From assembly GCF_017583045.1 (NCBI RefSeq), contig NZ_JAGFBF010000001.1:186001-250000 (forward strand): a stretch of 64,000 nucleotides of DNA. The letters run 5' to 3'. The position numbers and the translations under genes are program-made. This stretch comes from Leucobacter tardus. Lineage in GTDB: Bacteria; Actinomycetota; Actinomycetes; Actinomycetales; Microbacteriaceae. Below are positions 1-64,000 of the stretch, piece after piece. Numbering within the stretch: the stretch's first letter is position 1; each line of letters begins with the position of its first letter. Under the pieces are notes generated by a model, which saw only the letters and a program-made list of their open reading frames with translations, was not told where the DNA came from and searched no databases.

Positions 1-51
1 CACGAAACCATTACGCTGCCATCTTAGCGTGTCATTCGCGACCGGCGCGCA
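1..51. other. Left window edge, no supportable gene
   Basis: These 51 bases follow the last complete gene of the envelope operon, which reads leftward. An ATG on the minus strand at 9-11 (reading Met-Val-Ser and then out of the window) could start a further gene, but three codons are too few to support a call. In comparable actinobacterial clusters a PP2C-type phosphatase often follows; that is expectation only. Confidence 0.2.
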
Positions 52-309
52 TCAGCCGAACGCGAGCGTTCCGACGGTCCAAAGACCGGCGATCGAGACG
101 GCGAGCACGCACACGCCCCCGCCGAGCGCGATCACGCGGTACCGCGCTCGGAGGCGTCGCAGGGTCGGACGCGCGGGCCGAACGACGGAGACCTGGTGCG
201 ACGCGAACGCGTCCGGTGCCGGCGGTGGCCCGATGCGCGCGATCCCCTCGGAGGATCCGAGCCGACGGGTATCGACCTGCGGCGAGCGCGGTCCGTAGAC
301 GGGTTTCAT
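52..309 (-). CDS. Small single-pass membrane protein of the envelope operon
   Basis: An 85-residue protein with no domain I recognise. Residues 1-50 are polar and proline/arginine-rich; a basic stretch (about 48-58) precedes one hydrophobic segment (about 59-80), so it should be a membrane protein with a long cytoplasmic N-terminus and almost no extracellular tail. The start is the ATG that overlaps the stop of the upstream transglutaminase-like gene in an ATGA junction, the same translational coupling used through the rest of the operon. That coupling is the main evidence that it is real. It presumably works with the kinase, MoxR, DUF58 and transglutaminase-like proteins upstream; the role is unknown. 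Confidence 0.65.
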   Translation of the reverse strand: MKPVYGPRSPQVDTRRLGSSEGIARIGPPPAPDAFASHQVSVVRPARPTLRRLRARYRVIALGGGVCVLAVSIAGLWTVGTLAFG

Positions 310-2834
310 GACGCACCCCCGTCGCTGCCCGGTTCGCCGCGCGGTCGACGGGGGCGCCGCACACCGAACGAGGCGAGCGAGCAGGCGGCGCGGATCCGGC
401 CCCACCGACCGATCGACGTCCGGCGCGCTGCGAGCTCGCGGGTCACGCCGGCCCATAGCTCATCGGCCTCGGGCGCGGTCACGCTTTCCGGCGCGAACAC
501 CGCCCGGTCGACGACCGCGACGAGTCGCGTCCCGTCCGTGACCGCGAGTCGCTGCGCGACATCGCGCCTCGTCTCGCCGCGCGCGGCGACGGTCCCCGTC
601 TGCCCGAGGTCGGCCAGCCCGTCGACGAGCTCGTCCCAGGCGCCGAGCGCGCGCACTTCGGGGATCGCGGCACGGCGTCGTGCCGCGCGACGCATCGCCT
701 TCACCGCGAGGATGAAGATGAACGGCAGTGCGAGCAGCAGCAGCGTCGCGAAGGACAATCCGGCGATGCGCAACGCCTCGAGCAGCGATGCCCAGTCCGC
801 CGTCTCCTCGCGTTCGGCCTCGCTCGTGTCGGAGTCGCTGGCCCCGATCGGCGGGTCGCTGACGGAGGCATCACGGTCTTCCGGAACCGTGGCGAACTCG
901 GGGTAGCGCTCACCCTCCGTGAGCGTGCGCGGCGGCGTCTCCACCTGGGGGGTCACGTCGATGGGAGCCCACACTCCGTCGGCGCCCCGCGCCTCGACCC
1001 ATGCGCCGACGTGCTCACCGGTGCAGGCGGACGCGCACGCCGGGACTCCGGGCACCCCGTCGTCGAGACGCACGCCCACGACGACCCGAGAGTCGAACCC
1101 CATGGCGCGAGCGACCAGCGCGGCCGCCGCGGCGAACTGCTCGTCGTCGCCGATGCCGGCGACGAGCATCTCGGACGTCGCGCCGTCGCCCGCGGCGCTC
1201 TGCTGCTCGGCGAGCTGTTCGAAGAGCGTCTCCAGGCGCGCCACGGAGTGTCCGCCTGGACTCGTGATGAAGCGGGTGCCGTACTCGTCGGCGAGCGGGG
1301 CGAGCCAGTCGTTCTCGCCCTCCCCGTCGGTCAAGGAGTGGCTGAGGTAGCCGCGGTCGCGCAGTCGCTCGATCGCCTCGGTGAGACCCGCACCGCTCGC
1401 GGGGAGCGCCTGCGCCCGGAGCCAGCGGTCGAGCTGCGGCATCGCCTCGAGGTCGACACCGGGTTCGGTGCGGGCGGGGCGATCGTCGAGCTCGGCGTCA
1501 CCGGCCGCGCTCATCGGAGCGGTGAATGCGTCGCCCGCACGCACACCGCTCCCGTTCGGTACGACGATCCCGCTCCCGGCCGCTCGGTTCAGGTAGAAGC
1601 CGTCGGTGAGGTCGGCGGCGCGGGGTCCCGAGAACTCGGGCGGGGCCGCGAGGGGCGGTGCGAGCGGCACCCAGATGCCGCGGTACCCCTCGTCGAAGCG
1701 CACCTCGACCTCGGTCGGCGCGTCGACCGCGTCACCGGTCGGGAAGCGCGTGAACCGACCCGTCTCGGCGACATCGCCGACGGAGAAGTCCACACCGTCG
1801 AAGTGGTCGAGCACGGCGAGGCGCAGACGATTTGGCTCGGTCCCGTCGACGGCGACGGAGAACAGCGACTGGTCGAACGCCCCGTCGCGCTTCCAGGTGC
1901 GATACGCCGCCAGCGCACTGGTCTGCTCGCGGACCACGAGTTCGGGATCGACCCGGTCGCGGGGCACGCTCCGGGTATCGGCGGAGACCGCGGGGGCGAG
2001 CGCCGCTCCCGCGGCGAGCGCCACGACCACGAGTGCTGTCGCGGCCGCACCGCGCGCGACCCGGTTGCCGCGCACCCGTCGCGCCGCGACACGCGAGCTC
2101 GCGCGGGCGGAGGCGCGGCCGAGTCTGAGCGCCCGACGTCGTGCGGCTCCCGCCGACCACGCGACCCACGCGGTCGCCGCGGCGCCCGCGACGAACCAGA
2201 CGGCGAGCTCGCGCGGGGCGGGCAGCGATACGCCGGGGAGCACGAGCGGCGCACTCACCTCGGGTGCCCCGAACCCGGTGCCGAAGAGTACGGGAAGGAT
2301 CACGCCGACCGCCGCGACCGGTGCCGCTCTGCCGCCGCGCAGTGCCAGCGCGGTCGCACCGGCCGCCGACACCATGACGGTGACGAGGAGGGGCACGAGC
2401 ACGGCCTGGTAGGTGCCCACCGGCAGTTCGAGGGTGAGCAGCTGCTTCCACCCGAGTGCGACCGCGGCGAGCCCGTCGGTCAGTCCGCGCAGGATCGCGC
2501 CGGGCTCGTCGAGCGGCGTGTCGGGTACGGCGAGTGGAACCACCACCGCCGCGAACGCCACGATGAGCGCGGGAATCGTGAAGACGCCCCAGCGCCATCT
2601 GATCCCGACCCAGGTGATGAGCGCCGCGAGCAGACCGCCGGCCCCCGCGGTGACCCACCGGAAGTCGGACCGATACAGCGGCTCTGCAGCGATCCCGGCG
2701 AGCAGGATCACCGCGATCACCAGCAGCCCGGCGCCGAGGGGCGATCCCGGGACGCGCGTCCGCCGGCTCGGAAGACCGGCGAGCGGTGCGTCTGGTGGCA
2801 CGGCCTCTGCGCCGCGCAGGTCGTCCGCGCTCAT
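306..2834 (-). CDS. DUF3488/transglutaminase-fold membrane protein lacking the catalytic Cys
   Basis: 842 residues. Hydrophobic helices at about 33-52, 60-78, 82-103, 140-165, 170-190, 208-230 and 262-282 form the DUF3488-type membrane part. A soluble, presumably extracytoplasmic transglutaminase-like region (about 300-640) follows, then a further membrane helix (about 690-711) and a cytoplasmic tail. In the core, His608 (GEHVGAW) and Asp626 (PIDVTP) match the second and third members of the Cys-His-Asp triad. Where the family reads G-D-C-E-Q-F-A, this protein has GDDEQFA, with Asp564 in place of Cys. It is therefore probably not an active transglutaminase or protease and may bind peptides or act as a scaffold. 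Its start overlaps the DUF58 gene stop (ATGA), giving the usual MoxR-DUF58-transglutaminase order. Confidence 0.9.
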   Translation of the reverse strand: MSADDLRGAEAVPPDAPLAGLPSRRTRVPGSPLGAGLLVIAVILLAGIAAEPLYRSDFRWVTAGAGGLLAALITWVGIRWRWGVFTIPALIVAFAAVVVPLAVPDTPLDEPGAILRGLTDGLAAVALGWKQLLTLELPVGTYQAVLVPLLVTVMVSAAGATALALRGGRAAPVAAVGVILPVLFGTGFGAPEVSAPLVLPGVSLPAPRELAVWFVAGAAATAWVAWSAGAARRRALRLGRASARASSRVAARRVRGNRVARGAAATALVVVALAAGAALAPAVSADTRSVPRDRVDPELVVREQTSALAAYRTWKRDGAFDQSLFSVAVDGTEPNRLRLAVLDHFDGVDFSVGDVAETGRFTRFPTGDAVDAPTEVEVRFDEGYRGIWVPLAPPLAAPPEFSGPRAADLTDGFYLNRAAGSGIVVPNGSGVRAGDAFTAPMSAAGDAELDDRPARTEPGVDLEAMPQLDRWLRAQALPASGAGLTEAIERLRDRGYLSHSLTDGEGENDWLAPLADEYGTRFITSPGGHSVARLETLFEQLAEQQSAAGDGATSEMLVAGIGDDEQFAAAAALVARAMGFDSRVVVGVRLDDGVPGVPACASACTGEHVGAWVEARGADGVWAPIDVTPQVETPPRTLTEGERYPEFATVPEDRDASVSDPPIGASDSDTSEAEREETADWASLLEALRIAGLSFATLLLLALPFIFILAVKAMRRAARRRAAIPEVRALGAWDELVDGLADLGQTGTVAARGETRRDVAQRLAVTDGTRLVAVVDRAVFAPESVTAPEADELWAGVTRELAARRTSIGRWGRIRAACSLASFGVRRPRRPRGEPGSDGGAS

Positions 2835-4207
2835 GCGGCCGCCCTTCGAAGCAGAAGCCGCGGGAGATCGCTGAGCATGCCGACGGTGAGCAGCGTGCAG
2901 GCGTCCGCGCGCTGCGCCTGCGGGTCGGCCAGCAGGTCGCACCGGATGGCGACGACCGCGACGCCGGCGTCGAATGCCGTCGCGGCGCGGCGCAGCTGCG
3001 CCGTACCGGCCGCCGACCCGGTCACCGCGAAGACGACGGAGAGCGGGCGGCGCGACCGGGCGAGCTGCCGCGTGAGGGCATCGATCGAACGCGCCTCCTC
3101 GTCGGCGTGCGCGAGCTCGGCCCAGGCGTCGAGCAGCAGGGGCGCGGTCTGAGCCGGCAGTTCTTCGAGTCCGTCGACGCTCGGGCGCACACGGCCGGGT
3201 GACCACTGCGATGCGATGAACCGCTCGCGCCCCTCGTGAACGGCCTGCAGCGAGAGCGACGCGGCCACGCTCACTCCGAGTTCGAACTCGGCGCTGCTCG
3301 CGTACCCCGCACGCACCGCATCGAACAGGATCGCCGTGCGCGCCGTCTGCGACTCCTCGTACTGGCGCACCATGAGCACGCCGGTCTTCGCGGTGGACTT
3401 CCAGTGGATGTTGCGCCGCGCGTCGCCGTGCGCATACTCGCGGACGGCGTGGAACGAGAGGTCGGCGTCCGTAAGGCGACGGCTCGCGGCACCCTCGAGG
3501 TCGCGCACGAGACCGGCCGACCCTGTGGGCAGCGCCACCGTCTGCGGGTGGACGTGCACCAGGTGGCGGTCTCGCCACTTCGCTTCGCGGTGCAGCAGCC
3601 CGAGCGGGTCGCGCCGCGACAGCGTGATCGGTCCGACCTCGAAGACTCCGCGCGCGGGAGCCGCGATCTCGACCGGGAGCTGCGCGATGCCGCGCGGGCC
3701 GATGACGGGGATCGCGAGCTCGCGGAGCGCCTCCCCCACCGGCAGATCGGCGGTCGCGGGAAGCGCCGGGCGGGCGCTGCCGTTCTCGACCTCGATCACC
3801 GCGGTGACGTCGTCGCCGACGACGACCCGGTCGCGATCGAGGCGGATCCTGATGAGGTATGCGCGGTTCCCGGCCAGGAACGGGATCGCGGTGATGATGA
3901 GCACCCCGCCGACCACCGCGACGAACGCCGCTTCGACCCACCCGGCGCCGAGCCCGGCGATCGTCGCCCCGAGCGTCGCGAGGATCACGAACCATCCGGG
4001 CGCGGTCACCGTCTGCGTGACTCGGCGCACCCGACGCTCGGTGCGCACGCGGGTGCGTCGCCACCAGCGTCGCATCCGGGTGCGTCGCGACGGCGCGCCC
4101 GCCGTTCGGGCGCCGGCGCGCGTCGTATCGCCCCACCGGGTCGTCCCGATGGTGCGGCCGCGCGTTCCGGTCGCGGAGACCGGTGCGCGAGTGGTTCTCG
4201 CCTTCAC
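2831..4207 (-). CDS. DUF58 domain-containing protein
   Basis: 458 residues. I place the start at a GTG overlapping the MoxR stop codon in a GTGA junction; an upstream in-frame ATG would run 180 bases into moxR. The N-terminal ~70 residues are Arg/Thr-rich and cytoplasmic, followed by two hydrophobic helices (about 68-110). The DUF58 core has the family signature RRNIHWKSTAKTG with the preceding FHAVREYAHGD. DUF58 proteins have a von Willebrand A-like fold and are nearly always encoded beside MoxR ATPases, whose clients they are thought to be. Here the partner lies immediately upstream and the transglutaminase-like protein immediately downstream, so this should be the central link of a MoxR-dependent envelope assembly. 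The molecular activity is unknown. Confidence 0.9.
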   Translation of the reverse strand: MKARTTRAPVSATGTRGRTIGTTRWGDTTRAGARTAGAPSRRTRMRRWWRRTRVRTERRVRRVTQTVTAPGWFVILATLGATIAGLGAGWVEAAFVAVVGGVLIITAIPFLAGNRAYLIRIRLDRDRVVVGDDVTAVIEVENGSARPALPATADLPVGEALRELAIPVIGPRGIAQLPVEIAAPARGVFEVGPITLSRRDPLGLLHREAKWRDRHLVHVHPQTVALPTGSAGLVRDLEGAASRRLTDADLSFHAVREYAHGDARRNIHWKSTAKTGVLMVRQYEESQTARTAILFDAVRAGYASSAEFELGVSVAASLSLQAVHEGRERFIASQWSPGRVRPSVDGLEELPAQTAPLLLDAWAELAHADEEARSIDALTRQLARSRRPLSVVFAVTGSAAGTAQLRRAATAFDAGVAVVAIRCDLLADPQAQRADACTLLTVGMLSDLPRLLLRRAAA

Positions 4208-5217
4208 ACCCCGCCGTTCTCCTGGGGCACCTCGACGTCCATGAGCACCTGACCGATGATCTGCTCGGCCGTCACGCCGTCGAACTCCGCCTCGGGTTCG
4301 AGGATGAGGCGGTGCGCGAGTGCGGGGACCGCGAGGTCGCGCACATCGTCGGGGGTGACGTAGTGACGGCCGTGCGCCGCGGCCCACGCCGATGAGAGGC
4401 GCACGAGCGCGAGGGCGCCGCGCACGCTCGCGCCGAGCCGCACTTCGCTCGCGCGACGCGTCGCCTCGACGAGTCGCACGGCGTAGTCCGCGACGAGCGA
4501 TCCGACGTGGGTCGTCGCGGCGAACCGCTGCGCCTGCTCGATGACGTTCGTCGACGCGATCGGCTCGAGCGGTTCGCTGCGACCGCGAGCCCCCTGCAGG
4601 ATCCGCATCATCGCGGCCTCATCGGGGTATCCGATCGACGTCTTGATCATGAAGCGGTCGAGCTGCGCCTCGGGCAGGCGGTAGGTGCCCGCCTGCTCCA
4701 CCGGGTTCTGCGTCGCGATGACGAGGAACGGGTTCGGCACCTCGTGCGAGGTGCCGTCCACGGTGACGCGCCCCTCCTCCATGACCTCGAGCAGTGCCGA
4801 CTGCGTCTTCGGGCTGGCGCGGTTGATCTCGTCGGCGAGCACCACGTTCGCGAAGACCGGCCCGGCGTGGAACTCGAAGAGCCCGGCACGCTGGTCGTAC
4901 ACCGAGATGCCGGTGACATCGCCGGGCAGCAGATCGGGGGTGAACTGAATGCGTGACGACGACCCGTGGATGACCTGCGCGAGCGCTCGGGCGAGCGCGG
5001 TCTTGCCGGTGCCTGGCACGTCTTCGAGCAGCACGTGCCCCCCCGCGAGCACGCTCGCGAACACGAGCTCGATGACGCGACGCTTGCCGTGGATCACCTC
5101 GGCGATGGCATCGGCGCAGGCGTCGAAGACCTGCGCCACCCACTGCGCCTGGTCGGGCGTGATGACCGTGCGACGGACGGTGTCGTCGGCCGGGGACGGC
5201 TGCGGCTCGGGATTCAT
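4204..5217 (-). CDS. MoxR-family AAA+ ATPase
   Basis: 337 residues, normal for the family. Walker A is DVPGTGKT (66-73) and Walker B is VVLADEINR (125-133), followed by the MoxR signature ASPKTQSALLEVMEEG. ATQNP (sensor 1 region) and a C-terminal lid with the DVRDLAVPALAHRL segment are intact, so an active hexameric ATPase is expected. MoxR proteins act as chaperones that activate or assemble VWA/DUF58-containing partners. Here the next gene, overlapping by four bases, encodes exactly such a DUF58 protein. A 60-base gap separates it from the large repeat protein gene upstream, the loosest junction of the operon, and holds a Shine-Dalgarno-like GGAG about 8 bases before the ATG. Confidence 0.95.
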   Translation of the reverse strand: MNPEPQPSPADDTVRRTVITPDQAQWVAQVFDACADAIAEVIHGKRRVIELVFASVLAGGHVLLEDVPGTGKTALARALAQVIHGSSSRIQFTPDLLPGDVTGISVYDQRAGLFEFHAGPVFANVVLADEINRASPKTQSALLEVMEEGRVTVDGTSHEVPNPFLVIATQNPVEQAGTYRLPEAQLDRFMIKTSIGYPDEAAMMRILQGARGRSEPLEPIASTNVIEQAQRFAATTHVGSLVADYAVRLVEATRRASEVRLGASVRGALALVRLSSAWAAAHGRHYVTPDDVRDLAVPALAHRLILEPEAEFDGVTAEQIIGQVLMDVEVPQENGGV

Positions 5218-5277
5218 GCGCGAGGCTCCTTCATCTGGGTGGTCGGGTGCGGGTCGGGTGCGGCACGGCGAGCGGGG

Positions 5278-8200
5278 TCATTCGGTGCACGCCGTCAGCG
5301 TGGCAGATTCCAGCATGCCGAATCGCCCACCCCAGGTGATCGTCACGAGAACAGTATCGCCGTCCGGCTCCCCCGCGGTGACGGTCGCGTACGGGCGCGC
5401 CGCGGCCGAGATGTTCACGAGGTCGGCCGCGTTGTCGCCGGTGAAGCACGTTCCGGTGGTGCTCACTTCGACCGACGCCGGAGCGGTATGCGGTGCCACC
5501 CCCACCCAGTCGGAGCAGCTCGCCTCGGTATCGAAGCACTGGCGCACCGCAATATCCGAGACGCGGTCGGGCGAGACCGCGAATGGCACGTTGACTCGTC
5601 CGTCGATCCGGTACTGCAGAGTCGCGCCCGACTCGGTGCTCACGTTCGGTGCGCTCACGAGCCCGTAGGTCGCCGAGGTGCCCCCGCTCGACGACGGTGC
5701 GACGGCGATCTCGTATCCCCGGTCGACCGTTGGTGCCTCCAGGCGGCCGCCGACGCGCACCTCGGAGCTCGTGGCCCGGCTGAAGCCGTACTCGCTCGAC
5801 ACGCAGGCGGTGGCGCGGTACTTCTGGTACCTCGTCAGATCGCTGAAGCGACCCGACGTGTTCCCGGTCCCGCACTGATCGACCGCGCCGAGCGCGAACG
5901 TCGTCCTGAGCGCCTCGCCCGCGTGCGCGCCCACACCCTGAGCAGTCGCGACGGCACCGGTGTTCCCATCCGGAACCAGTGTCGCACCCGAGAGTCGCGG
6001 TGCACCGATCACCGTGACGCTCGCCTGCGCTGCAGATCCGGTGGACGACCCGCCGATGCTCGGCACCTGGTGCCGCGTGACGGGGGTGACGGTGAACGTC
6101 TGCCCGCCGACGGGGATCCCGGAGTAGGTCTCGCTGCCGCGCGGCCCGCTGATCGTGCCGAGCACCGACCCCCCGAGCCGCACTTCGAAGGACGCCGCGT
6201 CGCTCGAGCCGACGACGCTGACCCGCACGCCGCCCCGGCTCTGATCCGCATTGGAGGCGTTCTTGACCGCGGTGGCGTCGACACTCGAGATGCGCGGTGC
6301 CTCATAGGCCCAGGCCGTCACCGCACTCGAGGCCGCGGAGCGTCCCACATCGTTGATCGCCCGAGCGGTGAATCGGTGCTGCTCGCCGCTGCGCAGTCCG
6401 GAGGCGACGCACTGGTACACGGATCCGCCGCGCGGTGCGCAGCTCGTCGAGCCCGCGCCCGACAGCTCGACACCGGAGACGGCGGGGTGCGCGGCCCGCG
6501 GGCCGAGCGTCACCGTGAAGGTCGCGCTCGTCGCGTCGTACCCGGTCTGCGCGATGCTGGCCGGCGCGTCGGGCACGCCCTGCGCGTCGAGTTCGATCGT
6601 GCCCTCGCCCACCCGGTTCTGCGCGTCGCGCACCGTGAAGCCGGCAGTGCAGGTGCCGCCGGTCGTGCGATCGCCCCACGCGACACGGACGCCGCGGTCG
6701 CCCTGCTGGGCGAGCGTGCCGACGGCGCAGGATCCGCCGCTCACCGAGACCAGCTCCAAGCCCCCACCGCTCTTGCCGGCGAACGGGTCGTGCTCGCCGG
6801 CAACGCCGACCAGGTCGGTGCGGCAGTCGCTGTCGACGGTGCACTGCAGCGCGACCGTTCCGCCCCGGGGCAGGTCGCGCGGCGTCGTACCGACCCGAAG
6901 CGTGAGCGAACCGCGCGCGTCGCCGGCGCCGGTGACCTGCACCGTCACGGCCTGCTGCCTGCCGGGTGTCGCGTCCGCCCGCGCAGCCACCTGCAGCACG
7001 CCGCCCTCCAGTCGGGTGTCGAACTGGCCGCCGCTGCCACCGGCCTCGAAGCGGAGCGCAGCGGGCGATCCTTCGCGCTCGCCCCGCCAGACCACCATGT
7101 CGGCGAGATCGATCGCCTCGCTCGCTCCGGGGGCGACGGTGCGCGTGATGGACTGCAGTTCCGCCACCGGCTCGCGCGGCACCACCGCGATCGGCACGGG
7201 CAGCGAGCTCCAGCGCTCCTGCCCGTCGAGCCGCACGTCGACGACGCAGACGTCGTCCCACGGGGCTCCGGCGCCCGCCGTGTAGCGCACCGTCGTGCCC
7301 GAAACCGCCGCGCATGAGGCCTGCTCGCGGCCCACCCGCAGCGCGCCCGAGCGCACCTCGATCTGATCCGACGACGCGACCTCGACGAGCGTCTCCACGC
7401 GCATGTCGGCGGACTGCCGCTCCAGAACGGACAGGGGACGGATTCCGGGTTTCAGGGTGAGGCGCAGTTCATCGAGCGGGGGGACGACGAGCAGCCCGTA
7501 CGTCGTGACATCGGCACCCGTCGCATCGGTGCCCGTGACGCGGAACACGACCTGATCGCCCTCGGGGTCGTACTCCCCCGAGATGCGTGAACCGTCGACG
7601 TCGTAGCGATCCGCGCTCTCCCCCCAGAGCGAGAGCTGCAGCGCATCGGGATCGCCCGTCGCCCAGCGCACCTTGCCCGTGAGCACGTCGATGCCGTCGC
7701 CCTCGAGTGCCGCCCGATCGCCGACGGTCAGCACCGAGTCCGACACGGCGGGCGCCTGCGTGCCCACCCGCTCCGAGGTGTGGACGACGATCAGGCCGGT
7801 TGCCGTGCTCGACGTTTCGCTCGACCGGACGGTGTAGCGGTAGGAGACCGTGCCCAGGTCGTCGCCCGGAGCGATCGCGACGCGACCCTCCGCGAGCTCC
7901 CCGTCGTCGAGACGCTCGGCGAGTCGGCGGTACTCCGCGCTGTCCGCTCCGCCCGCGACGTTCGGTTCGATCGCGGTGAGCGCGAGCGCCCCCCTGGCCG
8001 GATCCACGTCGTTGTCGAGCGGACGGATCGTCACCGGATCCCCGCCAGGCGGCATCCTGATGTGATCCGTCGCCGCGACCGGGGATCGACCCTGGCCGTC
8101 CGCATCCGATACGACCACCCGAAGACGTCCGGTACCCTCCCCGCCCGCGTCGTCGCGGACGGCGTACTCGAGTTCGTGCACGCCGGGCTCCGCGCCTCCC

Positions 8201-11200
8201 GACGCGGCGACGCTGATGCTCGCCCCGTCGGAGCCGACGGTCGCCGAGATGCGCGGGTCCGCCCCGGGATCCACGCTCATGAGCCGCACGCGGTCCCCGT
8301 CGGGGTCCACACCCGACACGGGCACCGCGACGTCGGTCTGCTCGTCCGGCGCCACTCGCGCCGTGAGCGTCGCCGGCGCGGGGTCGCGGTTCGCGCCTTC
8401 GGCGACGACCGTGACGAGCACGGTGCCCACATCGGTCGCATCGGGCTGGCTCGCACCCGAGGTCGTATAGCTCAGTCGGTAGGTGCCCGGTTCATCGGGG
8501 GCCAGATAGCGCAGGGTGGACCCCGACGCGAACGCGAGTTCCCCCTCCGTGCCCGAGCCGACGACCTCGGGGTCGAGCAGCAGGCGATCGCCCGCGGCGG
8601 AGACGTCGTTCCGCAGCACCGGGATGTCCACGACGGATCCGGCGCGCACCGTCGCGGTGTCGGCCACGGCCACGGTACCGCCCGCGTCGGAATCCGACAC
8701 CTGGAAGACCGTGAGACGCCCGCTCACCTGTTCGGAGCCGTCGGTGACCGTGACGTCGACCTCGCCGACCCGGCCGGCACCTCCGTCGGGCGTGGCCCCG
8801 GCGACTCTCACCCGCTCATGCCCGATGACATCGGCCTCCACCTCGCCGTCCACCGGATCGGCCGAGACGACCGAAAGGGTGCGCGCGGTACTGCCGGGCA
8901 CGGCGTCGAGCACGTCGACCACGGCGTCGGAGAGCGGGCGGATGAACGCGCGCATCGGCGGAAACGCCAGTTCGGGGGCCTCCGTTGTCGCGGTGACCCG
9001 CACCGTGCCCGTCGTTTCAAGACCGGTGACGACGTCGCGCACCGTCACCGAGATGAGCGACGACCCCGCCTCGGATGCGGTCACCTCGACCACGTCGCTG
9101 CGATGCGCGACCGACAGACCTGATCCTGACCCCTGAGCGGCGGCGTCGGTGACCTCGAAGGCGCCCGATCCACCCATGACCCGCGCGAGCGGACGGATCT
9201 CGGCCGGTTCATCCACCTGCGCCGAGGTCGCCGCCGCCGTCATCACGGGCGGGGCGTCGGGCTGCACCCGCAGGGTCAACTCGCGCGCCGTCTCCTCGCC
9301 CCGACTGTCGCGCACCGCGACCTCGAGCGTCGTTTCCGCGGCACCGGCATTCGGATCCGTGTGGCGGACGGCGAGCCGCCCGTCCCCCGTCACGATGGCG
9401 GTGACCGGCGCGTCGGCATCGACGACCCGCACACCCGCGAGCATCATGACGTCACTCTCGGGATCGACCCAGCCATCGAGCAGCGGAGCGACGAGGGTGC
9501 CGCCAGGCGCGATGGCCGGCACGCCCCACTCGCGCTGGCAGCCCATAACGGGACACCACTGCGGACCCGAGTTCGACGCGGCGTCGGCGACGGTGAGAGT
9601 CACGGTCGCCGCGTCGGAGGTGAGCCCCCCATCGGTCACCCGGTACGTGAACGACGCCGAGCCCGACGCTCCGTCCGCGATCTCTGCGGCGATCCCCTGC
9701 CCGTCGGGCAGCAGCTCCACCGACCCGAAGTCGTCGGGCAGCGGTGACGCTTCGAGCGACTCGGGAACGATCGTGAGCACATCGCGCTGGTTCGCATCGA
9801 AGTCGTTCAGCAGCACCGGCAGCTGGGCCGGCGCCCCGGCACGCACACCGAAGTCGTCGTCCTGCGCTGTCGGCGGCACCTGCTCGGTGACCTCGTCCAC
9901 GACGACGATGCCCTCGTCCTCTTTCGGCGGATCCGAGATGTCCCACTGGGACAGCGGGATCGCGGTGCCGTCCGGCACCGTCCACAGCATGCCCGTGCCC
10001 ATCTCGGAGAGCACGGCGCGGGCCCCGTTCACCCGGAAGACCGGGGCGAGTTCGCCCGGATCGTCAAGCGAGTCGTCGTAGTCGAGCGACACCGGGTCGC
10101 CCGCGCCGGTCCAGAGCGCCCCGCTCTGCTGACCGAGCCAGGCCGCGGCGATCGAGCCGTCCACCGGGACCGGCTGAGCCGGCGCGCCGTCGGCACTCGC
10201 GACGCGCTCGCCGGAGCCGTCCTCACCGAGCCGGATGAGTCCCGCCGTGTCGGCGACGTACACGCCGCCGGACGATCCGGATGCCTGGAGCCGCGGTTCA
10301 CCGGTCGTCTCGAGCGCGGTCTCACCGCCGCGCGCCCGATGCACCACGGCGTTCTGCGTGTCGAGCAGCACCCAGTCGCCGTCGACCACGGCGAGCTGCG
10401 GCCGCTCGATCCCCCGAGCGGCAGGCGGCAGCTCGTGCTCGTCCTCGAGAGCGTTGCGCGCGATGGTGAAGGTGGAGACGACCCCGGTCTCGGCGGCGTA
10501 GGTCACCAGCACGCCATCCGGTGAGACCGCTACGGCGTCGGCGGAGAACGGTTCGCCGGTAACGGCGGCGGCGCCGTACCCGTCGGCCGCCTCGCCCTCG
10601 GCGTCCTCCGGTTCCGCGACGGCATCGGCGGACCCGGCGTCCACGGGGGTGAGACCCGCGAGGCGGCTGCCGAGGTCTGCGGCATGCTGCTCGGCGTCGA
10701 CCACGAGGTCGTCGCCGTTCCCGCCGATCGGGTCGGCACCGTCCTCGGCGTGCAGCGTGCCGGCGTAGACCTGCCCGGCTTCGGTTCTCACCGCGACGAA
10801 GTCTCCGGCGGTCACCACATCGCGCGCACCCTGGGGCAGGTTCACGGCACCGTCGCCGCCCTCCGCCGGTGTCGACACCGATGCGGCGTCCGAGCCGGCA
10901 TCAGGGGCGTCGTCGGCCTCAGCATCAGCATCGGCGCCGGCGTCGTCGGTGCCGGCGTCGTCGGTGCCGAGGTCCTCGGGCGCGGCGGCGTCCACGGGCC
11001 AGGCCCGACCGTTGCCGTGAGTGAGCACAGCGGCGCGATCATCCGACTGCACGAGCCCACTCGGGTTCTCGACGCGCTTGACCGCATCGATCTCGCCCGT
11101 ATCGGTGTTCACCCGCGCATACTGACCCGCGTCTCGGGCGACCCAGACGCCCGGTTCGGCGCGCGGCACCTCACGCGCGTCGTATCCGCTCGCGATCACG

Positions 11201-11307
11201 GCGATCGTCGCGACGAGCGCCGCAGAGATGCCCCCCGCGATCCACACCCTGGCGGCGCGTCGTCGTCGCTTCGCACCGGGCGCTGCCGACGTCTCGCCGC
11301 CGCTCAT
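5278..11307 (-). CDS. Giant membrane-anchored Ig-like/FN3 repeat surface protein
   Basis: 2009 residues. A basic N-terminus (KRRRRAAR, 13-20) and one hydrophobic helix (about 21-41) make a signal anchor, so the rest is extracytoplasmic. An Asp/Ala/Thr-rich acidic linker follows (about 110-150), then a region of short beta-rich segments that may form a propeller (about 150-450). The remainder is a chain of Ig/cadherin-like repeats, seen as recurrent blocks such as PVLLNDFDANQRDVLTIVPE, PVLRNDVSAAGDRL and RPLDNDVDPARGALALT. The C-terminal third reads as fibronectin type III-like modules. There is no sortase motif or C-terminal helix. The start overlaps the kinase stop (ATGA) and the MoxR gene follows, so it is probably a surface fibre or receptor whose deployment is controlled by the kinase and MoxR system. 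Ligand unknown. Confidence 0.85.
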   Translation of the reverse strand: MSGGETSAAPGAKRRRRAARVWIAGGISAALVATIAVIASGYDAREVPRAEPGVWVARDAGQYARVNTDTGEIDAVKRVENPSGLVQSDDRAAVLTHGNGRAWPVDAAAPEDLGTDDAGTDDAGADADAEADDAPDAGSDAASVSTPAEGGDGAVNLPQGARDVVTAGDFVAVRTEAGQVYAGTLHAEDGADPIGGNGDDLVVDAEQHAADLGSRLAGLTPVDAGSADAVAEPEDAEGEAADGYGAAAVTGEPFSADAVAVSPDGVLVTYAAETGVVSTFTIARNALEDEHELPPAARGIERPQLAVVDGDWVLLDTQNAVVHRARGGETALETTGEPRLQASGSSGGVYVADTAGLIRLGEDGSGERVASADGAPAQPVPVDGSIAAAWLGQQSGALWTGAGDPVSLDYDDSLDDPGELAPVFRVNGARAVLSEMGTGMLWTVPDGTAIPLSQWDISDPPKEDEGIVVVDEVTEQVPPTAQDDDFGVRAGAPAQLPVLLNDFDANQRDVLTIVPESLEASPLPDDFGSVELLPDGQGIAAEIADGASGSASFTYRVTDGGLTSDAATVTLTVADAASNSGPQWCPVMGCQREWGVPAIAPGGTLVAPLLDGWVDPESDVMMLAGVRVVDADAPVTAIVTGDGRLAVRHTDPNAGAAETTLEVAVRDSRGEETARELTLRVQPDAPPVMTAAATSAQVDEPAEIRPLARVMGGSGAFEVTDAAAQGSGSGLSVAHRSDVVEVTASEAGSSLISVTVRDVVTGLETTGTVRVTATTEAPELAFPPMRAFIRPLSDAVVDVLDAVPGSTARTLSVVSADPVDGEVEADVIGHERVRVAGATPDGGAGRVGEVDVTVTDGSEQVSGRLTVFQVSDSDAGGTVAVADTATVRAGSVVDIPVLRNDVSAAGDRLLLDPEVVGSGTEGELAFASGSTLRYLAPDEPGTYRLSYTTSGASQPDATDVGTVLVTVVAEGANRDPAPATLTARVAPDEQTDVAVPVSGVDPDGDRVRLMSVDPGADPRISATVGSDGASISVAASGGAEPGVHELEYAVRDDAGGEGTGRLRVVVSDADGQGRSPVAATDHIRMPPGGDPVTIRPLDNDVDPARGALALTAIEPNVAGGADSAEYRRLAERLDDGELAEGRVAIAPGDDLGTVSYRYTVRSSETSSTATGLIVVHTSERVGTQAPAVSDSVLTVGDRAALEGDGIDVLTGKVRWATGDPDALQLSLWGESADRYDVDGSRISGEYDPEGDQVVFRVTGTDATGADVTTYGLLVVPPLDELRLTLKPGIRPLSVLERQSADMRVETLVEVASSDQIEVRSGALRVGREQASCAAVSGTTVRYTAGAGAPWDDVCVVDVRLDGQERWSSLPVPIAVVPREPVAELQSITRTVAPGASEAIDLADMVVWRGEREGSPAALRFEAGGSGGQFDTRLEGGVLQVAARADATPGRQQAVTVQVTGAGDARGSLTLRVGTTPRDLPRGGTVALQCTVDSDCRTDLVGVAGEHDPFAGKSGGGLELVSVSGGSCAVGTLAQQGDRGVRVAWGDRTTGGTCTAGFTVRDAQNRVGEGTIELDAQGVPDAPASIAQTGYDATSATFTVTLGPRAAHPAVSGVELSGAGSTSCAPRGGSVYQCVASGLRSGEQHRFTARAINDVGRSAASSAVTAWAYEAPRISSVDATAVKNASNADQSRGGVRVSVVGSSDAASFEVRLGGSVLGTISGPRGSETYSGIPVGGQTFTVTPVTRHQVPSIGGSSTGSAAQASVTVIGAPRLSGATLVPDGNTGAVATAQGVGAHAGEALRTTFALGAVDQCGTGNTSGRFSDLTRYQKYRATACVSSEYGFSRATSSEVRVGGRLEAPTVDRGYEIAVAPSSSGGTSATYGLVSAPNVSTESGATLQYRIDGRVNVPFAVSPDRVSDIAVRQCFDTEASCSDWVGVAPHTAPASVEVSTTGTCFTGDNAADLVNISAAARPYATVTAGEPDGDTVLVTITWGGRFGMLESATLTACTE
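10936..10965. repeat. Two tandem 15-bp repeats inside the surface-protein gene
   Basis: The 15-mer GCCGGCGTCGTCGGT occurs twice back to back, and a third degraded copy follows to 10980. The copies encode part of the Asp/Ala/Gly/Thr-rich acidic linker (reading GTDDAGTDDAG on the minus strand). Being in frame and a multiple of three, changes in copy number would alter linker length without breaking the protein. Confidence 0.7.
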
Positions 11308-12437
11308 GCCAGACCGCCGAGCATCGCCCAGAGACCGATGAGCACCAGTGCCGAACCGGTGGCGCCGATCGCGGCACCGATGAGTCCGGCGCGCATCGGT
11401 GAGATCGGCGGTCGTTCGAACACTACACCATCGGAATCGGTCGTCAGTTGCTGTGCGCGCTGCTCGGCCCGCACGTCGGAGCGCCGACGCCGACCGGCCA
11501 CCTCGCTCACCGCCGGGCCGCGCACCCCGCTGTCAGCGGGCGTCGACCTCGGGATCCACCCGTCCGCCACGACCTCCAACGGCGTGACGTCGAACCCGTA
11601 CCCGCGCTGCAGTTCTTGCAGCGCCTCACCGAACTCTGCCATCGAGCCGAACCGGTGCTCGGGCCGACCGCTGAGCGCCCGCCGCAGCACAGCGTCGATG
11701 GGCTCGTACCCCTGAGCATCGGGCACCGGCGTGTACGCGGCGCGCGTGATCCGCGCGGTCAACTTCTCACGCGAGTTCTGCTCCCGCTCGGGCTTCTCGA
11801 ACGGCGACCTGCCCGCGGCGAAGGAGTAGAGCGTCGCCCCGAGCGACCACACTTCGCTCGAGACGCTGCCGGTGCTGTCGAGCTGCACCACCTCGGGCGC
11901 CGACCACGGGATCGACATCGCCGCACGCGCATCGGCCGCTGCGGCCTGGTCGGCGACGAGGGCGATCCCGAAATCGGAGAGGACTGGTCGACCGAGCGTC
12001 GTGATGAGCACGTTCGACGGCTTGATATCGCGGTGCAGCACGCGGGCACGGTGCGCCGTCTCGAGCGCACCGGCGATGCGCACCCCGGCGTCGAGCACCT
12101 GCTCGAGCGGCGCCGGCCTGCCCTTCGTCTGCGCGCCCATCGACGCCGGACAGAACTCCATGGCCAGGTACGGCAACCCCTCTTGCGAAATGCTCGCCTG
12201 GAAGATCGAGACGATCGACGGATGGCTGCTCAAGCGCGCCATCACATCGGCTTCGCTCTCGAACGCCGACCGCAGCGCCGCGGGCTCGGTCGCACCTCCG
12301 CCGAGCACCTTCACCGCGACCACGCGCCGCGGAATGTCCTGTTCGTACAGGTACACCTGCGCGAAACCGCCCGACCCGAGTGGCCGAACATAGGTGAACC
12401 CCGAGATGCGCGGGGGGCTGGGCGTGCGCGCGCTCAT
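11304..12437 (-). CDS. Membrane-anchored Ser/Thr protein kinase (PknB-like)
   Basis: 377 residues. Kinase domain at about 12-285: glycine loop GSGGFAQV (21-28), catalytic Lys43 in AVKVL, Glu62, the HRDIKPSN catalytic loop (Asp137) and DFG (155-157), then IPWSAPEV at the P+1 end. All catalytic residues are present, so it should be active. A charged linker follows and one hydrophobic helix (about 350-372) ends the protein with only a few residues outside, so there is no PASTA-type sensor domain; sensing may be done by partner proteins. The ATG at 12437 places the kinase domain at the usual distance from the N-terminus; a frame 76 codons longer exists but reads as Arg-rich non-family sequence. 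There is no strong ribosome-binding site. It is the first gene of the envelope operon. Confidence 0.9.
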   Translation of the reverse strand: MSARTPSPPRISGFTYVRPLGSGGFAQVYLYEQDIPRRVVAVKVLGGGATEPAALRSAFESEADVMARLSSHPSIVSIFQASISQEGLPYLAMEFCPASMGAQTKGRPAPLEQVLDAGVRIAGALETAHRARVLHRDIKPSNVLITTLGRPVLSDFGIALVADQAAAADARAAMSIPWSAPEVVQLDSTGSVSSEVWSLGATLYSFAAGRSPFEKPEREQNSREKLTARITRAAYTPVPDAQGYEPIDAVLRRALSGRPEHRFGSMAEFGEALQELQRGYGFDVTPLEVVADGWIPRSTPADSGVRGPAVSEVAGRRRRSDVRAEQRAQQLTTDSDGVVFERPPISPMRAGLIGAAIGATGSALVLIGLWAMLGGLA

Positions 12438-12740
12438 CGGGCCGCACGAGTCAGGTTGAGCGCCGCGGCCGCGTGAGCCCCGGGCGCGCCGAATCGACGC
12501 ACGTGGACGGCTCTTCTCAGCGTGCCGTCCGACCGCCCGCGTCCCCTCAAGGAGCCGAACCCAAACACCCCTCCAGTGTATCCCGCGCCCGACGCCGTGG
12601 GTCACCGTCGCGTAACGGTCGGGCGTCCTCCCGAGTCGCGTCGCTCCGCTGAACCGCCGCGCCACGTCGGGCTGCCCCGCACACGCCGATGGGCCCCCGC
12701 GCCGAAGCGCGAGGGCCCATCGATGAACCGCGGTTGCGAG
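12438..12740. other. Intergenic region, kinase upstream side and rplA downstream side
   Basis: About 300 bases without a convincing gene. The part nearest the kinase should hold its promoter, but I see no clear -35/-10 pair. The only strong structure is the hairpin at 12687-12722 just beyond rplA. Confidence 0.5.
12687..12722 (-). terminator. Hairpin terminator after rplA
   Basis: A perfect 10-bp inverted repeat (CGATGGGCCC and GGGCCCATCG) encloses a second CGCG/CGCG pairing, about 20 bases past the rplA stop. There is no T-run, as is common for GC-rich actinobacteria, so it may stop polymerase or only protect the mRNA end. Confidence 0.65.
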
Positions 12741-13427
12741 TCAGAGACCCGCGACGTCGAGCGGGATGCCCGGGCCGAAGGTGGTCGAAACCGCACCCTT
12801 CAGCACGTACTTGCCCTTGGCCGACGACGGCTTCAGACGCGAGATCTCCTCGAGCACGCTGGCGAGGTTCTCGCCGAGCTGCTCTGCCGAGAACGACGCC
12901 TTGCCCACGATGAAGTGCACGTTGGCGTGCTTGTCGACGCGGAACGAGATCTTGCCGCCCTTGATGTCGGACACGGCCTTCGCCGGGTCCGGGGTGACGG
13001 TGCCGGTCTTCGGGTTGGGCATGAGACCACGGGGGCCCAGCACCTTGCCGAGACGGCCGACCTTGCCCATGAGGTCGGGGGTCGCGACTGCCGAGTCGAA
13101 GTCGGTGTAGCCTGCGGCCACCTTCTCGATCAGCTCGTCGCCACCGACCTCGTCGGCGCCTGCGGCGATGGCCGCTTCCGCCTGAGCGCCGTTCGCGAAC
13201 ACGATGACGCGGGCGGTCTTACCGGTGCCGTGGGGCAGGCTGACGTTGCCACGAACCATCTGGTCCGCCTTGCGGGGGTCCACACCGAGCTTGACGGCGA
13301 CCTCGACGGTCGCGTCGGTCTTGGTGGAACCGGTCTCCTTCGCGAGGGCGACTGCCTCAGCGGGAGCGTAGTACTTGCCGGCCTCGATCTTCGCGGCAGC
13401 GGCGCGGTATGCCTTTGACTTTGCCAT
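12741..13427 (-). CDS. rplA: 50S ribosomal protein L1
   Basis: 228 residues, typical for actinobacterial L1. The family hallmark is intact as [15 protein letters not shown], together with the N-terminal KSKAYRAA start and the [20 protein letters not shown] segment. L1 binds 23S rRNA at the mobile L1 stalk and helps release deacylated tRNA; in many bacteria it also represses its own operon by binding an rRNA-like site in the mRNA. I could not identify such a site here by eye. It lies 11 bases after rplK in the standard rplK-rplA pair and is followed by a hairpin, so the two genes form a unit. Confidence 0.99.
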
Positions 13428-13438
13428 TGTTCTGCCCC

Positions 13439-13867
13439 TTACTCGACCGTGATGCCCATGGAGCGAGCAGTGCCCGCGATGATCTTGCTGGCCTGGTCGA
13501 GGTCGTTCGCGTTGAGATCGGCCTGCTTCTGCTCGGCGATCGCGCGAACCTGCTCGGTCGTGACCTTTGCCACCTTGACGGTGTGCGGCGTGCCGGAGCC
13601 CTTCTGGACGCCTGCAGCCTTCTTCAGCAGCTCAGCTGCCGGCGGGGTCTTCAGCACGAACGTGAACGAGCGATCCTCGTACACCGTGATCTCGACGGGG
13701 ATCACATTGCCGCGCTGCGACTCGGTCGCCGCATTGTAGGCCTTGCAGAACTCCATGATGTTGACGCCGTGCTGACCCAGCGCAGGACCCACGGGGGGTG
13801 CCGGGTTGGCGGCGCCGGCCGAGATCTGAAGCTTGATCAGACCTGTGACCTTCTTGACTTTCGCCAT
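13439..13867 (-). CDS. rplK: 50S ribosomal protein L11
   Basis: 142 residues, normal length. The N-terminal [15 protein letters not shown], the proline-rich [20 protein letters not shown] and the C-terminal rRNA-binding segment with [11 protein letters not shown] are all canonical. L11 sits at the base of the GTPase-associated stalk and is needed for stringent-response signalling by ribosome-bound Rel. The ATG at 13867 has a good GAAAGGA Shine-Dalgarno; the frame stays open further upstream but that is not coding. secE and nusG, which usually precede rplK, are not adjacent here: a divergent zinc-ribbon gene lies upstream, so the pair must have its own promoter in 13868-14035. Confidence 0.99.
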
Positions 13868-14035
13868 GAGTGATTCCTTTCCTCGAACGCGTGCGGTTCC
13901 GCACGAGCTCTCCCGCGATTCCGGCCGTTCCGGAACGCGGTGCGATGTTCGCGGCGCACGAAATGCCGCAAACCACACCATCATACGCGATAATCTCCCG
14001 GCGTGCACTCGGCGAACGCCGGTACCGTGACTCCC

Positions 14036-14515
14036 ATGAAGTGTCCCGCAGACGGAACCACCCTGCTCATGAGCGAACGCCAGGGCATCGAGATCGACTA
14101 CTGCCCCGATTGCCGCGGCGTGTGGCTCGACCGGGGCGAGCTCGATAAGATTCTGGATCGCGCACGCGCCGAGGAGGAGCAGGATCCGCCAGCCGCGCCC
14201 GCTCCCGCGCAGCCGGCGCTGGTCACCCCGCCGTCGGTCGCTCCTCCGGCGCAGCCCATGCAGCCGCCGGTGCAGCCGCCGCCGGCCCCCGCGCCGGCGC
14301 CAGGCCAGGATCCGCGGTTCGATCCCCGGTTCGAGCAGCGCGGCTACGGAAATGGTGGGTACGGCGACCGCGGCTATGGGGATCGCGGCTCCGACGACCG
14401 CCGGTACGGGCAGCCGCGATACGACGATCGTGACCGACGCGGGCACGACGGCGGGTACGACCCGCGGTACCGGAAGCGGAAGCGGAACGATTGGCTCAGC
14501 GACCTCTTCGATTGA
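14036..14515 (+). CDS. zf-TFIIB-type zinc-ribbon protein with low-complexity tail
   Basis: 159 residues. The N-terminal ~40 residues match the zf-TFIIB domain (CPADGTTL, then [15 protein letters not shown]). The first knuckle has C-P-A-D in place of C-P-x-C, so only three Cys are visible; this variant occurs in the family. Residues 50-95 are Pro/Ala/Gln-rich and 95-150 are Gly/Tyr/Asp/Arg-rich repeats ([11 protein letters not shown]), expected to be disordered, ending in a basic patch and DWLSDLFD. Tails of this composition can bind RNA or drive condensation, but no function is known. The ATG at 14036 is chosen because it places MKCP at the domain start. It is divergent from rplK. Confidence 0.85.
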
Positions 14516-14529
14516 GTGCCGACGGACGG

Positions 14530-14559
14530 CGGCGGGGTCGCGCACGCGCGACCCCGCCG
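14530..14559. terminator. Convergent hairpin terminator
   Basis: A perfect 12-bp stem (CGGCGGGGTCGC with GCGACCCCGCCG) and a 6-base loop lie between the converging zinc-ribbon and M20 peptidase genes, so it can serve both strands. It ends two bases before the M20 stop codon. Confidence 0.75.
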
Positions 14560-14560
14560 A

Positions 14561-15898
14561 TCAGCCAATGCGGTCGGCGACGATCTGCCTGAGCGCTCGA
14601 AGCGCGAGGTCGACGGAGCCGACGCTGATCCGCTCGTCGTTGCCGTGGATGTGCGCCCGGTAGCGCTCGTACGACCAGTCGGGTTCGAGCAGGCCGAACC
14701 CGTAGGCGGGGATCCCGCGATCGCGGAAGAGTCGCGCGTCCGATCCGCCCGCCGCGAGGTTCGGCACGACGGCGGCTCCGGCGACATCGCGCACGGCGCG
14801 TTCGATGGCGGCGAAGAGCGGGGTGTCGATCGGGGATCCGCTCGCCGCCCACCCGTGCAGGTGCTCGATGCGCACGCTTCCGGCCAGCGGGCCGAGCATC
14901 TCGGTGAGCAGCTGGTCGACCTCGTCATCGGTCGTACCCGGCAGGGTGCGGATGTCGAGGTCGATCGTGGCTTCGCCGGGAATCACGTTGTGCGCCTGTC
15001 CCGCGCTGATCACCGTCGGTGAGATGGTGTTGCGCGAGATGGCGTGGGCGTAACCGGCGATCCCGCCGATCTGCGGGAGCGCGGCGTCGACGCGCACGGG
15101 GTCGAGCAGGCGCTCCGCGAGCTCGGGGTCTTCGACCCGCGCCGCGACGAACGGCGCCCACAGCTCGCCGAACTGGATGGCGGGCTGCACCACCGACAAC
15201 CGCTGCAGCACTTCGGCGACCTCGAACGCCGCGCTCTTCGCCCCGTAGGGGATCGACGCGTGACCGGGCACTCCGCTGACGACGAGACGCCGGCCGGCCG
15301 ATCCCTTCTCGGCGACGCCGATGGCGACGTGGTCGCCCATGCGCATGCCGCCGCTCTCCGACAGGACCTCGGTGACCTGCACCGCCGCCGAGTGCTCGCG
15401 CAGCAGCCAGCGCAGCCCGAACTCGCCGCCGGCCTCCTCATCGGCCACGGCCAGGAGCACGAGGTCGCCGCGGGGCGGCGTCGGCGCGAGCGCGACCTCG
15501 CGCACCACGCAGGCGAACACCGAGGTGAGGTAGAGCATGTCGACGGCGCCGCGGCCCCACACCTCGCCGTTCGTGTCGTCCCCGACGAGTTCGCCGCCGA
15601 ACGGATCCCTGGTCCACCCGGCGACGTCGACGGGGACCACATCGAGATGACCGAGCAGGCCGAGCGCGGGCGCGCCCGGCTCGGTGCCGCGCACGCGCAC
15701 GACGAGCGACGCGCGACCGGGAGATGCCTCGAGCACCTGCATCTCGACCGGCACCTCGGCGAAGAACCGCTGGAGCACCCGCACGCTGCGGATCTCCTGG
15801 CCGGACTGCGGATCACCCGTGTTCACGCACGCCTCACGGATGAGCGCCTGGAGGAGGGCGACCGCCTCGGGGGTCCCGGGATCCCGATCGTCAGCCAC
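14561..15898 (-). CDS. M20 family metallopeptidase (dipeptidase/deacylase type)
   Basis: 445 residues. Di-zinc M20 motifs are visible: GLLGHLDVVPVD (first His and Asp), GRGAVDM (bridging Asp), VADEEAGGEFG (catalytic Glu pair), and the C-terminal SDARLFRDRGIPAYGFG segment. The dimerisation domain begins near GVPGHASIPYG. The enzyme should hydrolyse a peptide or N-acyl amino acid; the substrate cannot be told. I start it at the GTG at 15898, which has AAGGAG six bases upstream, rather than at the far-upstream end of the open frame, which overlaps the cupin gene. It is the last gene of a leftward catabolic cluster, separated by about 100 bases from the cupin gene. Confidence 0.92.
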   Translation of the reverse strand: MADDRDPGTPEAVALLQALIREACVNTGDPQSGQEIRSVRVLQRFFAEVPVEMQVLEASPGRASLVVRVRGTEPGAPALGLLGHLDVVPVDVAGWTRDPFGGELVGDDTNGEVWGRGAVDMLYLTSVFACVVREVALAPTPPRGDLVLLAVADEEAGGEFGLRWLLREHSAAVQVTEVLSESGGMRMGDHVAIGVAEKGSAGRRLVVSGVPGHASIPYGAKSAAFEVAEVLQRLSVVQPAIQFGELWAPFVAARVEDPELAERLLDPVRVDAALPQIGGIAGYAHAISRNTISPTVISAGQAHNVIPGEATIDLDIRTLPGTTDDEVDQLLTEMLGPLAGSVRIEHLHGWAASGSPIDTPLFAAIERAVRDVAGAAVVPNLAAGGSDARLFRDRGIPAYGFGLLEPDWSYERYRAHIHGNDERISVGSVDLALRALRQIVADRIG

Positions 15899-16002
15899 CG
15901 CACACTCCTTCTGCTCCGGCACAGGGGCCGGGCTCTCGCTCGAATACCCCCACGATACCCCCGGAGCCGGTCGCGCCAGCGCACGGCCCGAGGTTGCCGA
16001 TC

Positions 16003-16293
16003 TCAGTCGAGCCGCTCGACCTCCACGAAGACGATGGGCTCCCCGTCGCCCCGGTGCTCCATCCGGTGCTCGGCGCCGGCTTCGCGCGCGTAGCTGCGAC
16101 CCTGCTCCAGTTCGACGACGATCTCGGTGCCGTCCGGTTCGACGGCGACCATGGTGCCCGTCATCAGCGGGACCACCGCGTAGTCGTGATGGTGCCGGTG
16201 CATCGGGATCGTGCCGCCCGGCTCGATCGTCCAGCGGGTGACCCGCATCCGTTCGTTCTCGACCTGCACCTCGCCGTGCGCTGCGCCCGTCAT
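16003..16293 (-). CDS. Small cupin-domain protein
   Basis: 96 residues forming a single cupin barrel. Motif 1 reads GGTIPMHRHHHDYAVVPLMTG, with a His cluster suited to metal binding, and motif 2 is AEHRMEHRGDGEPIVFVEVE. Small stand-alone cupins may be dioxygenases, isomerases or ligand-binding proteins, and nothing here decides. Its start overlaps the stop of the carbamoylase-type hydrolase by four bases, so it is co-translated with the catabolic genes and probably acts on the same substrate or an intermediate. Confidence 0.85.
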   Translation of the reverse strand: MTGAAHGEVQVENERMRVTRWTIEPGGTIPMHRHHHDYAVVPLMTGTMVAVEPDGTEIVVELEQGRSYAREAGAEHRMEHRGDGEPIVFVEVERLD

Positions 16294-17576
16294 ATCGGCC
16301 TCGCCTCCTCGCGCTCCCGCGCGTCTCCCGCGTCCGCCACGAGGTCGCCAGCCGCGAGACGTCGCACCACCCCGGTGAGATGATCGACGCCGGCGACCAG
16401 ATCCTCGTCGCGGGTGTACTCATCCAGGTTATGCGAGATGCCGTCGACGCTGGGGACGAAGAGCATGACCGTCGGCACCCGATCCTTCATGTTCGTGGAG
16501 TCGTGGCCGGCGACCGTCATGACCCGATCCCGCGCGAGGCCGAGGTCGTCGGCCACCTGGAGCGCGAGCTCGACGCCGGCTTCGGGGTACGGATTCTGAT
16601 CCCAGCTGTGCTCGGAGACGATCTCGATCTCGACGCGATCGTCGCGCTGCACCCGCTCGATGGTGCGCATGAGCGACGCGTGCGCACGCGCGATGACCTC
16701 GGCGCTCGGTGAGCGCAGGTCGAGCAGCAGCTGCACCTCGCTCGCGACGACCACCGGCGAGTTGGGGTACACGTTCAGCTCGCCGCACGCCGTGTGCAGC
16801 TCCCCCTCCGCGAAGTCGTCGACGAGCTCGCGGGCGGCGACCACGAGACGAGCCGCCCCGAGCAGTGCGTCGCGCCGATCGGCCATGAGGGCGGAACCGC
16901 TGTGCGCCTGCGCACCGGTCACCCGGAAGTCGAACTTGTGGGCGGCCCACGTCGCCTCGACCAACCCGATCGTGACGCCGTCCTCCTCCATGCTCCGCCC
17001 TTGCTGCACGTGAATCTCGGCGTACGAGGCGACATCGAGGCCGTCGAGGTCTCCCCGCTCGCCGAGGGCGTCGAGGGCCTCGCGCACCGAGACACCCTGC
17101 GAGTCGCGGGTCGCGAGCGCGTCGGCGAGGGCCATCTTGCCGGTGAACACGGAACTGCCCATCATCGACGGCTTGAAACGGGATCCCTCCTCGTTGAACC
17201 AGTTCACGATCGCGAGGTTGAAGCGCGCCCGCGTCGGATCGACACGCAGTTCTTCGGCGACCCGGAAGCACGCGTGCGCCGACGCCAGAACGCCGTACGC
17301 TCCGTCGAAGCGACCGGCCGTCGGTTGCGAGTCGAGGTGCGACCCGGTCACCGCGTACGGGGCACCCGGAACGAGTTCGAGCAGCCCGAACTGGTTGCCG
17401 ATGGCATCCCGCGCCACGGTGAAGCCGTGCGACTCGAGCAGCCGGGCGAACCAGGCGCGCTGCTCGCCGTCCGCGATCGACGCGGCCTGCCGGTCGACAC
17501 CGGAGGTGCCGGGAACGGCGCCGAACCGCGAGTGCACCGCCCAATCGGCGAGAAACGCCTCGTCCTGGTGCGTCAT
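16290..17576 (-). CDS. M20 hydantoinase/carbamoylase family amidase
   Basis: 428 residues. The family signature is clear: TGSHLDSQPTAGRFDGAYGV, NWFNEEGSRFKPSM, EIHVQQGRSMEEDG, and the C-terminal GHDSTNM, SHNLDEYT. This subfamily includes N-carbamoyl-L-amino acid hydrolases, allantoate and ureidoglycolate amidohydrolases and beta-ureidopropionase; all remove a carbamoyl or ureido group using two metal ions. The exact substrate is not readable. Start at ATG 17576, overlapping the amidohydrolase stop (ATGA). Neighbours (amidohydrolase, ThDP enzyme, MHS transporter, PucR regulator) suggest degradation of an imported ureide- or amide-containing compound. Confidence 0.92.
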   Translation of the reverse strand: MTHQDEAFLADWAVHSRFGAVPGTSGVDRQAASIADGEQRAWFARLLESHGFTVARDAIGNQFGLLELVPGAPYAVTGSHLDSQPTAGRFDGAYGVLASAHACFRVAEELRVDPTRARFNLAIVNWFNEEGSRFKPSMMGSSVFTGKMALADALATRDSQGVSVREALDALGERGDLDGLDVASYAEIHVQQGRSMEEDGVTIGLVEATWAAHKFDFRVTGAQAHSGSALMADRRDALLGAARLVVAARELVDDFAEGELHTACGELNVYPNSPVVVASEVQLLLDLRSPSAEVIARAHASLMRTIERVQRDDRVEIEIVSEHSWDQNPYPEAGVELALQVADDLGLARDRVMTVAGHDSTNMKDRVPTVMLFVPSVDGISHNLDEYTRDEDLVAGVDHLTGVVRRLAAGDLVADAGDAREREEARPI

Positions 17577-19234
17577 GCGGTGATCCCTTCTCGAGCGTCG
17601 TGCGTGAACCGCCCCCCGACGACCGTCGCGACGATGCCGAGGGCATCGATGCGGGGCGCCGAGATCGGCGAGGCCGTGAACACCGTGAAGTCGGCGAGCT
17701 TGCCGCGCTCCAGCGAACCGCGGTCGGCACTGAGGCCGGTCGCCTGCGCCGCGCCGACGGTGTGGGTGCGCAATGCCTCGGCCGGGGTGATGGCCTCGGC
17801 ACCGCCGAGCACCGCCCCCGAGTCGGTGCGGCGATCGACGGCGGCCTGCATGCCGCGGCGGAGGTCGTTGTCGGCCACGGGCAGGTCGGAGGAGCCGGCG
17901 AGGATCACTCCGGCGTCGATCACTGAGCGACCGCGGTAGAGCCAGCCTTCGCGTTCGTCGCCGACGAGTCGCGCCATCTGATCGCCGAGGGGGCCGATGA
18001 AGCCCGCCTGCGGCGTCACTGCGACACCGACGCGGGCCGCCCGCTCGATCTGGTCGGGTCGCGCGATGCCGAAGTGCTCGATGCGGCACGGTACCCCGAG
18101 AGCGCCGTACGTGGTCTGCGCTTCCTCGATGAGGTCGAGTGCGAGATCGATCGCCGCGTCGCCGATGGCGTGGAGCGCGAGGGGCCACCCGGCCCGGTAT
18201 GCGGCGAGCGCCCGCTCCCGGTAGGTCTCGGGAGCGTCGAGCAGATATCCGGTGCGGTGGTCGTGACCGCAGTAGGACTCGGTGACCGCCGCCGTGGCGC
18301 CGAGCAGTGATCCGTCGAGGAAGACCTTGACGTGGCCGAAGCGCACCCGGTCGTCGCCGAACCCGAACCCGACCCCGAGGTCGAGTCCGGCGCCCGCGCC
18401 GGCGGCGTGGAAGTCGGCGGCGTGCGCGGTGAGCGGACGCAGGGCGTCGAGCGCCGGCATGAGCTGCGCCCGCGCGTGCAGGCGGTCCTGCTGCACCGCG
18501 GCCCGGTATGCGGCGGCTTCGACGGGGCTGTGCCCGATCCAGCCGCCGCCGACTCCGGCCTCCGTGAAGCTCGTGATGCCCTGCTGCGCGTAGCGCGCGG
18601 TCGCGGCTTCGAGCGCGTCCGCCAGTCGCTCGACCGAGTACGGCAGCAGCAGGGCCTGGACGAGCCCCTGCGCCGCCTCTTCGACGAGACCGGTCGGACG
18701 CCCGTCGGCGTCGCGCACGATGACGCCGCCGACGGGATCCGCGAAACCGTCCTCGAGTGCACCGACGAGGCGCAGCGTCGCCGTGTTCGTGATCGACGCG
18801 TGCCCCGAGGTGTGGCGCAGGTACAGCGGCCGGGTGCCGGTGATCTCGTCGAGACGGGCGATGTCGGGGAACGCGCCGCCGTGGTGCGACTGGTTGAAGC
18901 CCGTGCCGTGCACCCACCCGTCGGCGTCACCGGCCGCGTCGAGACGGGCCACCTCCGCGGCGATGGCTGCGTAGAGGTCGTCGAGGCCGCGGATCACGCT
19001 GAGGTCGACCGCCGTCAGCCCGAGCCCCCACCAGGCCGTGTGGCAGTGCGCGTCGATGAGCCCAGGGGTCACGCAGGCGTCGCCGAAATCCTCGACCCGG
19101 TCCGCGACGACCCCGGCGAGTTCGTCGTCGAAGCCGACGATGCGCCCGTGGAGGACGCCGACCGAGGTCGCGACGGGTCGTGCGTCGTCGAGCGTGAGGA
19201 TCTCGCGTGCTCGGATGATGAGGTCGATGTTCAT
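17573..19234 (-). CDS. YtcJ-type metal-dependent amidohydrolase (amidohydrolase 3)
   Basis: 553 residues, normal for this family. Metal-site motifs run in order: PGLIDAHCHTAWWG (HxH), KVFLDGSLLGA, LHAIGDAAID, CRIEHFGIA and GSSDLPVADN (final Asp). N- and C-terminal strands form the usual small beta-sandwich. These enzymes hydrolyse exocyclic or cyclic amides, carbamates or formyl groups; no particular reaction can be assigned. The start overlaps the ThDP enzyme stop (ATGA) and the gene overlaps the carbamoylase gene downstream, so amidohydrolase and carbamoylase are translationally coupled, which fits consecutive hydrolytic steps. A second protein of the same family and almost the same length lies at 24615-26282. 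Confidence 0.92.
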   Translation of the reverse strand: MNIDLIIRAREILTLDDARPVATSVGVLHGRIVGFDDELAGVVADRVEDFGDACVTPGLIDAHCHTAWWGLGLTAVDLSVIRGLDDLYAAIAAEVARLDAAGDADGWVHGTGFNQSHHGGAFPDIARLDEITGTRPLYLRHTSGHASITNTATLRLVGALEDGFADPVGGVIVRDADGRPTGLVEEAAQGLVQALLLPYSVERLADALEAATARYAQQGITSFTEAGVGGGWIGHSPVEAAAYRAAVQQDRLHARAQLMPALDALRPLTAHAADFHAAGAGAGLDLGVGFGFGDDRVRFGHVKVFLDGSLLGATAAVTESYCGHDHRTGYLLDAPETYRERALAAYRAGWPLALHAIGDAAIDLALDLIEEAQTTYGALGVPCRIEHFGIARPDQIERAARVGVAVTPQAGFIGPLGDQMARLVGDEREGWLYRGRSVIDAGVILAGSSDLPVADNDLRRGMQAAVDRRTDSGAVLGGAEAITPAEALRTHTVGAAQATGLSADRGSLERGKLADFTVFTASPISAPRIDALGIVATVVGGRFTHDAREGITA

Positions 19235-20937
19235 CGGTCTTCCCCGTTCTCGTCGGTGGTCGCCCAGTCGGGGCGCGTGATCTCATCGGACGCCGGCGGC
19301 ATCACCGAGGCGTCGACCCGCAGGTGCAGGAGCGCCGGCCCCTCGGCGGCGAGCGCCCGGTCGAGGGCATCCGCGAACGCGTCCGTGCGCTCGACCAGCT
19401 CACCGAACCCGCCGAACGAGCGCATCCACGCCGCGAAGTCGGGATTCGTCATGGCGGTGCCCGACGGGCGATCCGGATAGTGGCGCTGCTGATGCTGCAC
19501 GATCGTGCCGTAGACGCCGTTATCGACCACGATGACGAGGGGGGCGGCGCCGTGCGCGAACGCGGTCGCGAGCTCTTGACCGTTCATGAAGAAGTCGCCG
19601 TCGCCGCACACCGCGACGACCCGGTGCTCGGGGTGCACGAGCGCCGCCGCGACCGCCGCAGGTACCGCGAGTCCCATCGCCCCGTTCCGCGCACCGACGA
19701 GCGACGCGTGCCGCAGATGTCGCACGAAGCGGTGCGGCCAGATCGTCGCGTTGCCCGCGCCGTAGGTGAGCGTCGCGTCACCCGCCAGACGCTCGTCGAG
19801 CACGCCGAACGCCGTGCCGAGATCGACGCCCAGGTCGCGCCCGGGGTCGGACGCCGTCGCGTCGTCAGACCGGTCGGCGCGGTGCGCCGCGAAACGCTCC
19901 TGTTGCGCGGCGCACGCACGCATCCAGTCGTCGGAGCGCTCGCCGCGCAGGGCGTCGGATTCGATCCCCCGCAGCGCGGCGGTGAAGGTCGCCGGGGTCG
20001 CAATGAGGTGCTGATCGAGGCGGCCGGCGTGCATGCGGGCGTCGGGATCCGCCTGCACCAGCACCGTCTCGGTCTCCATGCCTCGCGTGAACCCGTCGCT
20101 CAGCACGTCGGATCGTCCGCACCCGACGAAGACCAGGAGGTCGGCGTCGGCGTATCCGGCGGCGACGGCGTCGGCGCGCCCGTACCCGAGCCACCCGGCC
20201 CACGCGCCACCGCGGTGCGGAACCGCGTCGTAGGCGCGCCAGTCGGTGAAGACGGGGATCCCGGCACGCTCGGCGATGTCGAGCAGGTCGGCCCCGGCAC
20301 CGCTCTCCCACCCGTCGCCGCCGACGAGGAACGCCGGGCGGGCGGCGCCCGAGAGACGCTCGGCGACCTCGGCCAGCTGTGCGCTCGCGGGAGCCGGTGC
20401 CGCGCCCCCCAGCACCCGCGGCACCTCGGCGTCCGTGACGCGCACCAGGACATCTTCGGGGAGCCCGACGACGACCGGTCCCGGCCGCCCGCTGGCGGCG
20501 ATCCGCATCGCCTCGGCTACGAGTTCGCCCGCCCGGTCGGCGTCGTCGATGGTGATGACCCGCTTCGCCGTCGACCCGAACCACCCGGCGAGATCGAATT
20601 CCTGGAACGCGTCGCGCGCCCGATCCGCCACCGGCACGAGCCCCACGAAGAGCACGAGCGCGGTCGCGTCCTGCCAGGCGGTGTGCACCGCGATCATGGC
20701 GTTCGCGGCGCCGGGACCCCGAGTCACCATCGCGATGCCCGGCACTCCGGTGAGGCGCCCCTCGGTGAGCGCCATGAATCCGGCCCCGCCCTCCTGACGA
20801 CACACGATCGTCTCGATCGCGGAATCGTAGAGGCCGTCGAGCACGTCGAGATAGCTCTCGCCCGGCACGGCGTAGACGCGCGACACCCCGCGCGACTCGA
20901 GGGTGCGAACGATGAGGTGACCGGCGGATCTGGGCAT
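19231..20937 (-). CDS. ThDP-dependent enzyme, acetolactate synthase-like
   Basis: 568 residues with the three-domain layout of the POX/ALS family. The PYR domain contains the conserved catalytic Glu in CRQEGGAGFMA (about 48-51); the central domain follows; the PP domain has the ThDP/Mg motif GDGDFFMNGQE. It differs from housekeeping acetolactate synthase in context: no ilvN small subunit or ilvC, but overlaps with an amidohydrolase. A catabolic role such as decarboxylation or carboligation of a 2-oxo acid (compare glyoxylate carboligase, benzoylformate decarboxylase, sulfoacetaldehyde acetyltransferase) is more likely, but the substrate is not determinable. A weak ribosome-binding site precedes the ATG; the MHS transporter gene lies 47 bases upstream. 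Confidence 0.88.
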   Translation of the reverse strand: MPRSAGHLIVRTLESRGVSRVYAVPGESYLDVLDGLYDSAIETIVCRQEGGAGFMALTEGRLTGVPGIAMVTRGPGAANAMIAVHTAWQDATALVLFVGLVPVADRARDAFQEFDLAGWFGSTAKRVITIDDADRAGELVAEAMRIAASGRPGPVVVGLPEDVLVRVTDAEVPRVLGGAAPAPASAQLAEVAERLSGAARPAFLVGGDGWESGAGADLLDIAERAGIPVFTDWRAYDAVPHRGGAWAGWLGYGRADAVAAGYADADLLVFVGCGRSDVLSDGFTRGMETETVLVQADPDARMHAGRLDQHLIATPATFTAALRGIESDALRGERSDDWMRACAAQQERFAAHRADRSDDATASDPGRDLGVDLGTAFGVLDERLAGDATLTYGAGNATIWPHRFVRHLRHASLVGARNGAMGLAVPAAVAAALVHPEHRVVAVCGDGDFFMNGQELATAFAHGAAPLVIVVDNGVYGTIVQHQQRHYPDRPSGTAMTNPDFAAWMRSFGGFGELVERTDAFADALDRALAAEGPALLHLRVDASVMPPASDEITRPDWATTDENGEDR

Positions 20938-20984
20938 GGCTCAGCTGCTTTCGGAGAGGAGTGACGAGTGGGGTCGGTGCGGCG

Positions 20985-22316
20985 TCAGTGCTTGAAGCCC
21001 GGGAGGTTCACGCTCATGCGCGGAGCGACCACGCCGGCGAACGCCGTGAACGCCGACAGCAGCACGAGCATCAGCGCCGCGGGCCACCAGTGATTCGCGG
21101 CCGCGGCGACGAACCCGGTGGCGAGCAGCGGGATGAAGCCCGACAGCATGCCCGCGGCGTTCTGCGCCATGCCGACGCCGGTGTACCGCGTCTTCGCGGG
21201 GAACAGGCCCGTGAGCACCGTCCCCGACGCGGCGTAGGGGAACGAGAGTGCCGAGACCGCGAGCGTCATGCCGAGTACGACGAGCACCGAGACGCCAGAC
21301 TCCAGCAGCATGAACGCGGGGAACGCGACGATCGCCGATGCGATCCCGCCGTAGATGATCACCTTGCTCGCGCCGAACCGGGCACCCAGACGGCCGCCCA
21401 GGATGAGCACCGGGATCTCGACCGCTGCGGCGACCATGCTGCCGAGCAGCATGAGCTGCGAACTGTAGCCGAGCACGTTCACGCCGTACCAGACGCAGAA
21501 CGCCGTGACGAGGTAGAACCCGCCGACGCCGAGGAGCGCGGCGGCCATACCGATGATGATGTGCTTCCAGCTGTTCTTGAACGTCGTGAGCACGGGGCTC
21601 TTCTCGACCTCGCCCGACGCTTCGAGCTGACGGAACACCGGCGACTCCTCGAGGCGGCTGCGAATGTACAGGGCGATCAGCAGCATCGGGATCGCGACGA
21701 GGAACGGGATGCGCCAGCCCCACGCGTCGAAGTTGTCCTGCGAGAAGAGGAGCGTCATCACGAAGAATCCGCCGGACGAGAGGATCGTGCCGATCGGCGA
21801 GCCGATCTGCGGGATGGCCGCGTACCGCGCCCGCAGATGGAGCGGCGCATTCTCGACCACGATGGTCATCGCTCCGGACCACTCGCCGCCGACGAAGAGA
21901 CCCTGCAGGATGCGCATGAGCACGAGCAGGATCGGCGCCCCGATCCCGATCGCGGCGTAGGTCGGCAGCATGCCGATGAGACCGGTGACGAGTCCGATGC
22001 CGACGATCGTGATCATCAGCACCTTGCGGCGGCCGATCCGGTCGCCCATCGCTCCGAAGATGATGCCGCCGATCGGGCGGGCGGCGAGGCCGACACCGAA
22101 CGTGGCGAACGACGCGAGGGCGGCGGCCGTCGCGTTCTCGCTGGCGAAGTACTGCACGTTGAACACCAGTGCGGCGGCCGCGCTGAACAGGAAGAAGTCG
22201 TACCACTCGAGCGCCGTTCCGATCAGCGCTCCCACGGCGACCTTGTTGGCGTCCTTCACGGTCAATTCTTGTGCGGCGTCGTACTCGATCGCCGCAGTCG
22301 GGGTCGTCTCGGTCAT
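20985..22316 (-). CDS. MHS-type MFS transporter (metabolite:H+ symporter)
   Basis: 443 residues with about 12 membrane helices. The cytoplasmic loop GDRIGRRKVL and the opening segment GALIGTALEWYDFFLF are hallmarks of the metabolite:H+ symporter branch of the major facilitator family, which imports organic acids, betaines and similar solutes. Start at ATG 22316, preceded by CGGAGAG; a longer frame to 22460 would cross the intergenic promoter region and read into the opposite gene's start area. As first gene of the leftward catabolic cluster it probably imports the substrate. It is divergent from the PucR-type regulator, which is the obvious candidate to control it. Confidence 0.92.
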   Translation of the reverse strand: MTETTPTAAIEYDAAQELTVKDANKVAVGALIGTALEWYDFFLFSAAAALVFNVQYFASENATAAALASFATFGVGLAARPIGGIIFGAMGDRIGRRKVLMITIVGIGLVTGLIGMLPTYAAIGIGAPILLVLMRILQGLFVGGEWSGAMTIVVENAPLHLRARYAAIPQIGSPIGTILSSGGFFVMTLLFSQDNFDAWGWRIPFLVAIPMLLIALYIRSRLEESPVFRQLEASGEVEKSPVLTTFKNSWKHIIIGMAAALLGVGGFYLVTAFCVWYGVNVLGYSSQLMLLGSMVAAAVEIPVLILGGRLGARFGASKVIIYGGIASAIVAFPAFMLLESGVSVLVVLGMTLAVSALSFPYAASGTVLTGLFPAKTRYTGVGMAQNAAGMLSGFIPLLATGFVAAAANHWWPAALMLVLLSAFTAFAGVVAPRMSVNLPGFKH

Positions 22317-22390
22317 GTCTCTCCGTCGAGTTCGTGATCGTGCGTGGTCGGTTCCGTGCGCGAACTGCAGTGCCCGCGCATTCGAGCCTA

Positions 22391-22440
22391 GGTGGAACTT
22401 CGCCCCGGTGGACCGGGCATTCTTCGCCACATGTTCCACC
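22391..22440. promoter_or_regulatory. Inverted repeat between MHS transporter and PucR-type regulator
   Basis: GGTGGAAC (22391-22398) and its exact complement GTTCCACC (22433-22440) are spaced by 34 bases, so their centres are 42 bases (four helical turns) apart in the divergent promoter region. This spacing suits a looping or dimeric regulator such as the adjacent PucR-type protein. The right half-site sits just upstream of a TATCCT -10-like box (22460-22465) for the regulator gene. Confidence 0.45.
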
Positions 22441-22471
22441 GAAACAGTGCATCTGCACATATCCTGTCCGT

Positions 22472-23623
22472 ATGCCTGCCGATCTCCGCGCGTCCGCGAC
22501 TCACGAGCGCTGGTGCGCGCTCGTCGACAGACTCGACGCCCGAGTGCTCGCGGACCGATTCACCTCGCTCCTGCCCGCCGTACCCGACTACGACCCTCCG
22601 CCCGTGCCGATGACCGAGGTCCTCCGCACCGGCACCCTCACCTTCGCCGCGCTGCTCGACCGTCTGCGCTCCGAGGACGTCGCCGAGTTCCTGCCCGCCG
22701 CGCGCGATGTCGGTGTGACCCGTGCGCGCGCCGGGATCCCGATCACGTCGCTGATGACCGCGATCCGTCTCGACTTCACGGTGCTCTGGCACGCGATCTC
22801 CGAGATCGCCGAACCCGAGGACGCCGGCCTCCTCGTGCGGCAGGCCGGCGTCGTCCTGGCCGCAGTCGACGAGTACGCGGGGCAGGCGCAGAGCGCGTAC
22901 ATGACCGAGCTGCACCGCATCCGCGAGGAGGCGTCATCGGTGCGGCAAGGACTCATCGCGCGACTGTTCCAATCCCCGAGTCCCACCGACGTGCAGCTCG
23001 TACAGATCGGGGGCGACCTGGGCCTCCCCCATGACGCCCCACTGCTGGTGGCGGCCGCGATCGGCGACGACATGCCTCCGCTCCGCGCGCTCATCGCCGA
23101 GGGCGAACGCGCCGGGGCGACGATCCTGACGCACCACCTCGGCGACACGCTGATCGCCTTCACCCGCTCGGTCGACTACCCGGGATCCCGGATCGCCACC
23201 TTCCTCCGCGGCATCGCGGACCACCGGGTCGGCGCGTGCGCCGCACCGCGCGGACTCGTCGACGTGCAGGAGTCCGCCGCCACGGCGCGCGTGCTCGCCC
23301 AAGCGCTCGACCTCGACGACACGCGCGCCATGACCTGGGAGCGCGGATGGGCGCGTGTCGCGCAGGAGCGGCTCGCCCACGCCGGCCACCCCGTGATCGC
23401 CGATGTGGAGCGCGCCCTCGACTCGTGCGGCCCCGCGGAGCGGGAACGGCTCGTCGACGCGGTACGCGACTACCTCATCACCGGCAGCGTGAGCGCCTCG
23501 GCCGCGCGCCTCTACTGCCACCGCAACACGCTCACGAACCGGCTCGGACGGTTCGCCCGACTCACCGGCATCGACCCGTTCGTGCCGCAGCAGGCGGCCC
23601 GACTCGTGGTCGGATGGGCGTGA
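22472..23623 (+). CDS. PucR/CdaR-type transcriptional regulator
   Basis: 383 residues. The N-terminal two thirds look like the RsbRD/GGDEF-like sensor part of this family. The C-terminal helix-turn-helix is the PucR_C type: RDYLITGSVSASAARLYCHRNTLTNRLGRFARLTGID (about 327-364). Members regulate purine, gamma-aminobutyrate, glycerate or other small-molecule catabolism, usually acting on a neighbouring operon. The ATG at 22472 has no Shine-Dalgarno, but TATCCT lies exactly six bases upstream, so a leaderless transcript is likely and supports this start. It is divergent from the transporter-led catabolic cluster and followed, convergently and after 7 bases, by the TspO gene. Confidence 0.9.
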   Translation: MPADLRASATHERWCALVDRLDARVLADRFTSLLPAVPDYDPPPVPMTEVLRTGTLTFAALLDRLRSEDVAEFLPAARDVGVTRARAGIPITSLMTAIRLDFTVLWHAISEIAEPEDAGLLVRQAGVVLAAVDEYAGQAQSAYMTELHRIREEASSVRQGLIARLFQSPSPTDVQLVQIGGDLGLPHDAPLLVAAAIGDDMPPLRALIAEGERAGATILTHHLGDTLIAFTRSVDYPGSRIATFLRGIADHRVGACAAPRGLVDVQESAATARVLAQALDLDDTRAMTWERGWARVAQERLAHAGHPVIADVERALDSCGPAERERLVDAVRDYLITGSVSASAARLYCHRNTLTNRLGRFARLTGIDPFVPQQAARLVVGWA

Positions 23624-23630
23624 ACCGGCG

Positions 23631-24176
23631 TCAGTTGAGCGCGATGATGCCGATGTTCAGCGTCGACGCGAAGAGCAGCCAGAGCAGGTAGGGCACGAGC
23701 AGGATCGTCGCCGTCAGTGACCGACGCTTCGCGAGCACCATGAGCCAGATCACCGCGACGATGAGCGCTGTGATGACGACGAGACCGCCCCACCACGCCG
23801 GCTCACCGACGATCGGGTATCCGGCGAAGAACGTGGGCGTCCACATGAGGTTCAGGCCGAGCTGCACCCCGAACACGGTGAGGGCGCGTCGCGACGCATT
23901 GGGCTCGCCCGCCCCCCGGTACCCGGAGCGCCACAGCAGGAAACCGACCACCGCGTTCGCCGCGTAGAGCACGCCCCATGCGGGGCCGAACACGGAGCCC
24001 GGCGGGTTCCACGGCACCTTGTTCGCGTCCTGGTACCAGCCCTCGACGTTGGCGGTCGACGCGAGCGACCCCAGAACGGAGACGAGCGCGACGGCCGCGA
24101 TCATCGCGATGAGCACGAGGATCTGCCGGCCACGCGGGGGCGTGACGGTCGACGGTGTGGCGAGTGATGCAGTCAT
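23631..24176 (-). CDS. TspO/MBR family membrane protein
   Basis: 181 residues with five hydrophobic helices. Family residues are visible: WYQDANKVPWNPPGSVFGPAWGVLYA (the WxPP and FGPxW motifs) and LNLMWTPTFF. TspO proteins bind porphyrins and related ligands and are linked to stress and tetrapyrrole balance. I use the ATG at 24176; a GTG seven codons upstream (24197) would add MPYSEAD and cannot be excluded, as neither has a strong ribosome-binding site. It converges with the PucR gene and has its own upstream region shared with the GlsB-like gene. Confidence 0.92.
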   Translation of the reverse strand: MTASLATPSTVTPPRGRQILVLIAMIAAVALVSVLGSLASTANVEGWYQDANKVPWNPPGSVFGPAWGVLYAANAVVGFLLWRSGYRGAGEPNASRRALTVFGVQLGLNLMWTPTFFAGYPIVGEPAWWGGLVVITALIVAVIWLMVLAKRRSLTATILLVPYLLWLLFASTLNIGIIALN

Positions 24177-24294
24177 GTCCGCTTCACTGTACGGCACCGA
24201 TACGAGCGGCGGACACGCCTCTCGACTCCTTGACCTCCGCGAACCTCAACAGGTGTAATACCAGTGTTCGACCGGTTTCTTTGAGGAGGGCACC

Positions 24295-24558
24295 ATGGGA
24301 TTCTTCGCATTCATCATCCTCGGCCTGATCGCGGGAGCGATCGCGAAGGCCATCATGCCGGGCAAGCAGGCCGGCGGCTGGATCGTCACCCTGATCCTCG
24401 GCGTCGTCGGCGCGGTCGTGGGAGGGTGGCTCGGGTCGCTGCTCTTCGACGCACCGCTCGAGGAGTTCTGGTCGCTGCAGACCTGGGCGCTCGCCATCGG
24501 CGGGTCGCTCGTGGTCCTGCTGATCTGGGGACTGCTCTTCGGCCGCAAGAAGGCCTGA
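24295..24558 (+). CDS. GlsB/YeaQ/YmgE-family stress membrane protein
   Basis: 87 residues with three hydrophobic segments and a basic C-terminus (FGRKKA). GLIAGAIAKAIMPG and GVVGAVVGGWLG are the Gly-rich motifs of the family, formerly called transglycosylase-associated proteins. Such proteins are induced by envelope or general stress; a GlsB member anchors Asp23 to the membrane in Gram-positives. A strong GAGGAGG Shine-Dalgarno precedes the ATG by 7 bases. A 16-bp perfect hairpin terminator follows the stop, so it is probably monocistronic. Confidence 0.9.
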   Translation: MGFFAFIILGLIAGAIAKAIMPGKQAGGWIVTLILGVVGAVVGGWLGSLLFDAPLEEFWSLQTWALAIGGSLVVLLIWGLLFGRKKA

Positions 24559-24563
24559 GACGG

Positions 24564-24609
24564 TGCCGCGAGTGCCGGCGCCCGAGTTCGGGTGCCGGCA
24601 CTCGCGGCA
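24564..24609. terminator. Convergent terminator hairpin
   Basis: A perfect 16-bp inverted repeat (TGCCGCGAGTGCCGGC and its complement) continues through a G-T pair into CCC/GGG, giving a stem of about 20 bp. It lies between the converging GlsB-like and amidohydrolase genes and can act in both directions. Confidence 0.85.
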
Positions 24610-24614
24610 GGCGC

Positions 24615-26282
24615 TCAGACGGCTCGGTGGCGCTCGGCGCCCCGCACGAACGTGCGGTGCACCCGAGACGTCAGCACCGCTGTCGGGTCCGACTCGAGCG
24701 GATTCACGTCGATCACGATGAAGTCGGCGCTGAGCCCCGGACGCACGCGGCCGGTCGTGGTGTCCATGCCGCCCGCGTACGCGCCGCCCGCCGTCAGCGC
24801 GGTCAGCGCTTCGGCCGGGGTGAACGCGCGTTCCGGGTGATACGGGTCGCGCTCGGGCGCGAGCACCGACCCGCCGGTCAACGCGATGTACAGGTTCGGC
24901 AGCGGTTCATGCGGTGCGGTCGGAGCGTCCGTGCCGAGCGTGATCGGCACCCCGGCGGCACGGAACTTCTGCCACGGGAAGCCGCGTTCCTGACGCTCGT
25001 CGCCGAGTTGCGCCTTCCAGTTGTCGAGCACCGCGGGATCACAGTGCACCGGCTGCATCGACGCGATCACACCGAGATCGCCCATGCGCGCGATCGTGTC
25101 ATCGGACACGCTCTCGAGGTGCTCGATGCGATGGCGCCGCGCACGCGGGCCGTTGGCGCGCACGCAGTGCTCGACCACGTCGAGCGCGATCTGACTCGTC
25201 CGATCGCCGATCGCGTGCATGGCGATCTGCAGGCCGGCCCGGTCGGCGGCTTCGGCGACCGGCATGATCCGTCCCGCCGTCCAGATCGGCTCGGCGTTCG
25301 TCCCGTTGGCGTACGGGGCGATCATCGTCGCGGTGCACGCGTCGATCGTGCCGTCCATGATGAACTTCACGCCGGCGACGCGCATCCACTCCGCTTCGGG
25401 TCCCGCGGCGAGCGCGTCGCGCAGCTCCACGATGCCGTCCACACCCGCGAGGTCGCGACCGGTGTCCCCGGTCGGCTCGAGAATCCAGTGGGCCGTGATC
25501 GGGAACGGCAGCCCGCCGTCGCGCGCGATGATGGCGCGCAGCCCGGCGACTTCCGGCGCGCTCAGCGACATCTCGGTGGCGCCGGTGACGCCGACGGCGA
25601 GGTACGCGGCGAAGGCGCGGTCGAGGGCCGCCACCACATCGTCCTCGGTCGCCTGCGCACTCAGGAACGCACCGGCGAGCTGCGTGCCCGCGGTCTCCAG
25701 CAGCAGGCCGGTCGCCCGTCCCGCGGCGTCGCGCACGATCTCTCCGCCCACCGGGTTCGGCGTCGACGCGTCGACCCCCATCTCGGCGAGTGCGGCGGAG
25801 TTGACCCACACCGAGTGGAAGTCGTTGGCGTCGAGGTAGACCGGCACGTCGGGGAGGACGGCGTCGAGCATCGCGGCGGTGGGCTGCCCGCCATCGACCG
25901 CGTCGAAGAGCCACCCGCTGCCGAGCACGCGCTCCGCGGTCGGATCCGCCGCTCTCGCGGCGGCGAGGCGCTCGTGCATCTCGGCGAGCGAGCCGCAGTC
26001 GCGCAACTGCACGCGGGCGAGGGCATCGCCGAACCCGACGAGGTGAGTGTGCGCGTCGATCACCCCGGGCGCGACGAATCGCCCGTCGAGATCGACCTCG
26101 ACGATGCCCGGCGATCCCGCCGCGTCTCCGGACGCGCCGATGGCCGCACGCACGTCGTCGAGCGAGCCGACGGCGACGAATCGCCCGGCCGCGACCGCGA
26201 ACGCTTCGGCGACCGGCGCCGGCTGGCCCGGCGTCGCATCGGCAGTGAACACGACGGCGTTGCGGTAGAGCGTCGTGGTCAT
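24615..26282 (-). CDS. YtcJ-type metal-dependent amidohydrolase (second copy)
   Basis: 555 residues. Motifs in order: PGVIDAHTHLVGFG, KFIMDGTIDACTATM, MHAIGDRTSQ, HRIEHLESV and GTDAPTAPHEPLP. All metal-binding positions of the amidohydrolase 3 group are kept. It resembles the enzyme at 17573-19234 in length and layout but the core motifs differ, so the two are paralogues of distinct specificity rather than a recent duplication. The ATG overlaps the stop of the upstream APC transporter gene (ATGA), so import and hydrolysis are coupled, and a divergent TetR gene probably controls the pair. Substrate unknown. Confidence 0.92.
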   Translation of the reverse strand: MTTTLYRNAVVFTADATPGQPAPVAEAFAVAAGRFVAVGSLDDVRAAIGASGDAAGSPGIVEVDLDGRFVAPGVIDAHTHLVGFGDALARVQLRDCGSLAEMHERLAAARAADPTAERVLGSGWLFDAVDGGQPTAAMLDAVLPDVPVYLDANDFHSVWVNSAALAEMGVDASTPNPVGGEIVRDAAGRATGLLLETAGTQLAGAFLSAQATEDDVVAALDRAFAAYLAVGVTGATEMSLSAPEVAGLRAIIARDGGLPFPITAHWILEPTGDTGRDLAGVDGIVELRDALAAGPEAEWMRVAGVKFIMDGTIDACTATMIAPYANGTNAEPIWTAGRIMPVAEAADRAGLQIAMHAIGDRTSQIALDVVEHCVRANGPRARRHRIEHLESVSDDTIARMGDLGVIASMQPVHCDPAVLDNWKAQLGDERQERGFPWQKFRAAGVPITLGTDAPTAPHEPLPNLYIALTGGSVLAPERDPYHPERAFTPAEALTALTAGGAYAGGMDTTTGRVRPGLSADFIVIDVNPLESDPTAVLTSRVHRTFVRGAERHRAV

Positions 26283-27745
26283 CGCTGTGCTCCGTCCGCG
26301 CGACCCGGTACCTGCGCCGACGCCGCAGCGGCGTGCGCGTCGAGCGGGTACTCGGCCGACAGGGCGTCGATCGTCTCGGTCGACGGGATCTCCTCCGAGA
26401 AGTTGAGCTTCGGTACCGGCTTCCGGAAGAACCCGGTCTTCAGTGCGAGGATCACGACACCGATCGCCACCCAGATGCCGCCGATGACCCAGGTCAGACC
26501 CTCGAGCGAGGTCCACAGCCAGATCGTCAGCCCGAAGCCGATGAGCGGCAGCACGCCGTAGCGGAACCACCCCCACGCGCTCACGGGTTCGGTGCGCCCG
26601 CCCTGCGGGAAGAGGTAGGTGCGGATCACCGACAAGTTCACCATCGCGAAGGCGGCCAGCGCACCGAAGCTGATCATGAAGGCGGCCTGGTCGAGGCTCA
26701 CGAACAGGCTGGCGAGTGCGACGACCGAGACGGTGGTCGCCGCGACGACGGGCGTGCCGAAGCGCTTCGAGAGCGTGCCGAGCGGTTTGGGCAGGATCCC
26801 GTCCCGACCCATCGAGTACAGGATGCGCGACACCGCGACCTGGCCGGCGAGACCGGAGCCGAAGCAGCCGGCAACGGTGATGATCACGAAGATCACGGCG
26901 AGCACCTCGCCGCCGACGTGCGCGAAGAGCACGGCTCCGGCGGCGTTGATGAGGTCATCGGATGCGGTGCTCCAGTCGGCGAGGAAGTACGCCCGCGCAC
27001 CGACGTACGAGACGAAGATGAAGAGCAGTCCGCCGACGATGGTCGTCAGCATGATGGCGCGGGGAATATCGCGGCGCGGGTGCTTCGCCTCTTCCGAGAG
27101 AGTGGAGACGGCGTCGAAGCCGAGGAACGACAGGGCGAGCACCGCAGCGCCGGTGAAGATGGGGCTGTACCCGACCGAACCGGGAATGAAGGGCTCGAGC
27201 AGCGACGGAGCGTTGGGGTCGTTGATCGCGGCCTTGATCGCGAGGATCGCGAAGACGAGCACCGCGGCGACGGAGACGACCACGATGACCGTGTTGATCT
27301 TGCCGACGAGCGAGATGCCGAGCACGTTGAAGACGAAGACGCCGATGAGGGCGGCGAGGGTGAAGATCCAGCTCGGCACGCTCGGGAACTGGGTGCCGAC
27401 GTAGAGACCGAGAATCAGGAAGTTGATCATCGGGATGAAGAGGTAGTCGAGCATGAGCACCCACCCCGTCAGGAACCCGGTGGTGCCGCCGAACGCCTGC
27501 TGCGAGTAGGTGTACGCGGATCCGGCGACCGGGTAGCGCCGCACCATCGCCGCGTAGCTTCCGGCGGTGAACAGCATGACGACGAGGGCGACGATGTAGG
27601 AATCGACGAGGTGGCCCTCGGTGAGCTGGTTGACGATGCCGTAGGTGGTGAAGACGGTTCCGACCGCCATGTACGACAACCCGAAGAGGGTCAGGGTGAA
27701 GACGCCGAGAGTGCGCTTGAGGTGCGCACCGGTTGCTTGGCTCAC
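26279..27745 (-). CDS. APC-superfamily amino acid/amine permease
   Basis: 488 residues with about 12 membrane helices. FGLSYMAVGTVFTTYG opens the first helix, followed by PVAGSAYTYSQQAFGG and FLGFDAVSTLSEEAKHPRRDIPRAI, the typical APC signature for amino acid, polyamine or similar substrates. I choose the GTG at 27745, which has AGGAG seven bases upstream; the longer frame to 27859 would start inside the divergent operator region with non-family sequence. It heads a two-gene unit with the amidohydrolase, which suggests uptake of an N-acyl or amide substrate. Confidence 0.92.
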   Translation of the reverse strand: MSQATGAHLKRTLGVFTLTLFGLSYMAVGTVFTTYGIVNQLTEGHLVDSYIVALVVMLFTAGSYAAMVRRYPVAGSAYTYSQQAFGGTTGFLTGWVLMLDYLFIPMINFLILGLYVGTQFPSVPSWIFTLAALIGVFVFNVLGISLVGKINTVIVVVSVAAVLVFAILAIKAAINDPNAPSLLEPFIPGSVGYSPIFTGAAVLALSFLGFDAVSTLSEEAKHPRRDIPRAIMLTTIVGGLLFIFVSYVGARAYFLADWSTASDDLINAAGAVLFAHVGGEVLAVIFVIITVAGCFGSGLAGQVAVSRILYSMGRDGILPKPLGTLSKRFGTPVVAATTVSVVALASLFVSLDQAAFMISFGALAAFAMVNLSVIRTYLFPQGGRTEPVSAWGWFRYGVLPLIGFGLTIWLWTSLEGLTWVIGGIWVAIGVVILALKTGFFRKPVPKLNFSEEIPSTETIDALSAEYPLDAHAAAASAQVPGRADGAQR

Positions 27746-27791
27746 AGGGAACTCCTGAAATACAGCGGCATACGCCGGGAGTGAGCAGCAG

Positions 27792-27837
27792 AATCCATCG
27801 TTGGATCCCACCGGCAAAATGAACAATGTTCTTTTTA
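27792..27837. promoter_or_regulatory. Two palindromes, candidate TetR operators
   Basis: ATCCA-TCGT-TGGAT (27792-27805) and the near-perfect palindrome AAAATGAACA-A-TGTTCTTTTT (27817-27837, one arm mismatch) lie in the region between the APC permease and the divergent TetR gene. The second is AT-rich and stands out from the GC-rich surroundings. Position and symmetry fit operators of the adjacent TetR protein controlling itself and the permease unit. Confidence 0.5.
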
Positions 27838-27928
27838 GCTTCACTAGGATAAGTCTCACGAGGGCTCAGCGCGAGTTCTCCACGCACTTTTCTCAGCATG
27901 TGACGATGAAGCACACGGAAGGACTCCG

Positions 27929-28618
27929 ATGGCAGGCGAACGGCAGCGAGGGGTCGGCAGACCGAACGAGAACGTGCTCTCCCGCGTGCTGATCGTCGAG
28001 ACCGCGCTCGACCTGCTCGATCTGCACGGCCGCGACGGGTTCGGCATGCGCGACATCGCGCGCCGCCTCGGTGTGCGCCCGTCCGCGCTCTACAACCACG
28101 TCGCCAGCAAGGACGATGTCTTCCGGGGCATCCGCGAGGTCATCGCCACGCGCATCACGGTCGCCCCGTTCGTGACGCAGCGCTGGGACGAGGCGCTCAT
28201 CACGTGGGCGCACTCCTACCGAGAAGTGTTCGCCAGCCACCCGCCCACCATCGCCCTGCTGGCGGTCATGCCATTCGAGACGGATTCCGAGATCTTCGGC
28301 ACGTACGAGCAGGTCATCGAGGTGCTGTATCGGGAGGGCTGGGAGCGAGCCGAAGCGCTGAACATCCTGGTCGCGATGGAGTCGTTCATCCTCGGATCGG
28401 CGCTCGACGCGGCGGCTCCCGCCGACATGATGTCTCCCGGCGATCGCGCGGATATCCCCCACTTCTCCGCGGCGTACGCGGAGCGCGACATGCGGACCGC
28501 GGACAGCGGCGCCGGCCCGGCCGACCAGGCGTTCGAGGCCGGCCTGAATCTGCTGATCGCCGGCCTGGAAGCCCAGCGGAGCGCGCGCGCCGCATCCCGC
28601 GTGGCGCACGACAGGTAG
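27929..28618 (+). CDS. TetR/AcrR-family transcriptional regulator
   Basis: 229 residues. The N-terminal helix-turn-helix is clear in DGFGMRDIARRLGVRPSALYNHVASKDDVF (about 36-65), preceded by a basic tail. The C-terminal part resembles TetR_C ligand-binding domains, with a helical pocket (about 85-215). AAGGA lies ahead of the ATG. It is divergent from the APC permease-amidohydrolase unit and probably represses it until the transported compound or a product binds. Palindromes in the 183-base spacer are the expected sites. Confidence 0.9.
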   Translation: MAGERQRGVGRPNENVLSRVLIVETALDLLDLHGRDGFGMRDIARRLGVRPSALYNHVASKDDVFRGIREVIATRITVAPFVTQRWDEALITWAHSYREVFASHPPTIALLAVMPFETDSEIFGTYEQVIEVLYREGWERAEALNILVAMESFILGSALDAAAPADMMSPGDRADIPHFSAAYAERDMRTADSGAGPADQAFEAGLNLLIAGLEAQRSARAASRVAHDR

Positions 28619-28640
28619 GGAGCGCGGACCGAGCCCGCGC

Positions 28641-30401
28641 TCACTCCTTCGTCGCCGTGCGTCCGATCACCACGTCGAGCGCGAACTCCACCGGGGCGTC
28701 GCCGAAGAGCAGCCGGCCGGCCGCCGCTGTAGCGTCACGGATGGCCGTGGCCGCGGCCTCCGCCTGGTCGAGCGGGGCGTGAATGATGACCTCGTCGTGG
28801 AGGAAGAACGCCAAGTGAGCACGGCGTTCGAACGCCGACCCGGACGCCGGAGCCCGATCGCCGCTCGTCTCCGGGAAACGGGCGAGGCGCAGCCGGAGGT
28901 CGGCCATCCAGGCGAGCGCCCACTCCGCCGCCGTGCCCTGCACGATGAAGTTGCGGGTGAAGCGTCCGTGGTCTCGGGAGGCGCGGCGGGCCCGGGACTC
29001 ATCCGCCGCCGTGGCGGCGTTCGCCTGCGCCCGTGCCTGCAGGTCGAACCATTCGGGGTCGGGTGCCGGAGAGGATCGCCCCAGCCAGGTCGAGACGATG
29101 CCGCCCCGCTCCCCTGTCGCGGCGGCGTCGTCGACCAGGCGCATCGCGTGCGGGTAGATGCGGCGCAGTCGTGGCACGAGGCGGCCGGCGTCGCCGCTCG
29201 TCGATCCGTACATGGCGCCGAGCACCGCGATCTTCGCGTCCTGCCGCGACGGTACGGCACCGCTCTCGACGATGCCGGCGTAGAGATCCTTCCCTTGCCC
29301 GGCGATCGCCATGGCACGGTCGCCCGACATGGCGGCGAGCACGCGGGGTTCCAGCTGAGCGACATCGGCCGACACGAACGTCCAGCCCGCGTCGGCCCGG
29401 ATCGCGGGGCGCAGGCGACGCGGGATCTGGAGTGCGCCGCCACCGCTCGACGCCCATCGCCCGGTCACGACCCCGCCGGGAACATAGACCGGGCGGTAGC
29501 GGTCGTTGCGCACCCACTCGTCGATCCAGGACCACCCGTTCGCCGCGAGGAGGCGGGCGAGCTTCTTGTACTGCAGCAGCGGCGCGATCGCGGGGTGCTC
29601 GTGCTCTATGAGCTCCCACTGCGAGGTCGACTGCACGTCGATGCCCGCGCCGCGGAGCGCCTGCAGCAGTTTCGGCGCGGAATCGATCGAGAGCCCGCGC
29701 ACCCCGAGCGCGCCCTCGATCCGCTCGGCGAGCGCGACCATCCCGGCCGGTTTCATGCCGCTCGCGGGCCGCGGGCCGAGCGCCTCGCTGAGCAGACGGT
29801 CGTGCTCCTCGGCACTCCACGGCAGCCCTGCCGAGCGCATCTCTGCCGCGATGAGCGCCCCCGCAGATTCCGCGGCGAGCAGGATGCGCAGCCGCCGCCC
29901 GTCCGCGCCGCTCGAGTCGAGCGCGGCGCGCTGGCGGGCGAACTCGGCGAGTGCGGCGGGGAGGTCGGCGGGTACGGTGGCGCGGTCGGCGTGCTCGATC
30001 TCGAGGTCGAACAGCGTCGCCGTCGGCGATGCGACCACCGGCTCCTCAACCGCCCGACGCCACTCCTCTGCGGTGACGAGCGGCGCGCGATCCCCCGTGT
30101 ACGCGGATCGCGCGAGGATCCCGTGGCAGAGGCGCAGGTCGTGACATCGCGCCACAGTGACCCCGCTCGTCAGGAGGCCCGGAAGCCAGTGGGCGGAATC
30201 GCTCCACACCCAGCGGGGCGCGTGCGACGCCTCTTGCGCGCGCACGTAGTCGGGCAGCGCGTCGAGAGTGAGCTCGACCGGTTCACCGGTCGCACCGTCG
30301 GACCCCACATCGACCGCACCGATGCCGCCGCCCGCCACCGTGCCGAGCACGCACCACCTCGGGCGCGCAGGCCCTGAGCGCTGAGAAGACGGTGCGGTCA
30401 C
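28641..30401 (-). CDS. Bifunctional 3'-5' exonuclease/DNA polymerase-like protein (family A)
   Basis: 586 residues, a shortened family A polymerase typical of Actinobacteria. The polymerase part keeps motif A as SADVAQLEPR (344-353), motif B as RQDAKIAVLGAMYG (386-399, R-x3-K-x7-YG) and motif C HDEV (535-538), so the two catalytic carboxylates (Asp345, Asp536) are present. The N-terminal ~200 residues occupy the place of the 3'-5' exonuclease but I cannot find the DEDD acidic set, so proofreading is doubtful. The tyrosine expected in motif A (DYSQ) is Val346. A repair or translesion role is plausible, distinct from PolA. Start is GTG with a weak ribosome-binding site. Confidence 0.88.
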   Translation of the reverse strand: MTAPSSQRSGPARPRWCVLGTVAGGGIGAVDVGSDGATGEPVELTLDALPDYVRAQEASHAPRWVWSDSAHWLPGLLTSGVTVARCHDLRLCHGILARSAYTGDRAPLVTAEEWRRAVEEPVVASPTATLFDLEIEHADRATVPADLPAALAEFARQRAALDSSGADGRRLRILLAAESAGALIAAEMRSAGLPWSAEEHDRLLSEALGPRPASGMKPAGMVALAERIEGALGVRGLSIDSAPKLLQALRGAGIDVQSTSQWELIEHEHPAIAPLLQYKKLARLLAANGWSWIDEWVRNDRYRPVYVPGGVVTGRWASSGGGALQIPRRLRPAIRADAGWTFVSADVAQLEPRVLAAMSGDRAMAIAGQGKDLYAGIVESGAVPSRQDAKIAVLGAMYGSTSGDAGRLVPRLRRIYPHAMRLVDDAAATGERGGIVSTWLGRSSPAPDPEWFDLQARAQANAATAADESRARRASRDHGRFTRNFIVQGTAAEWALAWMADLRLRLARFPETSGDRAPASGSAFERRAHLAFFLHDEVIIHAPLDQAEAAATAIRDATAAAGRLLFGDAPVEFALDVVIGRTATKE

Positions 30402-30440
30402 CTCTTCACCGTAGCGGCGACCACCGACGTGTGCCGCGTG

Positions 30441-31682
30441 CTACTGCATCGACATGCGTCTGATCTCGGCCGCATACGCGTCGAGCACCCCGAGGATGCC
30501 GCGGTGCTGCCACACGCGGCCGCGCGCGCGACCGGTCGTCTCGATCAGCACGTCGCGCTCGGTGAGTGCGCTGAGCGATCGCAGCGCGGCCATCTCGCCG
30601 AGCCCGAGTTCTCGGACGAGATACTTCGTGTTGATCACCGGCTGGGCGACGAGCGCCGGAAGGATGCGCCAGGCCGCGGCATCAGAGCGGAGCCCATCGA
30701 GCCGATCTCTCGACTCCGCCAGCTGCGTGGCGAGTTCGTCGACGAGCCGCATTCCGGTCGTCGCTGCAACGCGACTCGCGTTCGCGAACTCGCGGATGAT
30801 GGGCCCCGCATCGCCCGCCCGGAACGCGTTGAGTGCCGCGAAGTAACGGCGAATATCGACGAGAAGGCCGGCCGAGATCGGCACGGCCGTCGAACCGACG
30901 AGGCCCTTGTTCCGTAAGATCGACTGCGCCAATGCGCGCCCGGTGCGACCATTGCCGTCGGGGAACGGGTGGATGGTCTCGAACTGGGCGTGCGCGACCG
31001 CGACCTGAGCGAGCACCGGCATATCCTCGCGCCGTGAGAAGTGCACCAGATCCCGGATGGCATCGTGAATTCGGTCGTGATGCGGTGCGACGAAGTCGGC
31101 GGTACGGGGTCCGGCATCACCCGGCCCGATCCACACGAGTTCCGCCCGGTAGCGTCCGGCGGCAGCAGGATCGAATCCGGGCTGGTGGAGCATGAGCGCC
31201 CGATGCATCGCGAGCATCGACTCTTCACTCACCTCGTCGGCGAGTCGCAGCGCTGCCTCCATGGCCCGAACGTTGCCAATCACCGTGAGCGCGTTGGCTT
31301 TCGCACCCTCGTCGATCTCCGCCAGCGCGAGCTGCTTCGCCGACGTCGTCAACTGTTCGATCTGCGAGCTCGAGGCGGACTCCGTGCGGAGCAGGATCGC
31401 GGTCATCGGCCCCAGTGCAGGGCTGTCCGTACCGAGGTGGCGTTGCGCATGCGAGTCGAATTCCACCAGACGACGTGTCGCGTCTTCGATGTCAGACGAA
31501 TCCTCGACGTCGAAGCGCGGCGACCAGTCGCCGATCAGGGCCGGCAGTGCCGCCCGATACGGCCCGGTCTGCCGCGAGACTTCAGCCCGCGAATACATCT
31601 CGGGCGCGCGAGGATGCCAATCGAGCGTTTCGAAGGAGACCGGCTCAATCGGGACGCTGGCGCGATCAGGACCTGAGGGCAT
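30441..31682 (-). CDS. Fic-domain protein with C-terminal winged helix
   Basis: 413 residues. The Fic active-site motif HPFPDGNGRTGR (238-249) is complete, so transfer of AMP or another nucleotide group to a protein target is expected. An inhibitory helix precedes it: SSQIE (105-109) fits (S/T)xxxE but is followed by Gln, not the usual Gly/Asn. The C-terminal ~70 residues (LVRELGLGEMAALRSLSALTERDVLIET) form a winged helix-turn-helix, so the protein may also bind DNA. A 20-bp perfect palindrome ends one base before the ATG, which fits autorepression. No antitoxin gene is adjacent; inhibition would be intramolecular. It follows nrdF after about 100 bases but is unlikely to be part of that operon. 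Confidence 0.93.
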   Translation of the reverse strand: MPSGPDRASVPIEPVSFETLDWHPRAPEMYSRAEVSRQTGPYRAALPALIGDWSPRFDVEDSSDIEDATRRLVEFDSHAQRHLGTDSPALGPMTAILLRTESASSSQIEQLTTSAKQLALAEIDEGAKANALTVIGNVRAMEAALRLADEVSEESMLAMHRALMLHQPGFDPAAAGRYRAELVWIGPGDAGPRTADFVAPHHDRIHDAIRDLVHFSRREDMPVLAQVAVAHAQFETIHPFPDGNGRTGRALAQSILRNKGLVGSTAVPISAGLLVDIRRYFAALNAFRAGDAGPIIREFANASRVAATTGMRLVDELATQLAESRDRLDGLRSDAAAWRILPALVAQPVINTKYLVRELGLGEMAALRSLSALTERDVLIETTGRARGRVWQHRGILGVLDAYAAEIRRMSMQ

Positions 31683-31683
31683 G

Positions 31684-31731
31684 TGAGCAGCTTACCCACA
31701 CTTCACGCGCTAAGTGTGGGTAAGCTGCTCA
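31684..31731. promoter_or_regulatory. Perfect 20-bp palindrome abutting the fic start codon
   Basis: Arms of 19 bp (GAGCAGCTTACCCACACTT at 31685-31703 and its exact complement at 31712-31730), plus one more pair, enclose an 8-base spacer. The fic ATG (31682-31680) begins one base after the palindrome. There is no run of T, and the position is wrong for a simple nrdF terminator, so an operator for the winged helix of Fic, or a structure masking the start codon, is more likely. It could also act as an RNA hairpin. Confidence 0.7.
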
Positions 31732-31785
31732 TGAACCCACGGTTGTTCGGCGCTTGTTGAGTACAGATGCGGCCGCGCGGGCGGC

Positions 31786-32835
<1,050 letters not shown>

Positions 32836-34980
32836 TTAGAGCATGCAGCTGACGCACTCTTCCATGTCCGTGCCCTCGAGCGCGAGCTGACGGAGGCGGA
32901 TGTAGTAGATCGTCTTGATCCCCTTGCGCCACGCGTAGATCTGCGCCCGGTTGATCTCGCGCGTCGACGCGGTGTCCTTGAAGAAGAGCGTCAGCGAGAG
33001 CCCCTGATCCACGTGCTGCGTCGCCGCCGCGTACGTGTCGATGATCTTCTCCGGCCCGATCTCGTAGGCGTCCTCGTAGTACTCGAGGTTGTCGTTGGTG
33101 AGGAACGGCGCCGGGTAGTAGACGCGGCCGAGCTTCCCCTCCTTGCGGATCTCGATCTTCGACGCGATCGGGTGGATCGAGCTCGTCGAGTTGTTGATGT
33201 ACGAGATCGATCCGGTCGGGGGCACCGCCTGCAGGTTCTGGTTGTAGATGCCGTACTGCTGCACGTTGGCCTTGAGCTCACGCCAGTCGTCCTGGGTCGG
33301 GATGTCGACGTTCGACGAGGTGAACAGCTCACGGACCCGTGCGGTCGCCGGCTCCCACACCTGGTCGGTGTAGGTGTCGAAGAACTCGCCCGACGCGTAC
33401 TTCGAGTCGGCGAAGCCCTCGAACTGCTCGCCGCGCTCCTTCGCGATCGCGTTCGATGCGCGGAGCGCGTGGAACAGGATCGTGTAGAAGTAGATGTTCG
33501 TGAAGTCGATGCCTTCTTCCGAACCGTAGTGGATGTGCTCGCGAGCGAGGTACCCGTGCAGGTTCATCTGACCGAGGCCGATCGCGTGCGACTTGTCGTT
33601 GCCGTCCTCGATCGAGCGCACCGACGAGATGTGGCTCATGTCGCTCACGGCCGAGAGGGCGCGGATGGCGAGCTCAACGCTCGAGCTGAAGTGCTCCCCG
33701 TCCATCATCATCGCGATGTTCATCGACCCGAGGTTGCACGAGATGTCCTTGCCGATGAGGTCGTAGCCCAGGTCCTCCGTGTAGGTGGTGGGAGTGTTGA
33801 CCTGCAGAATCTCGGAGCAGAGGTTCGACATGTTGATGCGGCCCTTGATCGGGTTCGCACGGTTCACGGTGTCTTCGAACACGATGTACGGGTAGCCGGA
33901 CTCGAACTGCAGCTCGGCGATGGTCTGGAAGAAGTGGCGCGCGTTGATCTTCGTCTTCTTGATGCGCGAGTCGTCGACCATCTCGTGATACTTCTCGGAG
34001 ACCGAGATGTCGCCGAAGGGCACCCCGTAGACGCGCTCGACGTCGTACGGCGAGAAGAGGTACATGTCCTCGTTCTTCTTCGCGAGTTCGAACGTGATGT
34101 CGGGGATCACGACGCCGAGCGAGAGGGTCTTGATCCGGATCTTCTCGTCCGCGTTCTCGCGCTTGGTGTCGAGGAAGCGCATGATGTCGGGGTGGTGCGC
34201 CGACAGGTAGACGGCGCCGGCGCCCTGACGCGCGCCCAGCTGGTTGGCGTAGCTGAAGCTGTCTTCGAGCAGCTTCATCACGGGGATGATGCCCGAAGAC
34301 TGGTTCTCGATCTTCTTGATCGGAGCGCCGGCCTCGCGCACGTTCGAGAGGAGCAGGGCGACGCCGCCGCCGCGCTTCGAGAGCTGCAGCGACGAGTTGA
34401 TGCCACGCGAGATCGACTCCATGTTGTCCTCGATGCGCAGGAGGAAGCAGGAGACGAGTTCGCCGCGCTGCGCCTTGCCGAGGTTCAGGAACGTCGGGGT
34501 CGCGGGCTGGAAGCGACCCGAGAGGATCTCGTGGACGAGACCGCGGGCGAGGTTCTGATCGCCGCGGGCCAGACCGAGGGCGACCATCACGACGCGATCC
34601 TCGAAGCGCTCGAGGTACCGCTTGCCGTCGAACGTCTTCAGCGCGTACGACGTGAAGAACTTGAACGCGCCGAGAAAGGTCGGGAAGCGGAACTTCAGCG
34701 CGAACGCCTCGTTCGTGAGCCGCTCGATGAAGTCGACCGAGTACTGCTCGATGAGCTCGCGCTCGTAGTAGTCGTTGTCGAGCAGGTAGCGCATCCGCTC
34801 GTCGAACGAGTGGAAGAACACCATGTTCTGGTTGACGTGCTGCAGGAAGTACTGCCGCGCGGCCTCGCGATCCTTGTCGAACTGGATCATGCCGTCGGCG
34901 TCGTACAGATTGAGCATCGCGTTCAGCGAGTGGTAGTCCATGTCGCTGACCTTCGACGAGTCGAGGCCCGGCTCACTCAC
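32836..34980 (-). CDS. nrdE: Class Ib ribonucleotide reductase, large subunit
   Basis: 714 residues, the usual NrdE length, without an ATP-cone. Active-site cysteines are seen in [13 protein letters not shown] and [11 protein letters not shown] (finger-loop thiyl Cys), and the C-terminal redox pair is [22 protein letters not shown] and [11 protein letters not shown] are typical. I start it at GTG 34980, which overlaps the nrdI stop in a GTGA junction and restores family length; an ATG 32 codons upstream lies within nrdI and adds non-family sequence. NrdE reduces ribonucleoside diphosphates with electrons from NrdH. Confidence 0.98.
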
Positions 34981-35378
34981 GAGAGTTTCCAAAACTGTTC
35001 CAATCCTTCTCGGACGGCGGTGACGTCGTCCGGTGTTCCAAAGAGTTCGAATCGATAGAGGTGCGGCACCTCGCACTTGCGGGCGATGATGTCTCCCGCG
35101 ATGCCGTACGCGTCCCCGAAGTTCGTGTTTCCCGCTGCGATCACGCCACGGAGGTGGCGACGATTGCGCTCATCATTGAGAAAGCGGATCACTTGCTTCG
35201 GAACGGCCTTCGTCTCAGGCCCGCCACCGTAGGTCGGCACGACGAGAACGAACGGTTCATCGACCAGGAGCGGCTCTTCCCGCGCATAGAGCGGGATCCG
35301 CGCCGCGGGGCGCCCGAGCTTCTCGATGAAGCGATGGGTGTTGCCCGATGCGCTGGAGAAGTAGACGAGATCCGCCAT
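34977..35378 (-). CDS. nrdI: NrdI flavodoxin-like activator of class Ib RNR
   Basis: 133 residues. The FMN phosphate-binding loop is [12 protein letters not shown] near the N-terminus; VVPTYGGG and [18 protein letters not shown] line the flavin site. NrdI supplies an oxidant to assemble the dimanganese-tyrosyl radical of NrdF. GGAGGTG precedes the ATG at 35378, which decides the start over a longer frame reaching 35519. It lies 73 bases after nrdH and overlaps nrdE. Confidence 0.97.
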
Positions 35379-35451
35379 TCGCACCTCCGGTCGAACCAGA
35401 CCGGGAGGCGACTCGAGATGCGGATGCATCGAATCGTCTCCCGGAGCAGGA

Positions 35452-35688
35452 CTAGTCGGCGAGGCGGCCGGCGAGCTCCGAGATCTTGTCGGGGCGGAAT
35501 CCCGACCAGTGCTCGTCATCGGTGACCACGACGGGTGCCTGCAGGTAGCCCAGACCCTTCACCGTCTCCAGCGCCGTCTCGTCCTCCGAGAGGTCGATCA
35601 CGTCGTACGCGATGCCCTTGCTGTCAAGAGCTCGGTACGTCGCCGTGCACTGCACGCATGACGGCTTCGTGTACACCGTGGTTGCCAT
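35452..35688 (-). CDS. nrdH: NrdH glutaredoxin-like protein
   Basis: 78 residues with the thioredoxin fold and redox motif CVQC (about 11-14) after [10 protein letters not shown], then APVVV and the NrdH-type WSGFRPDKI. NrdH is the electron donor of NrdE and is itself reduced by thioredoxin reductase. The ATG at 35688 is preceded by GAAGGG; six further in-frame codons upstream are unlikely to be translated. First gene of the operon, with NrdR-box-like sites upstream. Confidence 0.97.
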
Positions 35689-35728
35689 TTCACGCCCTTC
35701 GATCAAAACCTTAATGCCCCATCCGAGG

Positions 35729-35775
35729 CACTACATATAGTGAACCACACGAGAGACAACCACAAGATGCTGTAG
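35729..35775 (-). promoter_or_regulatory. Pair of NrdR-box-like sites upstream of nrdH
   Basis: CACTACATATAGTG (35729-35742) is a strong match to the palindromic NrdR box. A weaker second site, CCACAAGATGCTGTAG (35760-35775), has its centre 32 bases away, three helical turns, as is usual for NrdR box pairs. The proximal box overlaps TATATG, a plausible -10 on the minus strand. NrdR should repress nrdHIEF when (d)ATP is ample. The nrdR gene is not in the window. Confidence 0.75.
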
Positions 35776-35958
35776 TTACACCCCTGTAGTTTTTCACGCG
35801 ATATCCACCGCGATGAGCTCCATTCTGGGGACAACTTTCGGCGATTTCTCGCCGCTCGCTCTCACTTATCCACAACGTCGGGAGGGGTGAAGAAATTTCC
35901 TCCACCGCCCCTTCCCGGCGTGTCGCCCAGCGAGGCCTTCGCGGCGGCGTGAAACCCC

Positions 35959-36417
35959 CTATTCGTGGTGATACGGCCGCCCGGCCGAGATCTCCTGCGC
36001 GCGATACAGCTGCTCCGTGACGATGAGCCGCACGAGCTGATGCGGGAAGACGAGGCGCGACAGACTCCACACGAGATCCGCCCGGGCGCGCACCCGCTCG
36101 TCCACTCCGTACGCTCCTCCGATCACGAGTGAGACTCGCGCTGAGCGATCGAAGGCTCGCTGCAGCGCCTGCGCGAGGCCGGGGGACGTCAGGTTATCGC
36201 CGCGCTCGTCGAGCAGCACCACGACATCGTCGCGGTCGACCTTCGCGAGCAGACGATCCGATTCCTCGGTGCGCGCCGCCTCTTCCGAGCGCGCGGAGTG
36301 CGGCAGCAGCGTCCACGACACATCGAAGGGCTTGCGCAGCCGCTGCTCGTACCGGCCGATGCCGTCGGCGACCCAGCGCTCGTGCTTCTTCCCTACCGCG
36401 AGGATCCTGACCGCCAC
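35959..36417 (-). CDS. rlmH: 23S rRNA (pseudouridine-1915 N3)-methyltransferase
   Basis: 152 residues, a SPOUT methyltransferase. The knot signature is intact: LVIGGAYGVDERV, then LSRLVFPHQLVRLIVTEQLYRAQEISAGRPYHHE at the C-terminus, nearly identical to family consensus. It methylates m3-psi 1915 in helix 69 of 23S rRNA on the assembled ribosome. I use the GTG at 36417 (VAVRILAVGKKHE), which gives the normal N-terminus; the frame is open 26 codons further but that part is Arg-rich and unlike the family. The 270 bases between it and nrdH hold the nrd regulatory sites. Confidence 0.97.
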   Translation of the reverse strand: MAVRILAVGKKHERWVADGIGRYEQRLRKPFDVSWTLLPHSARSEEAARTEESDRLLAKVDRDDVVVLLDERGDNLTSPGLAQALQRAFDRSARVSLVIGGAYGVDERVRARADLVWSLSRLVFPHQLVRLIVTEQLYRAQEISAGRPYHHE

Positions 36418-36529
36418 CCGTCCATCTTCGCAGGTGCGCGTCGACCGATCTCGAAAAGTCGCCCGGATCCCCGGCTCGACACGGCGCGCCCGCACACGGG
36501 CCGGGCATCACCGTGGGACTCTGATACCC

Positions 36530-36880
36530 ATGGGCCACCTCATCTACGGCAGCGGCATCGAGTACGACATCGAAGACCGCACCCTCGCACACGCCAAAGT
36601 CGCGATCGGCATGAAGCTCCGCCGCGGCGAGGCATTCTTCGTCAGCTGGCCCAACCCGGTCTCCCGCGGCAGTGGACGCGTCTCGATCTGGTTGTCGCCG
36701 AACATCCCACTCGTCTTCCGTTTCGCCGGCAGCCGCGTTCCCGAGCTCAATCAGACCTGGGTCAACGTGCTGCACGATCTCTCGAACACGTCGCGCGGAC
36801 TCGTTCTGCTCAGCGAGAAAGAGGCGGAGGCGTACGCCGCGCAGCGTGCGCAGGACGGTACACAGCCGCAGTTCGAGTAG
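36530..36880 (+). CDS. DUF7882-type small protein, copy A
   Basis: 116 residues of a family I know mainly from Microbacteriaceae, where it is sometimes mislabelled ATP-dependent DNA ligase; no ligase motif is present. The protein starts MGHLIYGSGIEYDIEDRTLAH and has a beta-rich core with RGSGRVSIWLSPNIPLVFRF. It has no signal or membrane helix. Copy B, 34 bases downstream, aligns along the whole length. Function unknown; size and strands suggest a small barrel. Start at ATG 36530, because both copies then begin MG(H/R)LxYG. Confidence 0.85.
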   Translation: MGHLIYGSGIEYDIEDRTLAHAKVAIGMKLRRGEAFFVSWPNPVSRGSGRVSIWLSPNIPLVFRFAGSRVPELNQTWVNVLHDLSNTSRGLVLLSEKEAEAYAAQRAQDGTQPQFE

Positions 36881-36914
36881 TCTCAGTCTCGATACCACAG
36901 AATCGAGGGCACGA

Positions 36915-37220
36915 GTGGGCAGACTGCACTACGGACACGAGCAGACGTTCGAGTTCGACGATCGCACGCTCGCGCACCTGCGCTCCGTGGTGGTCGTCAA
37001 ACTCACACTGCAGGAGAGCATCGTCTTCACCTGGGACGCGGACGGGACGCGCCGCACCATCTGGCTACACCCATCGATCCCGGTCACGTTCGAATTCGAC
37101 TCGACCGAGAATCACGAGATCAACCACGCCTGGCTCGAACACCTCATGGGGCTCGCCAACGGGCGCGGCGGACTCGTCCTCACGCCGGAACCGGCCGCGG
37201 AGCTGAACACCCGGGCGTAA
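36915..37220 (+). CDS. DUF7882-type small protein, copy B
   Basis: 101 residues, starting at a GTG with GAGGG upstream. It parallels copy A: MGRLHYGHEQTFEFDDRTLAH, TIWLHPSIPVTFEFD and NHAWLEHLMGLAN against copy A's WVNVLHDLSN. The copies have diverged strongly, so this is an old tandem duplication kept as a pair, perhaps subunits of a heteromer. No function is known. Confidence 0.85.
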   Translation: MGRLHYGHEQTFEFDDRTLAHLRSVVVVKLTLQESIVFTWDADGTRRTIWLHPSIPVTFEFDSTENHEINHAWLEHLMGLANGRGGLVLTPEPAAELNTRA

Positions 37221-37260
37221 TCCGGGCGGCGGCCTTCCGTCACCCGAACACGCACGGACC

Positions 37261-37512
37261 TCAGGCGGGCGGGTCGAACGCGATGGGCGTCGAGGGGATC
37301 TCCTCGGCCGTCGCGGCGACGGCGTCGATCCCGCCCGTATCCTCCGGACGCCCCTCAGAGCTTCCGGAATTCTCGGTTGCCGATTCGGCGGTCGCCGGCC
37401 CCTCAGGGGTCGCTCCGCCCTCATCGGCCCAGTCCGCTCCGGTCTCGTCGGACCGTGCGGGGTCGCTCGTCGCGTCAGGGTCCCGACGATCGTGCTGCTG
37501 GTCGTTCATCAT
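37261..37512 (-). CDS. Acidic, disordered hypothetical protein
   Basis: 83 residues, rich in Asp, Glu, Ala, Thr, Ser and Pro, without hydrophobic core, Cys or recognised domain; it should be unfolded. Support comes from an AGGAGG Shine-Dalgarno just before two adjacent ATG codons; the second ATG (37509) has the better spacing of four bases and may be the true start. It lies 58 bases downstream of the Rho-N-like gene on the same strand and may be co-transcribed. Confidence 0.6.
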   Translation of the reverse strand: MMNDQQHDRRDPDATSDPARSDETGADWADEGGATPEGPATAESATENSGSSEGRPEDTGGIDAVAATAEEIPSTPIAFDPPA

Positions 37513-37570
37513 GCCTCCTGCTTCGATTGCGAAATACGGTGCGCGGTTCGCGCGGTGAGAACGAGCTCGA

Positions 37571-37846
37571 TCAGTGCTGCCGCAGCCGCCGGATGAGCTC
37601 GTCCTTGCGCAGGTCCGAGTACCCGCTCAGCCCGAGTTCCTTGGCGCGCTGACGCAGCTCGGGAACCGTGCGTTCCTCATAGTCTTCGGCTTCGCCTCCG
37701 CGCTCGCCGACCTTCTCGCGCCCGTCGCGCGCGGCGGCGTTCGCGATGCGGGCGGCCTTCTCCTTCGAAGCGCCCTCCTCGGTCAGTCGCTCGTAGAGTT
37801 CGGGGTCCTTGATGGACGGATTCTCGTCTCGCTGCTGCTTCGGCAC
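37571..37846 (-). CDS. Small protein with Rho-N/SAP-like C-terminus (DUF7218-like)
   Basis: 91 residues. The N-terminal half (KDPELYERLTEEGASKEKAARIANAAARDG) matches a motif common in small actinobacterial proteins annotated DUF7218. The C-terminal half (RTVPELRQRAKELGLSGYSDLRKDELIRRL) is a Rho termination factor N-terminal/SAP-like helical fold that can bind nucleic acid. The GTG at 37846 has GGAGGTG eight bases upstream, deciding the start over a longer frame. Function unknown, possibly stress-related. Confidence 0.85.
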   Translation of the reverse strand: MPKQQRDENPSIKDPELYERLTEEGASKEKAARIANAAARDGREKVGERGGEAEDYEERTVPELRQRAKELGLSGYSDLRKDELIRRLRQH

Positions 37847-37961
37847 GCTGCCACCTCCAGATCCCCAACGTACGAGATCGGAATGCGTGCGACCACCCCT
37901 CGACAGGTGCATCGAATCCCGATACTGTTTTCGGTTTCGGGTTCTCCGCGAACCGCCGTTG

Positions 37962-39188
37962 TCAGTCCTCGCGCACCGAGGTCAGATACTCCCCGATCCG
38001 GCCGATGGCCTCCGTCAGCACCGGCACCGCGGGCAGCGTCACGAAGCGCAGGTGATCGGGGGTCGGCAGGTTGAAACCGCGCCCGTTCGTCACGAGGACG
38101 TGCGTGGCGCGCAGCAGGTCGATCACGAACGCCTGGTCGTCGGCGATCGGGTAGCGATCCGGATCCAGTCGCGGGAACAGGTACATCGCGCCCCCGGGCA
38201 GCGTGCACTCGACGCCGGGAATCTGCGTGAGCAGGCCGTGCGCGGCGTCGCGCTGTTCCCGCAGACGCCCGCCGGGCGCGCAGAGCTCCGCGATCGAGCT
38301 GCCCCCGCTCTCGGCGCCGAGCGCGATCGGGATCGCGTACTGCGCCGGCACGTTCGCGCACATGCGCATGTTCGCGAGCAGGGTCAGCCCCTCCAGGAAG
38401 TCGCGTGCCCGATCGCGGTCACCGCTCACGGCCACCCACCCCGCACGGTATCCCGCGATCCGCTGCGCCTTCGAGAGACCGCTGAACGTCAGGCACAGGG
38501 TGTCCGACACGTGCAGCGCGGCGTGCTCGTGCACCGCACCGTCGTACAGGATCTGCTCGTAGATCTCGTCGGCCATGAGCACCAGGCCGTGACGCTCGGC
38601 GAGGGCCGCGAACCCGCGCACCAGCTCGGGCGAGTAGACAGCGCCCGTGGGGTTGTTGGGGTTGATGAGCACGATGCCCTTGGTGCGGTCGGTGACGAGG
38701 CGTTCGATCGCCTCGAGATCGGGCATCCACCCGTTCGACTCGTCGCACGGGTAGTGGACGGCGTGACCGCCGGACAGCGTAACCTGCGCGGTCCAGAGCG
38801 GGTAATCCGGCGACGGCACCAGGATCTCGTCCCCGCTGTCCACCAGTGCCTGCAGCACGAGCGAGATCATCTCACTCACGCCGTTGCCGATGAACACGTC
38901 GTCCTCGGTGACGGCGGTGACGCCCTCATCCTCATAGAACTGCGCCACCGCCTGCCGCGCCGCCGGGATCCCCCGGGAGTCGCTGTACCCCTGCGCTGTG
39001 GGCAGCACGCGACGGAGTTCGTCGACGATCTCTGCCGGCGCCTCGAACCCGAAGGGCTCGGGGTTGCCGATGTTGAGCTTCAGGATCTCGTGACCGTCAC
39101 GTTCGAGGCGCTGGGCCTCCTGCAGGATCGGACCGCGCACGTCGTAGCGCACCCCGCTGAGCTTCCGTGACTGAGTAATCGGACGCAT
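37962..39188 (-). CDS. PLP-dependent class I/II aminotransferase (AlaA-like)
   Basis: 408 residues of fold-type I. The PLP lysine lies in SGLSKAQRIAGYRAGW; other cofactor and substrate residues are in NPNNPTGAVY, ADEIYEQILYDG and the C-terminal RFVTLP. Length and motifs match the alanine/aspartate aminotransferase group, close to the AlaA-type that makes alanine from pyruvate and glutamate. Divergent from an asparagine synthetase-like gene, with only 85 bases between; both enzymes handle amino-group transfer, so shared regulation is possible. Confidence 0.93.
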   Translation of the reverse strand: MRPITQSRKLSGVRYDVRGPILQEAQRLERDGHEILKLNIGNPEPFGFEAPAEIVDELRRVLPTAQGYSDSRGIPAARQAVAQFYEDEGVTAVTEDDVFIGNGVSEMISLVLQALVDSGDEILVPSPDYPLWTAQVTLSGGHAVHYPCDESNGWMPDLEAIERLVTDRTKGIVLINPNNPTGAVYSPELVRGFAALAERHGLVLMADEIYEQILYDGAVHEHAALHVSDTLCLTFSGLSKAQRIAGYRAGWVAVSGDRDRARDFLEGLTLLANMRMCANVPAQYAIPIALGAESGGSSIAELCAPGGRLREQRDAAHGLLTQIPGVECTLPGGAMYLFPRLDPDRYPIADDQAFVIDLLRATHVLVTNGRGFNLPTPDHLRFVTLPAVPVLTEAIGRIGEYLTSVRED

Positions 39189-39273
39189 GCACTGATTCTG
39201 GCACTCCCCGGCCGTTCAGTCGAAACCCGCGATCATGCGCCACACCCAGGTCCGCGGCCTAAGATCGAACGGT

Positions 39274-40782
39274 ATGTGTGGAATCGTCGCAGTCCATGAC
39301 CCCGTATCCGCCACCGGTCCCGACCTCGATCTCGGCAGGGCCATGCTCGACCGGATCGGTCATCGCGGCCCCGACGGACGCGGTGAGCGCGCGGTCGGAC
39401 CGACCTGGCTCGGCCACGTGCGTCTCGCGATCGTCGACCTCGATGCGGGTGATCAGCCGCTCGGACCGGCCGATGACCACTGGGCCGTCGTCAACGGGGA
39501 GATCTACAACCACCGAGAGCTGCGCACGGTCTCCGGCCTGCACTTCGCATCCGCGACGGACTCCGACAGCGAGGCGGCGCTCGCCGCGGCCGTCGCCGGG
39601 GACTTGGAGGCGCTCGCCGACCTCCGCGGCATGTACGCATTCGTCGTCGCGCACCCCGATGGGCGGGTCACCGCGGTCCGCGACCCACTCGGCGTGAAGC
39701 CGCTCTACTGGGCACGGGTCGACGGCGCGACGTACTTCGCCTCCGAACTCGTGGCGTTCGATCCGGCGATGCGCACCCGTGTCGAGGAGTTCCCTCCCGG
39801 TCACCGCTGGACCCCGGAGGAGGGGCTCGTGCGGTTCCGCAGCCTCCACGTGCCGAGCACCCAGATCACGGATCGCGACGCCGCGCTCACCCAGATCCGC
39901 GAGACGCTGATCACTGCCGTGCGACGGCGCATGATGGCCGATGTGCCGGTCGGCGTCTTCCTCTCCGGCGGCCTCGACTCCAGCCTCGTCGCGGCGATCA
40001 TGGCGTCGTTCGCCGACGAGGTGCCGGGCCCCGTGCACTCGTTCGCCGCCGGGACGGCGGGCAGTTCGGACCTCATCGCGGCCCGCCGCGTCGCCGAGCA
40101 CCTCGGACTCGAGCACCACGAGCGCGTCTACGACGCCGACGAGGTCGTCTCGGTGCTGCCGGATGTCGTCGCGTCGATCGAGTCCTACGAGCCCTCGCTG
40201 GTGCGCAGCGCCGTGCCGAACTACCTGCTCGCCGAGGCGACCGCACCCGTCGTGAAAGTCGTGCTCACGGGCGAGGGCGCCGACGAGCTGTTCGCCGGGT
40301 ACGCGCACTTCCGCGACATCGTCGACGCTCCCGACCTGCGCGAAGCGCTGATCGACGGCGTCTCCGGGTTGCACAACCTCAACCTGCAGCGGTGCGATCG
40401 TGTCACCATGGCCCACGGTCTCGAGGCGCGCGTGCCGTTCCTCGACCGCGACCTCGTCGGTCTCGCTGGCCGCCTGCCCATCGAGTGGCTACTGCCGGGC
40501 GAACTCGGGCAGGAGAAGGCGATCCTGCGCGAGGCCTTCACCGGGTGGCTGCCCGACGACCTGCTGTGGCGGCCGAAGGAGCAGTTCGGCGACGGCAGCG
40601 GCACGGCGGACGTGATGCTCGAGCGCGCCGCCGAACTGGCGCCGGAGGACGACTGGGCGGATCAGCGCGTGAGCCGGCTCGCCGCACCGCGCAGCCGCGA
40701 AGAGCTCGCCTACCAGCGCATGTTCGCCGACCACCTCGCCGGCATCGACCAGCGCGTGCTCGGCAGGTTCGCGACGGCGTAG
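39274..40782 (+). CDS. asnB: Asparagine synthetase, glutamine-hydrolysing (AsnB-like)
   Basis: 502 residues. The N-terminal Ntn glutaminase domain begins MCGIVAVHD, so Cys2 becomes the N-terminal nucleophile; RGPDGRG and VNGEIYNHREL complete the site. The synthetase domain has the PP-loop SGGLDSSLVAAIM (about 224-236) and GEGADELFAGYAHF. It forms asparagine from aspartate, glutamine and ATP. The ATG at 39274 is required to expose Cys2, overruling a start 13 codons upstream. TAAGAT (39260-39265) eight bases before the ATG and the lack of a ribosome-binding site suggest a leaderless or nearly leaderless mRNA. Confidence 0.93.
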   Translation: MCGIVAVHDPVSATGPDLDLGRAMLDRIGHRGPDGRGERAVGPTWLGHVRLAIVDLDAGDQPLGPADDHWAVVNGEIYNHRELRTVSGLHFASATDSDSEAALAAAVAGDLEALADLRGMYAFVVAHPDGRVTAVRDPLGVKPLYWARVDGATYFASELVAFDPAMRTRVEEFPPGHRWTPEEGLVRFRSLHVPSTQITDRDAALTQIRETLITAVRRRMMADVPVGVFLSGGLDSSLVAAIMASFADEVPGPVHSFAAGTAGSSDLIAARRVAEHLGLEHHERVYDADEVVSVLPDVVASIESYEPSLVRSAVPNYLLAEATAPVVKVVLTGEGADELFAGYAHFRDIVDAPDLREALIDGVSGLHNLNLQRCDRVTMAHGLEARVPFLDRDLVGLAGRLPIEWLLPGELGQEKAILREAFTGWLPDDLLWRPKEQFGDGSGTADVMLERAAELAPEDDWADQRVSRLAAPRSREELAYQRMFADHLAGIDQRVLGRFATA

Positions 40783-40799
40783 CGGGCGGGCGCCTGCCG

Positions 40800-41393
40800 T
40801 CAGTCCACCGTGTACGTGCGACCGGACACGATCCCCTCGACCGATCGCACGAACGCGAGGCCGAGCCGCTCGTCCGAGACGGGTTCGAACCCGGGAAACG
40901 CGTCGTGGTACCCGGTCGCGGACGCCAGCACTGTGGGGCTGACGGCGTTCAGGCGGATCCCGCGGGGCAGCTCACCCGCTGCGGACCGCACGAACGATTC
41001 CACGGCCCCGTTGGCCATCGCCGCGGCCGCACCCGTGGGGATCGGTTCTCGCGAGAGGATGCCGGTCGTGAGGGTGAACGAGCCGCCGTCGTTCACGAAG
41101 TCGAGGCCGATGCGCAGCAGGTTCAGCTGACTGAGGACTTTCCCGGTGAACGCGGCGGTCAGGTCGTCCGGGGTCAGCTCGGGAGCGGGCTTGAACGGCG
41201 CTGAGCCGAACGCCGAGATCACCGCGTCGAAACGCCCGAGACGCTCGAACACTGCCGAGATGGACTGCGGATCGAGCAGGTTGATCGCGGGATCCGTGCT
41301 GCGGCTCACCGCCACGATGTCGTGCTTCGACTGGAGTGCGGCCGCGGCAGCCGAGCCGACGTGTCCGCTGGCGCCGACGATCAGAATTCTCAT
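40800..41393 (-). CDS. Short-chain dehydrogenase/reductase, short form
   Basis: 197 residues. The Rossmann motif is IVGASGHVGSAAA at the N-terminus and NAVSPTVLASA lies late in the fold. The usual YxxxK active site is replaced: the aligned segment reads TGAAAAMANGAVESFVRSAAGEL with no Tyr or Lys, so classical SDR catalysis is doubtful, although this subgroup is common in bacteria. GGGAG precedes the ATG. Converges with asnB after 17 bases; upstream lies the thiamine-binding protein gene. Substrate unknown. Confidence 0.87.
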   Translation of the reverse strand: MRILIVGASGHVGSAAAAALQSKHDIVAVSRSTDPAINLLDPQSISAVFERLGRFDAVISAFGSAPFKPAPELTPDDLTAAFTGKVLSQLNLLRIGLDFVNDGGSFTLTTGILSREPIPTGAAAAMANGAVESFVRSAAGELPRGIRLNAVSPTVLASATGYHDAFPGFEPVSDERLGLAFVRSVEGIVSGRTYTVD

Positions 41394-41449
41394 GAGGTCT
41401 CCCTGTCTCGAGTCGGGTTCACGTGCGGGGTTCGGGCGAAGCGTCGGCC

Positions 41450-41782
41450 TCAGTCGTCGCGGACGCCGGCATCGCCGCGTTCCCCGTCGATCGCCGCCTC
41501 CATGCGTTCGAGTTTGCCGTCGAGCTCACCGGTGAAGCCGGGGCGGATGTCGGCCTTCATCACGAGCGAGATGCGGGATCCGAACGGGGCGACGGCGTCC
41601 GTCGCACGCTTCACGACGGCGAACACCTCGTCCCACTCCCCCTCGATGGTGGTGAACATGGCGTCGGTGCGGTTCGGCAGACCCGACTCACGGACGACCT
41701 GCACGGCAGCGGCGACGGCGTCGTGGACGGAGCCGTCCGCGCGGCCGGTTCCTGACGGGGCGACAGAGAATGCGAGCAGCAT
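41450..41782 (-). CDS. MTH1187-type thiamine-binding protein
   Basis: 110 residues, a ferredoxin-like fold of the MTH1187/YkoF family. MLLAFSVAPSG begins the first strand, and GLPNRTDAMFTTIEGEWDEV with SLVMKADIRPG are family-like. Such proteins bind thiamine or hydroxymethylpyrimidine and form tetramers. GAAGGGA precedes the ATG. It lies between an SDR and an MFS exporter and nothing else here concerns thiamine, although the ThDP enzyme at 19231-20937 is a user of the cofactor. Confidence 0.88.
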   Translation of the reverse strand: MLLAFSVAPSGTGRADGSVHDAVAAAVQVVRESGLPNRTDAMFTTIEGEWDEVFAVVKRATDAVAPFGSRISLVMKADIRPGFTGELDGKLERMEAAIDGERGDAGVRDD

Positions 41783-41853
41783 GGGAATCCCTTCGAGTCA
41801 CGGACGATCTTGCCACCAGCGTAGGCGCAGCTCGCCCGCACCGGTCGAGATCG

Positions 41854-43335
41854 TTATTTCGCGGCGACCGCCACGGCTTCGGTGTGCGTCCGCGTCGGTC
41901 GCGGCGCGAAGCACAGCGTCAGCAGCAGCCCCACGATGATCACGGAGACGGGCAGAATCAGCGACTGACCCATCGCGATCCCGAACCCCTCGCGCAGCGC
42001 CTCGGGCAGCTGCCCGGCGGCCTCGCCCGGACCGCCGGCGCCGGCGCCGAGCTGGGCCGTGATCCGCCCCTGCATGAGCGCCGCCATCGCCGCGGCGCCC
42101 AGCACCGCACCCACCTGACGACCGGTGTTGTAGACACCCGATCCGGCGCCGGCGAGCGAGCGGTCGAGGCTGAACGTCGTGATCGACGCGAGCGGACCCC
42201 ACATGAACGAGTTGCCGAAGCCGAGTACAGCGCTCGGCACGAGCATCCAGAGCACCGGCACCTGCGCCCACATCATCGCCGCGTACCCGAGCAAGCCGAG
42301 TGCGACGAGCCCGAGCCCGATCGTCGAGACGCGTCGGGAGTCGTGCGCATCGACGTACGTGCCGACGGGCCGCGCCATGAGCACCGACACGACCGCCGTC
42401 GGCACGAGCATCAGCGCCGCACGAGTCGGAGAGAGCCCCTCGACCAGCTGGAAGTAGAACATGATCGGCAGTCCGAGCGACGTGATGGTCGCGCCCACGG
42501 TCACGATCGTCGCCGATCCGACGGAGAAGTTGCGGTTGCGGAAGAGGACCAGAGGCATGAGCGGTTCCCCTCGCTGCACCCGCTGCCACACGACGAACAG
42601 CGCCAGAATGACGAGGCCGGCCGCGATGAGCATCCAGACCGTGACCGGCCCCCAGATGCGCCCCCACTCGAAGGCCTCGCCCTCTTGAATACCGAAGACC
42701 ACCAGGAACATGCCGACGGCGCTCAGGAGCACGCCGAGTCCGTCGAACCGGTGCGCACTCGTCTCGAGCTTCGGCACGTACTTCAGCGCGAGCGCGAAGG
42801 CGATGACGCCCACCGGCACGTTGATGAAGAAGATCCACTCCCAGCCGAACCCGTCGAGCAGGAACCCGCCGAGGATCGGGCCGACCAGCGTCGCCACACC
42901 GGCAGTGACCCCCCACACCGCCATCGCCGAACCGCGCTCGCGCGGCCCGAAGATGCGCGTGATGACCGCCATCGTCTGCGGTGTCATGAGCGCGGCGCCG
43001 AGTCCCTGGAAGACGCGCGCGATGATCAGCGTGGTGATCTCGCCCGCCAGCCCGCACGCGAGCGACGACAGCGTGAACACCGTCAGGCCGATGAGGTAGA
43101 CCCGGCGCTGCCCGAACCGGTCGCCGAGGCGTCCGGTGATGAGCAACGGCACCGCATACGCCAGCAGGTAGGCGCTCGTCGCCCACAGCGTCGCGGTCAG
43201 CGACGCCCCGAGCCCGCTCATGATCGACGGGTTCGCGACCGACACGATCGTCGTGTCGACCAGGATCATGAAGAACCCGATCACCATCGCCCAAAGTGCG
43301 GCCCACGGCCTGACGGGGGCGCTGTTCACTGACAT
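41854..43335 (-). CDS. DHA2-family MFS drug exporter
   Basis: 493 residues with about 14 helices. Diagnostic motifs: FFMILVDTTIVSVANPSI (motif D1 of the 14-helix group), GRLGDRFGQRRVY (motif A), and GWEWIFFINVPVG (motif C region). Proton-driven export of drugs or other amphiphiles is expected. Preceded by AGAGAGG. It faces the divergent xth gene across 161 bases; no TetR or MarR regulator is adjacent. Confidence 0.93.
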   Translation of the reverse strand: MSVNSAPVRPWAALWAMVIGFFMILVDTTIVSVANPSIMSGLGASLTATLWATSAYLLAYAVPLLITGRLGDRFGQRRVYLIGLTVFTLSSLACGLAGEITTLIIARVFQGLGAALMTPQTMAVITRIFGPRERGSAMAVWGVTAGVATLVGPILGGFLLDGFGWEWIFFINVPVGVIAFALALKYVPKLETSAHRFDGLGVLLSAVGMFLVVFGIQEGEAFEWGRIWGPVTVWMLIAAGLVILALFVVWQRVQRGEPLMPLVLFRNRNFSVGSATIVTVGATITSLGLPIMFYFQLVEGLSPTRAALMLVPTAVVSVLMARPVGTYVDAHDSRRVSTIGLGLVALGLLGYAAMMWAQVPVLWMLVPSAVLGFGNSFMWGPLASITTFSLDRSLAGAGSGVYNTGRQVGAVLGAAAMAALMQGRITAQLGAGAGGPGEAAGQLPEALREGFGIAMGQSLILPVSVIIVGLLLTLCFAPRPTRTHTEAVAVAAK

Positions 43336-43496
43336 GGACGACCTCTCTCATCGGGGCCGCTGGCGGGCCCGCTGCCCGACTCGAGCGCCGGGACCCAGAC
43401 AGCATACGCCCGGCCTCTGACGTTGGGGTGCGCCGGTACGGGCGGACTCCCAGCCCCGCCCCGTACATGTCAGTGGTGCGAAGTAGACTGGTGCGC

Positions 43497-44351
43497 ATGG
43501 CTGAATCCCTGCGCGTCGCATCCGTGAACGTCAACGGCATCCGTGCCGCGTACCGCAAGGGCATGGCCGACTGGCTCGACGCACGCGATGTCGACGTGCT
43601 CGCACTCCAAGAGGTGCGCGCCGACGATTCCCACGTCGACGAGCTGCTCGGCGCCGACTGGCACATCCTGCACGCACCGTCGCTCACCAAGGGACGCGCG
43701 GGCGTCGCGATCGCGAGCCGGGTCGCCCCGCTCGCGCACCGGGTCGGTCTCGGCGCCGACGACGCTCAGGATCGCATCCAGTCGGCCGGCCGCTGGCTCG
43801 AGGCAGACTTCGCGTTCGGCGACGACACCATCACGGTCGTCAGCAACTACACCCACTCGGGCGAGGCCGAGACGCCGAAGCAGGACGCCAAGTGGGCCTT
43901 CCTCGACGCGATGACCGAGCGCATGCACGAACTCAGCGACTCGGCGCACGTCGCGATCGTGGGCGACTTCAATGTCGGCCACCGCGAGCTCGACATCAAG
44001 AACTGGCGGGGCAACCGCAAGAAGAGCGGGTTCCTGCCCCGCGAACGCGCCTACTTCGACCGCATCTTCGGAGCGCGTGGCGAGACGGTGCAGGGCGTCG
44101 ACGACTCCGAAGGCACAGGTCTCGGCTGGGTCGATGTCGGGCGCACGTGGGCCGGCGAGGTCGAGGGCCCCTACACCTGGTGGTCGAACCGCGGACAGGC
44201 GTTCGACAACGACACGGGCTGGCGCATCGACTACCACGTCGTCACCCCGGCGCTCGCCGAACGGGTCGCCGACTACCGGGTCGACCGCTACCCCTCCTAC
44301 GACGCGCGATGGTCCGACCACGCACCCGTCGTCGTCGACTACCGCGTCTGA
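43497..44351 (+). CDS. xth: Exodeoxyribonuclease III
   Basis: 284 residues of the AP endonuclease/exonuclease III fold. Key residues are seen in ASVNVNGIRAAYRKG, LALQEVRADD (metal-binding Glu), GDFNVGHRELD (catalytic Asp-Asn) and WSDHAPVVVDY (Asp-His pair). It cuts DNA at abasic sites and removes 3' blocks in base-excision repair. TAGACT lies seven bases before the ATG at 43497 and there is no Shine-Dalgarno, so the mRNA is probably leaderless. trpS follows 63 bases downstream on the same strand. Confidence 0.96.
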   Translation: MAESLRVASVNVNGIRAAYRKGMADWLDARDVDVLALQEVRADDSHVDELLGADWHILHAPSLTKGRAGVAIASRVAPLAHRVGLGADDAQDRIQSAGRWLEADFAFGDDTITVVSNYTHSGEAETPKQDAKWAFLDAMTERMHELSDSAHVAIVGDFNVGHRELDIKNWRGNRKKSGFLPRERAYFDRIFGARGETVQGVDDSEGTGLGWVDVGRTWAGEVEGPYTWWSNRGQAFDNDTGWRIDYHVVTPALAERVADYRVDRYPSYDARWSDHAPVVVDYRV

Positions 44352-45425
<1,074 letters not shown>

Positions 45426-45454
45426 GGCGAGGTCCACGGCGGGTCCGCTGCCCT

Positions 45455-45529
45455 GTCCACCGGTCGGGCCCGCCGCTCCGTCCACCGGTCCGGCCCGCTG
45501 CTCCGTCCACCGGTCCAGCCCGCCGCTCC
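45455..45529. repeat. Three tandem 25-bp repeats after trpS
   Basis: Units at 45455-45479, 45480-45504 and 45505-45529 begin GTCCACCGGTC and differ from one another at only one to three positions; a fourth, truncated copy begins at 45530. They are directly joined, so this is a minisatellite and not a CRISPR array. Each unit contains the 6-bp palindrome ACCGGT. They end 12 bases before the left palindromic element of the DUF559 unit. Confidence 0.9.
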
Positions 45530-45540
45530 GTCCGTTTCAT

Positions 45541-45590
45541 TGCGGGAATCTGTGCGATATACCTGCTTGAAGAGCACAGAATCCCGCACT
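45541..45590 (+). repeat. Palindromic element L flanking the DUF559 gene
   Basis: Arms TGCGGGAATCTGTGC (45541-45555) and GCACAGAATCCCGCA (45574-45588) pair at 14 of 15 positions around an 18-base loop. The element matches element R (46703-46754) in arm sequence, loop length and loop sequence (TAT, CC, TTGAA and AGA in the same order) and in orientation. A further partial copy, TTGCGGGAATC, repeats at 45591-45601. Confidence 0.85.
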
Positions 45591-45713
45591 TTGCGGGAAT
45601 CGCGGTGTGCTCGGGTCGCTTTCCTCTGTGCACACCTCTCGCCTCAACTGAGTTGTGAACAGTGCCAGCTCTCGAGCCCGCATCGTCCTGAGTGCTCCGC
45701 GCACAATAGGGGT

Positions 45714-46736
45714 ATGCCACGCGTACGTCGGCCTCTCCCTGAAACACTGGACCGCGTGTTCACGCGATCCGAGGCGAGAGCGGCAGGCGTCGCAAGCCGC
45801 CGACTGGACGCACCCGATGTCGAACACCTCGCGTTCGGCGTATACCGCCGCGTGCTGACAGAATCCGATTCGAGCCTGCATTCCGCCGCCACCTGGCGGT
45901 GCCGTCAGCGCGATCTCGCTCGGGCGATACACCGTTCTCTGCCCGAGCACGCGTTCTTCTGCGGCCGCACGGCGGCGGTGCTCTGGAACCTGCCCGTTCC
46001 GGCGGGAACAGATGAGCGCGTGGACGTGGGAGCGACCGTTCCGGACCGGCCTCCCGAACGCGCCGGGATCCGCGGCACCCGATTCCAGGCCCACCTGGCG
46101 TCGCGAACGACGCTCTCAGGCACGCCCCTGATCGGCGCAGTCGACCTCTGGTGCACGTTGGGTCCACGTCTCGCTGATGACGACCTCGTCGCACTCGGCG
46201 ATGCCATCGTGCGTCGCGAGAGGATCCCGGGAACACAACGGCTGAAGCGACCCCCACTCGCAGACATCGAGGCCCTCGAACACGCTGCCAACGCGGGTCG
46301 GCGTGCGGGCATCGCGCGCCTGCGGCGAGCCCTGCAACTCCTGTCCCCGGACAGTGCGTCTGCCCCCGAGACCCACCTCAGGCTGCGATGCCGCGACTGG
46401 GGGTTCCCGAAACCTGAGTTGAACAGCGACGTCCTCGATGCGGACGGCAGACTTCTCGGCTGCAGTGATCTCGTATTTCGGGACTATCGAGTCGCCCTGG
46501 AGTATGAAGGAGACCACCATCGCGTCGACGCTCGTCAATGGGACCGGGACATCGCGAAGATCAGGGAACTCACGCAAGCTGGGTGGACCGTGATCCGCGT
46601 CACCGCACGGATGCTGTATCGAGACGACTTCGCGCTACGCATGGCGATCGAGCAGGCGCTCGTCCAGAGAGGGTGGGTTCAGCAGACCCCACGCCCCGCA
46701 AGAGTGCGACATTCTGTGCCGTATCGCCTTGAATAG
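45714..46736 (+). CDS. DUF559 (Vsr-like) endonuclease-domain protein
   Basis: 340 residues. The C-terminal ~100 residues carry the DUF559 core, VALEYEGDHHRVDARQWDRD then IRELTQAGWTVIRVTARML, which belongs to the Vsr/PD-(D/E)xK nuclease superfamily; Glu, Asp and His candidates for metal binding are in EYEGDHH. The N-terminal ~80 residues (DRVFTRSEARAAGVASRRLDAPDVEHLAFGVYRRV) resemble the AbiEi-type winged-helix region often found in such proteins. The ATG at 45714 has no clear ribosome-binding site. Its last ten codons and stop lie inside palindromic element R, and element L lies upstream. GC drops to roughly 55-62% in parts of the nuclease-coding section, below the neighbours. Gene neighbours are unrelated housekeeping and transport genes. 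Role unknown: defence, repair or a mobile passenger. Confidence 0.82.
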   Translation: MPRVRRPLPETLDRVFTRSEARAAGVASRRLDAPDVEHLAFGVYRRVLTESDSSLHSAATWRCRQRDLARAIHRSLPEHAFFCGRTAAVLWNLPVPAGTDERVDVGATVPDRPPERAGIRGTRFQAHLASRTTLSGTPLIGAVDLWCTLGPRLADDDLVALGDAIVRRERIPGTQRLKRPPLADIEALEHAANAGRRAGIARLRRALQLLSPDSASAPETHLRLRCRDWGFPKPELNSDVLDADGRLLGCSDLVFRDYRVALEYEGDHHRVDARQWDRDIAKIRELTQAGWTVIRVTARMLYRDDFALRMAIEQALVQRGWVQQTPRPARVRHSVPYRLE

Positions 46737-46754
46737 AACACAGAACGCCGCACT
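46703..46754 (+). repeat. Palindromic element R overlapping the DUF559 stop
   Basis: Left arm AGTGCGACATTCTGTGC (46703-46719) and right arm ACACAGAACGCCGCACT (46738-46754) pair at 14 of 17 positions around an 18-base loop. The right arm read on the other strand, AGTGCGGCGTTCTGTGT, and the matching arm of element L, AGTGCGGGATTCTGTGC, show these are copies of one motif. The DUF559 stop codon (46734-46736) lies in the loop. Confidence 0.85.
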
Positions 46755-46785
46755 GAAGCGGGCGCGGCCGGGCGGGCGCGGGCGG

Positions 46786-46829
46786 GCGGGGCGGGCGCGA
46801 GCGGGCGGGCGCGCTCCCGCCCGCCCCGC
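46786..46829. terminator. GC-rich terminator hairpin after the BCCT gene
   Basis: Two 18-bp arms (46786-46803 and 46812-46829) pair at 17 positions around an 8-base loop, ending one base before the BCCT stop codon. The region upstream to 46760 is a run of GGGCG/GGCGC units. It can end both the BCCT and the DUF559 transcripts. Confidence 0.75.
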
Positions 46830-46830
46830 G

Positions 46831-48495
46831 CTACTCCGCCGCGGCGTCGCGCGCGTCCGGCCGGATCGCGCGCGCCATCTCGTCGTGGGTGACGGGTCGA
46901 GTGCCGGCGAACCTCGCGTCGTTCCGCAGTTCTTTCACGAGGGAGACGCCGAGGAGCGCCACGATCACCGTGAACGGTACGGCCGACAGGATCGCCGCCT
47001 GTTGCAGCGCTTGGAGCCCGCCGACGATGAGCAGCACGATCGCGCACACCCCCGTGAGCACTCCCCACACGCCCAGCACCGGTTTCGTCGGGTTCATGGA
47101 TCCGCGTGACGAGAGCACGCTGAGCACGAACGTGTTCGAGTCGGCTCCCGAGACGAAGAAGAGCGCCACCATGAGCACGGTGAGGACCGAGGTGATGGCC
47201 GAGAGGGGCAGTTCCCCGAGCACCGCGAAGAAGGTGGTGTTCGTGTCTGCGAGCGTCTGTTCGCCGATCGAGGTGCCCCCGAACATGTCGAGGTTGATGG
47301 CGGTCCCGCCGAAGATCGTGAACCACACCGTGAAGACGGCGGTGGGCACGCCGAGCACGGCGATGACGAATTCGCGGATCGAGCGACCCTTCGAGATCTT
47401 CGCGAGGAAGATCCCGACGAACGCTCCCCAGCTGAGCCACCAGGCCATCATGAAGTAGGTCCACCACTGCATCCACTGCAGGTCTTCCGGGCTGTTGGGG
47501 GTGAGCAGCGCCACCATCGGGAACTCGGCGATGAACTGTCCGAACGAGCGGAAGTAGAGGTTGGAGATGAAGCTGGTGGGGCCGACGACGAGCACGTAGA
47601 CGCCGAGTGCGGCGGCGGCGAGCATGGTGGCCTGGCTGATCCATTTGATGCCGCGGGCGACGCCGGAGAGCGCTGACAGGGTGAAGATCACGGTGATGCC
47701 CGCGATGATGATGATCTGCACGAAGAGGTCGGTCGGCAGTCCGGTGAGCCGGTTCACGCCCTCAGCGATCTGCGAGGCGCCGAGTCCGAGCGAGGTGGTC
47801 GTGCCGAAGAGCGTGGCGATGATCGTGAAGACGTCGACGAGCTTGCCGAGCCACCCGTCCATGCTCTTGCCGAGCACGGGCCGGAGCATGGGCGAGACGA
47901 GACCGGTGTTGTGCCTGCGGTGGGTGGAGTAGGCGATCGCGAGTCCGAAGACGCCGAACAGGGCCCACGCGTTCGGCCCCCAGTTGAAGTAGGAGAACTG
48001 CATGGCGGTGACGGCGGCCTGCATGGTCTCGGGCTCCGCGAATCCGTGCGGCGGGTCCATGAAGTGGGTCATGGGTTCGGCTGCACCGTAGCTGATGAGG
48101 CCGATGCCCATGACGGTGCCGCAGATCATGGCGATCCATGCCCAGTTGCTGTACTCGGGCCGGTCGTGGTCTTCGCCGAGTCGCACGCGACCGAATCGGC
48201 TGATCGCGAGGTACAGCATGAGCACGATGCACCCGGTGGTGACGGCGAGGTAGGCCCACCCGATGTTCCGTGCCGACCAGTCGGACGCGGTCGTCATGGT
48301 GGCGCCGAGGTGCTCGGGCCAGATCGAGGCCCAGAGCACGAAGACCAGGATCAGCACCGTGGAGATGTAGAACACCGCCCCTGGCCGGTACCGCTGCTGC
48401 TCTGCACGCACCACGTCGATGGAGTGGGTGAGGAACGACTCGTCGTCGCCCCCCGGCCCGGGGCCGAGACCCGAGGAATCCTGCTGAGTGCTCAT
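46831..48495 (-). CDS. BCCT-family betaine/carnitine/choline transporter
   Basis: 554 residues with about 12 helices and a hydrophilic N-terminus. The family signature region reads WWLSWGAFVGIFLAKISKGRSIREFV, and the glycine- and tryptophan-rich helices (GIGLISYGAAEPMTHF, FSYFNWGPNAWALFG) are typical. BCCT carriers import quaternary amines such as glycine betaine, choline, carnitine or ectoine. Start at ATG 48495, with AAGGA ten bases upstream. It lies downstream of the SnoaL-flavin reductase gene on the same strand and next to the GntR-controlled oxidative genes, so its substrate may be what that pathway degrades rather than only an osmolyte. Confidence 0.94.
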   Translation of the reverse strand: MSTQQDSSGLGPGPGGDDESFLTHSIDVVRAEQQRYRPGAVFYISTVLILVFVLWASIWPEHLGATMTTASDWSARNIGWAYLAVTTGCIVLMLYLAISRFGRVRLGEDHDRPEYSNWAWIAMICGTVMGIGLISYGAAEPMTHFMDPPHGFAEPETMQAAVTAMQFSYFNWGPNAWALFGVFGLAIAYSTHRRHNTGLVSPMLRPVLGKSMDGWLGKLVDVFTIIATLFGTTTSLGLGASQIAEGVNRLTGLPTDLFVQIIIIAGITVIFTLSALSGVARGIKWISQATMLAAAALGVYVLVVGPTSFISNLYFRSFGQFIAEFPMVALLTPNSPEDLQWMQWWTYFMMAWWLSWGAFVGIFLAKISKGRSIREFVIAVLGVPTAVFTVWFTIFGGTAINLDMFGGTSIGEQTLADTNTTFFAVLGELPLSAITSVLTVLMVALFFVSGADSNTFVLSVLSSRGSMNPTKPVLGVWGVLTGVCAIVLLIVGGLQALQQAAILSAVPFTVIVALLGVSLVKELRNDARFAGTRPVTHDEMARAIRPDARDAAAE

Positions 48496-48547
48496 GCGGT
48501 ACACGTCCTTGTGTCGGAAGGATGGCCTGGCGCGGCCATTGGATGGG

Positions 48548-48567
48548 CGGCGCCCGATGGGGCGCCG
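48548..48567. terminator. Hairpin between the reductase and BCCT genes
   Basis: CGGCGCCC and GGGCGCCG pair perfectly around a GATG loop, between the flavin reductase stop and the BCCT start. It may attenuate read-through or mark a processing site. Confidence 0.5.
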
Positions 48568-48598
48568 TGGGAGGTGCGGGATCGGGGCCCGCCGGGGT

Positions 48599-49546
48599 TC
48601 AGAGCTCGGTGAGTTCGGCGCCGTCGAAGAACCGGCCGGCCTTGTAGACCATGGGCTCGACGTCGGCGAGTTCGGCGTGCGTCACCTTGGCGATGAACAC
48701 CGTATGCGTCTTGGCTTGGAATCGCTCTTTGATCTCGGCCTCGATGGAGGCGGCGGATCCGTCGATGAGCGGGCTCCCTGACGGGCCTGCGTGCCAGTCG
48801 AGGTCGGCGAACTTGTCGGCGCCCTTCGATGCGAAGACACCCACGGTGTCGCGCTGGGCGTGGCTCATGATGTTGATGCCGAGGTGCGTCGACTTGAACA
48901 GCGAGGCGTAGGTGCTCGTCGTCTTCTGCACGCACACGAGCACGAGCGGCGGATCGAGCGAGACGGAGGCGTAGGAGTTCGCCGCGAGTCCGCGCGGCTT
49001 GCCCTCGGCGTCGATCGTGGTGACGACGGTGACCCCGGTGATGAACTGCCGGTTGAACCCCTTGAGCGCGTCGAGCGAGGGGATACCGCTCAGGTCGTCG
49101 ACGACCGAGTCGTCCGCTTCGAATGCGGATCGGAGCGACGGTACCCCGAGGTCGCGAAGCAGCTCGCTCTGATCCCAGGTCACTTCTTCGCGCGCGATCT
49201 TGCCGTCGCGGAACTCGACCAGGTTCGACCCGCGCGTTTCGACGCGGGTGCCGCTGGCGGGTACGCCCTGCAGGTCGTTCGTGAACGTGCCGGTGGTGCT
49301 CCAGAAGATCGCTGCCGACTGCCCCGTCTCATCGATCACGAGATTGTCGACCGTCGTGACGAGGTCGGGGAAGGCGGCTCTGACTTCACTGATCTCGCGC
49401 TTCAGCGCTTCGGCGTCGGTCACGCGCTTCGAGCTCGTACTCACGCGTTCGTAGTTCTCGTGCAGGATCGCGTCGAAGGCGTCGAGCTCGCCCCGGTCCC
49501 ACGCGGCTTCCCACGCGCCAATCACAGCTTCCTTGATCTGATGCAT
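48599..49546 (-). CDS. SnoaL-like domain fused to flavin reductase
   Basis: 315 residues, two domains. Residues 1-135 form a SnoaL/NTF2-like cone (AWEAAWDRGELDAFDAILHENY, then VEFRDGKIAREEVTWDQ). Residues 160-312 are a flavin reductase-like FMN domain (ITGVTVVTT, GLAANSYASVSLDPPLVLVCV, HLGINIMSH), as in HpaC-type partners of two-component monooxygenases. It should use NAD(P)H to make reduced FMN for the luciferase-like monooxygenase at 54102-55148; the cyclase-like domain may act on the oxygenated product. The ATG lies seven bases after a TAGCAT -10 box, so the mRNA is probably leaderless; a TTG 13 codons upstream is rejected. Confidence 0.9.
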   Translation of the reverse strand: MHQIKEAVIGAWEAAWDRGELDAFDAILHENYERVSTSSKRVTDAEALKREISEVRAAFPDLVTTVDNLVIDETGQSAAIFWSTTGTFTNDLQGVPASGTRVETRGSNLVEFRDGKIAREEVTWDQSELLRDLGVPSLRSAFEADDSVVDDLSGIPSLDALKGFNRQFITGVTVVTTIDAEGKPRGLAANSYASVSLDPPLVLVCVQKTTSTYASLFKSTHLGINIMSHAQRDTVGVFASKGADKFADLDWHAGPSGSPLIDGSAASIEAEIKERFQAKTHTVFIAKVTHAELADVEPMVYKAGRFFDGAELTEL

Positions 49547-49553
49547 ACAAGGA

Positions 49554-49581
49554 ATGCTAACAGTGATCGTGAAATCGTCAA
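49554..49581 (-). promoter_or_regulatory. Promoter of the SnoaL-flavin reductase gene
   Basis: On the minus strand TTGACG (49581-49576) is followed after 16 bases by TAGCAT (49559-49554), and the ATG begins seven bases later. This is a near-consensus sigma-70-type promoter whose start point should coincide with the ATG. Confidence 0.7.
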
Positions 49582-49627
49582 GCAACTCGCTTGAAACAGC
49601 CAGTTCACAGGAAATTGCCGCACAACA

Positions 49628-49656
49628 TTGACCCCCTCATGAATGCAAGATACGGT
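49628..49656 (+). promoter_or_regulatory. Promoter of the GntR-led catabolic operon
   Basis: TTGACC (49628-49633), a 17-base spacer and TACGGT (49651-49656) precede the ATG at 49663 by six bases, so transcription should start at or next to the ATG. The 8-mers ATGCAAGA repeat at 49643-49650 and 49663-49670, 20 bases apart, and TGTATGCA (49660-49667) has its exact complement TGCATACA at 49542-49549 on the divergent gene's start codon. These are the natural candidates for the GntR operator. Confidence 0.7.
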
Positions 49657-49662
49657 TGATGT

Positions 49663-50340
49663 ATGCAAGAAGGCACGATTCTCGAGCGCCTCCGCGACAT
49701 GGTCGTCAGCGGCTCCGCTCCTCCCGGCGAACTCCTCGGCGAGATCGCACTCGCTCAAGAGTTCGAGGTCAGCCGTACGCCCGTGCGCGAAGCGCTGAAG
49801 CAGCTCGAGCGCGAAGGGCTCGTCGAAGTCCGCCCGCGCGTCGGCACGTTCGTGCGCAAACCCACGGAGCGAGAGATCCTCGAGCTGTTCCAGCTGAAGG
49901 AGTCCCTCGAGGGGCTGGCTGCGGGGCTCCTCGCCCAGCGCGGCGAGGTCGCCGAACTCCGCATCCTCCGCCAGAACGTCGCCGACGAGAGCGCGGTCGT
50001 CGAGGCCGGGGATGCCCGGGCGTACGCCACGCTCGTCCACGAGTTCCATCACACGCTCGTGACGGGTGCGGACAACCAGAAGCTCGCCGAGCACTACGCA
50101 CTGCTGATGAACCAGCTCGCCTACCACCGCATCGTCACCCAGACGCTCGCGCTCCCCGGCCGACTCGGGGCGTCGCTCAGCGAGCACGGCAGAATTCTCG
50201 CCGCGATCGAATCGAAGGACGCGTTGGCGGCCGAGTTCGCCACCCGCAATCACGTGGCGCAGTCGCGCCAGGCGGCGACGCTCGCGCGCATCCACGAGCA
50301 CGACGGCGGCGCCGTCCCAGCGACAGGAGACCAGGCATGA
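49663..50340 (+). CDS. GntR-family regulator, FCD subfamily
   Basis: 225 residues. The winged helix-turn-helix is clear in GEIALAQEFEVSRTPVREALKQLEREGLVEVRPRVGTFV (about 27-65). The all-helical FCD effector domain follows; metal-site-type residues include Asp/His in LVHEFHHTLV and HGRILAAIESKD. FCD regulators usually bind carboxylates or sugar acids and repress an adjacent pathway. It is the first gene of a seven-gene unit and overlaps the next by four bases, so it is autoregulated with the pathway. The mRNA is probably leaderless. Confidence 0.93.
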   Translation: MQEGTILERLRDMVVSGSAPPGELLGEIALAQEFEVSRTPVREALKQLEREGLVEVRPRVGTFVRKPTEREILELFQLKESLEGLAAGLLAQRGEVAELRILRQNVADESAVVEAGDARAYATLVHEFHHTLVTGADNQKLAEHYALLMNQLAYHRIVTQTLALPGRLGASLSEHGRILAAIESKDALAAEFATRNHVAQSRQAATLARIHEHDGGAVPATGDQA

Positions 50341-50993
50341 CCCCGCCCCCCACCACCGTCGATCTCTTCGCGCGCTCGACATTGAACGACATCGGCGACA
50401 TCGCGCGCGCCATCGGACTCCGCCGCCTCTCGACGCAGATCGAAGAGGCTCCGGGTCCGAATGGCGGCACGACGCATCGCGCCGCGGCGATCGCGGTCAT
50501 CCGCAACCCCTGGACGGGTACCGGCACGGACCACGACCTCGCACCCGAGGGGGAGCGCATCGCCCCGGTGCTCGCCAAACTCCTGACCGATCGTCTGCTC
50601 GACGCACTCGGCGGCGCGGAGGCGGTGGCGGCGTTCGGCAAGGCCGCGCTGGTCGGCGCGCACGGCGAGTTGGAGCACGCGGCCGCGCTCATCCACACCC
50701 CATACTTCGGCAACCTCGTGCGCGAAGCGCTCGAAGGCACTTCGATCCTCTGCTTCGCGGACGGCCGCGCCGAGCCCGGCGAGCTGTTGCGCGTGCCGCT
50801 CTGGCACAAGACGGCCGCCGCGACCCGGGACTACTACCAGACCCTCGACGTCGCTCTGCCCGACGCCCCGCATGCCGACGAGATCGTCGTCATCGCCGCC
50901 GCATCGACGGGGCCGCGGCCTCACGCGCGCATCGGCGACCGAGCGACCGACCGGCCCATCACCTCCGAGATCCTGAAGGAGATCACCCTGTGA
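50337..50993 (+). CDS. AA_synth (DUF1185) family protein, first copy
   Basis: 218 residues of the PF06684 amino-acid-synthesis family, whose solved member has a variant of the Bacillus chorismate mutase fold. Key blocks are AAIAVIRNPWTGTG, AAFGKAALVGAHGELEHAAALIH and LPDAPHADEIVVIAAASTG. The family name reflects an untested link to amino acid metabolism; enzymatic activity is not established. It overlaps gntR by ATGA and the second copy by GTGA. Paired copies in one operon suggest a hetero-oligomer or consecutive steps. Confidence 0.85.
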   Translation: MTPPPTTVDLFARSTLNDIGDIARAIGLRRLSTQIEEAPGPNGGTTHRAAAIAVIRNPWTGTGTDHDLAPEGERIAPVLAKLLTDRLLDALGGAEAVAAFGKAALVGAHGELEHAAALIHTPYFGNLVREALEGTSILCFADGRAEPGELLRVPLWHKTAAATRDYYQTLDVALPDAPHADEIVVIAAASTGPRPHARIGDRATDRPITSEILKEITL

Positions 50994-51562
50994 GCACTGA
51001 GCGCACCACCGAACTGGCCCCCCGCAAAATCTTCACCATCGTCGAGGAGACCCTGTTCGAGGGCGGCCGCCCCGTCGACCCGCTCGCCCGCGTCGCCATC
51101 GTGGGCGCGGTGTTCCCGAACCCGTGGGCGGGTCAGGGGTTCGTCGACGACCTGCTGCCCGGCATCAACGCGGTGGCGTCGGATCTCGGCGCGCTGCTCG
51201 CCCCCCGCGTGATGGCGGCGCTCGACGCCCCGCTCGAGGCGTACGGCAAGGCGGCCATCATCGGCTTGAACGGTGAGGTGGAGCATGGATCGGGCATCAT
51301 CCACAATCTGCGCTTCGGCGATCACTTCCGCAACGCCGCGAACGCGACGACCCTGCTGCCCGCGGTCGAGAAGCGCGGGCCGGCCGGGATCTCCTTCGAC
51401 ATTCCGCTGAAGCACTTCACCGACATGAAGATCCGCTCGCACCACCAGACCGTTGAGGTCCGTGTGGCAGATGCTCCGCACGCCGACGAGATTCTGATCG
51501 CGCTCGCCGGCGCGAACCGCGGCCGTCCGCAGCAGCGGCTGGCCGAGCTCGGCCAGGACTGA
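50990..51562 (+). CDS. AA_synth (DUF1185) family protein, second copy
   Basis: 190 residues, starting at a GTG overlapping the stop of the first copy. The same blocks appear: VAIVGAVFPNPWAGQG, EAYGKAAIIGLNGEVEHGSGIIH and VADAPHADEILIALAGANRGRP. The motif (Y/F)GKAA(I/L)(I/V)G, then GE(V/L)EH, is shared and probably forms the active or binding site. The overall divergence indicates an old duplication with separate roles. Translationally coupled to its paralogue. Confidence 0.87.
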   Translation: MSTERTTELAPRKIFTIVEETLFEGGRPVDPLARVAIVGAVFPNPWAGQGFVDDLLPGINAVASDLGALLAPRVMAALDAPLEAYGKAAIIGLNGEVEHGSGIIHNLRFGDHFRNAANATTLLPAVEKRGPAGISFDIPLKHFTDMKIRSHHQTVEVRVADAPHADEILIALAGANRGRPQQRLAELGQD

Positions 51563-51592
51563 CCGTCCGGACCCGAGAGCGAGATTCCACCG

Positions 51593-52387
51593 ATGCACTC
51601 CGCTTCAGACGTACCCGCGCCGCACGCGTCGGGCACTCCCGTCGTGCTGCTCCACGGCGTGGGCCTCGACCGGACGATGTGGGATCCGCTCATCGCGCGA
51701 CTCGAGACCGATGGTCATCGGTGCATCGCGATCGATCTGCCGGGCCACGGCGCGCAGCCGCCGCTGCGCGAGCCGCAGACGCTGGCGTCGCTCGCGGCGG
51801 ATGTGCTCGAGCGTCTGCCGAACGGCGCTCCCGATGACCGCGTGCACCTCGTGGGCTTCTCGCTCGGTGCCCTCATCGCCCAGCACATCGCGCGCTTCGC
51901 GCCGGATCGCGTGGCGACGCTCACCAGCGTGAACTCGGTGTGCCGACGAACGCCGGACGAAGCCGCGAAGGTGGAGGCCAGACTCGCGACCGCTGGCGAC
52001 GACTTCGCCGAGGGCGTCGAGGCGTCGATCGAGCGCTGGTACCCGGCCGCCACGACCACCGTGCCGCCCGAGGTCATCGCGGGCACGCGACGCACACTGC
52101 TCGCGAACGATCTCGAGTCGTACCTCCACGCGTACACGGTCTTCGTGCGCGGGGATCGCGAGATCGGGCCGGAGCTCGGCGCGATCTCCGCTCCGGCGCT
52201 CGCCATCACCGGTGAGCTCGACCCCGGGTCCACGCCCGAGATGTCGCGGCGCCTCGCGGCGGCGATCCCGGACTGCCGCGTCACCATCGTGCCGGGCGCA
52301 CGGCACATGATGCCGGTCGAGGACACGCCGGCGCTCGCACCGGCCATCACCGCATTCATCGCAGCATCGGAAGGAAGGTCATCATGA
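51593..52387 (+). CDS. Alpha/beta-hydrolase
   Basis: 264 residues. Fold markers: VVLLHGVGLDRTMW (oxyanion loop), LVGFSLGALIAQHIARF with nucleophile Ser in GFSLG, Asp in TGELDPGSTP and His in PGARHMMPVED, so the Ser-Asp-His triad is complete. It resembles 3-oxoadipate enol-lactonase and RutD-like enzymes, which act late in ring-cleavage pathways, but the family is broad. It lies 30 bases after the second AA_synth gene and overlaps the aldehyde dehydrogenase gene. Confidence 0.92.
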   Translation: MHSASDVPAPHASGTPVVLLHGVGLDRTMWDPLIARLETDGHRCIAIDLPGHGAQPPLREPQTLASLAADVLERLPNGAPDDRVHLVGFSLGALIAQHIARFAPDRVATLTSVNSVCRRTPDEAAKVEARLATAGDDFAEGVEASIERWYPAATTTVPPEVIAGTRRTLLANDLESYLHAYTVFVRGDREIGPELGAISAPALAITGELDPGSTPEMSRRLAAAIPDCRVTIVPGARHMMPVEDTPALAPAITAFIAASEGRSS

Positions 52388-53868
52388 CTGAACGCCTGCA
52401 GCACTTCATCGGCGGCGCGCACGTCGCGCCCGTCGACGGCGAGTACTTCGCCAGCACCAACCCCGCGACGCTCGACGTGCTCTACGAAGCCGCGCGCGGC
52501 ACCGCGGCGGACGTCGACCGGGCCGTGACCGCGGCCCGCACCGCATTCGAGTCGCCGGCCTGGGCAGGACTCACCGCGACGCGACGCGGGCACCTGCTGC
52601 GTCGTCTCGCCGATCTCGTGGGCGAGCACGCCGACGAGCTGGCCCTGCTCGAGAGCCTCGACAACGGCAAGCTGCTGCGCGAGATGCGCGGGCAGATGCG
52701 GACGCTGCCCGAGTACTTCTACTACTACGCCGGCCTCGCCGACAAGGTGCAGGGCGCGCAGATCCCGGCGTCGAACCTCGCGATCCTGAACTACACGCAG
52801 CGCGAGCCGCTCGGCGTGGTGGGCGCGATCACACCCTGGAACTCGCCCCTCACGCTCACGACGTCGAAGATCGCCCCCGCGCTGGCGGCGGGCAACACGG
52901 TCGTCATCAAGCCGAGCGAGTACACCTCGCGCACCGTGCTGCGTCTCGCCGAGCTCGCGGCGGAAGCCGGGTTCCCCGACGGCGTCATCAACGTCGTGAC
53001 GGGTCTCGGGGTCGAAGCGGGCGCCCCCCTCGTCAGCCACCCCGCGCTCGCCAAGATCTCGTTCACCGGCTCGACCGCGACGGGATCGCGCATCGCCTCG
53101 GAGGCCGCGGCGCGGTTCATCGGCTGCACGCTCGAACTCGGCGGGAAGAGCCCGAACATCGTCTTCGACGACGCCGACGTGTCGAACGCGGCGATGGGCG
53201 TGATTGCCGGAATCTACGCCGCAGGCGGTCAGACCTGCATCGCGGGAAGTCGCGTGTTCGCCCACAAGGCCGTCTACGACGAACTGCTCGAGCGGGTCAC
53301 CGAGCGCGCACGGTCGATCACGATCGGCGACCCCCTCGCCGATGAGACCGAACTCGGACCGCTCGCCTTCGCCGACCAGCTCGACAAGGTCGACTCGTAC
53401 GTGCAGCTCGGCGCATCGGAGGGCGCGCGCGTCCACGCGGGCGGTGGGCGGCCCGACGGCCTCGAACTGCCCGGATACTTCTACTCCCCCACCGTGCTGA
53501 CCGATGTGCACAACGACATGCGCGTCGTGCGCGAGGAGATCTTCGGTCCGGTGGCGGCGATCATGCCGTTCGAGCACGAAGACGAACTCGTCGCGCTCGC
53601 GAACGACACCGAGTACGGCCTCGCCGCGGGCGTGTGGACGCAGAACCTCGCGCGCGCCCACCGGCTCGCCCGTCGCCTCGACGCCGGCACGATCTGGGTG
53701 AACACCTACCGGGCGATGTCGCCGATGTCGCCCCGGCAGGGATTCAAGAGCTCGGGCGTCGGCATCGAGCACGGCATCGAGTCGATGCAGGAGTACACCC
53801 GGCTCAAGAGCGTGTGGATCAACACCGACGAGGGACCGGTCGCCGATCCCTTCGTGATGCGGAGCTGA
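52384..53868 (+). CDS. NAD(P)-dependent aldehyde dehydrogenase
   Basis: 494 residues, full length. Conserved residues: ITPWNSPL, VIKPSEYTSRTVL (cofactor), FTGSTATGSRI, catalytic Glu in LELGGKSPNI and catalytic Cys in GGQTCIAGSR, then EIFGPV. Most like the betaine-aldehyde or hydroxymuconic semialdehyde dehydrogenase group; the specificity cannot be read directly. It overlaps the hydrolase gene by ATGA and is followed after three bases by the tautomerase gene. Likely oxidises an aldehyde produced by the monooxygenase or the hydrolase. Confidence 0.95.
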   Translation: MTERLQHFIGGAHVAPVDGEYFASTNPATLDVLYEAARGTAADVDRAVTAARTAFESPAWAGLTATRRGHLLRRLADLVGEHADELALLESLDNGKLLREMRGQMRTLPEYFYYYAGLADKVQGAQIPASNLAILNYTQREPLGVVGAITPWNSPLTLTTSKIAPALAAGNTVVIKPSEYTSRTVLRLAELAAEAGFPDGVINVVTGLGVEAGAPLVSHPALAKISFTGSTATGSRIASEAAARFIGCTLELGGKSPNIVFDDADVSNAAMGVIAGIYAAGGQTCIAGSRVFAHKAVYDELLERVTERARSITIGDPLADETELGPLAFADQLDKVDSYVQLGASEGARVHAGGGRPDGLELPGYFYSPTVLTDVHNDMRVVREEIFGPVAAIMPFEHEDELVALANDTEYGLAAGVWTQNLARAHRLARRLDAGTIWVNTYRAMSPMSPRQGFKSSGVGIEHGIESMQEYTRLKSVWINTDEGPVADPFVMRS

Positions 53869-53871
53869 CCC

Positions 53872-54102
53872 GTGCCGCTCATCGATGTGTCGATCGCCCG
53901 CGGACGCTCGCCCGAGCAGCTGCGCGCCTTCATCGACGCCGTGCACCGCGCCGCCGAGGAGACGGTCGGCGCGGCCCCCGAGAACATCACCGTGATCGTG
54001 CGCGAGGTCGAACCCGCGCTGTGGTCGCGCACCAACCAGACCGTCGCCGAGCGCACCGCAGCCGCGTCGGCGGCACCCGAACCGCAGGACAGGAGCATGT
54101 GA
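53872..54102 (+). CDS. 4-Oxalocrotonate tautomerase-like small protein
   Basis: 76 residues, starting at GTG and encoding MPLIDVSIARGRSPEQLRAF. Pro2 would be the N-terminal catalytic base after Met removal, and the central Arg (VRE) is present. Tautomerases of this type interconvert enol and keto acids in ring-cleavage pathways, which supports an unsaturated dicarboxylate intermediate here. It overlaps the monooxygenase start (TGATG). Confidence 0.9.
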   Translation: MPLIDVSIARGRSPEQLRAFIDAVHRAAEETVGAAPENITVIVREVEPALWSRTNQTVAERTAAASAAPEPQDRSM

Positions 54103-55148
54103 TGCGTTTTTCCCTCTTCATCCATATGGAGCGCTACGACGACTCGATCCCCCATGAGCAGCACTGGGAGAACCTCGTCGAATTGGCGCTGCTCGCCGAG
54201 GCCGGCGGGTTCAGCACCATCTGGATCGGCGAGCACCACTCCATGGAGTACACCGTCTCGCCGAACCCGATGCCGCAGCTCGCCTATCTCGCGGCGAAGA
54301 CGTCGACGATCCGACTGGGTGCCGGCACCATCATCGCGCCCTTCTGGAACCCGATCCGCACGGCGGGCGAGGTCGCCCTGCTCGACGTCATCAGCGGCGG
54401 TCGGGCCGAGCTCGGCGTCGCGCGCGGCGCGTACCAGTTCGAGTTCGACCGCCTCGCCGACGGCATGCCGGCCACCGAGGGCGGCAAGGCCATGAACGAG
54501 ATCGTCGCGACCGTCAACCACCTCTGGGACGGCGACTACGCGCACGACGGCGAGGTGTTCAGCTTCCCGACTTCGACGAGCGTGCCGAAACCGATCCAGA
54601 AGAACCCGCCGGTGTGGGTCGCGGCCCGCAGCCCCGAGTCGCACGACTTCGCAGTCGCCCACGGTGCGAACGTCATGGTGACGCCGCTCATGAAAGGCGA
54701 CGAAGAGGTCGAGGCGCTCGTCGGCAAGTACGAGACCGCGATCGCGAATCACCCCGAGATCGAGCGCCGCCCCGACATCATGGTGCTGCGTCACACCTAC
54801 GTGCACAGCGCGGACGATCCCGAGGGCTGGCGTCCGGCCGCCGAGGGCATCAACACGTTCTACCGCACGTTCAACGCCTGGGCGTTCGAGAAGAACACGC
54901 CGGAGAACGGGTTCCTCGCCCCATCGGACCCGGCGAAGTTCGCGGAACGCCCCGAGTTCGCACCCGAGGCGCTGCACCGCACCGCGATGATCGGCACGCC
55001 CGACGAGGTCATCGAGCGCCTGCACCACTACGCGGCACTCGGCGTGACCGAGTACAGCTTCTGGAGCGACAACACGCTCTCCCACGAGCAGAAGAAGCGC
55101 TCGCTCGAGCTGTTCATCGCCGACGTGATGCCGGCGTTCCGCGGATAG
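54102..55148 (+). CDS. Luciferase-like (LLM) flavin-dependent monooxygenase
   Basis: 348 residues, an (alpha/beta)8 barrel of the bacterial luciferase family: MRFSLFIHMERYD, IWIGEHHSMEYTVSPNP, RLGAGTIIAPFWNPIRTAGEVALLDVISGGR, and ARSPESHDFAVAHGANVM. It uses reduced FMN and O2, so it needs the flavin reductase encoded by the divergent gene at 48599-49546. No gene for a second subunit is present. Last gene of the operon, closed by a hairpin terminator, just upstream of the FMN riboswitch. Substrate unknown. Confidence 0.93.
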   Translation: MRFSLFIHMERYDDSIPHEQHWENLVELALLAEAGGFSTIWIGEHHSMEYTVSPNPMPQLAYLAAKTSTIRLGAGTIIAPFWNPIRTAGEVALLDVISGGRAELGVARGAYQFEFDRLADGMPATEGGKAMNEIVATVNHLWDGDYAHDGEVFSFPTSTSVPKPIQKNPPVWVAARSPESHDFAVAHGANVMVTPLMKGDEEVEALVGKYETAIANHPEIERRPDIMVLRHTYVHSADDPEGWRPAAEGINTFYRTFNAWAFEKNTPENGFLAPSDPAKFAERPEFAPEALHRTAMIGTPDEVIERLHHYAALGVTEYSFWSDNTLSHEQKKRSLELFIADVMPAFRG

Positions 55149-55166
55149 CGGAACCCCGCGGGAGCA

Positions 55167-55202
55167 CCCGCGCGTCATTCGGAGCAATCCGACACGCGCG
55201 GG
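55167..55202 (+). terminator. Terminator hairpin after the monooxygenase gene
   Basis: CCCGCGCGT and ACGCGCGGG pair perfectly; inside, TCGGA and TCCGA close a GCAA tetraloop. It separates the catabolic operon from the riboflavin leader. Confidence 0.8.
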
Positions 55203-55230
55203 GCTTCCGCCCGATGTACAGTAGGAGTGT

Positions 55231-55361
55231 GTTCCGGGGTCGGTGAGAATCCGAACCGGCGGTGACAGTCCGCGACCCTCGCTTCCGCGAGGCTGAACCG
55301 GTGGAATTCCGGTACCGACGGTGATGAGCGTTCAGCGCTCTAGTCCGGATGAGAGGAACGC
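55231..55361 (+). ncRNA. FMN riboswitch (RFN element)
   Basis: The conserved blocks appear in order: GGGTCGGTGAGAATCCGAAC, CCGGCGGTGACAGTCCGCGACCC, a variable CTCGCTTCCGCGAG hairpin, GAACCGGTGGAATTCCGGTACC, GACGGTGATGAG and TCTAGTCCGGATGAGAGGAAC. It precedes ribD by 63 bases. FMN binding should shut off the rib operon; the linker holds GTCGC-GAG-CGAC (55380-55391), a small hairpin that could take part in the switch, but no classic terminator with T-run is seen, so translational control is likely. Confidence 0.96.
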
Positions 55362-55424
55362 GAGCGACGCCGCCGAGGTGTCGCGAGCGACCCGGAACTG
55401 TGATGGGCAGGAACCACGGACCGG

Positions 55425-56699
55425 ATGTTGCAGCGAAGTGATCTCGAGGACGCCATGCGTCGTGCGCTCACGGTGGCGCGCCGCGGCCCCGCGGAGAACG
55501 CGAACCCTCAGGTGGGGTGCGTGATCCTCGAGGGCGAAGGACGCATCGTCGCCGAGGGCTGGCATCGCGGGCTCGGCACGGCGCACGCCGAGGTCGATGC
55601 GCTCGCGCACCTGCCCGAGGAGTGGCGGGATCGCTCCGCCGAGCTCACCGCCGTCGTCACCCTCGAACCCTGCAACCACACGGGCCACACCGGGCCGTGC
55701 GCCGAAGCGCTCGCCGCGATCGGGATCGGCGCGGTCGCCTACGCGGTCGCCGATCCCGGCCGGGAGTCCGCCGGTGGCGCGGCGACGCTGCGGAACGCCG
55801 GCGTTCAGGTGCTCGGCGGCGTGCTCGAGCGCGAGGCGCGGGCACAGATCTCGCACTGGTTGAACGGTGAGGCGAGCGGGTCGCACGACGCCGCGCACGG
55901 CACCTCGACGCGCACGGGGGCGGCGACCGGGTCGGTGCCGACGACGCGCACCGGCGCGACGACGACCGGAGCGTCCGCGGTCTCCGTCGCGGCGACCGCA
56001 GCCTCGCGCGCCGGAGGGGCCCGCCCGCGGCGGCCGCGGGTGATCGCGAAGTGGGCGCAGACCCTCGACGGCCGCGCCGCAGCGGCGAACGGAACCAGCA
56101 AGTGGATCACGGGGCCCGAGGCCCGTGCCGACGTGCACCGACGTCGCGCGGCAGCGGACGCGATTCTGATCGGCACCGGCACCCTGATCACCGACGACCC
56201 CGAGCTCACGGCGCGCACGCCGGACGGACAGCTGATCGTGCCGGCGGATCGTCAGCCGATCCCGGTCGTCGTCGGCAACCGCGAGATCCCGCCGCACGCG
56301 CGGGTCCGCCAGCACCCGGCGCTCGCGGCGCACGAGATCTCCGAGCCGATCCAATTGCCGGGCGTGGACATCGAGTCCGAGCTCTCGGCGCTCGCGCGGT
56401 ATCGCATCTACACCGTGTTCGTCGAGGGCGGCCCGAAGATCATCAACGGCATGATCGCGGCGGGCCTCGTCGATGAACTGCTCGTGTACGTCGCGCCGGC
56501 GCTGCTCGGCGGGCCGAAGGTCTCGCTCGGCAATCTCGGCATCACCGACATCTCGGAGATGCGGCGACTGCAGGTGCTCGAGACCCTGCCGCTCGGCGCC
56601 GACCTGCTGCTCCGCGCCCGCTGGAGCCAGCGCGTCTCCGGCCGCGAGGAGATCGCCGAATCGTTCCCCGAAGCCCGTGCACGCAGGGAGGAGATCTGA
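55425..56699 (+). CDS. ribD: Bifunctional deaminase/reductase of riboflavin synthesis
   Basis: 424 residues, longer than usual. Deaminase domain: TAHAEVDAL (His54, Glu56) and TLEPCNHTGHTGPC (Cys83, Cys92) bind zinc. Reductase domain begins at RPRVIAKWAQTLDGR (about 203) and contains ITGPEARADVH and VEGGPKIINGM. Residues ~149-203, between them, are an Ala/Thr/Gly/Ser-rich low-complexity insert of about 50 residues not typical of RibD; it is in frame and reads as a flexible linker. The first ATG (55425) fits the family start MxxAMRRAL; a second at 55455 has a better Shine-Dalgarno spacing. It converts the GTP-cyclohydrolase product to the ribitylamino-uracil phosphate. It overlaps ribE (TGATG). 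Confidence 0.95.
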   Translation: MLQRSDLEDAMRRALTVARRGPAENANPQVGCVILEGEGRIVAEGWHRGLGTAHAEVDALAHLPEEWRDRSAELTAVVTLEPCNHTGHTGPCAEALAAIGIGAVAYAVADPGRESAGGAATLRNAGVQVLGGVLEREARAQISHWLNGEASGSHDAAHGTSTRTGAATGSVPTTRTGATTTGASAVSVAATAASRAGGARPRRPRVIAKWAQTLDGRAAAANGTSKWITGPEARADVHRRRAAADAILIGTGTLITDDPELTARTPDGQLIVPADRQPIPVVVGNREIPPHARVRQHPALAAHEISEPIQLPGVDIESELSALARYRIYTVFVEGGPKIINGMIAAGLVDELLVYVAPALLGGPKVSLGNLGITDISEMRRLQVLETLPLGADLLLRARWSQRVSGREEIAESFPEARARREEI

Positions 56700-57418
56700 T
56701 GTTCACCGGATTGATCGAGGAGACCGGGGAGATCACCCGGATCGACGCCGGCGACGACGCGCTCCGGCTGACCGTCGCGGGGCCCGTGGTCACGAGCGAC
56801 GCGTCGCACGGCGACTCCATCTCCGTCGACGGCGTCTGCCTGACGGTGGTCGCGCAAGACGCCACTGCGGACGGCAGAGGCACGTTCACCGCCGACGTCA
56901 TGCGGCAGACGCTGCAGATGTCGACACTCGGCGAGCTCGGCCCCGGCGCGCGCGTGAACCTGGAACGGGCCGCACGGGCGGACAGCCGTCTGGGCGGGCA
57001 CATCGTCCAGGGGCACGTCGACGGCACCGCGGAACTCGTCTCGGTCACCCCGGGCGAGGCGTGGCGCGTGCTGCGTTTCGCCCTCGACGACGACCTCGCG
57101 CCGCTCGTGGTGAGCAAGGGATCGATCACCCTGTCCGGCGTCTCGCTGACCGTCTCCGACGTCTCCGATCCCGCGGCGCGCGCCCCCGAGGCGTGGTTCG
57201 AGGTCTCCCTCATCCCCGAGACGCTCGCCGCCACCACGCTCGGCACGCTCGAGCCCGGCGATCGCGTCAACGTCGAGACCGACATCGTGGCGCGGCACCT
57301 GCTGCGCGTCCGCGCGTACCTCGCGGCCGAGCAGCCGACACCCGGTACGGCGGCAGCCGCCGCCCCCGCAGCCGCCGCACCCGGCGCCCCGACCACCGGC
57401 CCCACCCCGGCCGCCTGA
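56699..57418 (+). CDS. ribE: Riboflavin synthase alpha chain
   Basis: 239 residues, two tandem lumazine-binding barrels. MFTGLIEETGEI is the standard N-terminus; GDSISVDGVCLTVV ends the first active-site segment and GSITLSGVSLTVSDV is the equivalent in the second. GGHIVQGHVDGTA lies between. The C-terminal 30 residues are Ala/Pro/Thr-rich, an extension beyond the usual ~205 residues. It dismutates two lumazines to riboflavin. The ATG overlaps the ribD stop. Confidence 0.97.
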   Translation: MFTGLIEETGEITRIDAGDDALRLTVAGPVVTSDASHGDSISVDGVCLTVVAQDATADGRGTFTADVMRQTLQMSTLGELGPGARVNLERAARADSRLGGHIVQGHVDGTAELVSVTPGEAWRVLRFALDDDLAPLVVSKGSITLSGVSLTVSDVSDPAARAPEAWFEVSLIPETLAATTLGTLEPGDRVNVETDIVARHLLRVRAYLAAEQPTPGTAAAAAPAAAAPGAPTTGPTPAA

Positions 57419-57452
57419 CACCGACCCTGCCCGCACTGAGGAGCCCCAGATC

Positions 57453-58787
57453 ATGACCGCACCCGCCCCAGGCATCGCCGCGATCCCCGATGCGCTCGAC
57501 GCATTGCGCGCCGGTCGTCCCGTCATCGTCGCGGACAACGAGGACCGCGAGAACGAGGGCGACGTGATCCTCTCGGCCGAACTCGCGACCCCCGAGTGGG
57601 TTGCGTGGACGGTGCGACACTCGTCCGGGCTCCTGTGCGCGCCGATGACGAACGAGATCGCCGACCAGATCGACCTGCCGATGATGGTGGAGCGCAACGA
57701 AGACGTGCGCAGCACCGCGTACACGGTCACGGTCGATGCGGCCGCGGGAGTCACGACGGGCATCAGCGCGAGCGATCGCGCGACGACGCTCCGCACGCTC
57801 GCGAACCCGACCGCGGTGCCCGGCGATGTGAACCGGCCGGGGCACATCCTCCCGCTGCGGGCCGTCGACGGCGGTGTGCGGGCGCGCAACGGTCACACGG
57901 AGGCCGCGGTCGAGCTCATGCAGCTCGCGGGTCTGCGTCCGGTTGCCGCGATCGCCGAGATCGTCGCCGAGGACGGCGAGATGATGCGGCTGCCCGAGCT
58001 CATGGAGCTCGGTGCACGTGAGACGATCCCGGTCATCACCATCGCGCAGCTCATCGAGTTCCTCGCCGAACGGGATCCGGAAGGAGCCCCCGCGGACGAT
58101 CGCGTCACGGCGTCCTCGCACCGGCGGGTCAGCCTGCGCGCCGAGACGCGCCTCCCGACCGAGCACGGCGAGTTCTGGGCCAGCGCGTACCGGGATCGTC
58201 GCCTCGGGGTGGATCACGTCGCGCTCAGCGCGCAGGCCCCCGACGGTCTGCCCGACGCCGATCCGCTCGTCCGCGTCCACTCGGAGTGCATCACCGGCGA
58301 AGCGTTCGATTCGCTGAAGTGCGAGTGCGGCCCGCAGTTGCGCGCCTCCCTCGACCTCGTGCACGACCGGGGCGGCGTGGTCGTCTACCTGCGCGGGCAG
58401 GAGGGACGCGGCATCGGCCTCGCGAACAAGCTCCGCGCCTACCAGCTGCAGGAGCAGGGTCTCGACACGCTCGACTCGAACCTGAAGCTGGGTCTGCCCG
58501 CGGATGCGCGGGACTACACGGCCGCGGCCGAGATCCTCGCCGAACTCGGCATCGATCGCGTCCGGCTGCTGACCAATAACCCGGACAAGGTGGCGCAGCT
58601 CGAGGCGCACGGCGTCGTCGTCACGGAGCGTGTACCGCTCATCGTCGGGGTGACCGAGACGAACCTGGGCTACATGGAGACGAAGCGCGATCGCATGGGG
58701 CACACCCTGCCCGGCGATGTGGCGCACGCCGAAGAGCCGGCCACCGACGGTGCGGCAGCGCACCCCGACGAAAGGAGCGCCTCATGA
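57453..58787 (+). CDS. ribBA: DHBP synthase/GTP cyclohydrolase II fusion
   Basis: 444 residues. N-terminal RibB domain: VIVADNEDRENEGDVILSAE and HIFPLRA-type segment GHILPLRAVDGGV with RNGHTEAAVEL. C-terminal RibA domain: VRVHSECITGEAFDSLKCECG supplies the zinc cysteines, and YLRGQEGRGIGLANKLRAYQL is the GTP-binding motif. One protein makes both precursors, dihydroxybutanone phosphate and the pyrimidine. The last ~20 residues are a polar tail. It begins 34 bases after ribE and overlaps ribH (ATGA). Confidence 0.98.
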   Translation: MTAPAPGIAAIPDALDALRAGRPVIVADNEDRENEGDVILSAELATPEWVAWTVRHSSGLLCAPMTNEIADQIDLPMMVERNEDVRSTAYTVTVDAAAGVTTGISASDRATTLRTLANPTAVPGDVNRPGHILPLRAVDGGVRARNGHTEAAVELMQLAGLRPVAAIAEIVAEDGEMMRLPELMELGARETIPVITIAQLIEFLAERDPEGAPADDRVTASSHRRVSLRAETRLPTEHGEFWASAYRDRRLGVDHVALSAQAPDGLPDADPLVRVHSECITGEAFDSLKCECGPQLRASLDLVHDRGGVVVYLRGQEGRGIGLANKLRAYQLQEQGLDTLDSNLKLGLPADARDYTAAAEILAELGIDRVRLLTNNPDKVAQLEAHGVVVTERVPLIVGVTETNLGYMETKRDRMGHTLPGDVAHAEEPATDGAAAHPDERSAS

Positions 58788-59269
58788 GCGGCGCAGGAGC
58801 CCCCAACCTCACGGTCGACGCGACGGGACTCTCGGTCGCCGTCGTCGCCGGCAGCTGGCACGAGGAGATCATCGATCCCATGCTGGCCGATGCCGTTTCC
58901 GTGATCGAGCAGGCGGGTGCGACGGCCGAGTCGTTCCGGGTCGCCGGGTCGTTCGAGTTGCCGCTCGCCGCGCAGGCCGCCCTGCAGGGGTCGTTCGACG
59001 CCGTGGTCTGCCTCGGCGTCATCATTCGCGGCGGCACGCCGCACTTCGACTACGTGTGCACCGCCGTCACCGACGGGCTCACCCGGGTGCAGCTCGACAC
59101 CGGTAAACCGGTCGGGTTCGGGGTGCTCACGACCGATGACGAGCAGCAGGCGCTGGATCGCTCGGGTCGTCCGGGCGCGCCCGAGGCGAAGGGACGCGAA
59201 GCGGCGGAGGCCGCGCTGCACCTCGCTGTGCAGACGCGCAGCATCCGCGCGGCGGGCGGGAACGCCTGA
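58784..59269 (+). CDS. ribH: 6,7-Dimethyl-8-ribityllumazine synthase
   Basis: 161 residues, usual length. VVAGSWHEEIIDPML replaces the common FN pattern with GSWHE; RVAGSFELPLAAQAAL and CLGVIIRGGTPHFDYVC (catalytic His) are canonical, as is PVGFGVLTTDDEQQALDRSG. It condenses the two precursors to lumazine and forms pentamers or icosahedra. Last gene of the rib operon; overlaps ribBA by four bases. The next gene, an ABC exporter, starts 52 bases later and might be transcribed with it. Confidence 0.98.
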   Translation: MSGAGAPNLTVDATGLSVAVVAGSWHEEIIDPMLADAVSVIEQAGATAESFRVAGSFELPLAAQAALQGSFDAVVCLGVIIRGGTPHFDYVCTAVTDGLTRVQLDTGKPVGFGVLTTDDEQQALDRSGRPGAPEAKGREAAEAALHLAVQTRSIRAAGGNA

Positions 59270-59321
59270 GCCGACCCCGGCACGCAGACTCACATCAGAT
59301 GTGGGGGTTACGCTGGAGGGT

Positions 59322-61220
59322 GTGGCTGACGAGACCCCTGACGACCGACCCCGCGGCCCTCGAGCGTCCCTGAAGGAACTGCTCCCCTATCTGTTCGAGC
59401 AGCGCGGCGCGCTCGTGCTCGCGCTCGGGCTCGGCATCATCGGCGCCGCGACGTCGCTCGTGCAGCCGGTGCTGCTGGGTCGGGTGATCGACAACGTCCA
59501 GGCGGGCTTGGCGCTCGGCTGGCTGCTCTGGATCCTGACCGGCATCATCGTCGTCGACGCCGTGCTCTCGGGTCTGCAGCACTACGTGCTGCAGCGCATG
59601 GGCGAGGGCGTCGTGCTCACCAGTCGGCGTCGCCTGATCGCGAAGGTGCTGCACCTGCCGGTGTCGCAGTTCGACCGCCGCCGTACGGGTGACCTGGTGT
59701 CGCGGATCGGCAGCGACACGACGCTGCTCCGCGCCGTGCTGACGCAGGGCTTCGTCGAGGCCATCAGCGGCTCGCTCGTCTTCGTCGGCGCGCTCATCGG
59801 CATGCTCGTGATCGATCCGATGCTGTTCGGCATCACGTTCGGCGTCGTCGCCGTCGCCCTCGTCGTGGTCGTGCTCGTCTCGGCGCGCATCCGTCCGGCG
59901 GTCGCCCGCGCGCAGGAGAAGGTCGGCGACCTCGCGGCGCAGGTGGACCGCTCGATCTCATCGATCCGCACGATCCGGGCCGCGGGCGCAGCGTCGCGCG
60001 AGCAGGAGTCGACGGAGCGCGACGCGGCCGACGCCTATCAGCTGGGCCTCAAAGTCGCCCGCATCTCGGCCGTCATCGTGCCCATCTCGTTCCTCGCCAT
60101 GCAGGTGTCCTTCCTGCTGGTGCTCGGTCTCGGCGGGTACCGCGTCGCCATCGGGGCGATCGAGATCTCGCAGCTCGTCACGTTCATCATCTTCCTGTTC
60201 CTCATGGTCATGCCGCTCGGCCAGGCCGTCGGCGCGATCTCGGCGGTGAACCAGGCTCTCGGCGCGCTGGGCCGGATCCAAGAGATCGCGCACCTGCCGA
60301 CGGAGACCGACCGCGACGTCGAGCTGTCCCCGATCGGACGCATCGTGCCGCTTGCCGAGGCGGCGGACGAGTCGTCGGCCGCGATCCGCTTCGACGACGT
60401 CCACTTCACCTACCGTTCAGCGGCGCCGGACCGCGCGGATGCGCGAGCGCTCGTGAACGCGGGCAAGCGGGGGGCGCAGCGCGACGCCGAGGCGGCGGCG
60501 CCCGACATCGTCGAGACGCCGGTGCTGCACGGGGTGACCTTCGAGGTGCCGCGGGGTGCGCGGGTGGCGCTCGTCGGACCGTCGGGTGCGGGCAAATCGA
60601 CGATTCTCGGTCTGATCGAGCGCTTCTACGACCCCGACAGTGGCGCGGTCTCGCTCTCCGGAGCCGATCTGCGCACCCTCGACCGTGCCGAACTGCGCGC
60701 GCAGCTCGGCTACGTCGAGCAGGACGCTCCGGTGCTCGCCGGAACGATCCGCGAGAATCTGCGACTCGGCGCCCCCGAGGCGACGGATGCGGCGTGCGAG
60801 CGCGTGCTGAAGGCCGTCAATCTGCACGACCTGGTCGCCCGCTCGGCCGCCAACGCGCGCGTCGCTTCGGGCCTCGACGTGCAGGTGGGCGAGCACGGCG
60901 TCATGCTCTCCGGCGGTGAGAAGCAGCGGCTCGCGATCGCGCGTGCGCTGCTCACGGCACCGCCGATCCTGCTGCTCGACGAGTCGACCGCGAGTCTCGA
61001 CGGGGTGAACGAGCGGCTCATGCGCGACGCGCTCGACTCCGTGGCGACCGGGCGCACGCTCGTCGTCATCGCTCATCGCCTGTCCACGGTGGTCGATTCC
61101 GACGTGATCGTCGTCCTCGATGAGGGACGCGTCGTGGGAGTGGGCTCGCACTCTGAACTCATCGGAACGGTCCCGCTGTACCGCGAACTCGCCCAGCACC
61201 AACTGCTCGTCAGCGAGTGA
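59322..61220 (+). CDS. ABC exporter, fused membrane and ATPase domains
   Basis: 632 residues. Six membrane helices (about 28-305) followed by an ATPase domain with Walker A GPSGAGKST, Q-loop YVEQDAPVLAGTIREN, signature LSGGEKQRLAIARALL, Walker B ILLLDESTAS and H-loop IAHRLS. About 25 extra residues (DRADARALVNAGKRGAQRD) lie in the ATPase N-terminal lobe before Walker A. A half-transporter working as a homodimer, probably exporting a lipid, peptide or drug. The GTG at 59322 has GGAGG close upstream, with short spacing; GTG 59301 is possible. It overlaps the acyltransferase gene tail-to-tail by 11 bases. Confidence 0.92.
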   Translation: MADETPDDRPRGPRASLKELLPYLFEQRGALVLALGLGIIGAATSLVQPVLLGRVIDNVQAGLALGWLLWILTGIIVVDAVLSGLQHYVLQRMGEGVVLTSRRRLIAKVLHLPVSQFDRRRTGDLVSRIGSDTTLLRAVLTQGFVEAISGSLVFVGALIGMLVIDPMLFGITFGVVAVALVVVVLVSARIRPAVARAQEKVGDLAAQVDRSISSIRTIRAAGAASREQESTERDAADAYQLGLKVARISAVIVPISFLAMQVSFLLVLGLGGYRVAIGAIEISQLVTFIIFLFLMVMPLGQAVGAISAVNQALGALGRIQEIAHLPTETDRDVELSPIGRIVPLAEAADESSAAIRFDDVHFTYRSAAPDRADARALVNAGKRGAQRDAEAAAPDIVETPVLHGVTFEVPRGARVALVGPSGAGKSTILGLIERFYDPDSGAVSLSGADLRTLDRAELRAQLGYVEQDAPVLAGTIRENLRLGAPEATDAACERVLKAVNLHDLVARSAANARVASGLDVQVGEHGVMLSGGEKQRLAIARALLTAPPILLLDESTASLDGVNERLMRDALDSVATGRTLVVIAHRLSTVVDSDVIVVLDEGRVVGVGSHSELIGTVPLYRELAQHQLLVSE

Positions 61221-62316
61221 AGAGCCAGCCGATCCGCGGCGTCGTGACCAGGCTCACGGCGCGCGCGATCGGCCCGGCGGCGAGCGCGATGGTCAGCACG
61301 ATGCCGATCGCGACGAGGATCGCGACGCCCGCGACCCCGAGGCCGCCGATGGCATCGACCGCACCGAAGTGCCGCAGCGTCCAGACGATGGGGCCGTGCA
61401 GCAGGTAGACGCTCAGTGTCTGGGCACCCCAGGCGGTGATGCGCGAGCCGCCTCGGGGGGTGATGAGCAGGAGTGCGAGCGTCATGCCTGCGGCGATCGC
61501 GAGCAGCGCCAGCCGGATGCCCATACCGGCCGCCACGAGCGGCACGACGTGCGACGGTTCGAACCCGAGGGGCGGAGCGTCGGCGAACAGTGCGCCGTAG
61601 TGGTCGGTCCAGGTGAGCCAGGTGTCGATGCGCCACTGGTCGATCAGGTCGGGCAGCAGCAGGAAGACGGCGGCGATGAGCGCGAGACCGGCCCAGGCGG
61701 CCGCGCGCACGCGGGCGCTCGGTCGGGCGAACCACGGCTGCTCGCTCCACCCGGCGGATCGCAGCTTCCAGCCCAGCACGAAGAACGGGAGCAGGCAGAG
61801 CGTGCGCGACGCCGAGAACTCCGAGCCGATCTCCGGGCTCAGACCGGCGAGCAGCGCGATGATGACGGAGCAGGTGAGCGGATGACGCAACCGCGCGATG
61901 TACGGGAAGAGGATGCGCATCGTCGCGAGCGAGACCAGGAACCAGAGGGTCCACGCGGGAGACACGAGGAACGCGTCGCCGATCGCCCGCTCACCGCCCA
62001 GCTGCCTGATCCCCGCCCAGATGGCCTCCCAGACGAGCCAGGTGGCGAGCAGCTGGGCCGTGGACACCACGGCCTTCGGGGTCGTTTCGAGCTTCGCGAA
62101 GATTCCGGAGAGCAGGATCATCGCGGGCATGTGGAACAGATAGATGACCGCGTAGAGACCGAACCCGAACGCGGTCTCGGTGCGCACCGTCGAGATCAGG
62201 TGCCCGACGACGACGAGGACGATCACCAGGAACTTCGCGTTGTCCCAGAGCGCGACGCGACCCCCGGCCCCGGGTTTCTCGGGTGCCCGATCGGGGTGCG
62301 TCGTCTCGGCCGTCAC
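61210..62316 (-). CDS. Acyltransferase family 3 membrane protein
   Basis: 368 residues with about ten helices. RVALWDNAKFLVIVLVVVGHL carries the family's first-helix signature with the catalytic His, and FHMPAMILLSG follows. The C-terminal LSVYLLHGPIVW is also typical. These OafA/NodX-like enzymes O-acylate sugars or other envelope components at the membrane. The arginine seen in many members of the R-x10-H motif is not present at that spacing. The gene converges with the ABC exporter gene and overlaps it by 11 bases. Confidence 0.9.
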   Translation of the reverse strand: MTAETTHPDRAPEKPGAGGRVALWDNAKFLVIVLVVVGHLISTVRTETAFGFGLYAVIYLFHMPAMILLSGIFAKLETTPKAVVSTAQLLATWLVWEAIWAGIRQLGGERAIGDAFLVSPAWTLWFLVSLATMRILFPYIARLRHPLTCSVIIALLAGLSPEIGSEFSASRTLCLLPFFVLGWKLRSAGWSEQPWFARPSARVRAAAWAGLALIAAVFLLLPDLIDQWRIDTWLTWTDHYGALFADAPPLGFEPSHVVPLVAAGMGIRLALLAIAAGMTLALLLITPRGGSRITAWGAQTLSVYLLHGPIVWTLRHFGAVDAIGGLGVAGVAILVAIGIVLTIALAAGPIARAVSLVTTPRIGWLFTR

Positions 62317-62382
62317 GGCACTAGCTTAAGAACCGGACGGCCGAGATGTCGACTCAGCGAGTGAACTCGCGATGCGCGACGC

Positions 62383-63093
62383 CTACCTGACGGCGGTGCG
62401 CCGCATGCACGCCCACGTACCGAGCATCGCCACGGCGGCGATGACCACGGCGACGAGAGCGACGCGCGGGCGGGTGATCGCCGCCACGATCTCGCCGATC
62501 TGCGGCACCACGATGAGCAGCGCGATCACGAGCACGAGGGCGACGGCGAGGGCGACGATGGTCGGGCCCTTGGCACCGAACCTGACCCAGACCGCGCCGA
62601 AGGCGCCGCCGACGCTGAGCGCGACGAGGGTGCCCAGGAAGACGGCGGGAATGAGGACGCCGAAGCTGCCGTTGCCGAACGCGACGTTGTCGAGCGCGTA
62701 CGCGCCGAAGAACCAGTGGTCCGTCGCCAGCTCGAGCGCGAGCAGCGCGGTCATGATGATCGTGACGTAGGCCGCGATCGCCACATTGGCGAGTGCGGTG
62801 CCCAGCACGTACGCACGGCGCGACGAGCCGAGCGCGAGCGCGTAGGGGAAGGTCGTGGCGACCGCCTGGACGCCGAAGTACACGAGGAAGCCCGGCAGCG
62901 ACCAGACCATCCCCAGATTCTGCCGCGCGCCGTCCGCGTACTCGGCGCTGGCGGGGTCGAGTCCGGCGCGCATGAGGATCGCGGCGATGATCCAGGTGAC
63001 GACCAGCACGAGGCCCACGATGAGCAGCGGCGTCCCGAGTGAGACGAGCGGTTTCACGAAGTGCAGGCGGGTGACGTTGAGCGTGCGATGCAT
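62383..63093 (-). CDS. ABC transporter permease
   Basis: 236 residues with six hydrophobic helices (about 18-42, 62-84, 98-125, 145-170, 180-203, 208-230). No soluble domain or family motif stronger than the ABC-2-like arrangement is evident. It begins two bases after the stop of the ATPase gene, starting at ATG 63093; the frame is open further upstream but overlaps the ATPase gene. Together they form a YtrB-like two-gene transporter, a type often linked to antibiotic or envelope stress. Confidence 0.85.
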   Translation of the reverse strand: MHRTLNVTRLHFVKPLVSLGTPLLIVGLVLVVTWIIAAILMRAGLDPASAEYADGARQNLGMVWSLPGFLVYFGVQAVATTFPYALALGSSRRAYVLGTALANVAIAAYVTIIMTALLALELATDHWFFGAYALDNVAFGNGSFGVLIPAVFLGTLVALSVGGAFGAVWVRFGAKGPTIVALAVALVLVIALLIVVPQIGEIVAAITRPRVALVAVVIAAVAMLGTWACMRRTAVR

Positions 63094-63095
63094 GA

Positions 63096-64000
63096 TCAGG
63101 CTCCGTTCGGTGCGGATGCGGGAGTGGAGGCGGTCGGGGCCGCGAGGTCGTCGGGGCGGTGCTCGGCGTCGGCGGCGTCGAATCCGTAGGCGGCGACGAG
63201 TTCTTGCAGGCTGACGGAGGAGCACTCGACGGCGAGATCGTGCGCGCGCTCGCGATCCTCGGCGGTGAGTCGCCCCTCGACGACGGCGGTGGCGAGCCCG
63301 CCGATGCGATGGCGACTGAGCACCCGGGCGTTCGCGGTGTACTCGGCGACCGCGTCGGTCTTGCCCGAGACCTGATGCGCTGTCCCTCGAAGGTCATCGA
63401 TCGCCGCGTCCTGCACCACCTTGCCGTTGTCGAGCACGATCACATGCTCGAGCAGGCGATCCATCTCATCGATGAGGTGGGTGGAGAGCACGATGGTGCG
63501 CGGGTACTCGGCGTAGTCGCGCAGCAGCACATCGTAGAAACGGGTGCGCGCCGTCGCATCGAGGCCGAGGTAGGGCTCGTCGAAGAACGTGACCGGCGCG
63601 CGGGAGGCGAGGCCGATCACGATGCCGAGCGACGAGAACTGACCGCGCGAGAACTTCTTGATGACGACCTTCTGCGGGATGCGGAAGGCATCGAGGAGTT
63701 CATCGGCGAGCGCCTGATCCCAGTTCGGGTAGAACATGCGCGCTGCGCGCAGCGCGTGCTTGGCGCGGTAGTCGTCGGGGTAGCGCTGATTGTCGCGGAT
63801 GAAGCACATCTGCTCCAGAGTCTCCGCGCGTTCGAAGGGCCGTTCCCCGAACACCCTGACGTCGCCGGAGGTCGGGCGATCCTGCGCGGTGACAAGCGAC
63901 ATGAACGTGGTCTTGCCCGCACCGTTGCGGCCGAGCAGACCGGTGATCGTGTTCTGCCTGATCTGCAGGTTCACATCGTCGAGTGCCGGCGTACCGCGGT
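63096..64000 (-). CDS. ABC transporter ATP-binding protein, 5' end outside window
   Basis: The frame is open to the window edge: codons before the first GTG (63974) read ...TPALDDVNLQI, as in complete ATPases, so the start lies beyond 64000. Visible features: Walker A GRNGAGKTT, signature FSRGQFSSLGIVIGLAS (a degenerate form of LSGGQ, with Arg), Walker B VTFFDEPYLGLD and the H-loop LSTHLIDEM. The last ~70 residues form an extension rich in Asp, Ala and Thr. Such signatures are usual for YtrB-type ATPases; a GntR-type regulator would be expected just upstream. Confidence 0.92.
   Translation of the reverse strand, partial: RGTPALDDVNLQIRQNTITGLLGRNGAGKTTFMSLVTAQDRPTSGDVRVFGERPFERAETLEQMCFIRDNQRYPDDYRAKHALRAARMFYPNWDQALADELLDAFRIPQKVVIKKFSRGQFSSLGIVIGLASRAPVTFFDEPYLGLDATARTRFYDVLLRDYAEYPRTIVLSTHLIDEMDRLLEHVIVLDNGKVVQDAAIDDLRGTAHQVSGKTDAVAEYTANARVLSRHRIGGLATAVVEGRLTAEDRERAHDLAVECSSVSLQELVAAYGFDAADAEHRPDDLAAPTASTPASAPNGA

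Follow-up and report, generated by a model that had tools for sequence, protein, structure and literature searches.

The stretch of DNA analysed (the window) comprises 64,000 nucleotides of the Leucobacter tardus contig NZ_JAGFBF010000001.1. Between trpS (44415-45425, + strand) and a convergent BCCT transporter gene (46831-48504, - strand) it carries a 340-codon gene for a probable DNA-cutting enzyme, which is bracketed by two palindromic elements, L and R. The features of the locus are the following:

45539-45590, no strand assigned: palindromic element L, 123 bp upstream of the start codon
45714-46736, + strand: nuclease gene, 340 aa (AbiEi-like region plus predicted EDxHD/Vsr-fold region)
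45723-46346, + strand: residues 4-211, AbiEi-antitoxin-like region
46353-46676, + strand: residues 214-321, predicted nuclease domain with E219, D252, E263, H269 and D279
46703-46754, no strand assigned: palindromic element R, containing the last codons and the stop codon of the gene (46734-46736)

The open reading frame list contains a longer frame from 45540, and the start given above was chosen from homologues. Three head-to-tail copies of a G+C-rich 25-bp unit lie between trpS and element L (45442-45533), and similar low-complexity repeats adjoin several other copies of the element. Just after R, between the convergent genes, there is a very G+C-rich, terminator-like inverted repeat (46775-46840). 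The G+C content of the gene is 0.663 against 0.695 for the window, at third codon positions it is 0.716 against 0.923 for trpS, and the last third of the gene is the lowest (0.604).

The first-pass annotation described L and R as homologous palindromes with an 18-base loop, and this was confirmed. Both are 52-bp dyads with 18-nt loops, the three arm sequences it gave are exact, and the arms showed 1, 0, 2 and 3 mismatches to TGCGGGATTCTGTGC. In the comparison of L against R the score was 30, which was not reached by any of 2000 base shuffles of L (maximum 24). Pairs of 15-base arms spaced 33 bases apart recur at 11 places on five of the seven contigs of the genome, with the consensus AGTGCGGGATTCTGTGC-N2-TAT-N8-ATA-N2 followed by the reverse complement of the arm. 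A covariance model trained on these copies recovered the 11 loci and no more (22 matches on the two strands, 93 of 729 first-look candidates being scored), all with the same arm spacing. In order to test whether L and R belong to this family independently of their first recognition, a model was built from the other nine copies. It found L and R as the only significant matches in the window (E 1.4e-11 for R and 4e-8 for L, the next being 1.5). Two copies 204 bp apart elsewhere in the genome (contig 1, 146966 and 147170) share an identical 18-nt loop, the only such pair among the 11, which suggests a local duplication. An Rfam search of 45000-47400 gave no match up to E 1.

The gene matches Pfam MTES_1575 (30.4 bits, cut-off 38.2) and DUF559 (15.1 bits, cut-off 20.6) only below the curated cut-offs, while the predicted fold is clearer. 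The AlphaFold model is confident (pLDDT 93.1). Foldseek alone gave no match at E 0.001 or below, and its top two rows were mitoribosomal; the fold assignment rests on a second structural alignment with VIA-align and on a profile search. In the former, residues 214-321 aligned best with the catalytic domain of the homing endonuclease I-Bth0305I (3r3p_A, Z 13.0, 97 residues aligned, rmsd 2.6) and with Vsr (1cw0, Z 11.1), and the best PDB sequence match of the profile is the same homing endonuclease (3r3p, E 8.9e-4). Residues 4-211 aligned with the AbiEi antitoxin (6y8q, Z 7.9, 174 residues aligned, rmsd 7.3). This alone would be weak, since a common arrangement may suffice in this range, but it agrees with AbiEi profile hits: the widest of the PADLOC AbiEi models matched 10 of 50 relatives (best E 3.3e-7) and Pfam AbiEi_4 matched 2 of 50. 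Over 50 homologues E219, H269 and D279 are invariant, position 252 is always acidic and E263 is present in 49, which fits the EDxHD name. I-Bth0305I is described as dimerising on a target of nearly 60 bp (PMC3943268), and AbiEi is reported to bind inverted repeats of up to 23 bp per arm, spanning about 50 bp, by its own gene (PMC3985639). An AbiEi-type binder joined to an EDxHD nuclease is therefore a plausible reader of such a palindrome. No Y1 transposase was found in the genome in a search with PF01797 at E 0.001, other transposase families being outside that search.

Within this genome the link between the gene and the palindromes looks weak, since 9 of the 11 copies lie elsewhere and the two other MTES_1575 matches are not bracketed. 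The comparison across species reverses that. Of 54 genomes of the genus 46 hold a homologue, and of 66 loci tested 38 have an upstream and a downstream flank which match each other better than the 99th percentile of 2000 mismatched, non-syntenic pairs (19 of the 2000 do so). A neighbour-interval control gave 1 of 31, and a separate clade of five DUF559 genes, among them another relative in the window's own genome, gave 0 of 5; thus not every DUF559 gene is bracketed. In other genera of the family 19 of 28 loci exceeded all 756 mismatched pairs, and in 11 other families of the order 31 of 40 loci exceeded their 99th percentile. Of about 120 listed match rows of the genus 30 loci came with the search and 40 more were added, plus the relative just mentioned; five gene fragments and one further locus (L055) were dropped to leave the 66, whereas all 72 were kept in the overall count. 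The 28 loci of the family and 20 of the 40 of the order were best matches, while the other 20 were selected to cover more families. In the tree on which the clades are based, rows under 250 or over 400 residues were dropped and three loci (L089, L090 and L055) were counted as bracketed by hand. Over the three sets 89 of 140 loci were called bracketed and 51 were not, with median gaps of 119 bp upstream and 34 bp downstream of the protein match. The window's own locus (score 32) and that of the sister genome G011 (31) fall below even the 95th percentile (33), because their two copies have diverged, thus the membership of L and R rests on the genome-wide family and not on this test. Three bracketed homologues (in genomes G024, G008 and G009) are interrupted, the largest open part covering 0.37, 0.73 and 0.87 of the protein match, so some cassettes keep their palindromes with a broken gene. 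The protein family, bracketed or not, occurs in 69 of 100 sampled genomes of the family and in 108 of 149 of the order.

The matching stretches are mostly palindromes whose sequence differs between nuclease lineages. Of the 89 bracketed loci 77 have a palindrome in the upstream stretch, 78 in the downstream one and 70 in both, against 4 of 176 equally long background segments from the same flanks. Ordinary intrinsic terminators or chance hairpins in a G+C-rich genome were also considered, since the elements are intergenic and long G+C-rich hairpins occur after trpS in a good part of the 30 genomes looked at. However, the sequence-specific families with constant arm spacing, the matching pairs on both sides of one gene family in the window's family and 11 others, the neighbour-interval control and the low background of palindromes exclude this as a general account, and we regard it as very unlikely.

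In sister genome G011 the gene also lies beside trpS, with a clear downstream element and a degenerate upstream one. A search with default filters missed both elements, while an unfiltered search found the downstream one (E 2.3e-7) and the upstream stretch only at E 1.2. The upstream element is supported by a flank comparison, in which it scored 29 to one dispersed copy (0 of 500 shuffles as high) and 23 and 18 to two others (3 and 71 of 500). In a third genome, G033, where the gene lies beside trpS the other way round, a palindrome was seen on one side only. With the window's own model 7 of 60 genomes including this one had a match, and the matches in the others were of more or less different arm types. 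An exact search of 398 genomes of the family for the core GTGC-N2-TAT-N8-ATA-N2-GCAC hit 3, and only 1 of the 11 copies of this genome, thus it was too strict to be informative.

In order to test dispersal, 21 palindromes from 16 genomes were joined into one query and searched in those genomes and in two controls. Ten genomes gave 41-50 match rows and three gave 20-22 (both strands counted, at most 23 candidates scored), while G459, G451 and G002 gave 5, 3 and 2, too few to show dispersal; G002 and G459 are incomplete assemblies. The two controls, the window's genome (G000) and G011, whose nucleases have other palindromes, gave none. Among the rows listed, hits outside the genome of origin were confined to the pair G001/G013, whose nucleases are sisters, and part of one row in G405. 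Of 29 solo copies examined none lay wholly inside a called gene, one overlapped a gene start by 55 bases, and 18 were between tandem, 7 between convergent and 4 between divergent genes; the gene calls were made by codon composition and are approximate.

The palindrome type follows the nuclease and not the genome. Among 38 bracketed loci 4 of 4 cross-genome pairs share a palindrome at protein similarity 0.7 or more, 7 of 24 at 0.5-0.7, 6 of 86 at 0.4-0.5 and 1 of 576 below 0.4 (Mantel rho 0.185, 0 of 2000 permutations as high), and 0 of 13 same-genome pairs share one. Many cassettes sit at syntenic places in several species, so much of the pattern is vertical descent, and co-inheritance alone gives part of the correlation between protein and palindrome. 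These results bear on the possibility that the palindromes serve some host function or another element, and that the nuclease gene merely inserts beside or into them because such intergenic regions tolerate insertion. In its favour, different nuclease lineages can share a neighbourhood (the gene of G453, of another clade, lies beside a flank shared with G405 and G016), and gene-free sites can hold a lone palindrome, as described below. Since each lineage has its own palindrome even inside one genome, most bracketed cassettes have a matching palindrome on each side, and palindromes of other lineages gave no match in G000 and G011, we consider hitch-hiking unlikely.

Signs of movement were seen between gltA and dapD (our reading of the flanking gene ends), where both flanks are shared. 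The cassette lies one way in G004, G008, G462 and G022 and the other way in G031 and G461. These six genes belong to an 11-protein clade whose other members lie elsewhere in at least four cases (G456, G459, G463 and a second copy in G461), G007 being unresolved at contig ends. Beside trpS (G000 and G011 one way, G033 the other) and at a third place (G405 and G016 one way, G453 the other) only one flank is shared, thus these two cases are weaker. Genomes without the gene at gltA-dapD hold a lone long palindrome, in some beside terminator-like hairpins (G017, G018, G026 and G030), none (G453, with a gap of 64 bp, and G002) or other hairpins, and no footprint could be defined. This fits insertion, or inversion by recombination between the flanking palindromes; it proves neither.

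The form in which the palindrome might be recognised was examined in 30 chosen copies of G013 and G001, cut to a fixed length around their centre. The arms lie at the same distance throughout, with no gap in the alignment, and differ by 0.058 per site, while the 15-nt loop (columns 30-44), which no mechanism explains yet, is nearly as different as random sequence (0.630 against 0.669 expected). The arm changes come in matched pairs (23 two-sided changes against 11.0 +/- 2.6 in shuffles, 0 of 500), although two of the five covariation measures are unexceptional (49 and 121 of 500 shuffles as high), and the 11 copies of the window's genome show no excess on any measure. Constant spacing suggests a bound dimer, and paired changes suggest an extruded form or correction of one arm by the other. 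Since the shuffles do not remove relatedness, the covariation is suggestive only, and replication errors alone might also keep palindromes symmetric.

The constant spacing and conserved arms would also be expected of a maintained binding site, and the first-pass annotation had itself allowed for a regulatory hairpin family. In such a reading the protein is an autoregulated nuclease, perhaps for phage defence, the upstream palindrome is its operator, the downstream and dispersed copies are regulon or titration sites, and nothing moves by the action of the nuclease. The binding of AbiEi to palindromic repeats in its own promoter (PMC3985639), the AbiEi profile hits, the median distance of 119 bp between the upstream element and the protein match, and the 18 tandem and 4 divergent positions of solo copies, where a promoter can lie, are in line with it. 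However, an operator does not need the near-copy downstream, seven of the 29 solo copies lie between convergent genes, two-sided pair changes are not expected of independent half-sites, and the cassette changes place and orientation. We find this reading doubtful, but less so than hitch-hiking.

The proposal of the first-pass annotation, that a nuclease gene is moved or maintained with REP-like palindromes, is supported, although its suggestion that the protein acts on them, much as RAYT proteins act on REPs, is not shown. In our view the association between this nuclease family and private, dispersed palindromes is close to certain, and it is likely that the protein recognises them. That it spreads them and itself is the best single account, which we hold somewhat more probable than not, but it is unproven. 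In this model the protein recognises its own palindrome of roughly 50-75 bp through the AbiEi-like region, probably as a dimer, and the EDxHD region cuts or nicks there, most likely when the palindrome is extruded as a hairpin or cruciform, for example during replication. Repair or re-joining would then copy the palindrome, and sometimes the whole palindrome-gene-palindrome cassette, into other intergenic sites, and the upstream copy may also serve as operator for autoregulation, as known for AbiEi. Binding, cutting, copying, spreading and autoregulation are inferred; none of binding, cutting or transposition has been seen, and no site was aligned base by base before and after insertion. If the enzyme cut double-stranded palindromes freely, the resident copies would be dangerous targets, so cutting must be conditional.

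The closest known arrangement is the REPtron, the RAYT/TnpA-REP transposases with their REPs, in which the gene is likewise flanked by two cognate palindromes, the palindromes are dispersed in intergenic DNA, each protein has one palindrome family with more than one pair possible per genome, and the two co-evolve (PMC2817692, PMC6006769, PMC8266576). The enzyme encoded here, however, has a predicted EDxHD/Vsr-type nuclease fold and not that of a HUH Y1 transposase. The two copy families measured have 52-bp and about 73-bp dyads with 18- and 15-nt loops, against 20-40 bp for REPs (PMC3733652), and GTAG is near either foot in 1 of the 11 copies of this genome. The cassette sits at different places in related species, whereas REPtrons are said not to transpose as a unit (PMC6006769). 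In TIR-flanked tyrosine transposases (TIRtrons) a gene also lies between two related, partly self-complementary repeats, some with further copies elsewhere (PMC3733652), but the enzyme is unrelated. With EDxHD homing endonucleases and Vsr the protein shares the predicted fold and the E-D-x-H-D residues. An AbiEi-like region takes the place of the known DNA-binding region, palindromes stay on both sides instead of a target split by the insertion, and no intron or intein was seen, although none was searched for. Compared with the AbiEi antitoxin of the AbiE type IV toxin-antitoxin system, the AbiEi-like region is fused to a nuclease, and the palindromes lie on both sides and are dispersed in the genome.

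No description of DUF559 or MTES_1575 genes with palindromes was found in the open-access literature searched (PMC3710099 among the papers consulted), where the few hits for DUF559 look unrelated. It is possible, though we put it forward only tentatively, that a second, independent solution to the REP/RAYT arrangement is present across many families of actinobacteria, in which fused AbiEi-EDxHD nucleases each own a private palindrome, keep two copies around their gene, and use cutting at palindromic structures to seed further copies, and at times their own gene, into intergenic DNA in either orientation; it would be a palindrome-homing element. A second system with an unrelated nuclease would show that palindrome-enzyme partnerships arose more than once, and would offer many natural enzyme-palindrome pairs for biochemistry and a role for some DUF559/MTES_1575 proteins that databases list as unknown. 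The window's own genome also carries a second palindrome type (arms around CGAGATTGCGCAA), whose nuclease was not identified, in the gap between two genes on contig 5 (within 769900-771200). One copy was called by script and a second, about 130 bp away, by eye, and sister genome G011 has a similar one at the same place.
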